Source: Roseivirga thermotolerans (GTDB taxonomy: Bacteria > Bacteroidota > Bacteroidia > Cytophagales > Cyclobacteriaceae). From it: a DNA stretch of 64,000 bases. Position 1 is the stretch's first letter. Every line of letters begins with the position of its first letter. Below are positions 1-64,000 of this stretch, piece after piece. Location: NCBI RefSeq assembly GCF_014653175.1, contig NZ_BNAG01000003.1, forward strand, positions 186,001 to 250,000. Reading direction: 5' to 3'. Under the pieces are notes generated by a model, which was given only the letters and a program-made list of their open reading frames with translations, ran no database searches and was not told the origin of the DNA. Both the position numbers and the translations under genes were made by a program.

Positions 1-251
1 TTCCTGAAATTCACCTAGGTTTGTTCCTTTCATTATATAAAATTCGTATATGACGATAAAATTAATAGTTCAATAGAGTTACTTATTTAGGTCACATAGA
101 AGTAAATAGACAATTTGAGCTAGAAGCTGTGTCTTCACAGTGCCATGTGACTGAGTATGTAAATCTATAGTTTAATTCGTAATTGACGATAATATCCTTA
201 GACGGAGATTGAGTCAAAAAGTTTTTATGATCTGAAAAGTATTAGAAAAGA
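1..251. other. left-edge noncoding stretch with a short direct repeat
   Basis: No convincing gene is seen here. The stretch is AT-rich and carries two imperfect 19-base direct copies, at 41-59 and 174-192, matching at 17 of 19 positions and sharing the core TGACGATAA. Their role is unknown. The stretch lies downstream of the minus-strand permease gene. Confidence 0.5.
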
Positions 252-275
252 GTGCCGATGATCAATCATCGGCAC
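252..275 (-). terminator. probable terminator of the padR-permease operon
   Basis: A perfect 10-bp stem (252-261 with 266-275) closes a TCAA loop, 10 bases beyond the stop of the minus-strand permease gene. On the minus strand it is followed by a T-rich but interrupted tract, so termination is likely but not of the strongest type. Confidence 0.6.
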
Positions 276-285
276 CTCCGAATTT

Positions 286-2904
286 TCATTCGTTTCTTAG
301 CGTTAGAGCCGGGTTAGAGCGGGCGGCTTTCCAGGTTTGTGATCCTATGGTTAGAAAGCCTATGCCAAAAATAATTATTACTCCCAGGCTCAATTCCAGT
401 AGTCCAATGTTTGCCCGATTGGCCTGATCGGCTAAAATCAGTTCATCGAATAAATAGTAAGTGGCTGGTACAGCAATGGCCGTGGCCAATAGCAACAGGA
501 GCATAAAACCTCTGGACAGTAGCGTAATAAGGCTGCCTTCGGTGGCACCCAATACTTTACGTATACTTATTTCCTTTAGTCGGGTCTCTGCAGTATACAC
601 ACCCATGCCCAGTAGCCCAAGCGAAGCAATACATATGGTTAAGAAGGCCAGGAAACCTACCAGGGTATAGGTGACTGAAAACTGTTCATAGGCTCTTTCC
701 AGACCATCTTTATAGAAATATCCTTTAAAGTCGTGCACCTCATCGAATCCGGCCCAGGCCTCTTCTATTTTCTTGCGGGTTGAAAGTAAATCGTTGCTGG
801 AAATCTTTAAACTTAGCATTCGGGCTTCTTGTGGTTTATGTCTGAAGGCGAAGCATTCAATCTCAGAGTCCAGGGTGGCATAATGAAAGTTTTCAACCAC
901 TCCCACAATAGTTAAGCGTTCTCTGCCGAACTTCAGGCTTTCGCCTATGGCTTCTTCGGGGCTGCCCAGTTTAAAGTGCTTTATAAACTGCTCGTTCACA
1001 ATCATGCTTTCTTCTACCTCTACCGAGTTTTTCTCAGGAAAATTGCTGCCGGCCAGCAACCTGTGTTTCATTAGGGGAATATAGCGATGGTCTATACTAG
1101 AGTAATAGACCGATGCAGAATCCAGACCATCGTCAGACTTTACCTGGTTGGCCCAGCGGCTTCCAATACTCAGTATATGTGATGACTTGGCAATGTCTGT
1201 AACCTCCGGAATTTGCTCAAACATGGCTTTGGTGAGTTGAGGGTCGTTGTTCTGAAGGTCAATATTCAGCACGTTTTCCGTATCGAAGCCCAGATTGAAA
1301 TTCAAAGCATACTTGAATTGTCTATGAGAAATGGAGGCTGATATAATGAACATCAGCGACAAGGTAAACTGAATGACGATGAGTGCTTTGCGTAGGTTGA
1401 TTTTTGAAAAAGCCTTGGGGCCTGATGCGCTTTTAAGCACCTGAATGGCCTTGAGTTTGGAGAGGAACAAAGAAGGTAGAAATCCGGCAAAGAAGCCTAC
1501 CAAAAGCGCAAATGCGATAAAGTAAACCAATACAATAGGCTCGTGCTCCAACCGCAACGTACTCTGAATTTCCGGGTTGAGGTTGAGAAACATTGGCCGA
1601 ATAAGAAAGAATATAAAGTAGGCCATTATGAGTGAGGCAAGCGATATAAGACAGGCCTCAACAATGAATTGAGTAAACACCTGCTTACGTTGTGCACCTA
1701 CTACTTTTCTTACCCCAACTTCTTTGGCTCTCCGTAAAGAACGGGCTATAGATAGGTTGGTATAGTTGAAACCGGCAGAAAGTATTACCACAAAGGCTAG
1801 GCCTGCAAATACCCAAATAACCTCCCGGCCTATACTAGGGCCTAGTTGGTTGCTTGTGTTAGAAGGCCCCAGCATTATTTTGGTAATGGGCTGAGCCGCC
1901 AATTGAATGTTTACTTGCTTCGATTCACTGTTTTCGTCAGCGGCAATGGCGTTGAGGCGATTTTCTATGTCGGCAATGTCAGTTTGATCGTCCAGCCTGA
2001 AGTAAACATAGTTGGACCACATGTTTTGCCAGCTCAAAAAGCCTCTGTTGTCTTCGTTTTCGATTTCGAAGGTTGAGAACGAAACCAAAGATTGAAAGTC
2101 CATGTGAGAGTTGAAGGGAGGGTTTTTGACCAGTCCCGTTACCTGATATTCGTGTTCGGCCACGGTAATGGTTTTACCCATTGGGTCGGCTTCTCCAAAA
2201 AACTTGTTGGCGGTTTCTTCAGTCAGTACAATGGAGTATGGTGCTTTTAGAGCGGTGGCCGGGTCGCCACGGTATAGCTCAAAGGAGAGTACATTGAAGA
2301 AGTCTTCATCGGCCCAGAATCCGCTAATCGGTATTCTTTTATCGCCAATTAGCCCATCTCCATTAAACCCGCGACTCATAATGGTGATGGCTTTCAGGCC
2401 GGGCACTTCTTCTTTCATTCTTTTTCCAACCAGTATTGAGGTAGAGGCAAAGAGGCTGGGGTCGCTCTCTAAATAGCTGTGGGTATTGTTGATACGGAAA
2501 ATCTTTTCAGCCTCGTGATGAAAGCGGTCGTAGTTTTTTACTTCTACAAACATGGTAATCATAATGAGGCAGACAGACATGCTCACAGCCAGACCAAAAA
2601 TATTAATGGCCGAAAAGAGCTTGTTTCTGGCTATGCTTCGGATTGATGTTTTGAAATAATTTTTGAACATGATGAATTGAGTTAATTGATTCAGAAAATT
2701 GAGTTTTTTGACCGTGTACGGTTTAAAGAACCGTAGTGTATTGAGTGCATAAAGCCACCGGGCTTTACGGGCTCCTTTTGAACTAAGGTGCCGTTCAAAG
2801 TGCTCGTACAGATCGCCCTGAAGATCTTCCAGTAACTGAGGCTTGCAGTACCATTCTAAAAAGCGGTCGGCCCAACGTGGCGGTATGTTGTTTTTATTCT
2901 TCAA
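286..2904 (-). CDS. FtsX/MacB-type ABC transporter permease with N-terminal prefix domain
   Basis: This 872-residue inner-membrane permease belongs to the large Bacteroidota FtsX/MacB family. Residues about 1-75 form the soluble permease-prefix region (PPRWADRFLEW start, QGDLYEHF). A first membrane helix follows near 95-118, then a periplasmic MacB-like domain (about 120-350), a three-helix FtsX block (about 365-485), a second periplasmic domain (about 510-720) and a second FtsX block (about 745-865). The motif REVIWVFAGLAFVVILSAGFNY and the repeated KEVGVRKVVGA / KEISIRKVLGA pair mark the duplicated halves. No ATPase is adjacent, which is usual for this group. The start overlaps the padR stop by 4 bases (ATGA), so the two are translationally coupled. 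The substrate cannot be told; relatives handle peptides, lipoproteins or antimicrobial stress. Confidence 0.9.
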   Translation of the reverse strand: MKNKNNIPPRWADRFLEWYCKPQLLEDLQGDLYEHFERHLSSKGARKARWLYALNTLRFFKPYTVKKLNFLNQLTQFIMFKNYFKTSIRSIARNKLFSAINIFGLAVSMSVCLIMITMFVEVKNYDRFHHEAEKIFRINNTHSYLESDPSLFASTSILVGKRMKEEVPGLKAITIMSRGFNGDGLIGDKRIPISGFWADEDFFNVLSFELYRGDPATALKAPYSIVLTEETANKFFGEADPMGKTITVAEHEYQVTGLVKNPPFNSHMDFQSLVSFSTFEIENEDNRGFLSWQNMWSNYVYFRLDDQTDIADIENRLNAIAADENSESKQVNIQLAAQPITKIMLGPSNTSNQLGPSIGREVIWVFAGLAFVVILSAGFNYTNLSIARSLRRAKEVGVRKVVGAQRKQVFTQFIVEACLISLASLIMAYFIFFLIRPMFLNLNPEIQSTLRLEHEPIVLVYFIAFALLVGFFAGFLPSLFLSKLKAIQVLKSASGPKAFSKINLRKALIVIQFTLSLMFIISASISHRQFKYALNFNLGFDTENVLNIDLQNNDPQLTKAMFEQIPEVTDIAKSSHILSIGSRWANQVKSDDGLDSASVYYSSIDHRYIPLMKHRLLAGSNFPEKNSVEVEESMIVNEQFIKHFKLGSPEEAIGESLKFGRERLTIVGVVENFHYATLDSEIECFAFRHKPQEARMLSLKISSNDLLSTRKKIEEAWAGFDEVHDFKGYFYKDGLERAYEQFSVTYTLVGFLAFLTICIASLGLLGMGVYTAETRLKEISIRKVLGATEGSLITLLSRGFMLLLLLATAIAVPATYYLFDELILADQANRANIGLLELSLGVIIIFGIGFLTIGSQTWKAARSNPALTLRNE

Positions 2905-3233
2905 GCAATTTTAAGGTTGAAGTCGGGAATTAAGCTCCACAGCTGATCGCGCTGTTGTTTGGCTTTGGTTAAGGCCACTTTGCCGGCATGGGTTACCGTA
3001 AAGAATCGCTTTCTACGCCCACCTCTTTCTTTGGTTGGTTCGCCCAAGTGAGATTTGACATAGCCTTTTTCATCAAGACGATTAAGTACAGCGTGCACCA
3101 CGCTGAGTTTGACCTTGCGCTCTGTTACTCGTTCTATCTCATCACAAATGGCCACACTGTAGGCTTCTTCCATAAGTGCGGCTATGGTAAGCAATACAAT
3201 CTCTTCGAATTCGCCCAAATTGGTTCCTTTCAT
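2901..3233 (-). CDS. PadR-family transcriptional regulator
   Basis: A 110-residue winged-helix regulator. The N-terminus MKGTNLGEFEEIVLLTIAAL and the later GGRRKRFFTVTHAGKVAL wing and dimer segment are typical of the short PadR group. I chose the ATG at 3233; an upstream in-frame GTG at 3251 would add six residues but lies against a TACATTTA -7-like box (3252-3259). It is cotranscribed with the overlapping permease gene. In Bacteroidota such pairs are common and PadR normally represses its own operon, so autoregulation is inferred. Confidence 0.9.
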   Translation of the reverse strand: MKGTNLGEFEEIVLLTIAALMEEAYSVAICDEIERVTERKVKLSVVHAVLNRLDEKGYVKSHLGEPTKERGGRRKRFFTVTHAGKVALTKAKQQRDQLWSLIPDFNLKIA

Positions 3234-3439
3234 TTTAGTGTTTTTATTCACTAAATGTATAAAAAATGAATCAGTCCGAAATTATTTCTTATACAAATAA
3301 TGAAGTTATGTTTCCGCTGGTGTTGAGAGTTACATAGTTACGTCTATTTAAGAGAGGGTAGAAGTGAGTTTAATTGAACTGTCGGATAGGTGTGTTCAGC
3401 TGTTGAAAAGAATGTGTGGGGCAATTGGGCCAGGTCATA
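3234..3439. other. intergenic region between frr and padR
   Basis: Apart from the padR promoter-like box near 3252-3259 and the frr terminator at its right end, I see no gene here. Short open frames on the plus strand have no recognisable content. Confidence 0.5.
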
Positions 3440-3470
3440 AAAAAAGGGAAACGTTTATGTTCCCCTTTTT
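3440..3470 (-). terminator. terminator of the bccp-pyrH-frr operon
   Basis: An A-rich/T-rich hairpin with a GGG(G)AA/TTCCCC stem and one bulged base lies 19 bases past the frr stop. On the minus strand it runs into seven consecutive T residues, the normal form of an intrinsic terminator. Confidence 0.7.
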
Positions 3471-3488
3471 CAATTGCTTCGTGTATGA

Positions 3489-4049
3489 TTACACGGTCAT
3501 TATCTCTTTCTCCTTGAGGGCCAGGAGATCGTCCATCTTTTTGGTATACGTATCTGTAAGTGCCTGAACATCGTCTTCAGCAGCTTTAATGGCGTCTTCA
3601 GAAACACCTTCTTTAAGAAGCTTTTTAAGTTCATCGTTGGCTTCTTTTCTGGCGTTTCTCACGCTCACTTTACCGTCTTCGGTAACGCCTTTGGCTTGCT
3701 TGGCTAGTTGCACCCTTCTTTCTTCGGTTAGTTGCGGCACATTGATAATGATGTTTTCTCCATCATTTTGGGGGTTAAAGCCCAAATCGCTATTGATAAT
3801 GGCTTTCTCAATTTCTCCTATAATAGATTTTTCCCATGGTTTAATAAATATGGTACGGGCGTCTGGAGTAGAAACTGAAGCCACCTGATTGATGGGGGTT
3901 GGTGCACCATAATAAACCACCATAAGGCCATCCAGCATACTGGGCATGGCCTTGCCTGCCCGAATCTTGGCTAGCTCTACCTTTGCATGAGATACAGCCT
4001 TTTCCATCATTTCTTTGGCAGTGTCTAAGTATATTTCTATCTCTTCCAT
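3489..4049 (-). CDS. frr: ribosome recycling factor
   Basis: A 186-residue protein of the usual length for RRF, which with EF-G splits the post-termination ribosome. The family signature is visible in AGKAMPSMLDGLMVVYYGAPTP-like sequence near residues 32-52 and in the basic stretch LTEERRVQLAKQAKGVTEDG. The gene follows pyrH by 8 bases on the minus strand, the classical pyrH-frr pairing. A terminator follows. Nothing is unusual in the sequence. Confidence 0.97.
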   Translation of the reverse strand: MEEIEIYLDTAKEMMEKAVSHAKVELAKIRAGKAMPSMLDGLMVVYYGAPTPINQVASVSTPDARTIFIKPWEKSIIGEIEKAIINSDLGFNPQNDGENIIINVPQLTEERRVQLAKQAKGVTEDGKVSVRNARKEANDELKKLLKEGVSEDAIKAAEDDVQALTDTYTKKMDDLLALKEKEIMTV

Positions 4050-4057
4050 ATCAAATG

Positions 4058-4765
4058 TTAGCTAATGAGTGTTCCAACTTGTTCTTTTCCTTCAATGAGT
4101 TTTTGCAGGTTGCCGGGTTTGTTCATGTCAAAGACAATTATGGGTACATTATTTTCCTGACAAAGGGTAAAGGCGGTCATATCCATAATATTATAGCCTT
4201 TGCTAATAACTTCTTCGAAGCTAAGCTTTTCGAACCGAACAGCATTAGGGTCTTTTTCAGGGTCGGCAGAATATACTCCATCAACCCGTGTACCTTTTAA
4301 TACTACATCGGCCTCAATTTCAATGGCTCTAAGACTCGCTGTAGAGTCTGTAGTAAAGTATGGGTTGCCTATACCCGCGCCAAAAATAACAATTCGTCCT
4401 TTTTCCAGATGCCTTACGGCTCTTCTTCTTATAAAGGGCTCACACACTGCTTCCATCTTTATACCAGACATTAGTCGGGTATACATACCATGTTTTTCTA
4501 GTGTGCTCTGAATCGCCATGGCGTTTATTACGGTGGCTAACATGCCCATGTAATCGCCTTGAACTCTGTCTATGCCTGAAGCTTCGGCCTGCACTCCTCT
4601 ATATATATTGCCTCCGCCAATTACAATGGCTACTTCAACCCCCTGGTCTTTTACTTTTTTTATTTCAAGAGCATATTGCTCCAACCTTGCCGGATCTATA
4701 CCATAGTTCTGCTTGCCCATTAAGGCCTCTCCACTAAGCTTCAGCAGTATTCGTTTATAAGACAT
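4058..4765 (-). CDS. pyrH: uridylate kinase (UMP kinase)
   Basis: A 235-residue amino-acid-kinase-fold enzyme that phosphorylates UMP to UDP in pyrimidine synthesis. [11 protein letters not shown] at the N-terminus and [10 protein letters not shown] near residue 50 form the nucleotide and phosphate sites, and [13 protein letters not shown] near 130 is the bacterial PyrH signature. It sits between the biotin carrier gene (9 bases upstream) and frr (8 bases downstream), probably in one operon. The family is normally hexameric and controlled by UTP and GTP. Confidence 0.97.
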
Positions 4766-4774
4766 TCCCTTTGT

Positions 4775-5272
4775 TTAAAACTTTATTAGTACTTGATTTT
4801 TTTCTACACTGTCGCCCTTTTTCACTTCTACACTTTTAATGCTTCCATCTCCGGCTGCTTTTAGTACGTTTTCCATTTTCATGGCTTCCAGAATCAGAAG
4901 CGGGTCGCCCTTTTTCACTTCCTTGCCTTCTTCTACCAAAATGTCTAATACCAGGCCGGGCATAGGAGCTTTGAGGTCGTTAACGGCCTGTACTGCTGAC
5001 ATGTCTATCCCCATAGACTCAAGGAGTACATCCATTTTGTCTTTGAGCTGAACGGTATATATCTGCTTGTTAATTTTGATCTCCGCAGTTTTGGTTGCCT
5101 GATCCAGTTTTAGGATTTCGGCTTTGAAGGTTTTGTGGTCTTTAATAATAAGGTGTTTGTTGTTAGTCTTCTTATGAATAGACCAGTTGATGGGCGAGCC
5201 ATTAATGGTGGGCTGCTCACCATCAAATTGAATTTCAATTGGATTTCCTGAGGCAGTTTCTGTACGATACAT
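4775..5272 (-). CDS. biotin carboxyl carrier protein of an acyl-CoA carboxylase
   Basis: A 165-residue carrier. The last 75 residues are a biotinyl domain with the EAMKM motif; Lys132 is the predicted biotinylation site, preceded by APMPGLVLDILVEEG, which is typical of propionyl-CoA/pyruvate carboxylase-type carriers. The N-terminal 95 residues resemble the region that links carrier to biotin carboxylase in this family. No biotin carboxylase lies nearby; the window's carboxyltransferase (43446-45032) is a plausible partner but is 38 kb away. The gene leads the minus-strand unit with pyrH and frr. Confidence 0.85.
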   Translation of the reverse strand: MYRTETASGNPIEIQFDGEQPTINGSPINWSIHKKTNNKHLIIKDHKTFKAEILKLDQATKTAEIKINKQIYTVQLKDKMDVLLESMGIDMSAVQAVNDLKAPMPGLVLDILVEEGKEVKKGDPLLILEAMKMENVLKAAGDGSIKSVEVKKGDSVEKNQVLIKF

Positions 5273-5336
5273 TGAATAAGGTTTGTTCTCGGATTAATGG
5301 GATATTTCATCGGAAATTGAAACACCCTAAATCGCA

Positions 5337-5344
5337 CAAATATA
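5337..5344 (-). promoter_or_regulatory. -7 box upstream of the biotin carrier gene
   Basis: The minus strand reads TATATTTG, a full match to the Bacteroidota -7 consensus TAnnTTTG, 65 bases before the biotin carrier start. No TTTG lies at the expected -33 distance, so support is partial. Confidence 0.5.
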
Positions 5345-5408
5345 GATAACTATTTTTATTCAAGAAGGCTAAACTCTTTTGTGTTTGAGAGAAAACTCTT
5401 ATGATTGC

Positions 5409-5447
5409 GCCCGAATTGCAAAAAGCTCGTTTGCGCTCAAATTGGGC
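5409..5447. other. intergenic hairpin between bccp and the tRNA-tuf unit
   Basis: The 5273-5576 gap has no gene. It holds a long imperfect hairpin (arms 5409-5417 and 5439-5447, with an inner GCAAA/TTTGC stem) followed on the plus strand by GGTTTTT. It looks like a terminator for plus-strand transcription, but nothing upstream on that strand needs one. The divergent promoters lie on either side of it. Confidence 0.4.
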
Positions 5448-5493
5448 GGTTTTTCGAGAGCCGATAAAAAGAAATATCTTTTTCAGGCAAATG

Positions 5494-5524
5494 TTTGATT
5501 AATATAAAAAAGGGTCTAATTTTG
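5494..5524 (+). promoter_or_regulatory. promoter of the tRNA-tuf operon
   Basis: TTTG at 5494-5497 and TAATTTTG at 5517-5524 are separated by exactly 19 bases, a full match to the Bacteroidota housekeeping promoter. It lies 52 bases before tRNA-Tyr. Confidence 0.85.
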
Positions 5525-5576
5525 CATTCCCTTTCGCTGAAAGGCTTTTTTATGTCGTTCTTTTAGAGATTGATTC

Positions 5577-5659
5577 GGGGGGATACCAAAGCGGCCAACT
5601 GGGACGGACTGTAAATCCGTTGACTTATGTCTTCGCAGGTTCGAATCCTGCTCCCCCCA
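5577..5659 (+). tRNA. tRNA-Tyr (anticodon GTA)
   Basis: The acceptor stem GGGGGGA (5577-5583) pairs with TCCCCCC (5652-5658), followed by discriminator A. The anticodon stem ACGGA/TCCGT encloses GTA at 5611-5613, and a long variable arm gives 83 nt, as expected for bacterial tRNA-Tyr. CCA is not fully encoded. Confidence 0.95.
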
Positions 5660-5744
5660 CTAAGATATCTGAAGCCTTGGCGAATGATATCGGTTTCATG
5701 GCCAGGCGGACTTCTTGTTTCCTTAATAAAGTCATGAAGCACAA

Positions 5745-5817
5745 GCGGGTGTAGCTCAGTTGGTAGAGCGACAGCCTTCCAAGCTGTAGGTCGCGGGTTC
5801 GAGCCTCGTCACCCGCT
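5745..5817 (+). tRNA. tRNA-Gly (anticodon TCC)
   Basis: The acceptor stem GCGGGTG (5745-5751) pairs with CACCCGC (5810-5816), discriminator T. The anticodon loop CTTCCAA places TCC at 5778-5780, inside the stem ACAGC/GCTGT. It is the second tRNA of the tRNA-tuf operon. Confidence 0.95.
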
Positions 5818-5893
5818 CAGAGTGAGTACGAACTATCTTACTCCTGAGCCAATAAATATTTTGGTTTGCGGCACGGGTTGCCCCTGCCTTATG

Positions 5894-5926
5894 GTAGGTA
5901 GGAGTTTGAGTTTCGTCACCCGCTCA
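5894..5926 (+). pseudogene. decayed 3' copy of tRNA-Gly
   Basis: Beginning 77 bases after the intact tRNA-Gly, the sequence GTAGGT...GAGTTTCGTCACCCGCTCA repeats the variable loop, T arm and acceptor 3' strand of that tRNA with a deletion and several substitutions. There is no intact 5' half and the T stem is mispaired, so it should not be functional. It looks like the remains of a tandem duplication. Confidence 0.7.
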
Positions 5927-6007
5927 AATCTTTGGGTTCTAGGTTCAAAGTTTTGAGTTTTAATGATGCAACTTAAGACACAAGACTTAGAGCTTAAAGC
6001 TATTTAA

Positions 6008-6079
6008 GCCGATGTAGCTCAGGGGTAGAGTACTTCCTTGGTAAGGAAGGGGTCACGGGTTCAAATCCCGTCATTGGCT
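6008..6079 (+). tRNA. tRNA-Thr (anticodon GGT)
   Basis: The acceptor stem GCCGATG (6008-6014) pairs with CATTGGC (6072-6078) with one G-T pair. The anticodon stem CTTCC/GGAAG encloses TTGGTAA, with GGT at 6040-6042. It precedes tuf by 79 bases, as in the conserved thrT-tufB arrangement. Confidence 0.95.
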
Positions 6080-6158
6080 CAATTAAGAAGTTAATGACTT
6101 GCCCTGTTGGGCTTGTATTTCGAATTATATAAACATTAATATTAACTAATTTTCAAAC

Positions 6159-7346
6159 ATGGCTAAAGAAACCTTTGACCGTTCCAAGCCGCACGTTAAT
6201 ATTGGTACTATCGGTCACGTTGACCACGGTAAGACCACTTTAACTGCTGCGATTACTAAAGTATTGGCAGACGCTGGTCTTGCCGAAAACAGAGACTTCT
6301 CTTCTATCGACAACGCTCCTGAAGAGAAAGAAAGAGGTATTACTATCAACACCTCTCACGTTGAGTACCAAACTGCCAACCGTCACTATGCTCACGTTGA
6401 CTGTCCAGGTCACGCTGACTACGTGAAGAACATGGTTACTGGTGCTGCTCAAATGGATGGTGCCATTCTAGTAGTTGCTGCTACAGATGGTCCTATGCCT
6501 CAAACTAGAGAGCATATCCTTTTGGCTCGTCAGGTAGGTGTGCCTGCTTTGGTTGTTTTCATGAACAAAGTGGACTTGGTAGATGACGAAGAGCTTCTTG
6601 AGCTTGTTGAAATGGAAGTAAGAGAACTGCTTTCTTTCTACGAATTCCCTGGTGACGATATTCCTGTAATTCAGGGTTCTGCTCTTGGTGCACTTAACGG
6701 TGAGCCTAAGTGGGTAGAGAAAGTAAACGAGCTTATGGCAGCTGTAGATGACTACATTCCGCTTCCTGAGCGTTTGACTGACAAAGACTTCTTGATGCCG
6801 GTAGAAGATGTATTCTCGATCACTGGTCGTGGTACTGTAGCTACTGGTAGAATCGAAAGAGGTGTAATCAACTCTGGTGATCCTGTTGATATTATCGGTA
6901 TGGGTGCCGAAGGGTTGAAGTCTACTGTTACTGGTGTGGAAATGTTCCGTAAGATCTTGGATAGAGGTGAAGCTGGTGACAACGTAGGTCTTCTTTTGAG
7001 AGGTATCGAGAAAACTGATATCAAAAGAGGTATGATCATTTGTAAGCCTGGTTCTGTGAAGCCACACGCTCACTTCAAAGCTGAGGTTTACGTTCTTTCT
7101 AAAGAAGAAGGTGGTCGTCATACTCCATTCTTTAACAAGTACCGTCCTCAGTTCTACCTAAGAACTACTGACGTTACTGGTGAGATTAAGCTTCCTGCTG
7201 ACATCGAAATGGTTATGCCAGGTGATAACGTTACTATCGAAGTAAACCTGATCAACGCGGTTGCTCTTGAAAAAGGTCTTCGATTCGCTATCAGAGAAGG
7301 TGGTAGAACTGTAGGTGCCGGTCAGGTAACTGAAATCCTTGACTAA
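6159..7346 (+). CDS. tuf: elongation factor Tu
   Basis: A 395-residue GTPase that delivers aminoacyl-tRNA to the ribosome. The GTP-binding motifs are GHVDHGKT (about residues 19-26), DCPGH (about 81-85) and NKVD (about 136-139); domains 2 and 3 follow with the usual [13 protein letters not shown] and PGDNV segments. It is transcribed with the upstream tRNAs. Codon use is strongly biased, as expected for a highly expressed gene. No second tuf is seen beside fusA, so this may be the only copy, but the window cannot show that. Confidence 0.99.
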
Positions 7347-7372
7347 TCCATCTTTTAGAAGATAAATTATGG

Positions 7373-7406
7373 CAAACGCGTTTTCGATTTTTCGGAGGCG
7401 CGTTTG
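7373..7406 (+). terminator. possible terminator after tuf
   Basis: CAAACGCG (7373-7380) pairs with CGCGTTTG (7399-7406), 26 bases after the tuf stop. The following tract is only moderately T-rich. The right arm contains the TTTG of the next promoter, so the two signals overlap. Confidence 0.5.
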
Positions 7407-7434
7407 TTTCATTAATTTAAATTCTCTAAATTTG
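7403..7434 (+). promoter_or_regulatory. promoter of the tRNA-Trp-secE-nusG-rpl unit
   Basis: TTTG at 7403-7406 and TAAATTTG at 7427-7434, separated by 20 bases, match the Bacteroidota promoter. It is followed by about 210 untranslated bases before tRNA-Trp, in which I see no gene. Confidence 0.7.
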
Positions 7435-7648
7435 CAGCCCGTTTCAAGGCTCTAAGCTATTTTTTGTCCGAGAATTTCTTAATTAAGGTCGATTCTCAGG
7501 CAGATATAAGGATCAGTTTTTCAGTGTGTTATACTGATATTCTTTGTGAGAAAGCTGAAGACTTTGAAATGGCGGTAAAGGGCGCTGAAAAGCAGGGCCG
7601 AAAGAAATAAGAAAATAATTCCTGAATATCGGTTTCGGGAAAAAATCT

Positions 7649-7721
7649 ACGGGTGTAGCTCAGTTGGTAGAGCAGTGGTCTCCAAAACCAAAGGTCGTGA
7701 GTTCGAATCTTACCACCCGTG
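7649..7721 (+). tRNA. tRNA-Trp (anticodon CCA)
   Basis: The acceptor stem ACGGGTG (7649-7655) pairs with CACCCGT (7714-7720), discriminator G. The loop CTCCAAA places CCA at 7682-7684. It ends only 21 bases before the secE start, so the two are almost certainly on one transcript and separated by tRNA processing. Confidence 0.95.
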
Positions 7722-7742
7722 CAAAATAAAGGAGTAAGACCA

Positions 7743-7937
7743 ATGAGTAAATTAATGTCCTTTGTGAGTGAATCATACGATGAGATGAGGCACAAAGTAA
7801 GTTGGCCGAAGCTTTCTGAGCTTCAGAGCAGTTCAGTTTTAGTGCTTGTGGCCTCTTTGATATTCGCCCTTGTGATTGGTTTAATCGATTTGGGCTTTGA
7901 CAAAATTATGGATTGGTTTTACAACCTTAACCTTTAA
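7743..7937 (+). CDS. secE: preprotein translocase subunit SecE
   Basis: A 64-residue single-spanning subunit of the SecYEG channel. [18 protein letters not shown] is the conserved amphipathic helix, followed by one membrane helix (about residues 32-53). I chose the ATG at 7743, which has an AAGGAG sequence 10 bases upstream; an in-frame GTG at 7719 lies inside tRNA-Trp. It is followed by nusG, as in most bacteria. Confidence 0.95.
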
Positions 7938-7948
7938 TCACACGAGCG

Positions 7949-8506
7949 ATGTCAGATCTCAAATGGTACATGGTTAGGGCAGTGTCGGGCCAGGAGCGCA
8001 AGGCTAAGGAATACTTGGAGAATGAAATTGAGCGAGAAAATGTCGCTGAATATATTCCTCAGGTGTTAGTTCCTTCCGAGAAGGTTTTTGAAATCAGAAA
8101 CGGAAAGAAAAAGTCTCGCGATAAAAACCTGTTTCCCGGATATGTCATGATTCAGGCCGATTTGTCTAATGGTGAAGTCGTTCATATGATTAAAAATATC
8201 CCAGGTATCATAGGGTTCCTAGGTCAAGCTACTGGCACTGCTTCCAAACCGCCAGTTCCATTACGTCAAGCAGAAGTAGATCGTATCTTAGGTAAGGTTG
8301 AAGAGATTGACGAGTTTGACGAACAACTAGATACGCCATATATAGTCGGAGAGACCGTGAAAGTAATGGATGGTCCCTTTAGTGGTTTTACGGGTACTAT
8401 AGAAGAGGTATTTGAAGAAAGAAGAAAGCTTAATGTAATGGTTAAGATCTTCGGACGAAATACCCCTGTTGAATTAAGTTACATGCAAGTAGAAAAACAA
8501 GATTAA
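7949..8506 (+). CDS. nusG: transcription termination/antitermination factor NusG
   Basis: A 185-residue protein that binds RNA polymerase and links it to Rho or to the leading ribosome. The NGN domain (about 1-110) starts [20 protein letters not shown] and includes FPGYVMIQ; the C-terminal KOW domain (about 130-180) has [18 protein letters not shown]. It lies between secE and rplK with short spacing (11 and 1 bases) in the conserved order. Confidence 0.97.
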
Positions 8507-8507
8507 G

Positions 8508-8951
8508 ATGGCTAAGGAAATTTCTGGTTATCTGAAGTTGCAAGTCAAGGGTGGCCAAGCCAATCCTTCTCCTCCGGTGGGTCCTGCTTTGGGTTCAAAG
8601 GGACTCAATATTATGGAGTTTTGCAAGCAATTCAACGGACGTACTCAGGATAAAATGGGTCAGGTTCTTCCTGTGCTTATTACTATTTATTCTGATAAGT
8701 CTTTTGACTTTGTAATTAAAACTCCTCCAGCACCAGTAATGCTAATGGAAGCTTCTAAAGTGAAGAAAGGTTCTTCTGAACCTAACCGAAACAAAGTAGG
8801 AAGCGTTACCTGGGATCAGGTAAAAGAGATTGCTGAGGTTAAAATGCCGGATTTGAATGCTTTTACAGTAGAATCTGCCATGAGAATGGTGGCTGGTACT
8901 GCCAGAAGCATGGGTTTAAAGGTTTCAGGTAAAGCCCCTTGGGAAAACTAA
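8508..8951 (+). CDS. rplK: 50S ribosomal protein L11
   Basis: A 147-residue stalk-base protein binding the GTPase-associated region of 23S rRNA. The family signatures are [15 protein letters not shown] (proline-rich N-terminal domain) and the C-terminal rRNA-binding [18 protein letters not shown]. It starts one base after the nusG stop. Confidence 0.98.
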
Positions 8952-8962
8952 AGATTTAACAC

Positions 8963-9661
8963 ATGGGAAAGTTAACTAAGAAGCAAAAAGAGGCTTTGAG
9001 TAAATATGACCCAACTAAACTATACGCATTGGCCGAAGCAGCCAACCTTGTGAAAGAGGTGAATACTGCAACTTTTGATGCCTCTGTAGATATTGATATT
9101 AGATTGGGGGTAGATCCACGTAAAGCTGACCAAATGGTAAGAGGTGTAGTGGCCCTTCCACATGGTACAGGTAAAGAGGTAAAGGTATTGGTGCTTTGTA
9201 CTCCGGACAAGGAGGAAGAGGCCAAAGAAGCCGGTGCCGATTACGTTGGACTTGATGACTACATAGCAAAAATTGAAGGAGGTTGGACTGATGTTGATGT
9301 GATCATCACTATGCCAACTGTGATGGCTAAAGTAGGTCGTTTAGGTAGAGTACTCGGTCCTAGAGGTTTGATGCCAAACCCTAAGGCAGGTACAGTAACA
9401 CTTGACGTGGGTAAAGCGGTTCAAGATGTAAAAGGTGGTAAAATCGACTTTAAAGTAGATAAGTACGGTATCATTCATACCAGCATTGGAAAGGTGTCAT
9501 TCTCTCCTGAGAAGATTGCCGATAATGCTGCTGAAGTGATCAATACTATCTCAAAGTTGAAGCCTGCATCTTCGAAGGGAACATACTTTAAAAGTATTAA
9601 CCTTTCTACTACGCAGAGCCCAGGAATTAAAGTTGATAAGAGCTCAATTGCCGGATTATAA
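8963..9661 (+). CDS. rplA: 50S ribosomal protein L1
   Basis: A 232-residue two-domain protein of the L1 stalk that moves deacylated tRNA out of the E site. The conserved [21 protein letters not shown] signature (split here by the usual interdomain hinge) lies near residues 127-150. In other bacteria L1 represses translation of rplK-rplA by binding their mRNA; I did not identify that site here. Confidence 0.98.
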
Positions 9662-9663
9662 TC

Positions 9664-10197
9664 ATGACTAGAGAAGAAAAAGCAGTAGTTATAGAAGAGT
9701 TGGTAGAGAAGTTTTCATCGAACATGAACTTCTACATTACTGACGCTTCCGGTATGTCGGTGGCTCAAACCAACTCGTTGAGAAGGCTGTGCTTCGAAAA
9801 AGGTATCGAGTACAGAGTTGTAAAGAATACTTTGATTCAAAAGGCATTGCAGCGAATGGACGCTGACTACACTCCTTTTGATGAAAAAGTGTTGAAAGGT
9901 TTTTCTGGTGTAATGTTTTCAGGTGAAGACGCTAACGCACCGGCAAAATTGATCAAAGAATTTAGAAAAAAATCGGGCGGACAATCTCCAGTATTAAAAG
10001 GCGCTTCCATCGATACAGATCTTTTTATTGGAGAAGAGAATTTAGATATGTTGAGCCAGCTTAAGTCTAAGGCTGAGCTTATTGGTGAGGTTATTACCTT
10101 ACTGCAATCTCCTGCTAAGAATGTTGTTTCTGGCCTTAAAGGTGCAGGCGGCAAGCTGGCTGGTATTCTCAAGACTTTGTCTGAACGTGAAAACTAA
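9664..10197 (+). CDS. rplJ: 50S ribosomal protein L10
   Basis: A 177-residue protein that anchors the L7/L12 dimers to the ribosomal stalk. The N-terminal rRNA-binding domain has TDASGMSVAQTNSLRR and YRVVKNTL; the C-terminal helix ending GKLAGILKTLSEREN carries the L12 dimer sites. It starts 2 bases after rplA, leaving no room for a separate L10 leader in that gap. Confidence 0.97.
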   Translation: MTREEKAVVIEELVEKFSSNMNFYITDASGMSVAQTNSLRRLCFEKGIEYRVVKNTLIQKALQRMDADYTPFDEKVLKGFSGVMFSGEDANAPAKLIKEFRKKSGGQSPVLKGASIDTDLFIGEENLDMLSQLKSKAELIGEVITLLQSPAKNVVSGLKGAGGKLAGILKTLSEREN

Positions 10198-10237
10198 TTA
10201 TTTAACCAAGATTTAAAACTTTATAACAATTAATAAA

Positions 10238-10621
10238 ATGGCAGATTTGAAAGCATTCGCAGAACAGTTGGTGAATTTAACTGTGAAAGAAGTAAACGAA
10301 TTGGCTGACATCCTTAAAGAAGAGTACGGTATTGAACCTGCAGCTGCTGCTGTAGCTGTTGCTGGCCCAGCTGCTGGTGGCGGAGACGGTGAAGGTGGTG
10401 CAGAGGAAAAATCATCTTTCGATGTAGTACTTAAATCTGCAGGTAGCGCTAAGCTAGCTGTGGTTAAACTTGTAAAAGAATTGACAGGTTTAGGATTGAA
10501 AGAAGCTAAAGAAGTAGTTGATGGTGCTCCTAAAGCAGTAAAAGAAGGAGTAGCTAAAGACGAAGCTGAAGCGCTTAAGAAGCAGCTTGAAGAGGCTGGC
10601 GCTGAAGTAGAGCTTAAGTAA
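10238..10621 (+). CDS. rplL: 50S ribosomal protein L7/L12
   Basis: A 127-residue acidic stalk protein that recruits translation GTPases. It shows the N-terminal dimerisation helix, an Ala/Gly-rich hinge (about 37-55) and the C-terminal domain with [20 protein letters not shown], the factor-binding helices. The gene is followed by a structured 170-base gap before rpoB. Confidence 0.98.
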
Positions 10622-10628
10622 TTTGAAC

Positions 10629-10684
10629 AGCCATAAGTGATTATGGCTAAGGATCAGGCCCTGGTCTCTATCCCGTAATTCGGG
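10629..10684 (+). promoter_or_regulatory. hairpins in the rplL-rpoB intergenic region
   Basis: The 10622-10791 gap has a perfect 8-bp hairpin AGCCATAA/TTATGGCT with a GTGA loop (10629-10648), and a second TCCCG/CGGGA hairpin (10670-10684). Neither has a T-run, so they look like processing or partial attenuation sites rather than full terminators. E. coli has an attenuator and RNase III site at this same place; homology is not implied. Confidence 0.5.
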
Positions 10685-10791
10685 ATTGGAACCACGGGTC
10701 TTTTCCTGTTTGTACACACTTTGGAGGCTCCGGCTTCCTTCCGCATCTTAACGGTGCAACTTGAATTATTGAAAACAAAAATTATACGGCC

Positions 10792-13700
10792 TTGGCTATT
10801 CTAGCAAATCAATCAGAAAGAATAAATTTCTCTTCGATTAAATCAGTATTGGATTATCCTGATTTTCTTGATGTGCAGATCAAGTCGTTCAAGGATTTCT
10901 TTCAATTAGAAACCCCTGCCGACAAGAGAACACAAGATGGGCTTTTCAAAGTATTTTCTGAAAACTTCCCAATCTCTGATTCTCGAGAAAATTTCGTATT
11001 GGAATTCATTGATTATTTGGTCGATCCTCCCAAATATTCTGTCTCAGAATGTATCGATAGAGGTCTTACCTACTCTGTGCCTTTAAAGGCAAAGCTTCGC
11101 CTTACTTGTAATGACGAAGACAACGAAGACTTTGAAACTATCGAGCAAGAAGTATTCCTGGGCAATATTCCTTACATGACCGAAAAAGGGTCGTTTGTGG
11201 TGAATGGTGCCGAGCGAGTAATCGTTTCGCAGCTTCACAGGTCTCCTGGAGTGTTCTTTGCTCAAAGCAAACACACCAACGGTACAACTTTGTATTCGGC
11301 CAGAATCATTCCTTTCAAAGGATCCTGGATTGAATTTGCAACCGATGTGAATAGCGTGATGTACGCCTACATCGACCGTAAGAAAAAATTCCCCGTAACC
11401 ACTCTTTTGAGAGCCATTGGTTACGGAACAGATAAAGACATTTTAGACCTGTTTGGCCTCTCAGAAGAAGTTCCGGCCAAGAAAACAGTACTTAAGAAGG
11501 CCATTGGTCGTAAGCTGGCCGCCAGAGTATTGAGAACATGGGTAGAAGATTTTGTGGACGAAGATACCGGTGAGGTGGTTTCTATTCACAGAAACGAAGT
11601 GTTGTTAGAAAGAGACTCAGTGTTGTCTGAAGAAGACATAGACCTCATTATTGAGGCCGATGTTGAGTCAGTTATCCTTCACAGAGAGGATATCAACATT
11701 GCTGACTACACCATTATCTACAATACCCTTCAAAAAGATAATTCAAACTCAGAAAAAGAAGCAGTAGAGCAAATCTATCGTCAGTTGAGAAACACTGAGG
11801 CACCAGATGAGCAAACTGCAAGAGATATTATTCAGTCACTCTTTTTCTCTGACAAACGATATGATTTGGGTGAAGTTGGTCGATACAGAATCAACAAAAA
11901 GCTCAATCTTGAAATTGACTCTGAGAAGAGAGTATTGACTACCCAAGACATTATCTCTATTGTGAAGTACCTCATTGGTCTTATTAACTCCAGGGCAGTA
12001 GTCGATGATATCGACCACCTTTCTAACAGGAGAGTAAGAACAGTGGGTGAGCAGCTTTATGCTCAGTTCGGAGTTGGTTTGGCACGTATGGCCAGAACCA
12101 TTAAAGAGCGAATGAATGTTCGAGACAACGAAGATTTTAAGCCGGTTGATTTGATCAATGCCAGAACGCTGTCTTCTGTAATCAACTCATTCTTCGGAAC
12201 CAACCAGCTCTCTCAGTTCATGGATCAAACCAACCCATTGGCTGAGATTACTCACAAAAGAAGAATGTCGGCCTTAGGTCCGGGTGGTCTTTCAAGAGAA
12301 AGAGCCGGGTTTGAGGTGCGTGACGTTCACTACACCCACTACGGCCGCTTGTGTACTATTGAAACCCCTGAGGGACCTAACATTGGTTTGATCTCCTCAC
12401 TCTGTGTACATGCCAAAGTAAACAGCATGGGCTTCATTGAAACACCATATAGAAAAGTGGTGGATGGTAAAGTGAATATGTCTGAGAACGTAGTTTACTT
12501 AACTGCTGAAGAGGAAGATACGCACAACATTGCTCAGGCCAACGCTCCGCTAAAAGATAACGGAGAGTTTATAAATGATAGAGTAAAGGCAAGGTTTGAA
12601 GGAGACTTCCCGGTGGTGGAGCCTAAAGAGCTCTCTTACATGGATGTGGCTCCTAACCAGATTGTGTCTGTGGCTGCCTCATTGATTCCTTTCCTAGAGC
12701 ATGACGATGCCAACCGTGCATTGATGGGCTCGAACATGCAGCGCCAGGCCGTGCCATTATTGAAGCCGGAAGCTCCAATTGTGGGTACAGGTTTGGAAGC
12801 AAGAGCTGCCAGAGACTCACGTACGCTGGTAATTGCCGAAGAAGATGGAGTAGTAGATTATGTAGATGCTACAAAAATTGTGATCAAATACAACCAGACT
12901 AGCGAAGATGAGCTGGTAAACTTTGACACTGAATATAAAACTTACGATCTCATTAAGTTTAGAAGAACCAACCAGGATACCTGCATTAACCTGAAGCCTA
13001 TTGTTCTCAAAGGCGATAAAGTGCAGAAAGGTCAGGTATTGTGCGAAGGTTATTCTACCGAAGGTGGCGAGCTTGCCCTTGGTAAAAACCTTAAAGTAGC
13101 TTACATGCCATGGCAGGGCTACAACTTTGAGGATGCCATTGTAATCTCTGAGCGAGTGGTAAGAGACGATGTGTTTACTTCAATCCACATCGATGAATAC
13201 GAACTCGAAGTGAGAGATACCAAGAGAGGGGAAGAAGAACTCACCTCAGAGATTCCGAACGTAAGTGAGGAAGCGGTGAAAAACCTCGATGAGAATGGTA
13301 TTATCAGAGTAGGTGCAGAGATCAAAGAAGGAGATATCCTCATTGGTAAAATCACTCCTAAAGGTGAGACCGATCCTACCCCTGAAGAGAAGCTTCTAAG
13401 AGCGATCTTTGGCGACAAGGCCGGTGATGTGAAAGATGCTTCACTGAAAGCTTCGCCATCATTGAGAGGAGTGGTTATCGATACCAAGCTATTCTCAAGA
13501 CCTAAGAAAGACAAAGACCTGAGAGCTAAGTCTAAGAAAGAGGTTGAAGTATTGAAAGCGCAGTACAGCAAAGACCTTACTGCCGTAAGAAACCAAATGA
13601 TCGAAAAGCTTGTGAAACTCCTCGATGGCAAAGTGTCGCAAGGTGTGAAACACAAGTTTGGAGACGAGATCATTTCTAAAGGAGTTAAGTTCAACAGAAA

Positions 13701-14667
13701 CAATATTTCTCAGAACCTATTCCCGGAGAAGAACATATACAGAGACGAGAGCAACTACAGTGTTCAAGAGGAAGTAAACCTCATTTCAGACCTTAACCTG
13801 GAAGGTTGGACTGACGATGAGAAAACCAACGAACTACTGGCCAGATTGGTAAAGAACTACAACATTAAGAGAAACGAGATTGCCGGAGAATTCAAGCGTC
13901 AGCGTTTCACAATTGAAGTAGGAGATGAATTACCAACTGGTATCGTACAGCTGGCCAAAGTATACATCGCCAAGAAGCGTAAGCTCAAGGTGGGAGATAA
14001 AATGGCCGGTCGTCACGGTAACAAAGGTGTGGTTGCTAAAATCGTTAGAGAAGAAGACATGCCATTCTTGGAAGATGGAACACCAATGGATATCGTATTG
14101 AACCCGCTTGGTGTACCTTCAAGGATGAATATTGGTCAGATCTACGAAACAGTGTTGGCATGGGCCGGAGAAAAGCTAGGTAGAAAATATGCTACCCCGA
14201 TTTTCGATGGTGCCAGCATGGAAGATGTAGACAACGAGTTGGCAGAGGCAGGCTTGCCTAAGGCCGGTAGGGTTTACCTATACGATGGTTTGTCCGGAGT
14301 TAGGTTCGACCAGCCGGTAACCGTAGGTGTTGCCTATATGCTTAAACTCGGTCACCTGGTAGATGATAAGATGCACGCCCGTTCAATCGGACCTTACTCA
14401 CTCATTACTCAGCAACCATTGGGTGGTAAAGCCCAGTTTGGTGGTCAGCGTTTTGGAGAGATGGAGGTTTGGGCACTTGAGGCCTTTGGTGCATCTCACG
14501 TACTACAGGAAATTCTGACCGTGAAGTCTGATGATGTAATCGGTAGAGCAAAGGCTTATGAAGCCATTGTAAAAGGCGATTCGATCCCTAAGCCGAATAT
14601 TCCTGAATCATTCAACGTACTGGTTCACGAATTGAGAGGTTTGGCCCTCGAAATTACATTAGACTAA
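10792..14667 (+). CDS. rpoB: RNA polymerase beta subunit
   Basis: A 1291-residue catalytic subunit of RNA polymerase. The rifampicin pocket (about residues 468-515) reads [20 protein letters not shown] and then [12 protein letters not shown], with the Asp, His and Ser positions of sensitive enzymes present. [15 protein letters not shown] near 1069 is the conserved beta-beta' interface. Translation appears to start at TTG: the in-frame stop is at 10762-10764, no ATG or GTG lies between it and 10792, and the conserved ERINFSSIK sequence begins nine residues later. rpoC follows after 44 bases. Confidence 0.97.
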
Positions 14668-14711
14668 TGCATGTTTATTTGGCTTAGGCCGCTAATTAGA
14701 ATCAAAAAGCT

Positions 14712-17700
14712 ATGGCATTTAAAAAGAATAGAAAACTTAACAACGACTTTAACAAAGTCACGATTAGCTTGGCTTCTCCGGAATCCATACTGGAGTCTTC
14801 ACATGGTGAAGTAACCCAGCCGGAGACGATTAACTACAGAACCTACAAACCAGAAATGGGAGGTTTGTTCTGCGAGAGAATCTTTGGTCCTGTGAAGGAC
14901 TGGGAATGTCATTGTGGAAAATATAAGAGAATCAGATATAAAGGCATTATCTGCGACCGTTGTGGTGTTGAAGTAACGGAGAAGAAGGTGCGTAGAGAAA
15001 GAATGGGGCACATCGAATTGGTGGTTCCTGTGGCCCATATCTGGTATTTCAAGTCACTTCCTAATAAAATTGGTTACCTGCTTGGTTTGCCAACCAAAAA
15101 GCTGGATCAGATAATCTATTATGAAAGATATGTCGTAATTCAGCCGGGTATCAAAGAAGAAGAGGGCATTAGCTACATGGATTTCCTTACGGAAGACGAA
15201 TACCTGGATATTCTGGATAAGCTTCCGCGCGAAAACCAAATGCTCGATGATGACGATCCACAAAAGTTCATCGCCAAAATGGGTGCCGAGGCACTCGAAA
15301 TGCTTCTTTCAAGAATTCAGCTAGACGAGCTATCCTATCAGCTTCGTCATCAGGCTGCAACAGATACTTCTCAGCAAAGAAAGGCAGAAGCCCTAAAGAG
15401 ACTGAGAGTAGTAGAAGCTTTCCGTGATGCCAAAACCAGAATTGAGAACCGCCCTGAGTGGATGATCATTAAGATGGTACCGGTTATTCCACCGGAGTTG
15501 AGACCATTGGTACCACTAGACGGAGGTAGATTCGCTACTTCAGATTTGAATGATCTGTACAGAAGAGTAATTATTAGAAACAACCGTTTGAAGCGTCTTA
15601 TCGACATCAAAGCACCAGAGGTGATTTTGAGAAACGAAAAGCGAATGCTTCAGGAGGCAGTTGATTCACTCTTCGATAACTCAAGAAAAGTTAATGCAGT
15701 AAGATCAGATGGTAACCGTGCGCTAAAATCTTTGAGTGATATGCTTAAAGGTAAGCAAGGACGTTTCCGTCAGAACTTGTTGGGTAAAAGGGTAGACTAC
15801 TCTGGCCGTTCGGTGATCGTTGTAGGTCCTGAATTGAAGCTGCATGAGTGCGGTCTTCCTAAAGATATGGCAGCCGAGCTGTTCAAGCCGTTCATTATCA
15901 GAAAACTGATTGAAAGAGGTATTGTAAAAACAGTTAAGTCGGCCAAGAAAATTGTAGACAGAAAAGACCCCGTAGTTTGGGATATCCTCGAAAACGTATT
16001 GAAAGGACATCCTGTATTGCTCAACCGTGCTCCGACATTGCACAGATTGGGTATTCAGGCGTTCCAACCCAAACTAATCGAAGGTAAGGCTATTCAGTTG
16101 CACCCATTGGTATGTACAGCATTCAACGCTGACTTTGATGGTGACCAAATGGCCGTTCACGTTCCTCTTGGGCACGATGCTGTGCTTGAAGCAAGCTTGT
16201 TAATGCTTTCTTCACACAACATACTCAACCCGGCCAACGGTGCGCCAATTACCGTTCCTTCACAAGACATGGTACTTGGCTTATACTATGTAACCAAGGG
16301 TAGAAGATCTACAGAAGATTTTAAGGTAGAAGGAGAGGGCATGAGATTCTACTCTGCAGAGGAAGTAATCATTGCCCTTAATGAAGGAAAGCTTTCTAAG
16401 CACGCTTACATTCACGTAAAAACCAAGGTTCGTGAAAACGATGAGTTGGTTGAAAAAGTGATAGAGACCGTAGCGGGTAGAGTGTTGTTCAACGAAACTG
16501 TACCGGAAGAAGTAGGTTTTGTGAATGAGCTGCTGACTAAGAAGAAGCTTCAGAAAATTATTCAGAACGTAGTAAATATCTGTGGTATAGCTAAAACCGC
16601 TCAGTTCCTGGATGATATCAAGGAGCTAGGTTTCCAAATGGCCTACAAAGGTGGTCTCTCAATGGGTCTTGATGATATCCATATTCCGGAGTCTAAAGAC
16701 GAGTTGATTGCCAGTGCCAAGGAAGAAGTAGATGCCGTATGGCAAAACTACCTGATGGGTCTTATCACAGACAACGAGCGCTACAATCAGGTTATTGATA
16801 TCTGGACCCGTGTAAACACGCGTTTGACCAACGGACTGATGCAGCAGATGGAAGAAGACCAGCAAGGTTTTAACTCCATCTTTATGATGATGCACTCAGG
16901 AGCAAGGGGTTCGAGAGAGCAGATTAGACAGCTCGGAGGTATGAGAGGTCTGATGGCCAAGCCACAAAAGAACCTTGCCGGTTCGGTGGGAGCCATCATC
17001 GAAAACCCAATTCTATCGAACTTTAAAGAAGGTTTGGATGTATTGGAGTACTTTATCTCTACCCACGGTGCACGTAAAGGTCTTGCCGATACCGCTTTGA
17101 AAACTGCCGATGCCGGTTACCTTACCAGACGTTTGGTTGATGTAGCCCAGGATTGTGTGGTAAACGAAGAAGACTGTGGAACACTGAGAGGACTTACTGT
17201 TTCTGCCCTCAAAGACAATGAAGACGTAGTAGAACCACTTTCTGAAAGAATTTTAGGAAGAGTTTCTGTTCATGATATTTACGATCCGATTACCGAAGAG
17301 CTGATTATAGCTTCAGGTGAAGAGTTTACTGAAAAGATTGCTGAGCAGCTCGATGAGTCGGCTATCGAAGAAGTAGAAATCAGATCAGTACTTACCTGTG
17401 AGTCTAAAAGAGGAGTTTGCTCCAAATGTTATGGTAGAAACCTATCTACTAACAAGATGGTGCAAAAAGGAGAAGCTGTTGGTGTAATTGCCGCTCAGTC
17501 AATCGGTGAACCAGGTACACAGCTTACACTAAGAACATTCCACGTGGGTGGTACTGCCTCGAACATTGCTGTAGACGCGATGATTCAGGCCAAGTTCGAT
17601 GGTGTGATTCAGTTTGAAGAACTTAGATCTTTACCAACTACTGACGATGAAGGCAATAAGATCAACATCGTGATGGGTAGAACCGGTGAGATTCAAATAG

Positions 17701-19019
17701 TTGATCCTAAGTCCAAGAAGGTGCTTATCTCTAACCACGTGCCTTATGGTGCAGTGCTCAAAGTAAAAGAAGGAGATAAAGTAGAGAAGGGCCAGGAACT
17801 ATGTAAGTGGGATCCGTACAATGCGGTAATACTTTCAGAGTTTGACGGAACCATCGAGTTCGAATCCATTGAAGAAGGAATTACCTTCAAAGAGGAGTTC
17901 GATGAGCAAACAGGACACAGAGAGAAAGTAATTACCGATACTAAAGACAAAAACAAGAACCCTGCGGTGATTGTGAAGTCTAAGAATGAAACCAAATCTT
18001 ACAACATTCCGGTAGGTGCCCACCTTTCTGTAGAGATAGGAGATAAAGTAAAAGTAGGACAGCCTTTGGCTAAGATTCCTAGAACCATGGGTAAATCACG
18101 CGATATTACGGGTGGTCTTCCAAGGGTAACAGAATTGTTCGAAGCCAGAAACCCATCTAACCCGGCCGTTGTGTCTGAAATTGATGGTGTAGTAACCTAC
18201 GGTGGTATTAAGAGAGGTAACCGTGAAATCTTCATTGAGTCTAAAGACGGTGTGAAGAAGAAGTACATGGTGCCGCTTTCTAAGCACATTCTTGTTCAAG
18301 ACAATGACTTCGTAAGAGCAGGGTATCCATTGTCTGATGGTGCCATTACTCCAAACGATATCTTGAATATTCAAGGACCAACTGCTGTTCAGGAATATTT
18401 GGTGAACGAGATTCAGGAAGTATACCGACTGCAAGGGGTGAAAATCAACGATAAGCACATTGAGGTTATCGTGAAGCAGATGATGCAGAAGGTAGAAATA
18501 ATCGATGCAGGAGATACCCAATTCCTTCCTGGTCAGGTAGTAGATAAGTTTGTTTTCATGGAAGAAAACGACTCTATTCTCGACATGAAGGTTGTGTCTG
18601 ATGCCGGAGACTCAGAGAATTTCAAGCCAGGTCAAATTGTTTCTCCACGAGATTTGAGAGATGAGAACTCAAGCTTGAAGAGACGTGATATGAAGTTGGT
18701 AGAGGTAAGAGATGCGCAACCAGCGGTGTCTCAACCAAAACTACAAGGTATCACTCAAGCCTCTTTGGGTACAGATAGCTTCATTTCGGCAGCATCATTC
18801 CAGGAAACCACCAAAGTATTGAGTGAAGCCTCAATCAAAGGTAAGGCCGATACATTGAACGGATTGAAAGAAAACGTAATTGTTGGACATTTGATCCCGG
18901 CTGGTACCGGAATGAGAGAGTATGAAAACCTCATAGTAGGCAACAAAGAAGAATATGAAAAACTTCAGGCTGCCAAAGAGGCTTATCATTCAGAATCTGA
19001 AGAGAAAGTACAGTACTAA
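14712..19019 (+). CDS. rpoC: RNA polymerase beta' subunit
   Basis: A 1435-residue subunit holding the active-site magnesium. The zinc ribbon [13 protein letters not shown]...CDRCG lies near residues 65-88, the catalytic [12 protein letters not shown] near 472, and the second zinc site C...CSKC near 895-906. The trigger loop region includes [16 protein letters not shown]. Its length is typical of Bacteroidota. It is cotranscribed with rpoB and followed by the DUF3467 gene. Confidence 0.98.
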
Positions 19020-19035
19020 TTAGCAAAGCTTAGCT

Positions 19036-19356
19036 ATGGCAGAACAAAACGAGCAAAAACAGAACCAGCTGAATATTGAACTGACGGAAGAAGTTGCCGA
19101 AGGTCAATACGTGAACCTGGCCATGATTGCTCACTCAAACAGCGAGTTTGTGATCGATTTTATAAAGATGATGCCCGGTGTGCCAAAGGCCAAGGTGAAG
19201 TCGCGAATCGTAATTACTCCTGAACATGCCAAGCGACTGCTTTATGCACTGAAGGACAATATCGATAAGTTCGAGAATAACTTTGGACCAATAAAGCAGG
19301 CCGATGAACCGCCCAAATTCCCTATGAATTTTGGAGGTACCGTTGGCGAAGCTTAG
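19036..19356 (+). CDS. DUF3467 family protein
   Basis: A 106-residue cytosolic protein of unknown function. It matches the DUF3467 pattern: QYVNLAMIAHSNSEFVIDF, then PKAKVKSRIVITPEHAKRLLYAL near residues 50-75. There is no signal peptide or membrane segment. It sits 16 bases after rpoC and ends just before the terminator, so it is the last gene of the rpoBC unit; I infer, without more evidence, a link to transcription or its control. Confidence 0.8.
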   Translation: MAEQNEQKQNQLNIELTEEVAEGQYVNLAMIAHSNSEFVIDFIKMMPGVPKAKVKSRIVITPEHAKRLLYALKDNIDKFENNFGPIKQADEPPKFPMNFGGTVGEA

Positions 19357-19375
19357 CATTGAAACAATACAAATG

Positions 19376-19403
19376 AAGGGTTACTTCGGTAACCCTTTTT
19401 TTA
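19376..19403 (+). terminator. terminator of the secE-rpoC unit
   Basis: AAGGGTTAC (19376-19384) pairs with GTAACCCTT (19389-19397) around a TTCG tetraloop and is followed by a T-run. A textbook intrinsic terminator 20 bases after the DUF3467 stop. Confidence 0.93.
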
Positions 19404-19469
19404 TTACATAGGACTAAAATACAAGTAGTTAAAGGCGATGAACTATTCAATTTTATTTGATAGCATCTG

Positions 19470-19500
19470 TTTGTTTCAAAAACTTCTTTTGCTACCTTTG
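19470..19500 (+). promoter_or_regulatory. promoter of rpsL-rpsG-fusA-rpsJ
   Basis: TTTG at 19470-19473, 19 bases, then TACCTTTG at 19493-19500: a perfect Bacteroidota promoter, 46 bases before rpsL. Confidence 0.88.
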
Positions 19501-19546
19501 CAGTCCAAAATTTGTAACTAGGAAAATAAAATCTAAAATTCTGTAA

Positions 19547-19927
19547 ATGCCTACTATACAACAACTAGTAAGAAAGGGCCGAAAGAAATTGACTTCAAAG
19601 TCAAAATCTCCAGCTTTGGATAGCTGCCCGCAGAGAAGAGGGGTTTGTACTAGGGTGTATACAACTACTCCTAAAAAACCTAACTCAGCTATGAGAAAAG
19701 TAGCAAGGGTAAGGTTAACCAATGGAAAAGAAGTAAACGCCTACATCCCAGGTGAAGGTCATAACCTTCAGGAGCACTCAATTGTACTGATCAGAGGTGG
19801 TAGAGTAAAAGACCTTCCCGGTGTGAGATATCACATTATCCGAGGCGCATTAGATACTGCTGGTGTGAACGGTCGACTGCAAAGAAGATCGAAATACGGT
19901 GCAAAACGACCTAAAGACAAGAAATAA
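19547..19927 (+). CDS. rpsL: 30S ribosomal protein S12
   Basis: A 126-residue protein at the decoding centre. [18 protein letters not shown] contains the lysine (about residue 43) whose substitutions cause streptomycin resistance; the wild-type Lys is present, as is the second conserved Lys region in the [10 protein letters not shown] stretch. First gene of the str-type operon. Confidence 0.98.
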
Positions 19928-19941
19928 TCAATTAACAAATA

Positions 19942-20409
19942 ATGAGAAAAGCTAAACCAAAGAAGAGATATATTCTTCCTGACCCGAAGTTCCACGATAC
20001 TTTGGTGACTAAGTTCGTGAACTACCTGATGGTGGACGGTAAGAAGAGTATTGCCTACAGCATTTTCTACGATGCTATTGCTTTAGTAGAAAAGCGTACT
20101 GGTGAGAATGGTCTTGAGACTTGGAAAAAAGCATTGAGTAACATCATGCCTTCTGTTGAAGTGAAGTCGAGAAGAGTGGGTGGTGCTACCTTTCAGGTGC
20201 CTACCGAAGTAAGACCTTCCAGAAAGACATCACTCGGTATCAAGTGGATGATTTCCTTTGCCAGAAAAAGAGGTGAAAAAACCATGATGGAGCGATTGGC
20301 TGGAGAGATCATTGCCGCTTCTAAAGGAGAAGGAGCTGCTGTGAAGAAGAAAGATGATACTCACCGTATGGCAGAAGCAAACAAAGCATTTTCACACTTT
20401 AGATTTTAA
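19942..20409 (+). CDS. rpsG: 30S ribosomal protein S7
   Basis: A 155-residue primary assembly protein of the 30S head. The N-terminal [19 protein letters not shown] and central [19 protein letters not shown] are family signatures. It follows rpsL by 14 bases. In E. coli S7 represses this operon; no equivalent site was recognised. Confidence 0.98.
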
Positions 20410-20424
20410 TTCCTACTAACAATC

Positions 20425-22524
20425 ATGGCAAGAGATTTAAGACTAACTCGGAACATTGGTATTGCTGCGCACATCGATGCCGGTAAGACCACTACCACCG
20501 AGCGTATTCTATATTATACCGGTGTTTCGCACAAAATTGGTGAAGTTCACGATGGTGCGGCCACTATGGACTGGATGGAGCAGGAGCAAGAAAGAGGTAT
20601 TACCATTACTTCTGCCGCTACCACTGTATTCTGGAACTATAAAAACGAGCAATACCACATCAACATTATTGACACCCCCGGTCACGTAGACTTTACCGTA
20701 GAGGTAAACAGATCTTTGCGTGTATTGGACGGTCTGGTATTCTTGTTTTCTGCTGTTGACGGTGTTGAGCCTCAATCTGAGACTAACTGGAGACTAGCAG
20801 ATAACTACAAAGTAGCTCGTCTTGGTTTCGTAAATAAAATGGACCGCGCTGGTGCCGACTTCCTCGCTGTGTGTAAGCAAGTAAAGGAGATGTTGGGTAC
20901 TAAGGCAGTTCCTCTCCAGTTGCCCATAGGTGCTGAAGATACCTTCAAAGGAGTTGTTGACCTTGTAGAAAATAAGGCTATCGTTTGGAACGAGGAAGAT
21001 ATGGGTATGACCTATAACGAAATCGAGATTCCGGCCGATATGATTGATGACGTAGCCGAATACAGAGAGTACCTTTTGGAGGCTATTGCTGAGTACGATG
21101 ATTCATTGATGGAGAAATTCTTTGATGATCCAGACTCAATTACCAGAGAAGAAATTATTGCTGCCTTAAGAAAAGCAACCATTAATTTGGACTTTGTGCC
21201 AATGCTATGTGGTTCAGCTTTCAAAAACAAAGGAGTTCAGTCTATGCTGAACTACGTAATGGAGCTACTTCCTTCTCCGTTGGATAGAGATAATATCATT
21301 GGTACCGATCCGGACAGTGAGGAAAAAATATCTAGAAAGCCAGATCCAAACGGTCCGTTTGCTGCTTTGGCCTTTAAAATCGCTACCGACCCATTTGTAG
21401 GTAGACTTTGCTTTGTAAGGTCTTACTCAGGAATGCTCGATTCAGGTTCATACGTGTATAACACCAGAACCAATAAAAAAGAGAGGATCTCGAGAATCTT
21501 CCAAATGCACGCCAACAAGCAAAACCCAATTGAAAGTCTTCATGCAGGAGATATTGCAGCGGTGGTTGGATTTAAAGATATCAAAACAGGTGATACACTT
21601 TGCGATGAGAAACACAAGATTGTTCTCGAGTCTATGGTGTTCCCTGAGCCTGTAATCGGTTATGCTATTGAGCCTAAGACTCAGGCCGATGTAGATAAGC
21701 TGGGTATGGCCATCGCCAAGTTGGTGGAGGAAGATCCAACTTTGACCGTAAATACAGACGAGGAAACTGGTCAAACAATTCTGAGAGGTATGGGTGAGCT
21801 TCACCTGGACATTATCATGGATCGTTTGAAGAGAGAGTTCAAAGTAGAGGTTAATCAGGGAGCACCACAGGTGGCTTATAAAGAATCGATTAACTCAAGC
21901 GTAGAACACAAAGAAGTATACAAAAAGCAAACAGGTGGTAAAGGTAAATTTGCCGATATCGTATTCGAACTCGGACCAGCCGATGACGACTGGGAAGGTA
22001 CCGGTTTGCAGTTTATAAATGCTATTGTAGGTGGTGTTATTCCAAAGGAATTCATTCCGGCAGTAGAGAAGGGCTTCAAGTCGGCAATGGACAATGGTCC
22101 TTTGGCTGGCTATCCGCTAGAGCGAATGAAAGTTAGACTATTCCACGGATCATATCACGATGTGGATTCAGACGCACTTTCTTTTGAAATGGCTGCCAGG
22201 CTAGGTTTCAAAGAGGCTGCTAAAAAAGCATCTCCAAAACTGATGGAGCCAATTATGGCGGTTGATGTCGTTACGCCTGATGAGTATACTGGTTCAATAA
22301 CCGGTGACTTGAACAGAAGAAGAGGTATTATGAAAGGTATGGATACCAAAGGTACTTCTACTGTGGTTAAGGCTAGCGTTCCGCTTTCAGAGTTGTTTGG
22401 CTACGTAACCGATTTGAGAACAATGTCATCTGGTAGAGCTACTGCCTCATTGACCTTCTCACATTACGATGTAGTGCCTAATAACATTGCTGAAGAGGTA
22501 ATTAAAAAGTCTAAAGGTGAATAA
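20425..22524 (+). CDS. fusA: elongation factor G
   Basis: A 699-residue translocase GTPase. GTP motifs: [14 protein letters not shown] (about residues 14-27), DTPGHVDF (about 85-92) and NKMDRAG (about 139-145). Domain IV and V segments such as [12 protein letters not shown] and [16 protein letters not shown] are present. It lies 15 bases after rpsG and is followed by rpsJ rather than tuf. Confidence 0.98.
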
Positions 22525-22542
22525 CCTGTAAATTTGTAAGAA

Positions 22543-22848
22543 ATGACACAGAAGATCAGAATCAAACTAAAGTCATACGATCATAACCTGGTGGATAAGT
22601 CATCTGAGAAGATCGTTAGAGCTGTGAAAACTACCGGAGCTATTGTTAGCGGACCCATTCCGTTGCCAACAGTAAAGGAGAAATTTACAGTGTTGAGATC
22701 ACCGCACGTGAACAAGAAGTCTCGTGAGCAGTTTCAGCTTTGCACGTATAAAAGATTGGTAGATATCTACTCATCTAGTGCAAAAACTGTAGATGCTTTG
22801 ATGAAGCTTGAGCTTCCTTCAGGTGTAGACGTTGAGATTAAGGTTTAA
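22543..22848 (+). CDS. rpsJ: 30S ribosomal protein S10
   Basis: A 101-residue head protein, also the NusE transcription factor. [16 protein letters not shown] and [20 protein letters not shown] are conserved. Here it is the last gene of the rpsL operon and is cut off from rplC by a terminator and a new promoter, unlike the classical S10 operon, where it is first. Confidence 0.98.
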
Positions 22849-22870
22849 TTAGATAATAAAGAGAAATAGA

Positions 22871-22904
22871 AAGAGGCTGTTCTTGTAAGAATGGCCTCTT
22901 TTTT
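22871..22904 (+). terminator. terminator after rpsJ
   Basis: A 14-bp stem with two G-U pairs (22871-22884 with 22887-22900) and a two-base nominal loop is followed by TTTTTT, 22 bases after the rpsJ stop. Confidence 0.88.
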
Positions 22905-22976
22905 ATGCACTGATAGGGGCGATTTGAGGCTAACGAATTGAATGAGAAATAATTATTTCAAATTCTATATCCACTG

Positions 22977-23007
22977 TTTGTAACAAAATATTTAATCCCT
23001 ATCTTTG
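22977..23007 (+). promoter_or_regulatory. promoter of the rplC-rplQ cluster
   Basis: TTTG at 22977-22980, 19 bases, then TATCTTTG at 23000-23007: a perfect match, 53 bases before the preferred rplC start. Confidence 0.88.
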
Positions 23008-23022
23008 CAGTCCGTTTCTCGG

Positions 23023-23044
23023 AAGCGCTACATATGTAGTGCTT
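23023..23044 (+). promoter_or_regulatory. 22-base dyad in the rplC leader
   Basis: AAGCGCTACAT followed by ATGTAGTGCTT is an inverted repeat with a single G-T pair, in the first transcribed bases and ending 15 bases before the rplC start. It could be an RNA hairpin controlling rplC translation or an operator for a dimeric protein; the sequence does not decide. Confidence 0.5.
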
Positions 23045-23059
23045 AAAATGAATGAAAAG

Positions 23060-23692
23060 ATGTCTGGAATAATCGGAAAAAAAATCGGAATGACTAGCAT
23101 CTATGGTGCCGATGGACAAAATGTCGCATGCACGGTTATAGAAGCTGGTCCTTGCGTTATAACGCAAGTAAAAAATGAAGACACAGACGGATATAGGGCT
23201 GTACAACTCGCTTTTGGTGAGCGTAAGGAGAAGAATACTCCTAAGGCTTTGAAAGGTCACTTTCAAAAGGCCAATACAACACCAAAGAAAGAGGTGGTTG
23301 AGTTCCGAGACTTCCGTGAAGAATTCGAAGGTCAGGTTGCCTTGGGTAATGTCATCTCTGTGGGAGATGTGTTCAAAGAAGGTGACTTTGTTGATGCTAT
23401 CGGAACCTCAAAAGGTAAAGGGTTCCAGGGGGTTGTTAAAAGACACGGCTTCGGTGGTGTTGGTCAGGCAACTCACGGTCAGCACAACAGATTAAGAGCT
23501 CCGGGTTCTATTGGTGGTGCCTCTTATCCTGCAAGAGTATTTAAAGGTACTCGTATGGCAGGAAGAATGGGTAATGATAGAGTTAAGGTAATTAACCTTA
23601 AAGTGATGAAAGTAGTGCCGGAAAAGAACCTCATCGTAGTGAGTGGTTCTGTGCCAGGAGCTAAGAATTCAATCGTAGTACTAGAGAAATAA
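23060..23692 (+). CDS. rplC: 50S ribosomal protein L3
   Basis: A 210-residue protein near the peptidyl-transferase centre. [14 protein letters not shown] is the conserved N-terminus, so I prefer the ATG at 23060 over the in-frame ATG at 23048. The methylated-Gln segment region [18 protein letters not shown]-like sequence is present near residue 135-152. First gene of the long ribosomal cluster. Confidence 0.96.
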
Positions 23693-23696
23693 GAAA

Positions 23697-24323
23697 ATGG
23701 AGATTGCAGTATTAAAAAATAGTGGAGAAGACACTGGAAGAAAAGTTAGTCTTTCAGACGATATCTTCGGTATTGAGCCAAACGATCACGCGATCTACCT
23801 GGATGTGAAGCAATACCTGGCTAATCAACGTCAGGGTACTCATAAATCTAAAGAAAGAGGTGAGATCTCTGGTTCTACGAAAAAAATAAAGAGACAAAAG
23901 GGAACAGGTACTGCCAGAGCTGGTAGCATTAAGTCTCCTGTGTTTAGAGGTGGGGGTAGAGTATTCGGTCCTCAACCTAGAGACTATAGTTTCAAGTTAA
24001 ACAAGAAGTTAAAGGTTTTGGCCAGAAAGTCAGCATTGGCTTACAAGGCCAAAGAAAACAATGTGGTTGTTTTGGAAGACCTCTCTTTTGAGGCTCCAAA
24101 AACCAAGGAGTTTATTAAAGTGTTGAAAGGCCTTTCTGTAGCCGATAAGAAAACGCTTTTGGTGATTCCGGAGAGCAACAAGAATGTAGTGCTTTCAGGT
24201 AGAAATCTTCAGAATGCAAAAATCACTACGGCTGATTCTTTGAACACTTACGATGTGTTGAATGCTGATAGCCTTTTGATTAGCGAGAGTTCAATTGAAA
24301 AGCTTGAAAACCTTCTAAAGTAA
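23697..24323 (+). CDS. rplD: 50S ribosomal protein L4
   Basis: A 208-residue protein lining the exit tunnel. The extended loop contains [20 protein letters not shown], the tunnel-facing segment where macrolide-resistance changes occur. In E. coli L4 represses the S10 operon; the dyad before rplC is a possible target here, purely by inference. Confidence 0.97.
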
Positions 24324-24330
24324 TCGAAAG

Positions 24331-24618
24331 ATGAGTGTTTTAAAGAAGCCATTAGTTACAGAAAAAGTATCGGCCCTTAACGAAAAAGGCACCTACGGAT
24401 TTATCGTAGATAAAGATGCCAACAAGGTTGAGATCAAGAAGGCTGTAGAAGATATGTACGGTGTAACGGTAGAGTCTGTGAATACCATGAACTATCAGGG
24501 TAAAAACAAATCACGCTACACTAAATCCAGAATTATTGCTGGTAGAGCTAGTTCATTTAAGAAAGCAATTGTAACTGTTGCTGAGGGAGAGGTAATCGAT
24601 TTTTACAGCGGCATTTAA
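24331..24618 (+). CDS. rplW: 50S ribosomal protein L23
   Basis: A 95-residue protein at the tunnel exit, docking site for trigger factor and SRP. It starts LKKPLVTEKVSALNEKG and has the conserved VDKDANKVEIKKAVEDMYGV. It is followed by rplB after 10 bases. Confidence 0.97.
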   Translation: MSVLKKPLVTEKVSALNEKGTYGFIVDKDANKVEIKKAVEDMYGVTVESVNTMNYQGKNKSRYTKSRIIAGRASSFKKAIVTVAEGEVIDFYSGI

Positions 24619-24628
24619 TTGAAGTAAA

Positions 24629-25450
24629 ATGGGTGTAAAGAAATTAAGACCAATGACCCCAGGCACAAGAGGCCGTATAGCACCAGACTTTGTAGATGTG
24701 ACTACAGCGTCACCCGAGAAGTCTTTGCTTACGACTCTTAAGAAATCTGGAGGTAGAAATAATACCGGAAAAATGACCATGCGCTACATTGGTGGTGGTC
24801 ATAAAAAGAAAATCAGAATTATCGATTTCAAAAGAGAGAAGTTTGATGTTCCGGCAACAGTAAAAAGCATCGAGTATGATCCTACTCGCTCTGCTAGAAT
24901 TGCATTGCTTTACTATGCAGATGGTGAGAAAAGATACATCATCGCTCCTGAAGGATTGAAAGTAGGACAGCAGGTTGTCTCAGGTGAGTCAGTAGCTCCC
25001 GAAGTAGGTAACGCTCTGCCGCTTTCTAAAATTCCTCTGGGTACCATTGTACACAATGTAGAGTTCAAGCCTGGTAAAGGTGCCGGAATGGCAAGAAGTG
25101 CCGGGTCTTATGTTCAGTTGGTGGCAAGAGATGGTAAATACGCTACGCTCAAAATGCCTTCAGGTGAAATGAGAAACATACTTTCTTCATGTATGGCCAC
25201 AATTGGTGCTGTAGGCAACTCTGAGCACATGAACGTGAGGTTAGGTAAAGCTGGTAGAAAAAGATGGTTGGGTAGAAGACCAAGAGTAAGAGGTGTTGTG
25301 ATGAACCCGGTAGATCACCCAATGGGTGGTGGTGAAGGTAGAGCCTCTGGAGGTCACCCAAGATCTAGAAATGGCCTTTATGCCAAGGGTCAGAAAACCA
25401 GAACCCCTAAGAAGTATTCAAACAGATTGATCATCGGTAAAAAGAAATAA
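24629..25450 (+). CDS. rplB: 50S ribosomal protein L2
   Basis: A 273-residue protein required for subunit joining and the peptidyl-transferase centre. The C-terminal signature [18 protein letters not shown] contains the conserved His near residue 230. Nothing unusual. Confidence 0.98.
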
Positions 25451-25456
25451 TCTAGC

Positions 25457-25732
25457 ATGGCACGTTCATTAAAAAAAGGACCATATATAGATTTTAGATT
25501 GGCTAAAAAAGTTGAAGCCATGGAAGAATCTGGAAAAAAGTCGGTGATAAAGACTTGGTCCAGAAGGTCTATGATTTCTCCTGACTTCATTGGTCATACA
25601 TTTGCGGTTCATAACGGAAATAAATTCATTCCAGTATTTGTAACCGAAAACATGGTAGGCCACAAATTCGGTGAATTCGCACCTACCAGAAACTTTAGAG
25701 GTCACATTGCTAAAAAAGACAAGAAGAGATAA
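25457..25732 (+). CDS. rpsS: 30S ribosomal protein S19
   Basis: A 91-residue head protein. [12 protein letters not shown] and [24 protein letters not shown]-type sequence are the family marks. The stop codon shares one base with the rplV start (TAATG), giving tight coupling. Confidence 0.98.
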
Positions 25733-26124
25733 TGGAAGCAGTTGCAAAACTAAATAATGTTCCTACTTCTCCTCGTAAGATGAGAATGGTCGCAGACCTG
25801 ATCAGAGGCGAGCGTGTGAACAAGGCATTGAACATATTAAAGTACGAGCCTAAAGAAGGTGCTGCCAGACTCGAAAAGTTGTTGCTTTCAGCAATCTCTA
25901 ACTGGCAATCGAAAAACGAGGATGCCAGACTCGAAGATGCGGATCTGTATATCAAAGAGATTCGTGTAGACGGTGGGAGAATCCTCAAAAGATTGAGACC
26001 TGCACCACAGGGTAGAGCGCACAGAATTAGAAAAAGATCAAATCATGTAACTATTGTTGTTGCGGCTAAAAACGCAACCGAGGTTACCGCTGAGGAAGTA
26101 GTAAATAACGAAACTGATAATTAA
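25732..26124 (+). CDS. rplV: 50S ribosomal protein L22
   Basis: A 130-residue tunnel protein. [20 protein letters not shown] opens it; the beta-hairpin [20 protein letters not shown] reaches into the exit tunnel. It overlaps rpsS by one base. Confidence 0.97.
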
Positions 26125-26130
26125 TAACAG

Positions 26131-26853
26131 ATGGGACAGAAAGTTAACCCTGTTGGTTTCAGATTAGGAATTGTTCGTGGCTGGGACTCTAGCTGGTACG
26201 GTGGAAAAGACTTCTCTGATAAACTGGTCGAAGATCAGGAAATCAGAAAATATATTGATGCCCGAATTCCTAAAGGTGGTATTTCAAAGGTTGTTATTGA
26301 AAGAACCATCAAGAGAATCACTATCACCGTTCATACCGCCAGACCAGGCGTTGTGATTGGTAAAGGAGGGCAAGAAGTTGATCGAATTAAGGAAGAGCTT
26401 AAAAAGCTTACCGGAAAAGATGTGCAGATCAACATTTTCGAAATCAAAAGACCTGAGCTCGATGCCAAATTGGTAGGAGAGTCTGTAGCTCAACAGTTGC
26501 AGGCCAGAATTTCCTACAGAAGAGCCATGAAGCAAGCCATTGCCTCGGCCATTAGAGTAGGAGCTCAAGGAATTAAAATTAAGTGTTCTGGTAGACTCGG
26601 AGGTGCTGAAATGGCACGTACTGAGATGTACAAAGAAGGAAGAATTCCTTTGCATACACTTAGAGCCGACATCGATTATGCCATCTCTGAAGCCGATACT
26701 GTGTACGGTAAAATCGGTATCAAAGTGTGGATCTTTAAAGGTGAAGTTTACGGTAAGAGAGATCTTTCTCCAAACGTAGGCATCTCTAACCAAATGGGTG
26801 GCGGTGAAAGAAGATCTGCAGGTAGAAGAGCTAACCGCGGTAAAAAGAAGTAA
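26131..26853 (+). CDS. rpsC: 30S ribosomal protein S3
   Basis: A 240-residue protein of the mRNA entry site. [20 protein letters not shown] is the standard N-terminus, the KH domain holds [16 protein letters not shown], and the C-terminus ends in a basic tail, [10 protein letters not shown]. Confidence 0.98.
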
Positions 26854-26876
26854 CCCAACTGTAAAACGGAGAGAAG

Positions 26877-27296
26877 ATGTTACAGCCAAAAAGAACCAAG
26901 TTTAGAAAAATGCAGAAAGGCCGCGTTAAAGGCGTGGCCGGACGTGGACATACATTGTCTTTCGGAACATTCGGTATCAAATCGCTTGAACCCGGTTGGA
27001 TTACAAGCCGTCAGATTGAGGCCGCTCGTATTGCTATGACAAGAGCAATGAAAAGAGAAGGTCAGGTTTGGATCAGAATTTTCCCTGATAAGCCAATTAC
27101 CAGCAAACCTGCAGAGGTACGTATGGGTAAAGGTAAAGGTGCTCCAGAATACTGGGTGGCCGTTGTTAAGCCGGGTACAGTGCTTTTCGAAGCAGCCGGT
27201 GTTGATATAAATTTGGCGAAAGAAGCTTTGAGACTTGCTGCTCAGAAGTTGCCTCTTTCTACAAAGTTTGTTGTACGTAGAGATTACGTGGGATAA
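26877..27296 (+). CDS. rplP: 50S ribosomal protein L16
   Basis: A 139-residue protein near the A site. [16 protein letters not shown] and [18 protein letters not shown] are conserved. It lies 23 bases after rpsC and 2 bases before rpmC. Confidence 0.98.
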
Positions 27297-27298
27297 TT

Positions 27299-27493
27299 AT
27301 GAAAAATTCAGAAATCAAAGCACTCTCTGTAGAAGAGCTGAAGGAGAAAATAAATACAGAGTCTAGCAACTTGCAAAAATTACACTTTGCACACGCTATC
27401 TCTCCAATTGAAAACCCGATGAAGATCAGACATTCAAGACGTCTGCTCGCCAGGTTAAAAACAGAGTTAAGGGCTAAGGAACTTGCTAATTAA
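27299..27493 (+). CDS. rpmC: 50S ribosomal protein L29
   Basis: A 64-residue helical hairpin near the tunnel exit. The conserved [10 protein letters not shown] and [13 protein letters not shown] segments are present. Confidence 0.95.
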
Positions 27494-27501
27494 TTAGGAG
27501 C

Positions 27502-27759
27502 ATGGAGACCAGAAATCTTAGAAAAGAAAGAATCGGTGTGGTAACTAGCAATAAAATGGAAAAGACCATTACTGTTGCAGTTCAGAGAAAAGAGAAGCAC
27601 CCGATCTATGGTAAGTTTGTGAAGAAAACTACCAAATTTGCGGCTCATGACGAAAAGAACGAATGCGGAATAGGTGACACTGTTCGTATTATGGAGACTC
27701 GTCCGCTGAGCAAAAGAAAGCGTTGGAGACTAGTTGAAATTATTGAAAGAGCCAAGTAA
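27502..27759 (+). CDS. rpsQ: 30S ribosomal protein S17
   Basis: An 85-residue OB-fold protein and primary 16S rRNA binder. [19 protein letters not shown] and [20 protein letters not shown] are diagnostic. Confidence 0.97.
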
Positions 27760-27761
27760 TC

Positions 27762-28130
27762 ATGATTAGACAAGAATCAAGACTAAACGTAGCCGATAAC
27801 AGTGGTGCTAAAGAAGTACTCTGTATTCGTGTACTTGGCGGTACTAAGAAAAAGTACGCCACAGTAGGTGATAAGATTGTGGTCTCTGTGAAATCTGCTC
27901 ACTCTTCTAGCAGCCTTAAAAAAGGTACAGTGTCTAAAGCGGTTATCGTTAGGACCAAGAAAGAAGTGAGAAGAAAAGACGGATCTTACATTCGTTTCGA
28001 AGATAATGCTGCCGTATTGTTGAACAACAACGATGAGCCAAGAGGTACTCGTATGTTCGGCCCGGTAGCTAGAGAATTGCGCGAAAAGCAATTCATGAAG
28101 ATCGTTTCATTGGCTCCTGAAGTATTGTAA
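27762..28130 (+). CDS. rplN: 50S ribosomal protein L14
   Basis: A 122-residue intersubunit protein. [20 protein letters not shown] is the universal N-terminus, and [20 protein letters not shown] closes it. Spacing to both neighbours is 2 bases. Confidence 0.98.
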
Positions 28131-28132
28131 TC

Positions 28133-28480
28133 ATGAAAAAGAATCAAACTGTAGTGAAAAAGCTTCATGTGAGAAAAGGCGATACTGTAAAAGTTATTTC
28201 CGGTAATAGCAAAAGCAAAACCGGTAAAGTACTTGAGGTATTTCCCGATAAGAATAGAGCTATCGTAGAAGGCGTAAATATTGTCTCCAAGCACATTAAG
28301 CCTTCAGCTTCTAATCCAAATGGTGGTATAGAAAAAACCGAGGCTCCCATCCATATCTCAAACCTTATGGTTGTAGATCCTTCTTCTGGAGAAGCTACCA
28401 GAGTAGGTAGAAAACTGGATGAAAATGGAAAACTAGTTAGATACGCTAAAAAATCTGGGGAGGTAATTAAAAATGGCTAG
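28133..28480 (+). CDS. rplX: 50S ribosomal protein L24
   Basis: A 115-residue assembly initiator with a KOW motif, [20 protein letters not shown]. Its last 8 bases overlap the start of rplE, and a GGAGGT sequence inside its 3' end serves as the rplE ribosome-binding site, one of the few clear Shine-Dalgarno matches in the cluster. Confidence 0.97.
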
Positions 28481-29027
28481 TCCGAGATTAAAAGAAAAAT
28501 ACAATCAGGAAATTGTTCCTGCATTGAAAGAGAAGTTTCAGTACTCCAGCATTATGCAGGTACCTAAGGTTACAAAAGTGGTTGTGAACAAAGGTATTGG
28601 TGCTGCAGTAGCCGACAAGAAACTTGTAGATGTTGGAGTAGAAGAACTCACAACCATCACCGGTCAAAAAGCGGTACCCACCATTGCTAAAAACTCTATC
28701 TCTAACTTTAAGTTGAGAGAGGGAATGCCAATTGGTGCTATGGTTACCCTGAGAGGTGATAAAATGTATGAGTTCATCGATAGACTTGTGAACATTGCTC
28801 TTCCTCGAGTGAGAGACTTTAGAGGAGTGAAAGATAAGGGCTTTGATGGTAGAGGAAACTACACCCTTGGTGTAAAAGAGCAAATCATCTTCCCTGAAAT
28901 ATCTATCGATAAGGTGAACAAAATTACTGGTATGGACATTACGTTCGTTACCACTGCAAATACTGACGAAGAAAGTTTCGAGTTGCTGAAGGCGTTGGGT
29001 ATGCCTTTCGCTACCGGTAAAAAATAA
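28473..29027 (+). CDS. rplE: 50S ribosomal protein L5
   Basis: A 184-residue protein of the central protuberance contacting 5S r[22 protein letters not shown] at the N-terminus and [20 protein letters not shown] are conserved. It overlaps rplX by 8 bases. Confidence 0.98.
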
Positions 29028-29034
29028 GACAAAT

Positions 29035-29304
29035 ATGGCTAGAGAAGCAGTAAAAGCTAGAGAAAGAAAAAGAGAAAGACTCGTAGCCCGCTATGCTGAA
29101 AAAAGAGCTAAGCTTAAGGCAGAAGGTGACTACGAAGGTCTGGACAAATTGCCAAGAAATGCCTCTCCGGTAAGATTACACAACCGTTGTAAGCTTACAG
29201 GAAGACCTAAAGGATACATGAGAAAATTCGGTATCTCAAGGGTAACCTTCAGAGAGATGGCTTCTGCAGGTAAGATTCCTGGAGTTACAAAAGCAAGCTG
29301 GTAA
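29035..29304 (+). CDS. rpsN: 30S ribosomal protein S14
   Basis: An 89-residue S14 of the longer, zinc-independent type: only one Cys is present (in [19 protein letters not shown]) in place of the CxxC...CxxC zinc finger. It is followed not by rpsH directly but by a 139-base structured gap. Confidence 0.97.
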
Positions 29305-29333
29305 ACTTTCTTTTTATTACAAGAAAATATCAA

Positions 29334-29341
29334 TACCTTTG
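29334..29341 (+). promoter_or_regulatory. possible internal promoter upstream of rpsH
   Basis: TACCTTTG at 29334-29341 is a perfect -7 box; the -33 position has TTTT in place of TTTG at the right 19-base distance. It would give rpsH and downstream genes an extra start within the cluster. Confidence 0.55.
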
Positions 29342-29343
29342 CA

Positions 29344-29430
29344 GGCCGGTTTCGGCCGGAAGGTATTTAACATTTTATAAAGGGCATGCCTGGGTGATAT
29401 CGCCAGGGTGCACACGCTCAAAAACAGCGT
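29344..29430 (+). promoter_or_regulatory. structured leader before rpsH
   Basis: Between rpsN and rpsH the RNA can form three hairpins: GGCCG/CGGCC (about 29344-29357); a stem with a bulged G, GCAT-G-CCTGG with CCAGGGTGC (about 29384-29412); and ACGCT/AGCGT (about 29413-29430). This is a candidate ribosomal-protein or transcription control element; the ligand is not known. Confidence 0.45.
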
Positions 29431-29443
29431 AAAACATTAAAAA

Positions 29444-29839
29444 ATGACTGATCCAATAGCAGATTATTTAACGCGTTTGAGAAACGCGATAAAAGCAAAG
29501 CACAGAGTGATCGAGATTCCTGCCTCTAAGGTGAAGAAGGAAATCACTAAAGTGCTTCATGAAAAAGGCTACATCTTGAATTATAAGTTCGAAGATGATG
29601 GTGTTCAGGGTAAGATTAAAATTGCCTTGAAATACAATTCACGTACTAAAGAGCCGGCTATTCTGAAGCTTCAAAGAATCAGTAAGCCAGGTTTGAGAAA
29701 GTATGCAGGTGCTGAAGAGCTTCCAAGAGTGTTGAACGGACTTGGAATTGCTATCATTTCTACTTCCAGAGGTATTATGACCGATAAGGAAGCCAGAACT
29801 CAGCATATTGGTGGGGAAATATTGTGTCACGTATACTAG
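29444..29839 (+). CDS. rpsH: 30S ribosomal protein S8
   Basis: A 131-residue primary binder of central-domain 16S r[19 protein letters not shown] is the family start and [13 protein letters not shown] the conserved C-terminal segment. In E. coli S8 is the autoregulator of this operon, which makes the structured gap just upstream notable. Confidence 0.98.
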
Positions 29840-29850
29840 AATATAGATAG

Positions 29851-30402
29851 ATGTCACGAATTGGTAATAAACCGATCACTCTTCCTTCTGGCGTATCTGT
29901 AGACGTAGCTGCCGGTGCGGTTACTGTTAAAGGACCAAAGGGTGAGTTGACTCAGGAGATTGATCCTGATTTCAAAGTAACTGTTGAAGATGGTGTTATG
30001 AGCATTGTTCGTCCTACGGATCAAAAAAGACACAAGTCTTTGCATGGTTTGTACAGAGCTTTGCTAAACAACATGGTTGTGGGAGTTAATCAGGGTTATA
30101 CTAAAGAGCTCGAGTTGGTGGGTGTAGGTTACAAAGCTGCAGTTGCTAACAATGTGTTGGAGCTAAACCTGGGATATTCGCATAACATATATATGCAGGT
30201 GCCAGACGAAGTTAAGGCCGAGGCTAAAATGGATAAGGGGAAAAACCCTATCGTAACTTTGTCTAGTACAGATAAAGAATTAATTGGACAAGTAGCTGCT
30301 CAGATCAGATCGCTTAGAAAAACTGAACCTTACAAAGGAAAAGGTATCAAGTTCGTTGGTGAGAAGATTAGAAGAAAGGCTGGTAAAACTGCTTCTAAAT
30401 AA
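29851..30402 (+). CDS. rplF: 50S ribosomal protein L6
   Basis: A 183-residue two-domain protein near the factor-binding site. [19 protein letters not shown] and the C-terminal [20 protein letters not shown] are signatures. Confidence 0.98.
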
Positions 30403-30410
30403 AGGGTATC

Positions 30411-30755
30411 ATGGCTATTAGTAAGAGTAGACTTAGAATCAAAAGAGGAATCAGAAAGAAGATTTCCGGAACGGCAGCTAGGCCTAGAGTTTCTGTATTC
30501 AAGAGTAATACAAAAATATATGCTCAGATTATAGACGATGAGCAAGGACACACCTTAGTGTCTGCTTCTTCAGCAGAGCTTGGAGCAAAAGAAAATACCA
30601 CTGTAGAAGTGGCCAGAGAAGTTGGTAAAAAATTGGCCGAAAAGGCCACAGCCAACGGCATCAGTTCAGTGGTTTTTGATAGAAACGGATATGTCTACCA
30701 CGGTAAAGTGAAGGCTTTGGCCGATGGTGCAAGAGAAGGTGGTCTTAAATTTTAA
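30411..30755 (+). CDS. rplR: 50S ribosomal protein L18
   Basis: A 114-residue 5S rRNA-binding protein. It has the basic N-terminus [37 protein letters not shown] and a final [20 protein letters not shown]. Confidence 0.97.
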
Positions 30756-30761
30756 AAAGAG

Positions 30762-31277
30762 ATGACACAAAAAATGAACAGAGTTAAAGCTAGTGACATC
30801 GACTTGAAAGAAAAAGTTGTTGCCATTAAGCGTGTAGCCAAAGTAGTAAAAGGTGGTAGAAGGTTCAGTTTCTCTGCAATTGTTGTGGTAGGTGACGGAA
30901 ACGGTGTTGTAGGTTACGGATTGGGAAAAGCCAATGAAGTAACAGACGCTATCACCAAAGGTATAGATGACGCTAAGAAGAATTTGGTAGAAGTACCCGT
31001 ACTGAAAGGTACAGTACCGCACGAGGCACTTGGTAAGTTTGGAGGAGGTTTTGTATTAGTGAAGCCGGCTTCTGAAGGTACTGGTGTGATTGCGGGTGGT
31101 GCTATGCGTGCCGTATTCGAATCAGCAGGTATTCACAACGTATTGGCCAAGTCCAAGGGCTCTTCCAACCCACACAACGTGGTAAAAGCAACCTTCGATG
31201 CGTTGCTAAAAATGAGAGATCCTTATACTATTGCTGAACAAAGAGGTGTAGAATTAGAGAAAGTTTTTAACGGGTAA
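30762..31277 (+). CDS. rpsE: 30S ribosomal protein S5
   Basis: A 171-residue protein important for decoding accuracy. [20 protein letters not shown] and [16 protein letters not shown] form the dsRNA-binding-like N-terminal domain; the [15 protein letters not shown] segment follows. Confidence 0.98.
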
Positions 31278-31283
31278 TTTACT

Positions 31284-31463
31284 ATGGCGAAGGTTATTAT
31301 TACGCAAACAAGAAGTACCATCGACAGACCTGAAAAACAAAAAAGAACTATTCAGGCACTCGGTTTAGGTAAAATCAACCGTTCAGTTGAGGTAGAACTT
31401 ACTCCTCAAATTGCCGGTATGATCGATAAAGTAAATCACCTTGTATCTGTAAAGGAAGCATAA
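31284..31463 (+). CDS. rpmD: 50S ribosomal protein L30
   Basis: A 59-residue protein in the expected place between rpsE and rplO. It starts [16 protein letters not shown] and contains [18 protein letters not shown], the L30 signature. The ATG is 6 bases after the rpsE stop and the TAA is one base before rplO. Confidence 0.96.
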
Positions 31464-31464
31464 G

Positions 31465-31911
31465 ATGAAACTGAATACATTAAAACCTGCAGAAGGTTCT
31501 ACAAAATCAAATAAAAGGGTAGGTAGAGGCCAGGGATCCGGTAGAGGTGGAACCTCTACAAGAGGACACAAAGGTGCCAAATCAAGATCAGGTTATTCAA
31601 GAAAGGCCGGTTTTGAAGGTGGTCAGATGCCTCTTCAGAGAAGAGTGCCTAAGTTCGGTTTCAATAGCCCTAACAGAACAGAGTATAAAGCCATCAACCT
31701 TGATACTATTCAGCAGTTGGTAGACCAGTCTGGTGAGTCAGTGATCAATCTGGAAGTACTAGCCTCTCATGGCTTGGCTGCTAAGAATGACCTCATCAAG
31801 GTGTTGGGCAGAGGAGAGCTTAAGTCAAAAGTAGAAGTGACAGCACATAAATTCTCTGCTACTGCTGAGGCAGCTATTGAGAAAGTAGGAGGTACTGTTA
31901 CAAAGCTTTAA
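31465..31911 (+). CDS. rplO: 50S ribosomal protein L15
   Basis: A 148-residue protein with the Gly/Arg-rich N-terminal tail GRGQGSGRGGTSTRGHKGAK and the conserved GFEGGQMPLQRRVPKFGF. It precedes secY by 4 bases, as in most spc operons. Confidence 0.98.
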   Translation: MKLNTLKPAEGSTKSNKRVGRGQGSGRGGTSTRGHKGAKSRSGYSRKAGFEGGQMPLQRRVPKFGFNSPNRTEYKAINLDTIQQLVDQSGESVINLEVLASHGLAAKNDLIKVLGRGELKSKVEVTAHKFSATAEAAIEKVGGTVTKL

Positions 31912-31915
31912 TTCA

Positions 31916-33244
31916 ATGAAGAAATTCATCACCACCATAAAGAATATTTTTTCCATTGAGGAACTAAGAAATAGAATCCTAGCCACGCTAGGATTCCTCG
32001 TCATTTTCAGACTAGGGTCTTTTGTTGTACTACCTGGTGTAGATCCCAACTTATTGACCGATGCTGATGGTGGTATTTTTGGTATCCTCAACGCATTGTT
32101 AGGAGGTTCTTTTAGCAGAGCTTCCATTTTTGGATTAGGTATTATGCCTTACATCTCAGCATCTATTGTGATTCAGCTGATGACTGTGGCCGTGCCTAGC
32201 TTCCAGAAAATGCAAAAAGAGGGAGAATCAGGAAGAAAGAAGCTCACACAAATTACGCGGGTACTAACTATACTGGTTACTCTTGCTCAAAGTGTGGGAT
32301 ACATTAAGGTGACCATACTCAACGAAAACGCGTTGGCTCCCGGTGTAGATCCTACTTTCTTTATGATTACGGCCATGATTCTACTCACTTCAGGAACGAT
32401 GTTCTGTATGTGGTTAGGTGAGAAGATCACTGATAAGGGAATTGGAAACGGAATTTCAATGCTTATCATGATCGGAATTATCTCAAGCTTGCCTGCAGCG
32501 GCCATCAATGAGTTCTTTGTAACCAATGGTTTGAGCAGAGCAATCTTTACAGTAGTAGAAATATTAGTGTTGTTCGGAGTAGTAATTGTAACGGTAGCAT
32601 TGGTACAAGCCACGCGTAGAATTCCGGTACAATACGCCAAGCAAGTAGTAGGAGGCAAGGTATATGGCGGTCAGCGTCAGTTCATTCCTCTGAAAGTTAA
32701 TGCGGCAGGTGTTATGCCAATCATTTTTGCTCAGGCACTAATGATTCTTCCTACACTAATAGGTCAGATATGGGCAGAGAATAATGACTTTGCCGCTCGA
32801 ATGACCACCATGTTCTCGAATATTTACGGTTGGCAGTACAATGTGGTGTTTGCCATATTAATCATTGCCTTCACTTTCTTCTACACGGCCATTACCGTGA
32901 ACCCGTCTAGCATGGCTGACGATTTGAAGAGAAACGGAGGCTTTATTCCTGGTATTAAGCCGGGCAAACCAACCTCCGAATTTATAGGTGGAGTATTAGA
33001 TAAAATTACCCTTCCTGGCTCTGTGTTCTTAGCCATTATTGCGGTGCTTCCTGTGTTTGCCCGTAATGCAGGAGTTGGCGATGCATTCGCCCAGTTCTAT
33101 GGTGGAACCTCATTGCTCATTATGGTAGGTGTAATACTCGATACGCTACAGCAGATTGAGAGCTACCTGCTCATGAGACATTATGAAGGCATGATGAAGT
33201 CGGGCAAGATGAGAGGAAGATCTCAGAATGTAGCGGTGGCGTAA
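31916..33244 (+). CDS. secY: preprotein translocase subunit SecY
   Basis: The 442-residue, ten-helix channel subunit. The plug region follows FRLGSFVVLPGVDP, LGIMPYISASIVIQL is in helix 2, and RIPVQYAKQVVGG marks a cytoplasmic loop for ribosome and SecA contact. The C-terminus ends RGRSQNVAVA. It pairs with SecE, encoded at 7743. Confidence 0.98.
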   Translation: MKKFITTIKNIFSIEELRNRILATLGFLVIFRLGSFVVLPGVDPNLLTDADGGIFGILNALLGGSFSRASIFGLGIMPYISASIVIQLMTVAVPSFQKMQKEGESGRKKLTQITRVLTILVTLAQSVGYIKVTILNENALAPGVDPTFFMITAMILLTSGTMFCMWLGEKITDKGIGNGISMLIMIGIISSLPAAAINEFFVTNGLSRAIFTVVEILVLFGVVIVTVALVQATRRIPVQYAKQVVGGKVYGGQRQFIPLKVNAAGVMPIIFAQALMILPTLIGQIWAENNDFAARMTTMFSNIYGWQYNVVFAILIIAFTFFYTAITVNPSSMADDLKRNGGFIPGIKPGKPTSEFIGGVLDKITLPGSVFLAIIAVLPVFARNAGVGDAFAQFYGGTSLLIMVGVILDTLQQIESYLLMRHYEGMMKSGKMRGRSQNVAVA

Positions 33245-33246
33245 AT

Positions 33247-34020
33247 ATGATCTTTTACAAGACCGAAGAAGAGATTCAAAAAATACGTGAGAGTGCAGAC
33301 ATACTTGCCAGAGCTCACGGAGAAATAGCCAAGCTTATAAAGCCGGGCGTAAAAACCAAAGATCTCGATAAAGTTGCAGAAGAGTTTATCGCAGATCATG
33401 GGGCAACAGGTTCCTTTAAAGGTTACAATGGTTTCCCCGCCACGCTTTGTATATCCGTGAACGAAGTGGTTGTTCATGGGTTTCCGAGCGAGTATGAATT
33501 GAAAGACGGTGATATAATCTCTGTAGATTGTGGAGTCTTCTACCAAGGTTTTCATAGCGATTCCGCTTATACTTACCCCGTAGGAGACATTTCCCCAGAG
33601 ACTTTATCACTTCTAAAGGCAACGAAAGAGTCGTTGTATGTAGGTATTGAAGAAGCCAGGTTTGGTAACCGTATAGGAGACTTAGCCTATGCCATCCAGA
33701 AGTATGTAGAAGACAGAGGTTACTCTGTGGTTCGCGAGTTGGTAGGACATGGCTTAGGCAGAAGCTTACATGAAGGGCCTGAGGTGCCCAATTATGGTAA
33801 GCGCGGTAGAGGACCAAAACTAAACGAAGGTTTGGTTATTGCCATTGAACCAATGGTAAACTTGGGGGCTCGACAAATTGTGCAAGAGAGCGATGGATGG
33901 ACGATCAGAACAAGAGATCGTAAGCCATCAGCCCATTTTGAACATACCGTGGCCATCTTCAAAGATCGTACTGAAATATTGACAAGTCATCAATATATAG
34001 AAGAAGTAGTAAAGTTTTAA
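33247..34020 (+). CDS. map: methionine aminopeptidase, type I
   Basis: A 257-residue enzyme removing the initiator Met. The metal ligands are visible: Asp in SVDCGV, Asp in [12 protein letters not shown], His in [11 protein letters not shown], Glu in AIEPM and Glu in HFEHTVAI. It lacks the N-terminal zinc-finger extension. Between secY (2 bases) and infA (1 base). Confidence 0.97.
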
Positions 34021-34021
34021 C

Positions 34022-34240
34022 ATGGCTAAACAAGGATCTATTGAGCAAGACGGAACGATCGTAGAGGCACTGCCTAACGCTACGTTTCGTGTTGAGCTGG
34101 AAAATGGACATGTGGTGTTGGCTCACATCTCAGGAAAAATGAGAATGCACTACATTAAGATTTTACCGGGCGACAGAGTAAAACTGGAGATGTCGCCTTA
34201 TGATTTAACAAAAGGAAGAATTACTTACAGGTATAAATAA
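34022..34240 (+). CDS. infA: translation initiation factor IF-1
   Basis: A 72-residue OB-fold factor that closes the A site during initiation. [34 protein letters not shown]-type sequence and the ending [12 protein letters not shown] are diagnostic. Confidence 0.98.
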
Positions 34241-34246
34241 CGAAAC

Positions 34247-34363
34247 ATGAAAGTAAAAGCGTCTATCAAGAAGCGTAGTGCCGATTGTAAGATAATCCGC
34301 AGAAACGGAAAGTTGTACGTGATTAACAAGAAGAATCCTAGATTCAAACAAAGACAAGGGTAA
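34247..34363 (+). CDS. rpmJ: 50S ribosomal protein L36
   Basis: A 38-residue protein, [20 protein letters not shown] at the start and NPRFKQRQG at the end. Of the four zinc ligands of the C+ form (CxxC, C, H) only one Cys remains, so this is a zinc-free variant. It sits 6 bases after infA and 2 bases before rpsM. Confidence 0.96.
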
Positions 34364-34365
34364 TT

Positions 34366-34743
34366 ATGGCAAGGATTGCAGGAGTAGATATTCCAGATCA
34401 CAAGAGAGCCGAAATTGGTTTAACCTATATTTTCGGTATTGGTCGTAGCTCAGCCAACTACATATTGGCAAAGGCAGGTATTGATGTAAATACTAAAATT
34501 GGCGACCTGGACGATGACCAACAGAAAGACATCAGAACCATCATCAGTGAAGAGTTCAAAATAGAAGGTGTTCTTAAGTCAGAGGTTCAAATGAACATCA
34601 AGCGATTGATGGACATTGGCTGTTACAGAGGTTTGAGACACAGAAAAGGACTTCCTGTTCGTGGTCAGCATACCAAAAACAACGCCAGAACCAGAAAAGG
34701 AAAGAGAAAGACGGTTGCTAACAAGAAAAAGGCAACTAAGTAA
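34366..34743 (+). CDS. rpsM: 30S ribosomal protein S13
   Basis: A 125-residue head protein contacting the P-site t[23 protein letters not shown] and [20 protein letters not shown] are the signatures, followed by a basic tail. Confidence 0.98.
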
Positions 34744-34779
34744 TAGGTAAGTTTTTAATGCCGAAAAAGATATTTGAAG

Positions 34780-35172
34780 ATGGCTCAAAAAAGAAAAGAT
34801 AAAGCTAAGAAAAGAGTAGTGCAGGTTGATGCTCTTGGGCAGGCGCACATCAAGGCGTCTTTCAACAACATCATCATCTCTTTGACCAATCAGCAAGGAC
34901 AGGTTATTTCTTGGGCTTCTGCCGGAAAAATGGGCTTTAAGGGTTCTAAAAAGAACACTCCTTATGCTGCTCAGATGGCCGCTCAAAACTGTGCGCAGGC
35001 TGCGTACGACCTTGGTTTAAGAAAAGTTGAGGTTTTTGTGAAAGGTCCTGGTGCAGGTCGTGAATCTGCAATCAGAACTATCCAGAATGTTGGAATTGAA
35101 GTAACTGTTATTAGAGACGTTACTCCGCTTCCGCACAACGGATGCCGTCCACCTAAAAGAAGAAGAGTTTAA
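34780..35172 (+). CDS. rpsK: 30S ribosomal protein S11
   Basis: A 130-residue platform protein. [19 protein letters not shown] and the C-terminal [19 protein letters not shown] are conserved. I chose the ATG at 34780; an in-frame TTG two codons earlier is less likely. Confidence 0.97.
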
Positions 35173-35190
35173 TTAAGAATTTAAGAAGTA

Positions 35191-35796
35191 ATGGCAAGAT
35201 ATAAAGGACCAAAGGCTAAAATCGCGAGAAGGTTTAACGATCCTATTTTCGGTCATAGCAAAGCATTACAAAAGAAAGCTTATCCTCCCGGCCAGCACGG
35301 TCGTGGTAGAAGAAGAAAGCAGTCTGAATACGCTATCCAGTTAATGGAGAAGCAAAAAGCCAAGTATACTTACGGGGTGCTTGAAAAGCAGTTTGCTAAC
35401 TTGTTCGACAAAGCTTCAAGAAAATCTGGAGTTACCGGTGAAATCTTACTTCAATTATTGGAAGCAAGATTGGATAACCTGGTGTTCAGATTAGGAATTG
35501 CACCTACAAGAAGGGCTGCAAGACAGTTGGTGTCTCACAAACACATTACCGTAAACGGTGAGATTGTGAACATTCCTTCATACCATGTATTGCCTGGCGA
35601 TGTAGTTGCAGTTAGAGAGAAGTCTAAGTCATTGGAGCTTATCTCTGATAGCGTAGCAGCTAACACTGCTCAGAGATACCCATGGTTAGAGTTCAATAAG
35701 TCGGAATTGGCTGGTAAAATGATTAATGTTCCTACAAGAGAAGATATTCCTGAGAACATTAAAGAGCAGCTAATTGTCGAGCTTTACTCTAAGTAA
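35191..35796 (+). CDS. rpsD: 30S ribosomal protein S4
   Basis: A 201-residue primary 16S rRNA binder. [15 protein letters not shown] at the start; the S4 RNA-binding domain [20 protein letters not shown] and [16 protein letters not shown] is near residues 90-135. It lacks zinc-ligand cysteines. Confidence 0.98.
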
Positions 35797-35826
35797 TCTA
35801 TTTTAGAACATTAAAACATTACATAT

Positions 35827-36816
35827 ATGTCAATACTTGCATTTCAAATCCCGGAGAAAGTGGTGATGGAAAAGGCTGACGATTTTCACGGTCAGTTTAT
35901 CTTCAAACCCCTTGAAAAAGGCTACGGGGTTACTATTGGTAATGCACTGAGAAGAATATTGCTTTCTTCTCTGGAGGGCTATGCCATCACAGGAATTAAA
36001 ATTCCTGGTGTATTGCACGAGTTCTCTACCATTGAAGGTGTTGTAGAAGATGTTTCTGAAATTATTTTGAACCTCAAGAAAGTAAGGTTTAAGAAAATCT
36101 CAGACACTGTAGATAACAAGATCAATGTGGTTATCGAAGGGCAGGATAAATTCAATGCGGGTGATATTGGGAAATTCACCAGTGCGTTCGAAATCCTTAA
36201 CCCCGAAGATGTGGTTTGTCACTTTGATCCATCAGTGAAGTTCGAAATTGAACTAACCATTGAAAAAGGCAGAGGATACCTCCCTGCCGAAGAAAATAAG
36301 CCAAGCGAGCAAGTATTCGGTTATATCCCAATCGATGCCATTTTTACGCCAATCAAAAACGTAAAGTATAGCGTTGAAAACACCAGGGTAGAGCAGAAGA
36401 CTGACTACGAAATGCTCATCTTGGATATTAAAACCGATGGTTCTATCCACCCTGAGAATGCATTGAAGGGTGCCGCTCACATACTTATTCAGCACTTCAT
36501 GCTGTTCTCAGATCAGAATATGATTCTGGAAACTGGTGCATTGGATGAGCCTGAGCAGGTAGATGAAGAAATGCTTCATATGCGCAAGCTATTGAAGACT
36601 TCTCTGAACGATCTCGACCTTTCAGTAAGAGCATACAACTGCTTGAAAGCAGCCGATGTACGCACTTTGGGAGATTTGGTAAGATTAGAGATTTCTGATA
36701 TGATGAAGTTCAGAAACTTTGGTAAGAAATCTTTGGCAGAGCTAGAGCAACTAGTTGCTGAGAAGAACTTGACCTTCGGTATGGATTTGTCGAAATATAA
36801 ATTGGACGAGGAATAA
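35827..36816 (+). CDS. rpoA: RNA polymerase alpha subunit
   Basis: A 329-residue subunit. The N-terminal assembly domain has [20 protein letters not shown]; the C-terminal DNA- and activator-binding domain (about 250-329) has [20 protein letters not shown] and [15 protein letters not shown]. It is flanked by rpsD and rplQ as in the alpha operon. Confidence 0.98.
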
Positions 36817-36819
36817 CAG

Positions 36820-37404
36820 ATGAGACACGGGAAGAAATTTAATCATTTAGGTAGAACAGCGGCTCACAGAAAAGCAATGCTGTCTAACATGGCTTCTTCT
36901 TTGATTCTTCACAAGAGAATCACAACCACAGTAGCCAAGGCTAAAGCTTTGAGAAAATATGTGGAGCCTTTGATCACCAGAGCTAAGAACGATACCACTC
37001 ACTCAAGAAGAATGGTGTTCTCTTACCTTCAGGACAAAGAGTCTGTTACCACGTTGTTCAATGAAGTAGCCGAAAAAGTAGCAACCAGACCAGGTGGTTA
37101 CACAAGAATTATCAAAACAGGCAACCGTCTGGGTGATAATGCGGATATGTGTATCATAGAGTTGGTTGACTTCAACGAGCTATTGCTTGGTGAAACCAAG
37201 GAAGAAAAGAAAACTACCCGAAGAAGCAGAAGAGGCGGTAAAAAATCGGGCGAAGCCAAGGAAGCAACAGCTACCGAAGCCAAAGCCGAAAAGAAAGCCG
37301 CTAAGGAGGAGAAGAAAGAAGAAGCACCTGCAGAGCCTAAGGCGGAAGCTGCTGCCGAACCGGAAGCTCCTGCTGCTGATGAGGAAAAGAAAAGCGAAGA
37401 GTAA
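36820..37404 (+). CDS. rplQ: 50S ribosomal protein L17 with charged C-terminal extension
   Basis: A 194-residue L17. Residues 1-about 125 are the conserved protein ([32 protein letters not shown]). The last about 65 residues are a low-complexity Lys/Glu/Ala tail, [20 protein letters not shown] and on, probably disordered; such tails are common in Bacteroidota L17. Last gene of the cluster. Confidence 0.97.
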
Positions 37405-37427
37405 TTGTATAAATTACCAGATATTGA

Positions 37428-37460
37428 AAAGGGATTGGACGAAAGTTCAATCCCTTTTTT
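37428..37460 (+). terminator. terminator after rplQ
   Basis: AAAGGGATTGGA (37428-37439) pairs with TTCAATCCCTTT (37446-37457) around CGAAAG, followed by T residues. It closes the ribosomal cluster. Confidence 0.92.
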
Positions 37461-37467
37461 ATTAGGT

Positions 37468-37498
37468 TTTGCTCCCTAACAAATACACATTATTTTTG
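37468..37498 (+). promoter_or_regulatory. promoter of carA-eno
   Basis: TTTG at 37468-37471, 19 bases, then TATTTTTG at 37491-37498: a perfect Bacteroidota promoter. It lies so close to the first carA ATG (37503) that translation probably begins at the ATG at 37530. Confidence 0.85.
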
Positions 37499-37529
37499 CA
37501 CGATGCGTCAAACGCAAGCCAATCAAGAT

Positions 37530-38642
37530 ATGTCTCAAAATTCATTCGATCAATCACAAAAAAAAGCGGTTTTACTCCTGGCAGACGGTTCTCGTTTCGA
37601 AGGTGTAGCCATAGGTAAAATTGGAACAGCAGGCGGAGAAATCTGCTTCAACACCGGAATGACCGGGTATCAGGAGATCTACACAGACCCTTCCTATTAC
37701 GGCCAGATTGTAGTGAACACTACCTCTCATATAGGCAATTACGGTGTGGAAGACAGCGAACAAGAGTCTGACAGTCCGAAAATCAGAGGATTGGTAGTAA
37801 ATACCTTCTCTCAGGATTTTAGCCGCCCTACCGGTACCGACTCGTTGCAGAACTACCTCGACAAAAACAACATTGTAGGTATTTCTGAGCTGGATACTCG
37901 TTTGCTGGTAAGGCACATACGAAGTAAAGGAGCCATGAATGCCATCATATCTTCAGAAGATCTTTCTGACGAAGAATTGGCCGCTAAACTGGCTGAGGTG
38001 CCCAATATGGAAGGTCTTGAGCTTTCCTCTTTTGTATCTACCAAAGAACCTTACTTTGTCGGTGAAGAGTCTGCGCCTTACCGTGTGGCCGTGCTAGACC
38101 TTGGGGTTAAAACCAGCATACTCAAGCACCTGGCCAGTAGAGGTACTTATCTGAAAGTGTTCCCCGCCAAAACAAGTTTTCAGGAAATGGAGCAGTGGAA
38201 TCCTCATGGATACTTCCTGTCCAATGGTCCTGGCGATCCTTCGGCAATGGATTATGCCATTGAAACCGCGAAGAAAATTATGGCTGCCGACAAGCCACTA
38301 TTTGGAATATGCCTGGGGCATCAGATCATCTCTTTGGCGTGCGGAGTGTCCACTTTTAAAATGCACAATGGTCACAGAGGGCTTAACCATCCGGTAAAGA
38401 ACCTGGTGTCGGGCAAGAGCGAAGTGACCTCTCAGAACCATGGTTTTGCCGTGAGTCGAGAAGAGGTTGAGAAGTCAGGTATACTCGAGCTTACACACAT
38501 TAACCTCAATGACAATACATGCGCTGGTATTCAGGTTAAGGGTAAGAAAACGTTTTCCGTACAATATCACCCAGAGTCTTCTCCGGGCCCTCACGATTCA
38601 CGTTATTTGTTCGATCAATTTATCAACCTATTCAAATCATAA
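37530..38642 (+). CDS. carA: carbamoyl-phosphate synthase small (glutaminase) subunit
   Basis: A 370-residue glutaminase that supplies ammonia to CarB for pyrimidine and arginine synthesis. FEGVAIGKIGTAGGEICFNT opens the N-terminal domain; the class I glutaminase domain has the catalytic Cys in FGICLGHQI and His/Glu in SVQYHPESSPGP. The ATG at 37503 is in frame, but the promoter position favours 37530. No carB is present in the window. eno follows after 12 bases. Confidence 0.95.
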   Translation: MSQNSFDQSQKKAVLLLADGSRFEGVAIGKIGTAGGEICFNTGMTGYQEIYTDPSYYGQIVVNTTSHIGNYGVEDSEQESDSPKIRGLVVNTFSQDFSRPTGTDSLQNYLDKNNIVGISELDTRLLVRHIRSKGAMNAIISSEDLSDEELAAKLAEVPNMEGLELSSFVSTKEPYFVGEESAPYRVAVLDLGVKTSILKHLASRGTYLKVFPAKTSFQEMEQWNPHGYFLSNGPGDPSAMDYAIETAKKIMAADKPLFGICLGHQIISLACGVSTFKMHNGHRGLNHPVKNLVSGKSEVTSQNHGFAVSREEVEKSGILELTHINLNDNTCAGIQVKGKKTFSVQYHPESSPGPHDSRYLFDQFINLFKS

Positions 38643-39944
<1,302 letters not shown>

Positions 39945-39990
39945 TACCTGGGTACAGAGTATCTGGTACATAGACTTTAGATATAAATAG

Positions 39991-40016
39991 AGCATCTCAT
40001 TTGAGGTGCTTTTTTT
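39991..40016 (+). terminator. terminator after eno
   Basis: AGCATCTCA (39991-39999) pairs with TGAGGTGCT (40002-40010) with one G-U pair, followed by seven T residues. Confidence 0.88.
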
Positions 40017-40061
40017 ATGTCCTCCTCTTGTGAGCAATTTTCTGGCAGATGCTGTTTCCGC

Positions 40062-40215
40062 TAACTTTGCCCCAAGGGTGTTTGCATGCACATTCCTCCG
40101 TGGAGAAGAAGGTTAGGAGGGTTGGACTTTTGAATCGAAGCAAATTGTTCTAATCTCCATAGCTTGCCCAGGAATAGCAAGTTGGCAGCCCTGAAGCTAT
40201 CTGGGCTGCAGGATT
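40062..40215 (+). ncRNA. candidate small RNA between eno and ftsB
   Basis: The 39945-40261 gap has no open frame of interest but has an isolated -7 box TAACTTTG (40062-40069) with TTTC at the -33 position, followed by about 140 bases with several stems: CCTCC/GGAGG, CTTGC/GCAAG (40163-40180 region) and a perfect 7-bp hairpin GCAGCCC/GGGCTGC at 40185-40209. It does not carry the SRP RNA, RNase P or tmRNA core motifs. It may be a small RNA or simply a long ftsB leader. Confidence 0.35.
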
Positions 40216-40249
40216 TCAAAACTCATTGACTTTCAACTCAAAACTTCCG

Positions 40250-40257
40250 TATCTTTA
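40250..40257 (+). promoter_or_regulatory. possible -7 box before the ftsB/divIC gene
   Basis: TATCTTTA differs from TAnnTTTG in one base and lies only 4 bases before the ATG, so it would give a nearly leaderless mRNA. No good -33 element is present. Confidence 0.3.
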
Positions 40258-40261
40258 ACCT

Positions 40262-40561
40262 ATGAATCCTTTCACCAGAATTCCGAAAGTTTTGAAGAAC
40301 TACTACGTACTTTTCGGTCTGTTCTTCGTTTTTTGGATGATTTTCATCGATTCGAACGATGTATTATCCCAGTTTAGAATGGCCAGCAGGCTAAATGAAC
40401 TGAAGGCTGAAAAAGAATACTACCTGCAGAAAAAGCAAGAAGTACTCAAAGACAGGGAGGAGCTGAGCACAAACAAAGAGCTGCTCGAAAAATTTGCCCG
40501 CGAAAAATACATGATGCGGAAACAGAGTGAAGACCTCTACGTTATAGTAACAGAAGATTAA
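40262..40561 (+). CDS. FtsB/DivIC septum formation initiator family protein
   Basis: A 99-residue single-spanning division protein. A short cytoplasmic N-terminus is followed by one membrane helix (YYVLFGLFFVFWMIFI, about residues 14-29) and a periplasmic coiled coil (about 38-75, LNELKAEKEYYLQKKQEVLK), ending EKFAREKYMMRKQSEDLYVI, the FtsB/DivIC signature. These proteins bind FtsL and FtsQ in the divisome. The position after eno is also common for ftsB in other phyla. Confidence 0.85.
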   Translation: MNPFTRIPKVLKNYYVLFGLFFVFWMIFIDSNDVLSQFRMASRLNELKAEKEYYLQKKQEVLKDREELSTNKELLEKFAREKYMMRKQSEDLYVIVTED

Positions 40562-40564
40562 ACG

Positions 40565-40588
40565 AAGTCCTCAGCCGAGGACTTTTTT
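40565..40588 (+). terminator. terminator after the ftsB/divIC gene
   Basis: AAGTCCTC (40565-40572), loop AGCC, GAGGACTT (40577-40584), then T residues. It ends 5 bases before the next start codon. Confidence 0.85.
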
Positions 40589-40593
40589 AGTAT

Positions 40594-41166
40594 ATGAAAA
40601 AACTGTTTTATTCCATCGTATTGCTAAGCCTCTCGAGCAGCCTTCTGGGGCAGGTTTACTTTGAGGAGGAAGAAGCCGACTCGCTTCAATTCAAAGATCG
40701 GTTATTCTTTGGTGGTAACTTTTCAGCTAACCTTGGTTTTGGCGGAGGGTCATCGTTTGTAGATATCTCTCCACTTGTTGGCTATATGGTTAATACTGAT
40801 TTTTCGGTGGGGGTAGGAGCTACTTATCTCTATGTTTCCAGAGAGTTTATTATTCTGCCCGGCAATGATCGGTTCAGAGTTTCGAATAGTGTGTATGGGG
40901 GAAGGGCATTCCTCAGGCACACGGTTATTGAAAATTACTTTGCTCATGGTGAGGTAGAAACCCTCAATACGGAGGTGCCTCTTAACGATGGCTCTAACCG
41001 CACCACCAGAGAGTGGGTGCCGGGGGTGTTTATTGGGGGCGGAACTTTTCAACCCATTTTTGCCAGAGGAGGAGTAAATATTACAGTGCTCTATAATTTG
41101 GCTTACGATTCCATTCGGTCACCCTATGGTAGTGCGTGGGTTTTTCGATTTGGTGTTACTTTTTAA
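40594..41166 (+). CDS. small outer-membrane beta-barrel protein
   Basis: A 190-residue unknown. A signal peptide (about 1-19, ending LLGQ) is followed by alternating short strands (FFGGNFSANLGFGGGSSF, VGYMVNTDFSVGVGATYLYV) and a terminal Phe (WVFRFGVTF), as in outer-membrane barrels of about eight strands. The start codon lies just past the terminator of the preceding gene, so expression needs readthrough or a promoter I could not identify. Function unknown. Confidence 0.75.
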   Translation: MKKLFYSIVLLSLSSSLLGQVYFEEEEADSLQFKDRLFFGGNFSANLGFGGGSSFVDISPLVGYMVNTDFSVGVGATYLYVSREFIILPGNDRFRVSNSVYGGRAFLRHTVIENYFAHGEVETLNTEVPLNDGSNRTTREWVPGVFIGGGTFQPIFARGGVNITVLYNLAYDSIRSPYGSAWVFRFGVTF

Positions 41167-41285
41167 GCCAGGGGCTAAGGAGGTTTCTCTTTCTTAAATT
41201 GTAGTGAGATATATCTAAACAGGGTTTCGGGCAACAGACCTTCTTCCGATTCACTCATTGGTTCCAAGGCTCCATATAAGGTTGG

Positions 41286-42359
41286 CTAAAATTCTACCTC
41301 GAATCTCATTCCCAGAGCTCTCAAATCTTTTTCTACAGGCTCCAGAAGAGGAATGCCTTTTTTGCTTCTTTCTTTTTCAAAAGCTCTCTCAGGGTCTCCG
41401 GGTATAAGCACCTGCTGATTCGATTCTATGGGTGCAGAGCCTCTGAACCGTCTGATCCATTGATCCATGTGTTGCTTAAACTCACTAGCAGGCCTGAAAG
41501 CATCTATTCGCATGGCGCCAAAAAAATGGCCTAACCCTTCGCCCACCGGGTCTGACACCGGGTCTATGAAACTTACAAATGGTGGAGCCCATGGGCCGTA
41601 GTTGGCCCCCGAGAGTACAGCGGAAAAAATATCGACAATGGAACCCAGAATATAACCCTTATGGCTTCCGTTCTGTCTGTCTCCTCCAAGAGGGCGCAAG
41701 GCTCCGCCTTCCTTTACCCCATAGGCATTGGTAGTGGTGTTTCCCTCCTTGTCCTGAATCCATCCATTGGGAGCGGGTTCTCCCTTGCGTTGCAGAATTT
41801 CCAGCTTGCCATTGGCGGCAGTAGTGGTGGCAAAGTCACCTACAAAAGGAGGCTCCTCATCGGCCGGAATGGCCACTGCTATGGGGTTAGTGCCCAATAG
41901 TCTTTCCTTAGAAAAAGTAGGAGCTACCAGCGGGCTGGCATTGGTCATAGACATGCCTATCATATCATGGGCTAGAGCCTGCATGGCATGGTAACCCGCA
42001 ATGCCATAGTGGTTGGAGTTTCTCACGGCCACCCAGCCGGTTCCGGCCTTTTCAGCTTTTTCAATAGCCACCAGCATAGCAAACGGAGCTACCACCAACC
42101 CGAGACCGCCATCGCCATCGACCACCGCAGTGCTGGGGCTTTCATGAACCACTCGAATGTTGGGCTTTGCGTTAATACGTTTCTTCTCCCACAGTCGTAC
42201 ATAACCGCTAAGCCGGGCCACGCCATGAGAATCTACGCCTCGCATATCGGCCGAAAGAAGAGTGTCGGCAGCGGTGGTGGCGTGTGACTCCGAACAGCCC
42301 ATAGCCAGAAATATTTTCTTGGAAAACGTGTGGAGTTGGTCGTACGAGTAGTGATTCAT
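41286..42359 (-). CDS. Ldh2/YlbC-family malate/L-lactate dehydrogenase
   Basis: A 357-residue NAD(P)-dependent oxidoreductase of the LDH2/MDG2 family, which reduces 2-oxoacids or related substrates (malate, sulfolactate, ureidoglycolate). Visible motifs are RGVDSHGVARLSGYV (about residues 35-49, with the catalytic His), VRNSNHYGIAGYH (about 106-118) and GDRQNGSHKGYILG. There is no signal peptide. It follows the Ppx/GppA gene by 10 bases on the minus strand. The precise substrate cannot be told. Confidence 0.88.
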   Translation of the reverse strand: MNHYSYDQLHTFSKKIFLAMGCSESHATTAADTLLSADMRGVDSHGVARLSGYVRLWEKKRINAKPNIRVVHESPSTAVVDGDGGLGLVVAPFAMLVAIEKAEKAGTGWVAVRNSNHYGIAGYHAMQALAHDMIGMSMTNASPLVAPTFSKERLLGTNPIAVAIPADEEPPFVGDFATTTAANGKLEILQRKGEPAPNGWIQDKEGNTTTNAYGVKEGGALRPLGGDRQNGSHKGYILGSIVDIFSAVLSGANYGPWAPPFVSFIDPVSDPVGEGLGHFFGAMRIDAFRPASEFKQHMDQWIRRFRGSAPIESNQQVLIPGDPERAFEKERSKKGIPLLEPVEKDLRALGMRFEVEF

Positions 42360-42369
42360 GTTGCGTTAA

Positions 42370-43308
42370 TTATTGCTTTTCCGCAATAGGTTTATGTTCC
42401 ATGGAGTACAGTACCCCTTCCTTAAGAGCATATGTACAGGCCGTAATGTGGTCAGTAGGAATAAGATCAGAAACAAAAGAAATAAGGCAGCTGGCTACAA
42501 CGATCATGTCTACACGCATAGAAACCATACCCGGAATGGCCAGGCGAGCCGCCTTGTCTTTGATTAGAAGCTCCCTATGCGTATCCCTATAAGCCTTTAT
42601 GGGTAGCTTAAATACCGTAGGGTGTACCGGACGATCCTGATTACTTTCCTTAAAGTAAATTTCGGTGAGTGTATCAAAGGTACCCGAACAGCCAATCAGG
42701 CCGGTAGGCCGATATTCAGCAATAGCCTTCTTCAGATCTGAGAGCTCGGAATCCAGCCAGGCAAACATCTCGGTAACAGCCTTAGGGGGCATAGGGTCTT
42801 TTTTATGAAACTTATCGAGCAAGCGTTGTGCTCCAATTTCAAAACTCCTTTTCCAGAGTATCTTATCTTCGTTGCCAATAATAAACTCCACACTGCCACC
42901 GCCAATGTCCATCACTAGTTCATAATTCTTGCCCACGGCTCCGGCAGCTCTCACCCCTTCAAAGATCAGTTCCGCTTCTTTATCGCCATCAATAATCTGG
43001 ATTTCGATTTGAGTAGATTCGTAGATCCTGTCTAAGAGTTCTTGACCATTACGCGCATTTCGAATGGCGCTGGTAGCCACCCCTATTACATCGGTTACCT
43101 CAAACTGGTTGAGTACTGTTTTGAAAACCTCCAACGTATGAACGGCTCTCTTCATGGCATCTTTTGCAATGAGGCCTTTGCTAATGCCATTTTTACCAAT
43201 TTTTACGGCAATTTTCTCCTTGTAGAGTGTTTTGAGCACTCCTGCCTCAAGTTCTACAATGAACAAATGGAAGGTATTGGTTCCTAAATCTATGACAGCT
43301 TTCCTCAT
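42370..43308 (-). CDS. Ppx/GppA-family phosphatase
   Basis: A 312-residue single-module (domains I-II only) exopolyphosphatase/pppGpp phosphatase. ASKHA-fold phosphate motifs are DLGTNTFHLFIVE (about 6-18), VATSAIRNARNG and VMDIGGGSVEFIIG (about 136-149), and GCSGTFDTL. The C-terminal HD-like domains of long Ppx proteins are missing. Whether polyphosphate or pppGpp is the substrate cannot be decided from sequence. Confidence 0.9.
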   Translation of the reverse strand: MRKAVIDLGTNTFHLFIVELEAGVLKTLYKEKIAVKIGKNGISKGLIAKDAMKRAVHTLEVFKTVLNQFEVTDVIGVATSAIRNARNGQELLDRIYESTQIEIQIIDGDKEAELIFEGVRAAGAVGKNYELVMDIGGGSVEFIIGNEDKILWKRSFEIGAQRLLDKFHKKDPMPPKAVTEMFAWLDSELSDLKKAIAEYRPTGLIGCSGTFDTLTEIYFKESNQDRPVHPTVFKLPIKAYRDTHRELLIKDKAARLAIPGMVSMRVDMIVVASCLISFVSDLIPTDHITACTYALKEGVLYSMEHKPIAEKQ

Positions 43309-43414
43309 ACCCTACTCCGCGAAAAGTTGGCCGAATATAGGATTTATTCACTAAAAATAGAGAGCCACTATGGACAAATACCTTTCTCAAAATTCATAAT
43401 TCCATGTATGTCTC

Positions 43415-43422
43415 TATCTTTG
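43415..43422 (+). promoter_or_regulatory. -7 box of the acyl-CoA carboxylase gene
   Basis: TATCTTTG is a perfect -7 element 23 bases before the ATG at 43446; no TTTG is found at -33. It argues that the in-frame ATG at 43404 is not used. Confidence 0.6.
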
Positions 43423-43445
43423 GCTACCAAATTACAGAACTACCT

Positions 43446-45032
43446 ATGGCAGATAAGAAAGCAGAAAAAGCACCGCTCAAAGTTTTGACAAAAGCAGAGA
43501 AATATGCTTTGCTAGAAGAGAAGAATGCCAAGGCTCTTTTGGGCGGAGGAAAGAAAAGAATTGAGGCTCAACATGCCAGAAAGAAACTAACCGCCAGAGA
43601 GCGAATTGCCCTCCTTTTAGACGAAGGTTCATTTGAGGAAATCGGCAAGTTTGTAGAACACAGGGCAACCGATTTTGGCCTGGATAAGCAAAAGTTTTTG
43701 GGCGATGGTGTAGTAACAGGCTACGGTACTGTAAATGGCCGACTGGTATACGTTTATTCTCAGGATTTCACCGTTTTTGGAGGCTCACTATCCGAAACAC
43801 ATGCTGAGAAGATCTGTAAGATTATGGATTTGGCCATGAAGAATGGAGCTCCAATTATTGGGCTGAATGATAGTGGTGGGGCACGAATTCAGGAAGGAGT
43901 AGTTTCGTTGGGTGGCTATGCCGATATTTTCTACCGCAACACACGGGCTTCAGGACTAATACCTCAGATATCCGCCATTATGGGGCCATGTGCCGGTGGG
44001 GCGGTGTATTCTCCGGCCATTACCGATTTCATATTCATGGTAGAAAACACCTCATATATGTTTGTTACGGGCCCCAATGTGGTAAAAACGGTTACTCAGG
44101 AAGATGTGACGGCCGAAGAGCTTGGTGGAGCCAGTACCCACAGCTCCAAAAGTGGAGTTACTCATTTTGCATCGGCCAACGAGGTACAGTGCATTAATGA
44201 TATCAAGCGATTGCTTTCATATATTCCTCAAAACTGTGAAGAAGATGCCCCCGTTTATGAGTACTTGCCTGAAAATGAGGTGCGCAAAGGGTTGAACAAT
44301 GTCATTCCGGACAATCCCAATCAGCCATACGACATGCACGAGGTGATTGAGCAATTGGTTGATGAAGACTCTTTCTTCGAAGTACATAAGAACTATGCCG
44401 AAAACATAATTGTGGGTTTTGCCCGTTTGGGAGGAAGAAGTATTGGTATAGTGGGTAACCAGCCTGCTGCTTTGGCCGGAGTACTCGATATTGCTTCTTC
44501 TACCAAAGGAGCTCGGTTTGTGCGTTTTTGTGACTGTTTTAACATTCCCCTGCTTGTGCTGGAAGATGTGCCCGGATTTTTACCCGGAACCGATCAGGAA
44601 TGGAACGGTATTATTACCAATGGAGCTAAACTACTTTATGCTTTTGCAGAAGCTACCGTGCCTAGAATTACTGTAATTACCCGAAAAGCGTATGGCGGAG
44701 CCTATGATGTAATGAACTCCAAACACATTGGTGCCGACATGAACTATGCTTGGCCAATGGCCGAGATTGCGGTAATGGGAGCCAAGGGAGCTGCAGAAAT
44801 CATCTTTAAAAAGGAGATAGCTGAAGCTGAAGACCCGGAGGCAAAGCTGCAAGAAAAGGTAGATGAGTATACCGCTAAATTTGCCAACCCTTACGGAGCA
44901 GCTCGCAGAGGCTTTATCGATGAAGTTATTGTTCCGGAGCAAACCAGAGCTAAGCTGATAAAAGCCTTTAAAATGCTCGAAAATAAAGTGGATACACTGC
45001 CTAAAAAGAAGCATGGCAACATTCCGCTTTAA
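43446..45032 (+). CDS. acyl-CoA carboxylase beta (carboxyltransferase) subunit
   Basis: A 528-residue carboxyltransferase of the propionyl-CoA carboxylase beta/methylmalonyl-CoA decarboxylase alpha family, which moves CO2 between biotin and an acyl-CoA. It has the two crotonase-fold halves with [14 protein letters not shown] and [14 protein letters not shown] in the N-half and [20 protein letters not shown] and [13 protein letters not shown] in the C-half. It is expected to work with a biotin carrier such as that at 4775-5272 and a biotin carboxylase outside the window. Confidence 0.92.
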
Positions 45033-45058
45033 CTTAAAAGAACAGAACAGAGAAGGAG

Positions 45059-46123
45059 ATGAATAGAGAAGAATTTCTAATAAAGTACTTGAACAATGCT
45101 TCGCCCACCGGTTTTGAGACCAGTGGCCAGCAAATTTGGCTCGACTACATTAAGCCATACACAGATACTTACTTTACAGACAACTACGGTACAGCGGTGG
45201 GAGTAATTAACCCCGAAGCTGAATACAAGGTGGTTATAGAAGCTCATGCAGATGAGATTAGTTGGTTTGTCAATTACATTTCGGACGATGGCTATATCTA
45301 TGTGATTCGCAATGGTGGCAGCGACCATCAAATTGCTCCTTCCAAGCGTGTAAACCTTCATACGGAAAAGGGAGTAGTGAAGGGCGTTTTTGGCTGGCCA
45401 GCTATACACGTGCGCGAAAAAGAGAATGAAAATGCCCCCACACTTAAGAATATTTTCATCGATGTGGGTGCTTCTTCGAAACAAGAAGTACTCGATATGG
45501 GCATTCACGTGGGCACAGTAGCTACTTTCGATGATGAGCTGTTTAAACTCAATGGAAAATACTGGTGTGGCCGAGCGCTCGACAACCGAATTGGAGGCTA
45601 TATGATTGCCCAGGTGGCTAGAAAGTTAAAGGAGCAAGGCAATAAACTTCCGTTTGGTTTGTATATAGTAAATGCCGTGCAAGAGGAAATTGGTTTAAGA
45701 GGAGCCGAAATGATTGCCGCACGAATTAAGCCCCATGTAGCCATTTGTACCGATGTTTGTCATGATACACAGTCGCCCATGTATGAGAAGAAATATCAGG
45801 GCGATCAAAAATGTGGCAATGGTCCGGTGTTAACTTATGGTCCGGCCGTGCAGAATAACCTGCTAAACATGCTTATTGGTGTGGCCGAATCCAGAAACAT
45901 TCCTTATCAAAGAAGTGCGTCTTCTAGGTCTACCGGAACGGATACCGATGCTTTTGCTTATAGCAACGAAGGGGTGCCGGCTGCTTTAATTTCGCTGCCT
46001 TTAAAATACATGCACACCACTGTTGAAACAGCTCATGAGCAAGATATTGAACAGGTGATAGAACTAATGTATCAGTTTTTGATTCAGTTGGAAAACGGTC
46101 ACGATTTCAGGTATCTCAAGTAG
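45059..46123 (+). CDS. M42-family metallo-aminopeptidase
   Basis: A 354-residue cytosolic peptidase of the M42 (glutamyl aminopeptidase/cellulase M) family, typically a dodecamer that trims short peptides. Di-metal ligand motifs are EAHADEISW, CGRALDNRIGGY, NAVQEEIGLRGAE and ICTDVCHDTQ; the late His is in LKYMHTTVETAHEQD. It follows the carboxylase gene by 26 bases on the same strand. Confidence 0.9.
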   Translation: MNREEFLIKYLNNASPTGFETSGQQIWLDYIKPYTDTYFTDNYGTAVGVINPEAEYKVVIEAHADEISWFVNYISDDGYIYVIRNGGSDHQIAPSKRVNLHTEKGVVKGVFGWPAIHVREKENENAPTLKNIFIDVGASSKQEVLDMGIHVGTVATFDDELFKLNGKYWCGRALDNRIGGYMIAQVARKLKEQGNKLPFGLYIVNAVQEEIGLRGAEMIAARIKPHVAICTDVCHDTQSPMYEKKYQGDQKCGNGPVLTYGPAVQNNLLNMLIGVAESRNIPYQRSASSRSTGTDTDAFAYSNEGVPAALISLPLKYMHTTVETAHEQDIEQVIELMYQFLIQLENGHDFRYLK

Positions 46124-46135
46124 GATCAAAGTAGT

Positions 46136-46173
46136 GTTCCGGTTATTTACTTTTAGGAGTGAACATCCGGAAC
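46136..46173 (+). other. hairpin between the M42 gene and the receptor-like gene
   Basis: GTTCCGG (46136-46142) and CCGGAAC (46167-46173) form a perfect 7-bp stem around a 24-base loop, without a T-run. It is 12 bases after the M42 stop and may act in transcript stability. Confidence 0.35.
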
Positions 46174-46229
46174 CTGACCCATTCACAACCATCGTTAAAT
46201 ATTAAGCCATTGGGCGCAGCAATTGTTCT

Positions 46230-46997
46230 ATGAAGTTTACCGACCAAATGGGGCGATCGGTAGAGTTGCCCGATATACCCAAACGTATTGTTTCTTTGGT
46301 GCCTTCTCAAACCGAACTTCTTCACGACCTGGGGTTGAATAAGGAGGTGGTTGGGATTACCAAGTTTTGTATTCATCCTGCTCATTGGCGAAAAGAGAAA
46401 GTCATAGTAGGAGGTACAAAACAAGTTCATTTCAATAGAATCGAAGAGCTGGCACCAGACCTGATTATTGGGAATAAAGAAGAAAACGAAGAGAGTTTTA
46501 TTAATGAGCTGGCCACCAGATACCCTGTTTGGATGAGTGACATTGCTTCGCTCAATGAGGCGCTGGATATGATGGAGGCTATTGGCCAATTAACTGGTCG
46601 GGAAAAGGAGGCTGAGGCACTGGTAGTAGATGTACTTAGTGCTTTTGCACCCCTGCAGGAGCAGTCGCTAAAGAAGCAAAGGGCAGTTTACCTCATCTGG
46701 AAAGATCCGTACATGGCGGTCGGTAAAAATACTTTTGTTGATGAAATGCTGTCGATGGCAGGGTTCGAAAATCTGGTGAAAGAGACTCGCTACCCCGAGC
46801 TGAGGTTAGAAGATATTAAAGCGCTCGACCCGGAAGTTATTCTATTGAGTTCAGAGCCATACCCTTTCCAAAAAAAGCACATGTCTGAAATTAGAAATGA
46901 GTTGCCTGGCGTTGAGATGAGGTTGGTAGATGGAGAGATGTTTAGCTGGTATGGCAGCCGATTGCTAAAAGCTCCGGCCTATTTTCAGGCGTTGTAA
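46230..46997 (+). CDS. helical-backbone metal receptor (BtuF-like) protein without signal peptide
   Basis: A 255-residue protein of the cobalamin/Fe3+ periplasmic-binding fold: RIVSLVPSQTELLHDLGL, VVGITKFCIHPAHWRKEK, then LAPDLIIG and ALDPEVILLSSEPYPF. It has no signal peptide or lipobox from the ATG at 46230 and none encoded just upstream, so it is either cytosolic or exported in another way. No permease or ATPase gene is adjacent. A role in binding a corrinoid or metal complex is inferred from the fold only. Confidence 0.8.
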   Translation: MKFTDQMGRSVELPDIPKRIVSLVPSQTELLHDLGLNKEVVGITKFCIHPAHWRKEKVIVGGTKQVHFNRIEELAPDLIIGNKEENEESFINELATRYPVWMSDIASLNEALDMMEAIGQLTGREKEAEALVVDVLSAFAPLQEQSLKKQRAVYLIWKDPYMAVGKNTFVDEMLSMAGFENLVKETRYPELRLEDIKALDPEVILLSSEPYPFQKKHMSEIRNELPGVEMRLVDGEMFSWYGSRLLKAPAYFQAL

Positions 46998-47126
46998 TGG
47001 ATTTTCTTCCTGTGGCTTACCTAAAAATTGGATACGGATGGCCTAAATAGCGTATGGGATGTAAGGTAAAAGTGGGGATGAGAATAAAGAGAAGGGGAGC
47101 TCCCAGCAAGCCCCCCTGTCTTAACG

Positions 47127-47642
47127 TTACCTAAACACTGCAAATGCGTTGCACATTTTAGTGTCGTAACACTCCCATATCTGTTCCTTTATAAACTTTA
47201 CCTTGTTAGAGGTTTCTTCACCCAGGCTAAAATGGTGCGAACCCTTCCATTTCTTTTTCTTCCACTTGCGTTTGTTTTCTGCATAGTAGAAGTAGGTCTT
47301 TTCGTCAGAAACTCCCATGCGTCTTTTTTCTCCTGCGGCTAGGGTAACCATGTCAGAAGTTTCCCAATCTCCATTATAGCTTTTATACCGAATGGCTACT
47401 TCAATGGCTTCGGTAGAGCGATTTTCAAAATAGATGTGATACTCTTTCTTTCGGACGGTGGCCGAAGAATCTTTCAAAGCAGGGCCGGGTAGGGGCAACT
47501 CTACTTTAAGCTTAGAATCGAAGGGTGATTCTAAAGCTATTGGGGACAACTGGGCCACATGGCTCTCGCGATTATCTAAAATCGAAAGCAAGGTGGTAAG
47601 TCCCGTCCCCAGCAATAGCGCGTAGACGGTTAGTGTTTTCAT
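47127..47642 (-). CDS. secreted protein of unknown function, weakly DUF1036-like
   Basis: A 171-residue unknown. An N-terminal hydrophobic segment (VYALLLGTGLTTLLSIL) serves as signal or anchor. The centre, YHIYFENRSTEAIEVAIRY followed by W, LAAGEK and TYFYYAENKRKWKKKKW, resembles the DUF1036 pattern (host-interface beta-sandwich rich in aromatic residues), but the match is by eye only. The C-terminus has two cysteines (CYDTKMC). It stands alone; a terminator separates it from the SGNH gene. Confidence 0.6.
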   Translation of the reverse strand: MKTLTVYALLLGTGLTTLLSILDNRESHVAQLSPIALESPFDSKLKVELPLPGPALKDSSATVRKKEYHIYFENRSTEAIEVAIRYKSYNGDWETSDMVTLAAGEKRRMGVSDEKTYFYYAENKRKWKKKKWKGSHHFSLGEETSNKVKFIKEQIWECYDTKMCNAFAVFR

Positions 47643-47750
47643 ACGTTTAGGTGAAACGGTGATTAAAGATGAAAACTTTATATGAAATATTCAACATATA
47701 TTCATAAAAAGTTTTGTTGGTGCATTTGCAGGCGGGCGCAGTTGTTAGTC

Positions 47751-47785
47751 AAAAAAGCCCTTCAGGATATTTAAAGGGCTTTTTT
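47751..47785 (-). terminator. terminator of the ABC exporter-SGNH unit (bidirectional form)
   Basis: AAAAAAGCCCTT pairs with AAGGGCTTTTTT around an 11-base loop, 28 bases past the SGNH hydrolase stop on the minus strand. The T-run on both strands would allow action in either direction. Confidence 0.85.
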
Positions 47786-47812
47786 GTGGGGTTTGTATGC
47801 GAAAGAAAATTT

Positions 47813-48463
47813 TTAGGGATTCACCAAAAGTGGACCAATTACTTTAATCCAGAGGTCGTAGCCCTTCTTATTCATGTGAAGGCCATCGTCTAGAAAGATG
47901 TTTTCTTTAAGCGATCCATCTTCCTTTAGCATAGGACTCCATACATCGGCAAAGCGAACTCTGGGGCTAAGGTTTGCCATATGCTTTAAGGCTTCATTTA
48001 GTTTTTCGTAAGCTGGCTTTAGGTGCCATCGTGCTATGCTCGGTTTGGCTGAGATGATTACTATGCTTTCAATTCCCTCATTGAGTAACTGTTGGGTAAG
48101 AGAGCTAATGTCGGCCAACACCTCCAACTCTGATTTTCCTGAATTCAAGTCATTGTCTCCCTCATAAATAAATACTTGTCTGGGTTTGAATTGAGAAATG
48201 AGTAAATCCTTGTAGTAAATAAGGTCGGAGGTTTCAGAGCCACCAAAGCCGGTATTAATAACGTTGTGTTCAGGAAAGTAAGATTTAAAGTCTACCCAAA
48301 GCCTGATGCTGGAACTGCCGGTAAACACTATTCTGTTTTTGGCAGGGTATTTTTCTGCTGCATTCTCAAACTTTCTTACTTCTTCGGCAAAACGGTTTGG
48401 GTCCTGTGCTTTGAGGCTTCCATAAGTCAGGCTAAGTAGAAGTAGTGATATTAGGTATTTCAT
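47813..48463 (-). CDS. secreted SGNH/GDSL-family hydrolase
   Basis: A 216-residue esterase-like enzyme. A signal peptide (1-19, SLKAQ cleavage) precedes block I with the nucleophile Ser in VFTGSSSIRLW (about residues 45-55), block II Gly in NTGFGGSETSD, block III Asn in YEGDNDLNSG and block V Asp/His in DDGLHMNKKGYDLW. Such proteins deacetylate or de-esterify carbohydrates or lipids; the substrate is unknown. It follows the ABC exporter gene by 12 bases. Confidence 0.88.
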   Translation of the reverse strand: MKYLISLLLLSLTYGSLKAQDPNRFAEEVRKFENAAEKYPAKNRIVFTGSSSIRLWVDFKSYFPEHNVINTGFGGSETSDLIYYKDLLISQFKPRQVFIYEGDNDLNSGKSELEVLADISSLTQQLLNEGIESIVIISAKPSIARWHLKPAYEKLNEALKHMANLSPRVRFADVWSPMLKEDGSLKENIFLDDGLHMNKKGYDLWIKVIGPLLVNP

Positions 48464-48475
48464 ATTTATTGTGCT

Positions 48476-50227
48476 TTAAATTCGGGCTTGGTAAGTATAT
48501 AATTGGAAGTACCGCCCTTCTTTTGCAATCAATTCATCATGTGTGCCGCTTTCGGCTATTTCTCCTTTTTCGATAACCAATATTTTATCGGCTCTCTTAA
48601 TGGTGCTTAGCCGGTGGGCAATTACAAAAGTGGTGCGCCCTTTCATAAGCTCGTTGAGGCTTTGTTGAATATAAGATTCACTCTCGGTGTCAAGGTTGGA
48701 GGTGGCTTCGTCTAAAATGAGAATTCTCGGGTTGGCCAAAATGGCCCTGGCAATGGCTAGTCGTTGGCGTTGGCCTCCTGATAGCTTCACCCCTCTTTCT
48801 CCAATCACTGTATCGAGGCCTTTCTCAAACCTATCTGTGAATTCCTTGACATAGGCCGCTTCCACAGCCTCCTGTAGCTGTTGTTCCGTGGCATTGGGGC
48901 GAGGGAAAAGTATGTTTTCGCGGATGGTTCCTTCAAAGAGGAAATCGTCTTGTAGTACTACACCCAATTGCTCGCGAAAACTGCTGAGCTTCACCGTAGA
49001 AAGATCAGTGCCGTCTACCGTAACACGTCCTTCTCTAGGGTTGAGGAAAGTAGCTGCCAGACCTGCTATGGTAGACTTGCCTGAGCCGGACGAACCCACC
49101 AGTGCGGTAACAGAACCTGCTGGCGCATCGAACGATATGTTTTTGATTACATCGTCATCTCCATCGTAAGCAAAAGAAACGTTTTCGAACCGAATATCTC
49201 CATGTATTGGGCCCAACGCCACGGTTCGGGTTTGATCATCTTCTTCTGACGGAGTTTGCATTATTTCTTCAGTACGATCGAGCCCGGCAAATGCTTCGGT
49301 AATCTGACTACCAATGTTCGACATTTGGAGAACCGGAGCAACAACCACGGCCAAATAGGCAATAAAGGCTACCAGTTCACCGGAGGTCATACTTCCATTG
49401 ATAATGTAGTATCCTCCTAGTCCTAGTATACTGGTTGAGGCAACGCCAGCCAAGAGGAATGTGGCAGAGCTTGATACGAATGCTGTAGCCGTCAGGGTTT
49501 TTTTGACTACTTCGTATAGCGATATGACCCCTTTTTCAAATATTTTAATTTCCTGTTGTTCTGCTCCGAAACCTTTAATAACTCTTACTCCATTTAAAGT
49601 TTCAGTCAACCTACCTGTAACTTCTGCATTGAGCTTTCCTCTTTTTCTGAATTCAGGTCGCAAAATGCCAAATGCTTTCATGGCAATCACGCCAAATAAG
49701 ACTATAGGGATCACTATTAGAGCAGTCAATCGAGCATTCATATTGATCAGTATTACTAATACAGCAACAGCCGTTATTGATCCACCTATTAACTGAACAA
49801 ACCCTGTTCCTACCAGATTTCTGACACCTTCCACATCAGTCATAATTCTAGAGACCAGGGCTCCTGACTTTTGGCTATCGAAAAAGTTTATCGGAAGTGA
49901 TAGAATTTTCTTCTGAACCTGCACTCTGAGGTTGGCTATCAGTTTTTGGGCTTGAACGCTCAAAATTCTGGTAAGCATAAAGGATGTAACTGCCTGAACA
50001 ACAATTGCAAGAACTACAAAAACAACTATCCTCTTTAATTCTGAAACATCACCTGCAACCACAACATCATCTATTAAATACTGTGTGGCTTTTGGAGGAA
50101 CTAAGGTTGCGGCACTTCGTAGTAAGATGAGTACCAGGCCGAATAACAACATGCCCCTTTTGGGCCATATAATTCTGCGAAATACTTCGCCTATCGAGAT
50201 GTTTTCGAGTTTTTTCTTCTTAGTCAT
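48476..50227 (-). CDS. MsbA-like ABC exporter (fused membrane and ATPase domains)
   Basis: A 583-residue half-transporter working as a homodimer. Six membrane helices (about 25-320) with the coupling region NSLPINFFDSQKSGALVSRI are followed by the ATPase: Walker A GSSGSGKST (about 383-391), Q-loop VVLQDDFLF, signature LSGGQRQRLAIARAI, Walker B ILILDEATSNLD and H-loop IAHRLST. The family includes lipid A flippases and drug exporters; MsbA itself cannot be claimed. Confidence 0.92.
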   Translation of the reverse strand: MTKKKKLENISIGEVFRRIIWPKRGMLLFGLVLILLRSAATLVPPKATQYLIDDVVVAGDVSELKRIVVFVVLAIVVQAVTSFMLTRILSVQAQKLIANLRVQVQKKILSLPINFFDSQKSGALVSRIMTDVEGVRNLVGTGFVQLIGGSITAVAVLVILINMNARLTALIVIPIVLFGVIAMKAFGILRPEFRKRGKLNAEVTGRLTETLNGVRVIKGFGAEQQEIKIFEKGVISLYEVVKKTLTATAFVSSSATFLLAGVASTSILGLGGYYIINGSMTSGELVAFIAYLAVVVAPVLQMSNIGSQITEAFAGLDRTEEIMQTPSEEDDQTRTVALGPIHGDIRFENVSFAYDGDDDVIKNISFDAPAGSVTALVGSSGSGKSTIAGLAATFLNPREGRVTVDGTDLSTVKLSSFREQLGVVLQDDFLFEGTIRENILFPRPNATEQQLQEAVEAAYVKEFTDRFEKGLDTVIGERGVKLSGGQRQRLAIARAILANPRILILDEATSNLDTESESYIQQSLNELMKGRTTFVIAHRLSTIKRADKILVIEKGEIAESGTHDELIAKEGRYFQLYTYQARI

Positions 50228-50343
50228 GCACTAAAAGTATTGAAAGAATAACTTCGGTGTAAGTTATGTTATTGTTAATATTTAGACCCTGGTTTGAGTA
50301 TTTAAAAAAAATAAATTTTATATTTTCGTAGTAAAGTAAAACA

Positions 50344-51363
50344 ATGAGAAAAAAAGAAGTTGTAAAAATATTAGGACTTGCTTTTGTTGTATTTTTTGCA
50401 ACCTGCTGCAATAGTGAATCAAGAAAAACTAGGTTGGAGTATATTAGTTTGTCTGTTGAGGCTAGGTATAATCAATTTAATGATACAACGTTTGTTACTG
50501 ATGGTATAACAGAGATTGCTGCTAAGGATGGCCGAATTTTCATAAACGATGCCAAGCTCAACAAGTCGTTGATTTTGAACAATAAGTTCGAAGTTCAAAA
50601 TTACATCGAGAGAGGATACGGTCCTGAAGAAATTTTGGGGGCAAATTTCGTTCAATTTGAAAACGAAAGTTTGTTCGTTTTCGATAATCATAAGTTACAA
50701 GTTTCACAATTCGATTTGAAGGGGAGATTCCAAAGAAAAATGAGGCCAAAGGACACATTAATAATGTTGTACGATAGAAAGCCAGCAATATTTCCTTCAG
50801 GTGAAATTTTTGCTCCAAGTTTACGCTCAGATAAGCCAATAGTTCATTTTGATAAGAAAATGGATATTGTAAAGACTTTTGGTACAGTTCAAGAATTTGA
50901 GAATTATTCCCATCATCGATCTATCAATAGTCAAAATATTCTCGCTCTAAAAGATGGGAAAGTGGCTTCAGTTTGGTCATCTAGACCTTTTGTACAGCTT
51001 TTTAGTTCTAAAGGGGAAGTTCTTGATAGTTTAGATTTGAGTGAATTTTTGGGTTTTAGGTCAAGAGTATACGATGAACTTTTAAAACAAAATCCGAGAC
51101 GAAAATATACTTTGCAATTTGATTACTATAGAGATATTACATCGTTTGAGGACACCATATATTTATTGTTCATAGGAAACAATAAGGCGCTAGCTTCTAA
51201 CGAAATAATAGTTATAAATGCAAAGGGAGATAAGCTGACTTTTGATAGGGTTCTTAAACTTGATGTGCCAAATTCCTTTTTCTACGAAATCGCTGTAGAT
51301 GAGAATATCCTGTATGCTTTTGAGAAAGCTGGTGCAGAATTAATGAAGTTTCAAATTGACTGA
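50344..51363 (+). CDS. six-bladed beta-propeller lipoprotein
   Basis: A 339-residue lipoprotein. The signal peptide ends with FFATCCN, lipidated Cys21. The rest fits the Bacteroidota 6-bladed propeller (BF3164-like/TolB-like) family: repeated strand-turn units such as AAKDGRIFINDAKLNKSLIL, ENESLFVFDNHKLQVSQFD, LKDGKVASVWSSRPFVQLF and AVDENILYAFEKAGAELMKF. Base composition is clearly more AT-rich than in flanking genes, suggesting acquisition by transfer. The next gene starts one base after its stop. Such propellers are thought to bind peptides or ligands at the cell surface; no specific ligand is known. Confidence 0.85.
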   Translation: MRKKEVVKILGLAFVVFFATCCNSESRKTRLEYISLSVEARYNQFNDTTFVTDGITEIAAKDGRIFINDAKLNKSLILNNKFEVQNYIERGYGPEEILGANFVQFENESLFVFDNHKLQVSQFDLKGRFQRKMRPKDTLIMLYDRKPAIFPSGEIFAPSLRSDKPIVHFDKKMDIVKTFGTVQEFENYSHHRSINSQNILALKDGKVASVWSSRPFVQLFSSKGEVLDSLDLSEFLGFRSRVYDELLKQNPRRKYTLQFDYYRDITSFEDTIYLLFIGNNKALASNEIIVINAKGDKLTFDRVLKLDVPNSFFYEIAVDENILYAFEKAGAELMKFQID

Positions 51364-51364
51364 T

Positions 51365-51901
51365 ATGAAAGATTTGATTAAGGCAATTTTATGTTGCGTG
51401 CTAATTACTTTAACAAATTGCTGTCAGACTAATTCATCAGAAAAATTGAGTCAAAGTGAAGTGCAATTTGATAGAATAACTGATCGGGCAGAGAACTATA
51501 GAAAAAGACTGAAAGGTGAAAAGTTTTTACTTACACCAAACAAGAATGGATGGAGTACAAATACAATGATTTTGGTGTATAACTCTTTAGACTGCAACAC
51601 CTGTATTTTTAAAGCAGTTAAGATGATGGATGAAGTCTTTTTTAATATACCCGATTCTGAAATTTTTTATTATAATATCTACGAAGGAGAGTATACTGAT
51701 AATTTTAAACCTCTTTTGGAAAATAGTAAATACGCAAATCTTCATTCATATCATAAAATCGATCAAAGTTACAATGGCTTTATGACACCCTTCATGATCA
51801 ATTTGAATGAAGAGGGTGAGATTAAAGATGCATTTTTTCCATTAGCAGGAATTGAACAGAGTGAGGACTCTGCAAATTTTATAAATACATTTAAACAATA
51901 A
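51365..51901 (+). CDS. thioredoxin-like lipoprotein with a CxxC motif
   Basis: A 178-residue lipoprotein. The signal peptide ends TLTNCC (lipidated Cys19). ILVYNSLDCNTCIFKAVKMM places a CNTC redox motif at residues 77-80, after a beta strand and before a helix, as in thioredoxins; FMTPFMINLNEEGEIKDAF later contains the TPF (cis-Pro-like) segment and a final strand. I chose the ATG at 51365. It lies between the propeller gene and the Cys-rich peptide gene, so it may form or isomerise the peptide's disulfides. It is short, so a minimal domain. Confidence 0.72.
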   Translation: MKDLIKAILCCVLITLTNCCQTNSSEKLSQSEVQFDRITDRAENYRKRLKGEKFLLTPNKNGWSTNTMILVYNSLDCNTCIFKAVKMMDEVFFNIPDSEIFYYNIYEGEYTDNFKPLLENSKYANLHSYHKIDQSYNGFMTPFMINLNEEGEIKDAFFPLAGIEQSEDSANFINTFKQ

Positions 51902-51904
51902 ATT

Positions 51905-52161
51905 ATGAGAAAATTAAAAGAAAAATTACGCTATCGGTCTTTTCCTTAGTCATGATTTTCTTCGGCTTTAGCTCTTTCGGACAAGGACCAGGGAAATGTA
52001 TAGCCGATGATCCAGGAGAATGTGTAAGAAATTGTGAAAACGGTCTGGCTTGTTGTGTAGGAACAAGCCCTCATTGCTCAGGGGGCTGGAGTACAGAACA
52101 GCAGTCATTTTGGATTGATTGTGGTAACGGCAAGGAGTATTGTTCAACCGAACCATATTAA
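51905..52161 (+). pseudogene. secreted cysteine-rich peptide; signal peptide out of frame by one base
   Basis: From the ATG at 51952 the frame gives 69 residues with a truncated signal peptide. Upstream in the same frame the codons read ITLSVFSLV, the rest of a good signal peptide, but no start codon is in that frame. The ATG at 51905 reads MRKLKEK and then leaves frame at the five-A run 51921-51925; one added A, or -1 slippage there, gives a normal 85-residue precursor ending its signal at SSFGQ. The mature part, about 58 residues, has eight cysteines. It could be a broken gene, a sequencing error, a slippage-controlled gene, or a gene starting at 51952. Confidence 0.6.
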
Positions 52162-52169
52162 AGGCAACA

Positions 52170-52195
52170 AAAGAGGAACTCTGTTCCTCTTTTTT
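52170..52195. terminator. shared terminator of the peptide cassette and the aro operon
   Basis: AAAGAGGAAC (52170-52179) pairs with GTTCCTCTTT (52183-52192), with T-runs on both strands. It lies between the convergent peptide gene and aroA. Confidence 0.85.
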
Positions 52196-52201
52196 AATCA
52201 T

Positions 52202-53419
52202 TTATTTTTCTAACCTTATTTTGTCCACATGCTCCCAAAAACCAGGGTATGATTTATTCACTACCGAGGGGTTGTGAATGATTATTGGCTGCCGGGTCAT
52301 TATGGGGGCAAAGGCCATAGCCATGCGATGGTCGTCATAGGTTTCAATGGCTATAATCTCTTCACTTGGCTGATACTTCGATTTCACCTCCCAGAAGCCT
52401 TCTTCAACTTCTTTGAGTTTAATTTTAAATTTTTTGAGCTCTTTTTTGAGGGCTTTAATTCGATCTGTTTCTTTGATTCGGAGGCTTTCCAGGCCGGTCA
52501 TGCGGCAGTGGATTCCTTTTATGCCACAAACTACAGCAACCGTTTGTGCAAGATCCGGACAATCAGAGAAATCGAACTCCAACTCTTCCTGATGCGGAAT
52601 TTTCTCCAACACCACCCCATCATCTTCGAAAGTGCTCATTACACCTAACTGGTTCATAATCCGCACAATGGCTATGTCGCCCTGCAGCGACTTCTGCCGT
52701 AGGCCCAGTAGCTTTATTTTAGCCTCATCGGCCAGGGCGACAAAGCTATACCAGTAGCTAGCCCCAGACCAGTCAGACTCTACCATATAAGGGTATTCTC
52801 CGTAGCTCTGTGGAGCAATTTCTATGGTGTTGTTGGTCCAGTTAGACTGTACGCCAAAGAGACGCATCATGTCCAATGTCATCTGAATGTAAGGACGGCT
52901 GCCAATTTTGCCTTTCAGTTCCAGACTAAGCCCTTGGGGCAATGCGGGAGCTATCATCAACAAGGCCGATATAAACTGACTACTCACATCGCCTCTAATA
53001 CTCAATCGATTTGTTTTCTGATGCTCCAGTGGCTTTATGCGCAAAGGAGGAAAACCTTCTTCGTTGAGGTACTTAATTTTGGCACCGAGTTGTTTGAGCG
53101 ATTTGGCCAATATATGAATGGGCCTTTGCTGCATACGTTCGGTGCCCGTAAGTATTTTGGGCTGTTCTCCCAATATAGAATAGGCTGTTAGAAAACGCAT
53201 GGTGGTGCCTGCATCAAGCACATCGAGCGTTGTTTCTTCTGAGCTCAGTAAGCGAAGCATCGTTTGCGTATCTCTGGCATTCGACAGGTTTCTGATTACC
53301 GAACGGTTGCCCGAAATGGCGTTGATTATAAGGGCCCGATTGCTCTCACTTTTAGAAGCCTCAAGAGGTATATCAACTGATTTTAATTTGGGGCTATGTG
53401 GTAGTTTTTTGGTGTCCAA
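52202..53419 (-). CDS. aroA: 3-phosphoshikimate 1-carboxyvinyltransferase (EPSP synthase)
   Basis: A 405-residue enzyme joining PEP to shikimate-3-phosphate, the sixth step of the shikimate pathway. Motifs include EASKSESNRALIINA (about 18-32), LDAGTTMRFLTAYS (about 68-81), GDVSSQFISALLM, LESLRIKETDRIKAL and DDHRMAMAFAP. It is the last gene of the minus-strand aromatic unit, 5 bases after aroB. The length is slightly short of the usual 420-430. Confidence 0.95.
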   Translation of the reverse strand: MDTKKLPHSPKLKSVDIPLEASKSESNRALIINAISGNRSVIRNLSNARDTQTMLRLLSSEETTLDVLDAGTTMRFLTAYSILGEQPKILTGTERMQQRPIHILAKSLKQLGAKIKYLNEEGFPPLRIKPLEHQKTNRLSIRGDVSSQFISALLMIAPALPQGLSLELKGKIGSRPYIQMTLDMMRLFGVQSNWTNNTIEIAPQSYGEYPYMVESDWSGASYWYSFVALADEAKIKLLGLRQKSLQGDIAIVRIMNQLGVMSTFEDDGVVLEKIPHQEELEFDFSDCPDLAQTVAVVCGIKGIHCRMTGLESLRIKETDRIKALKKELKKFKIKLKEVEEGFWEVKSKYQPSEEIIAIETYDDHRMAMAFAPIMTRQPIIIHNPSVVNKSYPGFWEHVDKIRLEK

Positions 53420-53424
53420 GGAGT

Positions 53425-54450
53425 TTAGGTTTTGGAGTAGTAAAACAATGAGTCCATTACATCTTTTTCGTCTACGGCAATATCGTAACCTGCCCGGCCT
53501 ATTTCGTAGAGTAATGAGTGATTGAGGAAGTTGTTGATATTCTTTTTGTCGTGGTACATCAGTTCAATGATGCTTGTAAAATGTCTTTTTTCTATTCTTA
53601 GTTCCGGATAAATACCTTTTAAGGTTTGAGAAATAGTTTTGACAGCACTATCCGATAAACCCAATAATTTACCGGAGAGGTAGCTTTCGCATATCATTCC
53701 TATAGCAATAGCTTCGCCATGGAGTAGCCTGTTTTCTGTGTGCAGGTAGTAGCTTTCAATGGCATGCCCTATGGTGTGGCCAAAGTTCAAGATTTTGCGA
53801 AGACCTCTCTCTTTGGGGTCTTCTTTTACTACCGCATCCTTAATATGAATACTGTGAGCAATTACAGCATTCCAATTCTCTTGCTTAAGCCCTTTTGAAC
53901 TCACCTTTTCAAAATAGTCGGCATCGGCTATTAAACCATGCTTTACCACCTCGGCAAAACCGGATCTAAGTTCGCGTTCGGGCAAAGTTTCCAGAAAAAT
54001 CGGGTCAATGAATACATGCAGTGGATCCTGAAAAAAGCCCAGGTGGTTTTTAAAACCATGAAAATCGATACCCAGTTTACCACCTATGTTGGCATCTACA
54101 GTAGCCAGCAGGGTAGTGGGAATGTTGATAAAGTCGATCCCTCTTTTATAAGCTACGGCACAAAAACCACCCATATCGCCAATTACTCCGCCCCCCAGAT
54201 TAACCAGCAGGGCCTTGCGGTCGAACTGGTGCCTGGTGAGCTCTTTCCATATGTGCTCGCAGGTTTGCAGATTTTTATTTATCTCGCCCGATGCTACCTC
54301 AATAAGTTGATGCTCGGGCAATAATGATTTAATTTTTGGGTAGCAATGAGCCCTTGTGTTTTCATCTACCAAAACAGCAATCTGCGAATGTTTGCTTTGG
54401 TTGAAAAACGAGGGTAGGCTTAAACTGATATCATCGATTTGTATACTCAT
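53425..54450 (-). CDS. aroB: 3-dehydroquinate synthase
   Basis: A 341-residue NAD- and metal-dependent enzyme making the first ring of the shikimate pathway from DAHP. NAD motif LGGGVIGDMGGFCAVAYKRG (about 84-103), INIPTTLLATVDANIGGKLG, and metal ligands in FAEVVKHGLI (Glu) and LNFGHTIGHAIES (His). Its start overlaps the stop of the DAHP synthase gene by 4 bases (ATGA), so the two are coupled. Confidence 0.96.
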   Translation of the reverse strand: MSIQIDDISLSLPSFFNQSKHSQIAVLVDENTRAHCYPKIKSLLPEHQLIEVASGEINKNLQTCEHIWKELTRHQFDRKALLVNLGGGVIGDMGGFCAVAYKRGIDFINIPTTLLATVDANIGGKLGIDFHGFKNHLGFFQDPLHVFIDPIFLETLPERELRSGFAEVVKHGLIADADYFEKVSSKGLKQENWNAVIAHSIHIKDAVVKEDPKERGLRKILNFGHTIGHAIESYYLHTENRLLHGEAIAIGMICESYLSGKLLGLSDSAVKTISQTLKGIYPELRIEKRHFTSIIELMYHDKKNINNFLNHSLLYEIGRAGYDIAVDEKDVMDSLFYYSKT

Positions 54451-55541
54451 ATTTTTACAGAAGTCTTCACTTCTTTGAGCTGTGCTTCCTGCATTTTAAC
54501 TGATTCTTCATGAATGGCAAATAATAAACTTTTCATGAATTTTTCGGTCATGTTTTTCTTCATGCCTGTTCTTATTCTGGACTCCATTACTTCCTGCCAC
54601 CTTCCGGGCTGATATACCGCCAGGTTATGATCTCTTTTGTAATCACCCACTTGCTTTATTATCTGAAACCTATCGGCCAGTAACTCTATGATCTGACCAT
54701 CGAGAAGGTCTATTTTTTGCCGAAGTTGCTCCAGTTCAGTAATAGCCTCGGGATGTTTATCAATGGATTCTCGGAAGTTCAGGTTTTCATAAATGATCTT
54801 CAGCATTTCAGGCGTCACCTGCTGCTTGGCATCGCTCCAGGCCTTATCCGGGTCGTGATGAGTTTCTATCATTAGTCCATCCAATCCAAAATTGATGGCT
54901 CGCTGGCTCACCGATGCTATAATTTCTCTGGTGCCACAAATATGACTTGGGTCGCAAACCACCGAAATGCCCGGCATCATGCGCTTTAAGTGAATGGGCA
55001 TGCTCCATTCAGGTTTGTTTCGGTAACGCTTTTCGTAGGGGTCGGAGAAGCCGCGATGTATGGCCGCTAGTTTTTTAATGCCCACCTTGTTGAGCCTTTC
55101 AAACGCACCCAGCCAAAGCTGCAAGTCGGGGTTAATGGGGTTTTTAACCATTACTGGAATATCTACTCCTTTTAGAGAGTCGCATATTTCTTGCACAGAA
55201 AATGGGTTTACCGTGGTTCTGGCACCAATCCATAACACGTCTACCCCACCTTTAAGGGCGGCTTCTACATGAGCGGTGTTGGCCACCTCTACCGTAACCG
55301 GCACATTGAGTATGTCTTTGGCAATGTTCAGCCACTCCAGGGCATCGGTGCCTATACCCTCAAAAGAACCGGGTCTGGTTCTGGGCTTCCAAACGCCTGC
55401 CCTAAACATTTCCACAGGGCTTCCTTTTAGTCCGCGGGCAATAGCCTCAATTTGTTCGGGGCTTTCTGCGCTGCAAGGTCCGGCTATCAATGTGTGCTCC
55501 GATAGCCCCAACCCCCAGTCTTTGATATCTACAATTTCCAT
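54447..55541 (-). CDS. bifunctional DAHP synthase/chorismate mutase, copy 2 (attenuator-controlled)
   Basis: A 364-residue fusion. Residues 1-about 260 are a type I-beta DAHP synthase, the entry step of the shikimate pathway from PEP and erythrose-4-phosphate: LIAGPCSAESPEQ, FRAGVWKPRTRPGSFEG, WIGARTTVNPF and VVCDPSHICG with the metal and PEP residues present. Residues about 275-364 are an AroQ-type chorismate mutase, ELEQLRQKIDLLDGQIIELL and QVGDYKRDHNLAVYQPGRW. In the Prevotella homologue this fusion gives prephenate feedback. It is 46% to 50% similar by eye to copy 1 in motifs, not measured. Its transcription passes the leader-peptide attenuator at 55550-55680. Confidence 0.93.
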   Translation of the reverse strand: MEIVDIKDWGLGLSEHTLIAGPCSAESPEQIEAIARGLKGSPVEMFRAGVWKPRTRPGSFEGIGTDALEWLNIAKDILNVPVTVEVANTAHVEAALKGGVDVLWIGARTTVNPFSVQEICDSLKGVDIPVMVKNPINPDLQLWLGAFERLNKVGIKKLAAIHRGFSDPYEKRYRNKPEWSMPIHLKRMMPGISVVCDPSHICGTREIIASVSQRAINFGLDGLMIETHHDPDKAWSDAKQQVTPEMLKIIYENLNFRESIDKHPEAITELEQLRQKIDLLDGQIIELLADRFQIIKQVGDYKRDHNLAVYQPGRWQEVMESRIRTGMKKNMTEKFMKSLLFAIHEESVKMQEAQLKEVKTSVKI

Positions 55542-55549
55542 GACTTTTT

Positions 55550-55582
55550 AAAAATAAAAAGCCCGGTTCGTGTGAACCGGGC
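55550..55582 (-). terminator. attenuator terminator before DAHP synthase copy 2
   Basis: Region 3 (55574-55582) and region 4 (55561-55569) form a perfect 9-bp GC-rich stem around a 4-base loop, and on the minus strand run into TTTTTATTTTT (55560-55550). It ends 8 bases before the start codon of the synthase. It can be replaced by the 2:3 pairing with 55617-55624. Confidence 0.93.
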
Positions 55583-55615
55583 CTATGTGATAAGTTAATT
55601 TTTTCTTAATAAGCT

Positions 55616-55624
55616 GCGGTTCAC
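55616..55624 (-). promoter_or_regulatory. antiterminator arm (region 2) of the aromatic attenuator
   Basis: The minus-strand RNA here, GUGAACCGC, overlaps the leader peptide stop codon. Its first 8 bases pair with CGGUUCAC of the terminator's 5' arm (55572-55579), which would prevent the terminator. All nine bases can alternatively pair with leader codons 6-8 (55657-55665, GCGGCUUAC) with one mismatch. Confidence 0.85.
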
Positions 55625-55680
55625 CTCACCTTTTCGATAAAGTAAAAAAAGTAAAAGTAAGCCGCGAACAATGTTTTCAT
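55621..55680 (-). CDS. aromatic leader peptide (attenuation)
   Basis: A 19-residue open frame starting MKTLFAA, then YFYFFYF, then IEKVR and stop. Codons 8-14 are seven aromatic codons in a row (3 Tyr and 4 Phe; a fifth Phe is codon 5), which is typical of amino acid leader peptides such as the pheA leader. A ribosome stalled here would cover region 1 (55657-55665) and free region 2; a ribosome reaching the stop codon would cover region 2 and let the terminator form. No strong Shine-Dalgarno is seen, as elsewhere in this genome. Confidence is high because the peptide and RNA pairing agree. Confidence 0.88.
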   Translation of the reverse strand: MKTLFAAYFYFFYFIEKVR

Positions 55681-55684
55681 GGCC

Positions 55685-55715
55685 TAAACATATTCATCTT
55701 AGTTTTCTAAAGAAA
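55685..55715 (-). promoter_or_regulatory. possible promoter of the attenuator transcript
   Basis: On the minus strand TTTC (55715-55712), 19 bases, then TATGTTTA (55692-55685); each box is one base off consensus with perfect spacing. It would start transcription very near the leader ATG at 55680, giving an almost leaderless peptide. Readthrough from the upstream genes is the alternative. Confidence 0.4.
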
Positions 55716-55725
55716 ACATTATTTG

Positions 55726-55746
55726 AAAAAAAATCGGAAAACGATT
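55726..55746 (-). terminator. weak terminator after the prephenate dehydratase-like gene
   Basis: AATCG (55742-55746 on the minus strand) and CGATT (55732-55736) form a 5-bp stem followed on the minus strand by eight T residues. Short and weak; it may separate the copy 1-dehydratase unit from the attenuator unit in part. Confidence 0.45.
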
Positions 55747-55748
55747 GT

Positions 55749-56288
55749 CTAGGCCCTGATCAAACCAAAAGTGGTGGTGTTATGCTTTTCATCCTGAATG
55801 CCCTCGGCAATAATAAGTAAGCCCTTAGACTCTAAAGCCTCTTTTGAGCTAATAACGGCTGCCTGAGAGTCGCGGCTATTCTTAAGTTCGTCTATGGCTC
55901 CGGCCGTACTCGAGCTGGCAATGAACTTTATATGACTGTATTTAGAAAAGAAATGTGTAGTTTCTTTAATGGCCATGGGGTGCGAAAAAACCTTGCGAAT
56001 GCTCTTTATCGTGTTTGGTTTTAGACTCCCCAAACACAGATTTACAGGCAGCTCAAATTCCTCTATCAATTGAAGCCCTCTTTGGCGTATGGTTTCGAGA
56101 TTATTGCCCACCTGACCGGAGTGTGAGTTTCTGAGGGCAACGAGAGCCTGTTTTATTTGACCATCTTTCAATGCCTTAAAGATGGTTTCAAAGTTTTGAA
56201 AATAGGCAAAACTAAGGTGAGGCAGGAAGCGCTTTCTTGCCAGATCGTGAAAGGTATTTTCCGGACCCAGTAGTCCCAAGTCAGTCAT
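55749..56288 (-). CDS. prephenate dehydratase-like protein without ACT domain
   Basis: A 179-residue protein with the two-lobe prephenate dehydratase catalytic fold but no C-terminal ACT domain (usual length with ACT about 270-290). LGLLGPENTFHDLARKRF replaces GPxGTFS, VALRNSHSGQV replaces VPIENSxxGxV, and the C-terminal HNTTTFGLI has Thr where the catalytic TRF Arg usually lies. So catalysis could be altered or lost; it may also act as a regulatory or chorismate-derived-ligand-binding partner. Its start overlaps copy 1 of the DAHP synthase by 8 bases. Feedback by Phe through ACT is not possible. Confidence 0.78.
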   Translation of the reverse strand: MTDLGLLGPENTFHDLARKRFLPHLSFAYFQNFETIFKALKDGQIKQALVALRNSHSGQVGNNLETIRQRGLQLIEEFELPVNLCLGSLKPNTIKSIRKVFSHPMAIKETTHFFSKYSHIKFIASSSTAGAIDELKNSRDSQAAVISSKEALESKGLLIIAEGIQDEKHNTTTFGLIRA

Positions 56289-57381
56289 TAGGTAAATTTA
56301 GGTTTTGTTCTTTTTTGTTGAACACCTCAGTCTGTGTTTTCACTGACTGTTGGTGTAATAATCTTAACACTTCTACTACAAACTGGCGATCAAGGTTTAG
56401 CTGATCGGCCCATTCTTGTCTCGACTGAAAAATTTCTTTCCAGCGGCTAAGTTGAAAAATGGCTACGTTATTTTCTTTTTTAAACTCACCAATTTTTTCA
56501 ACCAGGTTCATGCGCAGATTCAAAGCCTCCAGCAGTTCCCGGTCGGCCTGATCTATTTGTTCTCGAATGAGCTCCAGTTGGTTAATGATGTTTTCTTTAG
56601 TAAACACATCGTCTCGTAGCAACAAACCATTGATAAGGTCAGGAAGGTTGGCTGTGGCAATTTGCTGGGCGGCATCACTCCAGGCCGCATCAGGTTTGCA
56701 GTGCGACTCAATCATTAGCCCGTCATAGTTGAGGTCTAGCGCTCGTTGGGCAATTTCAGCAACCAGTCCACGATCGCCCGCAATGTGACTGGGGTCACAC
56801 AAGAGTGGTAACTCCGGAAACTCACTCTTCAGATCTAGAGGTATTTGCCACATGGGCACATTTCTGTATTTGTTTTTCTGGTAGCTATGAAAGCCCCGGT
56901 GTATGGCTCCTAGCTTACTTACTCCGGCTTTGGAGAAGCGCTCTAGCGCTCCTTTCCAGAGCGACAGTTCCGCATGAATGGGGTTCTTTATAAAAACGGG
57001 TAGTTCCGAACCCTTAAACGACTCGGCAAGTTCTGCCACATTAAAAGGGTTTACGGTGGTTCGGGCACCAATCCAAACCAAGTCTACTTCATACTGGTGA
57101 GCCAGCTCAACATGTTCGGGAGTAGCTACTTCCATGGCAAATTTAAAAGGAGTCTCCTTTCTAAGGGCTTGTACCCATTGCAATGCGCGTTCGCCATGTC
57201 CTTCAAAATTCCCTGGGCGAGTCCTGGGTTTCCAAATACCACCCCGAACAAAGTCTACCTTATCAATAATAGGGAGAACACTGTTTCTCAGTTGCTCCTC
57301 CGTTTCTACACTGCAAGGGCCTGAAATAAGCAAAGGTTTATTGTATTGAGGGTACCAGTCTTTAAGTTCGCGCACAACCAT
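56281..57381 (-). CDS. bifunctional DAHP synthase/chorismate mutase, copy 1
   Basis: A 366-residue paralogue of the copy at 54447. The DAHP synthase half has LISGPCSVETEEQ, GGIWKPRTRPGNFEG, WIGARTTVNPF, IKNPIHAE, GAIHRGF and LLCDPSHIAG; the chorismate mutase half (about 275-350) has QLELIREQIDQADRELLEAL and EKIGEFKKENNVAIFQLSRW. It lies first in the minus-strand aromatic cluster and overlaps the dehydratase-like gene by 8 bases. The two copies are likely differently regulated: only copy 2 has the attenuator in front. Confidence 0.93.
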   Translation of the reverse strand: MVVRELKDWYPQYNKPLLISGPCSVETEEQLRNSVLPIIDKVDFVRGGIWKPRTRPGNFEGHGERALQWVQALRKETPFKFAMEVATPEHVELAHQYEVDLVWIGARTTVNPFNVAELAESFKGSELPVFIKNPIHAELSLWKGALERFSKAGVSKLGAIHRGFHSYQKNKYRNVPMWQIPLDLKSEFPELPLLCDPSHIAGDRGLVAEIAQRALDLNYDGLMIESHCKPDAAWSDAAQQIATANLPDLINGLLLRDDVFTKENIINQLELIREQIDQADRELLEALNLRMNLVEKIGEFKKENNVAIFQLSRWKEIFQSRQEWADQLNLDRQFVVEVLRLLHQQSVKTQTEVFNKKEQNLNLPND

Positions 57382-57407
57382 TCTATTCCTGTTTTACAGA
57401 GCCTTAA

Positions 57408-57415
57408 CAAATGTA
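57408..57415 (-). promoter_or_regulatory. -7 box of the copy 1 DAHP synthase gene
   Basis: The minus strand reads TACATTTG, a consensus -7 box 27 bases before the start at 57381. No TTTG at -33. Confidence 0.5.
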
Positions 57416-57435
57416 GAAAGGTATTGGTTTGTTGT

Positions 57436-57443
57436 TATATTTG
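57436..57443 (+). promoter_or_regulatory. -7 box of the proline dehydrogenase gene
   Basis: TATATTTG, a consensus -7 box 18 bases before the ATG at 57461; no TTTG at the -33 distance. It is divergent from the box at 57408-57415. Confidence 0.55.
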
Positions 57444-57460
57444 CCGACCGAAAATCGCCT

Positions 57461-58672
57461 ATGGAACTAAAGAAGTTTGTTGATTTTGATGAGCTGGAAG
57501 TGGCTTTTCGTGCTAAAACTGATGAAGCTCTCAAAAAACGTCATTTCATTTTTTCTACCATGCAATGGCCATGGTTGGTAAAATTGGGTACAAGCCTTAC
57601 CAAGTTTGCACTAGCCACCGGGCTTCCTGTAAAGAAGCTCATAAAATCTACCATCTTCGATATTTTTTGCGGAGGCGAAACGCTTGATGGCTGCCAAAGA
57701 TCCTCCAACGAACTGGCAGCTTTTGGAATAGGGGCCATCTTCGACTACTCAGTAGAAGGAGAAAAGTCTGAAGAGGGATTCGACCAGACAACCAATGAGA
57801 TACTTCGCACCATAGAGAGGGCAGGGGAAATGGAATATATCCGTTTTTCGGCCTTTAAAGTAACGGGGTTGGCTTCTTTCGATCTGCTCGAAAAAATTCA
57901 TGCCGGAGAAAAACTTACTCAGGAAGAGGAGGCTGCTTACGCCCGTGTCTTTGATAGGGTAGACAGAATTTGCCGTCTGGCCTATGAAAAGGATGTTTCT
58001 GTATTGATTGATGCCGAAGAAACCTGGATTCAGAAGCCAATTGATGAGATATCTCAGAAAATGATGAGTATCTACAACCGCGAAAAAGCACTCATCTATT
58101 ATACTTTTCAGATGTACTGCCATAGCATGCTCGATAACCTAAAAAGTATGCACAGGCAGGCCGTTGATAGCGGCTACCGGTTGGGGGCCAAATTGGTTCG
58201 CGGAGCCTACATGGAGAAAGAACGCGATCGGGCTGAAGAGTTGGGCTATAAAGATCCTATTCAACCCAACAAAGAAGCAACCGACAGGGATTTTGATCTG
58301 GCGGTAAGGTATTGCGTAGAAAATATCCACCAGATCGGTCTTTTCTGTGGTACCCACAACGAAATTTCTAACTACAAACTCACTCTTGTTATGGACGAGT
58401 TTGGCTTGCAAAAGAATGACCACCGTATATACTTTAGTCAGCTATATGGCATGAGCGATCATATTTCGTTCAACTTGGCCGATGCAGGTTATAATGTAAT
58501 AAAGTATGTGCCGTACGGTCCTTTAAAAGCAACTATTCCATACCTTATTAGAAGAGCCAATGAAAACACCTCGGTGAAAGGGCAAAGCGGAAGAGAGCTT
58601 AGCTTGCTTAGAAAGGAGATGAGCCGAAGAAAATTATTTAAGAAACAACTAGGCCATCAGGATAAATTTTAG
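57461..58672 (+). CDS. proline dehydrogenase
   Basis: A 403-residue FAD-dependent TIM-barrel enzyme oxidising proline to pyrroline-5-carboxylate, the first step of proline use. Signatures include FSAFKVTGLASFDLLEKI, VSVLIDAEETWIQ, YCHSMLDNLKSMHRQAVDSG, GAKLVRGAYMEKERDRA, GLFCGTHNEISN and the late YNVIKYVPYGP with IPYLIRRANENT. It is the single-function form, without the P5C dehydrogenase half of PutA. Confidence 0.93.
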   Translation: MELKKFVDFDELEVAFRAKTDEALKKRHFIFSTMQWPWLVKLGTSLTKFALATGLPVKKLIKSTIFDIFCGGETLDGCQRSSNELAAFGIGAIFDYSVEGEKSEEGFDQTTNEILRTIERAGEMEYIRFSAFKVTGLASFDLLEKIHAGEKLTQEEEAAYARVFDRVDRICRLAYEKDVSVLIDAEETWIQKPIDEISQKMMSIYNREKALIYYTFQMYCHSMLDNLKSMHRQAVDSGYRLGAKLVRGAYMEKERDRAEELGYKDPIQPNKEATDRDFDLAVRYCVENIHQIGLFCGTHNEISNYKLTLVMDEFGLQKNDHRIYFSQLYGMSDHISFNLADAGYNVIKYVPYGPLKATIPYLIRRANENTSVKGQSGRELSLLRKEMSRRKLFKKQLGHQDKF

Positions 58673-58687
58673 TTCTTCCTGAGTCTG

Positions 58688-58718
58688 TTCGTATTATCCT
58701 GTTGAATCATTAACTTTG
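58688..58718 (+). promoter_or_regulatory. promoter of lysS
   Basis: TTCG (58688-58691), 19 bases, then TAACTTTG (58711-58718); one mismatch in the -33 box. 22 bases before the lysS ATG. Confidence 0.7.
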
Positions 58719-58740
58719 CGCTCCAAAATTTTGAAGCGTC

Positions 58741-60450
58741 ATGCAAGCACTAAGCGAACAGGAGATACAAAGAAGACAAGAAAGGGAGGAACTAGAGCAA
58801 CTAGGCATTAATCCTTATCCATCAGAAACATTCGAGGTTACTGCCTATACCAAAGAGATAAAGCAGAATTTCGAAAAAAATCCTGAGCAGTACAAAGAGG
58901 TAAGCCTTGCCGGACGCATTATGAGCCGAAGAATTATGGGTTCAGCATCTTTTGCTGAACTGCAAGATTCTGAGGGCAGAATTCAAGTGTATCTGAGGAG
59001 AGATGACCTTTGCCCGGGAGACGATAAAACACTCTATAATACCGTATTTAAAAAGGTATTGGGCATAGGAGATTTTATAGGCATTAAGGGCTACGCTTTT
59101 AAAACCCAGGTGGGAGAAATTTCAGTACACGTTACTGAGCTCAAGGTTTTGGCCAAATCGTTGAAGCCACTTCCATTGCCAAAAACAGATGCCGAAGGCA
59201 AAGTGCATGATGCCTTTACCGATCCTGAACAACGTTACCGTCAGCGGTATGTTGATTTGGTGGTAAACCCGCACGTAAAAAAGACCTTCGTACAGCGCAC
59301 GCAATTGGTAAATTCTATGCGCAACTTCCTGACCGATAGAGGGTATCTGGAAGTAGAAACCCCCATTCTTCAGCCCCTGTATGGTGGAGCTGCCGCCAGA
59401 CCGTTCAAAACCCATCACAATACGCTCGATATGACTCTTTATTTGAGGATAGCCAATGAGCTATACTTAAAGAGGCTTATAGTAGGAGGTTTCGATGGTG
59501 TATTTGAGTTCTCTAAAGACTTTAGAAACGAAGGGATGTCGCGTTTCCACAACCCCGAATTTACCCAGGTAGAGCTTTATGTAGCTTATAAAGACTACAA
59601 TTGGATGATGGATTTGGTGGAGGAAATGATTGAAAAGGTGGCGCTGGACCTTCATGGAACCACCGAGGTGCAGGTAGGAGAGCATAAGATCAACTTCCAG
59701 AGGCCATGGAAGAGGTTTACCATGTTTGAGGCTATAGAACACTTTACTGGGGTTGATATTTCTCAAATGAACGAAGATGAATTGAGAAAGACGGCCAAGG
59801 AACTAAAGGTTGAGGTGGACGATACCATGGGCAAAGGAAAACTCATCGATGAGATTTTTGGTGAACACTGCGAACCAAAGCTCATTCAGCCAACTTTTAT
59901 TACCGACTATCCGGTAGAAATGTCTCCTTTGGCCAAGAAGCACAGAACCAAAGAAGGACTGGTAGAGCGTTTTGAGGCTATTTGTAACGGAAAGGAAATT
60001 TGCAATGCATTCTCTGAATTGAACGACCCGATAGACCAGAGAAAGCGCTTTGAAGAGCAGCTGGAGCTTGGCAAGCGTGGAGACGATGAGGCCATGGTTT
60101 TAGATGAAGACTTCTTGCGCGCACTGGAGTATGGAATGCCACCAACGGCCGGCTTGGGAGTAGGCATTGATAGACTTTCCATGATTATGACCAACTCCAA
60201 CTCCATACAAGATGTATTGTTCTTCCCTCAGATGAAACCTGAAAAGAAGGTGTCTGTGGAGTTGAGCGAAGACGCAAAAGGAGTACTGGATGCTCTGAAG
60301 GCTGCGGGTGTTACCGATCTTAATGTATTTAAAGAGAGTACCGGGCTTTCTAACAAGAAATGGGATAAAGCCATAAAAGAATTGACCCGCAATGGGTTGG
60401 CCAAAGTGCAAAAGACTAACGATACACTTACAGTAGAGCCGGTAGCCTAA
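58741..60450 (+). CDS. lysS: lysyl-tRNA synthetase, class II, with C-terminal extension
   Basis: A 569-residue enzyme charging tRNA-Lys. An OB-fold anticodon domain (about 50-165) is followed by the class II core with motif 2 [20 protein letters not shown] and motif 3 [13 protein letters not shown]. About 60 extra residues follow the usual end ([20 protein letters not shown] to TLTVEPVA), and residues about 335-385 form an insertion. The extension looks like a small helical or winged-helix domain; similar tails occur in other Bacteroidota. Function unknown. Confidence 0.95.
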
Positions 60451-60470
60451 TCGCTACAACAATTCTAAAG

Positions 60471-60524
60471 ATCCTCTTAAAGTACCGGACCAAATAAGGT
60501 CGCAGTCTTTGAGAGGATTTTTTT
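60471..60524 (+). terminator. terminator after lysS
   Basis: ATCCTCTTAAAG (60471-60482) pairs with CTTTGAGAGGAT (60507-60518) with one G-U pair; an inner GACC/GGTC stem extends it, and a T-run follows. It is also placed downstream of the convergent lptD gene. Confidence 0.85.
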
Positions 60525-60552
60525 ACCGCAGTCCTTTAAAAGAAATCTAGCA

Positions 60553-63378
60553 TTAGAAAGAGGAGAATCCACCTCGGTTGTTTTCAAACTGGCTTCTTCT
60601 GCGGCTTATTTTCAGGTCTTTCAGTACGGAAGACTTAATCTGAATATCGATAGTATAAGAAGTAAAGGCACCAAATGGAATCCAGTTGCCTCGCATTTCC
60701 CAACAACCTAAGTCTCTATACAAACCAATAGAAGTGGTGGTGAATTCTTTTTCGAAGAAATCGTAGCCGGTATTATATGTGATTTGCCATTTTGGAGTAA
60801 GAGCCACCTGTCCATGAGCCTTTACCGACTGACGTGTTACCTGGTTGGTGGGTGTCCAGCGATAACTGTAGTCATAGCTCAACCGAATGTTCCAGGGAAT
60901 TTCCACATCCACATAGGCATTTGGGTCATAAAAATATTCACCCATTTGGGCTGCCAGTGCACCACCGCCATCGTTTAACGAGCCATATTCGTTCTCATTA
61001 TTGTTGCCAAAGCCATCACCCCCGAAATCTCCAACACCAATACTCTCGCCACCAAAGCGTCCACCACCTCCCATAGGGGCCGAAGCTCTCGAATTAAGGT
61101 TAGTGGAAAGGGAGAATCGGGCACTTGTGATTCTGCCCAGCCCCTGGCCGGATCGAATGGCCAGTACATCAACAGGCCGTAAAGTGGTTACACCTTCAGA
61201 GGTTTCGGGCAAATAGGCATAAGGATCGAGCGTTGCCCCCATGTTGATGTTTAGTTTTCTATCGAAAAGGGTGGTTCTGGCAGTGATTTGAATGGGGGAT
61301 AGCCTGAATGAATCGGCTAAGAAGTTATAAGAACCCTGTAAATTAAGGCTTTCCAGTAAGGCTACTTTCTCCGACTTGGCTGTGTCGCTCTTTACTTTCA
61401 TTTCAAATTTATTATTGAGCGAAAAACCTAAGGCAGCAGACTCTCCCAGACTTGGTGTACCAAAGCGGAAACCATCGTATTTAGAAAGCAATCGGAATCT
61501 TCCCCCTCCGGTGGTGTCGGTTTGTACGAGCTGATAATAGCCATACTTTGGATCACTAAAATCAGGCCTGTAGCTAAAAGAAACTGAAGGAGTCATGATA
61601 TGGCGGATGGCTTCAACCCTGCGACTTCTCTTAAAATTGAACATGCCATAAAGCTGGGTGGTCATTCCAATACCGGCCGAATAAGTCATCGATCTGGAAA
61701 AACCATTGATGGTGTCTATTCTCACAGCATTCTGGTCTTCGAGAAATTCATATTGCAGTTCTTCCAGATACCAGAGTTCTTCTATTTGAAAAGAAGGCGA
61801 AAAGTTAAGGTAGGTTAGTGCCGAAAAGGAGGTGGAAACATCGATGTTGTGTCGGGCACCGTTCTTTGCATTGTCCAGTAGTTCTCCTAAAGTGTCAAAA
61901 CCAACGGCAATGGTGTCGTTTGCCTCAGCTTTGTTGGCAATTTGAAAACCCGCACTTCCGGGTCTTACAATGTTTGTGATTTGGTTCGATGCATTAAATC
62001 GCCAGCCAAAGTTGAACCTTTTTAAAAGGTCAATGTCTGAATTTTGCAAAGGGTATACCCGGTTCATGTTCAGCGACATTTCCGGTAGTGAAATGTCTAT
62101 GATCCCAGTCTGTACGTTTTGGTTGTGGCGGGCACTAAAGGAATAGCTAAATGGTGAGCGAGGTATTACCCCACTATACTGCACATTCGACCTAAACTCC
62201 GACCGTATATTGTTCTGAAGGTTAACGGTACCCAGGTTGTTCTGATTGTAGGTGCTTGTTCCTGCGTTTACACTGGCCGAAAAACGCCCGTTGCGCCCTC
62301 TGGAGTCGGGTCGGTGAGACCAAGAAACCCAAAAGTCTTTAGAGTCCAAGGCATCTACTTCATAGTCGGGTGTAATGTTGCGATTATAGGTAAGGTCAAA
62401 CTGCCCACTGAATTTATAGCGTTGCTTATATACCGATCGGATACGAGTAGCCCAGCTTCCTTTGGAGTAATAATCGGCTGTAACTGCGGTATGAATATTA
62501 TCGTTCCAGGCAAAGTAATAGCCTCCTTCTTTTAGAAAAAGCCCTCTTCTTCGTTCATCTCCATATTTAGGAAACAGAATGCCAGAGGTAGATTCTTGCG
62601 TGTCCGGGAAATAACCAAAGGGAAGCCCCAGGGGAGTGGGTATGTCGCCTACATACAATAGAAAAGGGCCCGTTATCACATTTTTACCCGGGTTAATTTT
62701 AATTTTTGAAGACTTAATGTAGGTGCCTGCATCAGGGTCGTCCAGACAGGGTATAAATTTGCCGTCCTTTATGTATGCACTCTGATCGGCATTTCTTTTC
62801 ACTACACTGCCGCGCAAATGGCCATCTTGCTGTTTGGTGGCCACACCTTTAATTATGGCCTTTTGTGTTTCAAAATTGTAGCGAATCTCTTCGGTATCAA
62901 AAATATCAGGGCCATCCTGAAAAATTGGTCTGCCCACCCAGTTGCCCAGCGAGTCCTGAATACCGGTGGCCATTAGCTCGTTCTTGTTTTTATCTATAGT
63001 TATTCTTTCTGCAACCAGCTTTATATTACCATATTCAATTTTAGCGTTTCCGTAGAGGTAGGTTTGGTTGGTAAGCAGTTTGGTGATGATGGAGTCTTCA
63101 GCGTAGTATTTAATGGTGGTTTGAATCCCTCCAACCACAACCTGTAGCGAATCGGAAATACCCGGTACGGTGTCGTTTTTAACCGGTTGTTCGGCTTCGG
63201 CACGATTTTGTCTACTTTCTTGTCCGGCTCTTATAAACTGAGCCTTCAAAGAAGAAGTACAGAGAATGGCTAAAACAATGAAGAATATTTTCCCGTTTGA
63301 AAACACGCTGAATTTCGGTTTTTCCGAATTTTTAAGATTTTTGCGTAAAGTTATCTCAATCAGCCGTTTCATGCGCAT
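60553..63378 (-). CDS. LptD-family LPS assembly outer-membrane protein
   Basis: A 941-residue outer-membrane protein. A signal peptide (hydrophobic core IFFIVLAILCTS, ending LKAQ near residue 47) precedes an OstA/LptA-like beta-jellyroll domain (about 85-250, YLYGNAKIEYGNIKLVAERI, YIKSSKIKINPGKNVITG) and a C-terminal barrel (about 280-941, ending GGFSSF). A Gly/Asn-rich loop near 770-815 (GGGGRFGGESIGVGDFGGDG) is unusual. It inserts LPS at the surface with LptE. The start is uncertain: ATG at 63378, ATG at 63372 or TTG at 63348 are possible. Confidence 0.85.
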   Translation of the reverse strand: MRMKRLIEITLRKNLKNSEKPKFSVFSNGKIFFIVLAILCTSSLKAQFIRAGQESRQNRAEAEQPVKNDTVPGISDSLQVVVGGIQTTIKYYAEDSIITKLLTNQTYLYGNAKIEYGNIKLVAERITIDKNKNELMATGIQDSLGNWVGRPIFQDGPDIFDTEEIRYNFETQKAIIKGVATKQQDGHLRGSVVKRNADQSAYIKDGKFIPCLDDPDAGTYIKSSKIKINPGKNVITGPFLLYVGDIPTPLGLPFGYFPDTQESTSGILFPKYGDERRRGLFLKEGGYYFAWNDNIHTAVTADYYSKGSWATRIRSVYKQRYKFSGQFDLTYNRNITPDYEVDALDSKDFWVSWSHRPDSRGRNGRFSASVNAGTSTYNQNNLGTVNLQNNIRSEFRSNVQYSGVIPRSPFSYSFSARHNQNVQTGIIDISLPEMSLNMNRVYPLQNSDIDLLKRFNFGWRFNASNQITNIVRPGSAGFQIANKAEANDTIAVGFDTLGELLDNAKNGARHNIDVSTSFSALTYLNFSPSFQIEELWYLEELQYEFLEDQNAVRIDTINGFSRSMTYSAGIGMTTQLYGMFNFKRSRRVEAIRHIMTPSVSFSYRPDFSDPKYGYYQLVQTDTTGGGRFRLLSKYDGFRFGTPSLGESAALGFSLNNKFEMKVKSDTAKSEKVALLESLNLQGSYNFLADSFRLSPIQITARTTLFDRKLNINMGATLDPYAYLPETSEGVTTLRPVDVLAIRSGQGLGRITSARFSLSTNLNSRASAPMGGGGRFGGESIGVGDFGGDGFGNNNENEYGSLNDGGGALAAQMGEYFYDPNAYVDVEIPWNIRLSYDYSYRWTPTNQVTRQSVKAHGQVALTPKWQITYNTGYDFFEKEFTTTSIGLYRDLGCWEMRGNWIPFGAFTSYTIDIQIKSSVLKDLKISRRRSQFENNRGGFSSF

Positions 63379-64000
63379 CGAAGTGAAATTTTATCTGATT
63401 CCTTTAGTTCTTTTAACACTTCTGGTGGTATGCCCGACTGTTTCGCCCGCACAAACGGCCAAAAAGAAGTATAAGGTAGTTTTAGACCCCGGACATGGTG
63501 GGAAAGACTCCGGTACAAGAGGTTCCAAACTTTTGGAAAAGGATGTGGTTTTGGCCGTTACTCTTAAAGTGGGAGAATATCTTGAAAAATATACCGATGA
63601 CATTGAGGTGATTTTTACCCGCAAAAAAGATGAGTACAGTCACCCCAAAGTTCGTGCCACGCTAGCCAACAATATGGAGGCCGACTTGTTTGTGTCTATA
63701 CATGCGAACGCCATGCCTGCCGGCAACTCTCATGTTTATGGTACTGAAACCTACGTGATGGGAACCAAAAACGAAGGAAGAAACTTTGAAGTAGCAAAGC
63801 GTGAGAACTCTGTAATTCTTCTGGAAGAAGACTATAAAGAGCTTTATCAGGGTTTCGACCCCAATGCTCCGGAGGTAAATATTATGTTCGAAATTATGCA
63901 GGAAGCATTTCAGGAAAACAGCATTTTGTTAGCGCAAAACATTGAGGAGCAGTTTTCTAAGCGTGCGGGCAGACACAGCAGAGGGGTAAAGCAATCGAGT
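63371..64000 (+). CDS. N-acetylmuramoyl-L-alanine amidase (partial, runs off the right edge)
   Basis: The first 210 residues of an Amidase_3 enzyme that cuts peptidoglycan stem peptides for cell separation. A signal peptide (about 1-28, ending SPAQ) is followed by KVVLDPGHGGKDSGTRG (zinc His in the DPGHGG motif), LLEKDVVLAV (zinc Glu) and ADLFVSIHANAM (zinc His). Its ATG lies inside the 5' end of the divergent lptD frame, and the remainder lies beyond the window. Confidence 0.92.
   Translation, partial: MRIEVKFYLIPLVLLTLLVVCPTVSPAQTAKKKYKVVLDPGHGGKDSGTRGSKLLEKDVVLAVTLKVGEYLEKYTDDIEVIFTRKKDEYSHPKVRATLANNMEADLFVSIHANAMPAGNSHVYGTETYVMGTKNEGRNFEVAKRENSVILLEEDYKELYQGFDPNAPEVNIMFEIMQEAFQENSILLAQNIEEQFSKRAGRHSRGVKQSS

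Follow-up and report, generated by a model that had tools for sequence, protein, structure and literature searches.

A putative leader-peptide attenuator with phenylalanine and tyrosine codons precedes a DAHP synthase-chorismate mutase operon in Roseivirga and related Cyclobacteriaceae

The window analysed here is a stretch of 64,000 nucleotides from Roseivirga thermotolerans, which we take to be a marine member of the Bacteroidota. Its minus strand carries genes for a DAHP synthase-chorismate mutase (CM) fusion, AroB and AroA (Table 1). A sequence-only reading had proposed that they form an operon, and the Pfam and TIGR matches bear this out, with aroA, at 282.7 bits, just below the TIGR01356 cut-off of 287.25. 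The operon makes the amino acids that the leader in front of it would sense. The two genes upstream, also on the minus strand, encode a prephenate dehydratase of 179 residues and a second DAHP synthase-CM. The dehydratase gene ends 68 nt before the leader, so that transcription from upstream is possible. Its product matches the PDT domain almost fully and no second (ACT) domain was found in Pfam at E 0.001, so Phe feedback inhibition of this enzyme may be absent. As judged by eye, the short gap upstream of the DAHP synthase-CM paralogue contains a promoter-like box and no leader ORF.

The leader ORF comprises 19 codons and a TGA stop, and seven aromatic codons follow one another within it; the frame and the run previously described match the sequence base for base. 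This predicted frame is rich in codons for the end-product amino acids of the operon. In the numbering used below, leader nt n is window base 55681-n of the minus strand. Three pairings had been claimed for the RNA, and each was located. Regions 1 and 2 pair at 8 of 9 positions when read by eye, while the best ungapped 1:2 helix found by script joins nt 12-17 with nt 57-62 and is unlike the by-eye helix. Regions 2 and 3 pair at 8 of 8 positions. Regions 3 and 4 form a G+C-rich terminator stem of 9 bp with a 4-nt loop, and 8 nt separate the U run that follows from the synthase ATG. In a 201-nt leader stretch the folding z-score was -4.78, and none of 200 shuffles was equally stable. A scan of the whole window, plus and minus strand, for short ORFs that start with ATG, have six or more aromatic residues in ten and come with a terminator above the score cut-off gave this leader ORF alone. 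No Rfam family matched the leader at its gathering score, Bacteroid-trp (RF01692) gave no match in this search, and a T-box or riboswitch identity was rejected, the T-box model being absent among the Rfam matches.

Table 1. Features of the leader, the operon and its neighbours in the window, and of a second leader in the same genome
Feature	Position	Strand	Remark
Second DAHP synthase-CM gene (paralogue)	56281..57381	-	
Prephenate dehydratase gene	55749..56288	-	
Possible degenerate -33 element TTTTC	55712..55716	-	by eye; mostly TTG in relatives
Sigma-A -7 box TATGTTTA	55685..55692	-	ends 4 nt before leader ATG; predicted TSS 55680
Leader ORF MKTLFAAYFYFFYFIEKVR*	55621..55680	-	predicted leaderless; codon-level constraint among relatives
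Control codons 8-14, YFYFFYF	55639..55659	-	
Region 1, GCGGCTTAC, pairs with region 2 (one mismatch)	55657..55665	-	by eye; 1:2 covariation in relatives
Region 2, GTGAACCGC, holds leader stop codon	55616..55624	-	
Region 3, pairing with region 2 (antiterminator)	55572..55579	-	
Region 3 as terminator 5' arm, GCCCGGTTC	55574..55582	-	
Region 4, terminator 3' arm, GAACCGGGC	55561..55569	-	
U run TTTTTATTTTT	55550..55560	-	T runs of 4-9 in 80/80 leaders
DAHP synthase-CM, regulated gene 1	54447..55541	-	Pfam PF00793 + PF01817; ATG at 55541
aroB, 3-dehydroquinate synthase	53425..54450	-	TIGR01357 above cut-off
aroA, 3-phosphoshikimate 1-carboxyvinyltransferase	52202..53419	-	TIGR01356, E 4.5e-84
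L169, Tyr/His leader and terminator directly before phenylalanine hydroxylase	G000:C2:484301-484432		

A scan of genome contigs yielded 522 relatives for comparison, and the best 80 were kept, mostly from Roseivirga, to which the nearest named relatives belong, and other Cyclobacteriaceae. An aromatic leader ORF and a terminator precede the gene at 79 of these 80 nearest loci, a count that speaks for near kin because farther relatives were not kept. At the remaining locus (L064, from a MAG labelled Spirosoma), no leader ORF lies within the 420 nt searched and the gene start is uncertain. The conserved Phe/Tyr-rich frame that had been predicted is thus present, and this recurrence and the folding score mark the leader RNA as more than a chance structure. 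In the set of 80 leaders, window included, all have at least six aromatic residues in ten and a T run of at least four, which is six or seven long in 68 of them; at two loci (L036, L066) the hairpin and T run were recognised by inspection, having been missed by the terminator finder. These features bear on the possibility that control is translational, with the 3:4 hairpin near the DAHP synthase start hiding the initiation region and stalling opening it. The short distance between the U run of the window and the ATG would suit such a device, but a T run after region 4 in every leader, and a distance from leader stop to gene that varies among relatives, are not expected of a simple occluder, and we regard translational control as improbable.

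Farther afield, a protein search of the phylum gave matches, many of them weak, in 235 of 247 genomes. Among 49 upstream regions chosen from the better matches, 30 contained an aromatic leader with a terminator, against 1/49 in antisense, and 19 contained none. The gene following these 30 leaders encodes prephenate dehydratase (pheA) in 24 cases and a DAHP synthase-CM in four, and had no BLAST match in two; three of the 30 (L088, L130 and L131) are of the same type as the window leader.

Are the aromatic codons maintained as codons? On the DAHP synthase tree, parsimony places 1, 5 and 28 changes at the first, second and third codon positions of an FFYF core, compared with 59, 60 and 84 in codons 2-6 and 69, 76 and 84 in codons core+5 to +9; over the eight codons core-4 to core+3 they number 27, 50 and 80. 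The third-position excess in the core is significant (P = 5.7e-9 against one third, 1.2e-6 against the rate of codons 2-6), though these counts are biased in favour because aromatic patterns served to locate the core, which was chosen for being the most conserved part. Four of its five second-position changes fit a Phe-Tyr exchange. When 56 main-clade leaders were lined up on region 2, which uses no aromatic patterns, three codons of the run (Phe-Tyr-Phe) had 8 of 8 changes at third positions. The third-position bias within the run rules out a U-rich constraint in place of a coding one and, as far as sequence comparison can tell, the aromatic codons are constrained as codons. In the same 56 leaders a Tyr-Cys-Leu stretch past region 2 (leader nt 76-84 in L039, for example) has 19 of 29 changes at third positions and looks conserved as a peptide. 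This stretch could speak for sensing of the nascent peptide or of the free amino acid, as in TnaC-like arrest, rather than of charged tRNA. However, the window leader stops short of it, there is little sign of coding constraint in codons 2-6 or beyond the run, and Phe-Tyr exchange is tolerated within the run, all of which makes arrest of this kind very hard to credit.

The alternative stems were followed in the same leaders. A MAFFT alignment (A1, 49 of the 80 leaders) misplaces region 2 between Roseivirga-type and main-clade leaders; for this reason the 2:3 and 1:2 pairings were tested by swapping partners and not by column counts, and A1 served only for the 3:4 count and for a model, R1, whose sole stem is the terminator. 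With permutations that ignore phylogeny, and relatedness not fully corrected in any of the three statistics, 2:3 pairing scored 13.48 with the leader's own region 3 and 11.04 (sd 0.55) with swapped types (21 types; 0/10,000 permutations); 1:2 pairing scored 15.61 against 13.77 (sd 0.23) in 76 non-redundant leaders (0/10,000), a result repeated in the 22 divergent leaders (0/10,000) and in the 54 remaining ones (0/10,000); and in 3:4, 98.7% of 539 cells were paired in 49 sequences, with two-sided changes at 5 of 11 pairs and in 21 cells, compared with 5.2 in shuffles. The 2:3 advantage is a mean effect: for several types a foreign region 3 scores above the own one, and for some region-3 types the own pairing falls below the mean of foreign pairings. 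Examples of the 1:2 stem are AGCAAC/GTTGCT, AAGCAC/GTGCTT, CGCAGCT/AGCTGCG and GCGCTGTTT/GAGCGGCGC. When the codons were shuffled synonymously, a test that 1:2 passes less clearly, the observed value was matched in 21% of shuffles on average and in 57% for the window. On average, then, the three stems covary as had been anticipated, and the 2:3 antiterminator and the 3:4 terminator are predicted to exclude one another, with 1:2 as a protector stem that is weak for the window alone.

A box of the form TANNTTT[G/A] precedes the leader start with a gap of 4 nt in 68 of the 80 leaders and of 3-8 nt in 78, two (L044, L065) being without an exact box. For three leaders (L018, L029, L033) these counts use an internal ATG, which was chosen as the start in knowledge of the box; if their earlier starts are kept, 66/80 leaders have the box at 4 nt and five have none. 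For comparison, these sequences contain 22,251 ATGs, those of the leaders among them, and the box stands 4 nt ahead of 83; it falls within 8 nt of the start in only 10 of 530 unannotated ORFs, taken from either strand, that are 150 codons or longer. In 70 of the 78 box-bearing leaders the box is itself preceded, at 19-24 nt, by a TTG, against 10.3 expected from shuffles; the window has no TTG at its -33 position. In Flavobacterium psychrophilum the -7 box occupies -12 to -5 relative to the transcription start site (TSS), according to the available part of PMC9723704; on this scale the predicted +1 of the leader is the A of AUG, and we infer a transcript that would begin at or next to it. The same portion of that paper gives leaderless mRNAs as 5.5% of mapped mRNAs, and the accessible part of PMC7366714 puts 5' UTRs shorter than 10 nt at about 3.7% in B. 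thetaiotaomicron.

Could the hairpin simply terminate transcription of the DAHPS2-prephenate dehydratase genes upstream, the aromatic frame being an accident of U-rich sequence? The leader is indeed U-rich and lies behind same-strand genes, but such an origin predicts neither the third-position bias within the run, nor the covariation of the alternative stems, nor the near-fixed distance of the promoter box, nor the aromatic leaders that stand before pheA in other families when the antisense control gives 1/49. The conservation tests argue strongly against it, and we consider it barely plausible. Conserved frame, terminator, covarying stems and codon constraint instead support the attenuation interpretation, and leader and operon very probably belong to the classic trp/phe class of ribosome-mediated transcription attenuators.

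In the mechanism that we infer, transcription from a sigma-A promoter would start at the leader AUG or beside it, and a ribosome would follow RNA polymerase along the leader, translating it. As long as charged tRNA-Phe and tRNA-Tyr are abundant, the ribosome would reach the stop codon in region 2 and hide this region, so that the 3:4 terminator forms and transcription stops before DAHP synthase-CM, aroB and aroA. When Phe or Tyr is short, stalling in YFYFFYF would cover region 1, leave region 2 to pair with region 3 and permit read-through. We modelled these states statically, blocking one assumed ribosome footprint and folding the transcript just past region 3. In this static model the probability of 2:3 pairing, P(2:3), in the window is 0.91 free, 1.00 with the ribosome stalled in the run and 0.00 with it at the stop codon; since the untranslated leader already forms 2:3, the 1:2 stem alone does not enforce termination. 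The 22 divergent leaders, window included, have means of 0.67, 0.89 and 0.00 in these three states, two of them pairing poorly when stalled (L008, 0.08; L016, 0.47), and the 58 main-clade leaders have 0.94, 0.98 and 0.92. The claim that a ribosome at the stop codon masks region 2 consequently holds in the static model for all 22 divergent leaders, the window among them, but not for the main clade on average, whose stop codon mostly lies about 26 nt past region 2, and masking is not supported as a family-wide rule. The window would thus match the textbook scheme, whereas the main clade needs a kinetic account. Stalling raises P(2:3) by more than 0.1 above the free state in only 16 of the 80 leaders in this static model.

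Leader-peptide attenuation is best known from bacteria outside the Bacteroidota. E. coli pheL and trpL share with the Roseivirga leader the four-region logic and the U-run terminator, and differ in that the start of the latter is predicted to be leaderless. In Rfam terms, Trp_leader (RF00513, E. coli trpL) is the best sub-threshold match (E 0.00075; 27.7 of 41 bits), and Phe_leader (RF01859, pheL) reaches 15.8 of 55 bits, below gathering. A DAHP synthase operon in another phylum, aroR-aroF of Corynebacterium glutamicum, was reportedly studied as an attenuator by Neshat in 2014. For this operon, the accessible part of PMC11802643 reports aromatic-leader control, with a Phe-Tyr-Phe leader peptide and ribosome stalling as proposed here, and finds that the availability of Phe, not Tyr, matters; compared with it, the Roseivirga leader has a longer aromatic run and its gene is a DAHP synthase-CM fusion. 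Leaderless geometry also has parallels, as the attenuator RNA of Sinorhizobium meliloti trpL (rnTrpL) has its 5' end at the leader ATG (PMC7298713) and C. glutamicum ilvBNC is likewise discussed as leaderless (PMC11857589); in the portions of these two papers available to us, other amino acids and phyla are concerned and the TSS is reported, whereas it is predicted in Roseivirga.

Within the Bacteroidota, peptide-based attenuation of aromatic genes had been called not well described, a statement that needs qualifying, as it is not wholly undescribed. Bacteroid-trp RNA (RF01692) is listed in Table 1 of PMC2864571 and read as a Trp leader in PMC6414381, as far as the consulted parts of both go. 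Like our leader it comes from Bacteroidota; of 15 loci fetched, seven showed its WWW run, the other eight saying little because minus-strand loci were not reversed; unlike ours it is Trp-specific and, under strict filters, occurs in 17 of 198 phylum genomes, all of one family, and not in the own genome. For F. psychrophilum, the authors of PMC9723704 report strong clues that leader peptides attenuate amino acid operons, and they list new conserved 5' elements for pheA and hisG; the sections consulted mention neither a DAHP synthase leader nor a leaderless leader ORF. A comparative survey of attenuation (Lopatovskaya 2010), cited in the part of PMC4833913 at hand, may hold related predictions.

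The window leader has counterparts elsewhere in the genome. Model R1 matched a second leader, MLFANAYYYHYYHATPARNGSFMF, before the gene at G000:C2:484475, which encodes phenylalanine hydroxylase (PF00351, E 2.1e-44), an enzyme converting Phe to Tyr. The same arrangement occurs in nine relatives, and in the ten family members (gene identified by Pfam in the own genome, by N-terminus elsewhere) the -7 box lies 5 nt before the ATG in 9/10, and at most 10 of 200 shuffles pair regions 2 and 3 equally well in 8/10. Leader matches were found at 8 of 20 phenylalanine hydroxylase regions, of which L193 looks spurious, and at 0/20 in antisense. Counted over their best 10-residue windows, 17 hydroxylase leaders have 75 Tyr, 22 His and 4 Phe (the Phe being spread over 4/17), and the 80 DAHP synthase leaders have 237 Tyr and 388 Phe (with Phe in 80/80); the His codons may supply region 1 pairing. 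In the own genome, trpE is preceded by a Trp leader (L170, MKRTNRNNAWWWHVTELR), with the box 8 nt before its ATG, and the ilv genes (ilvE, by eye, then ilvD) by an Ile/Val leader (L207, MKQLNSIITVVIITGPSG), for which 60 nt of upstream sequence showed no box; both leaders are followed by a hairpin resembling a terminator and by a T run. Leader codons fit the gene: DAHP synthase and pheA have Phe and Tyr, the hydroxylase has Tyr/His and few Phe, and trpE has Trp.

The data do not support a leaderless start for every leader. In 25 pheA-type leaders, some of them from the window's own family, the box stands within 6 nt of the ATG in none, at 7-10 nt in four, at 11-24 nt in seven and farther away in three, and 11 have no box within 150 nt. 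The geometry is therefore not general, and the pheA-type leaders of the same family and the own Ile/Val leader, which lack the box, limit it to three kinds. We see an even chance that Roseivirga and its Cyclobacteriaceae relatives possess several leaderless or near-leaderless attenuators (DAHP synthase, phenylalanine hydroxylase, trp), whose transcripts would start from the AUG or a few bases off it and whose sensing ribosome would load on the nascent 5' end. Codon choice would set the logic, with Phe plus Tyr codons before DAHP synthase, Tyr codons to the near exclusion of Phe before the hydroxylase, and Trp codons before trp.

Three things seem to be new: a DAHP synthase-CM attenuator backed by comparisons, a leaderless geometry predicted for Bacteroidota, and a Tyr leader in front of phenylalanine hydroxylase. 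None of these three points was found in the open literature, subscription papers and supplements lying outside the search; for phenylalanine hydroxylase, leader peptide and tyrosine in particular, the attenuation literature gave a match only for E. coli and C. glutamicum. The locus would provide a Phe/Tyr attenuator with comparative support in Bacteroidota, tied to a wider set of codon-matched leaders, and Tyr-specific attenuation of phenylalanine hydroxylase, if true, would be a new target. The Phe+Tyr leaders (DAHP synthase, pheA) and the Tyr leaders (phenylalanine hydroxylase) would together form a natural experiment on codon specificity. Bacteroidota are, to our knowledge, a phylum without Shine-Dalgarno sequences, and how a ribosome would reach the leader ORF fast enough to control termination without them is a testable question.

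Two further observations were made. Upstream of the own hisG (L171) lies a His-rich frame, MQMILAHFHAHHFHHLS, with a -7 box 7 nt before its ATG and no clear intrinsic terminator. Aromatic leaders also occur at two other loci (L179, L180), where the -7 box stands about 5 nt ahead of the ATG and the gene that follows is, by eye, aminotransferase-like.
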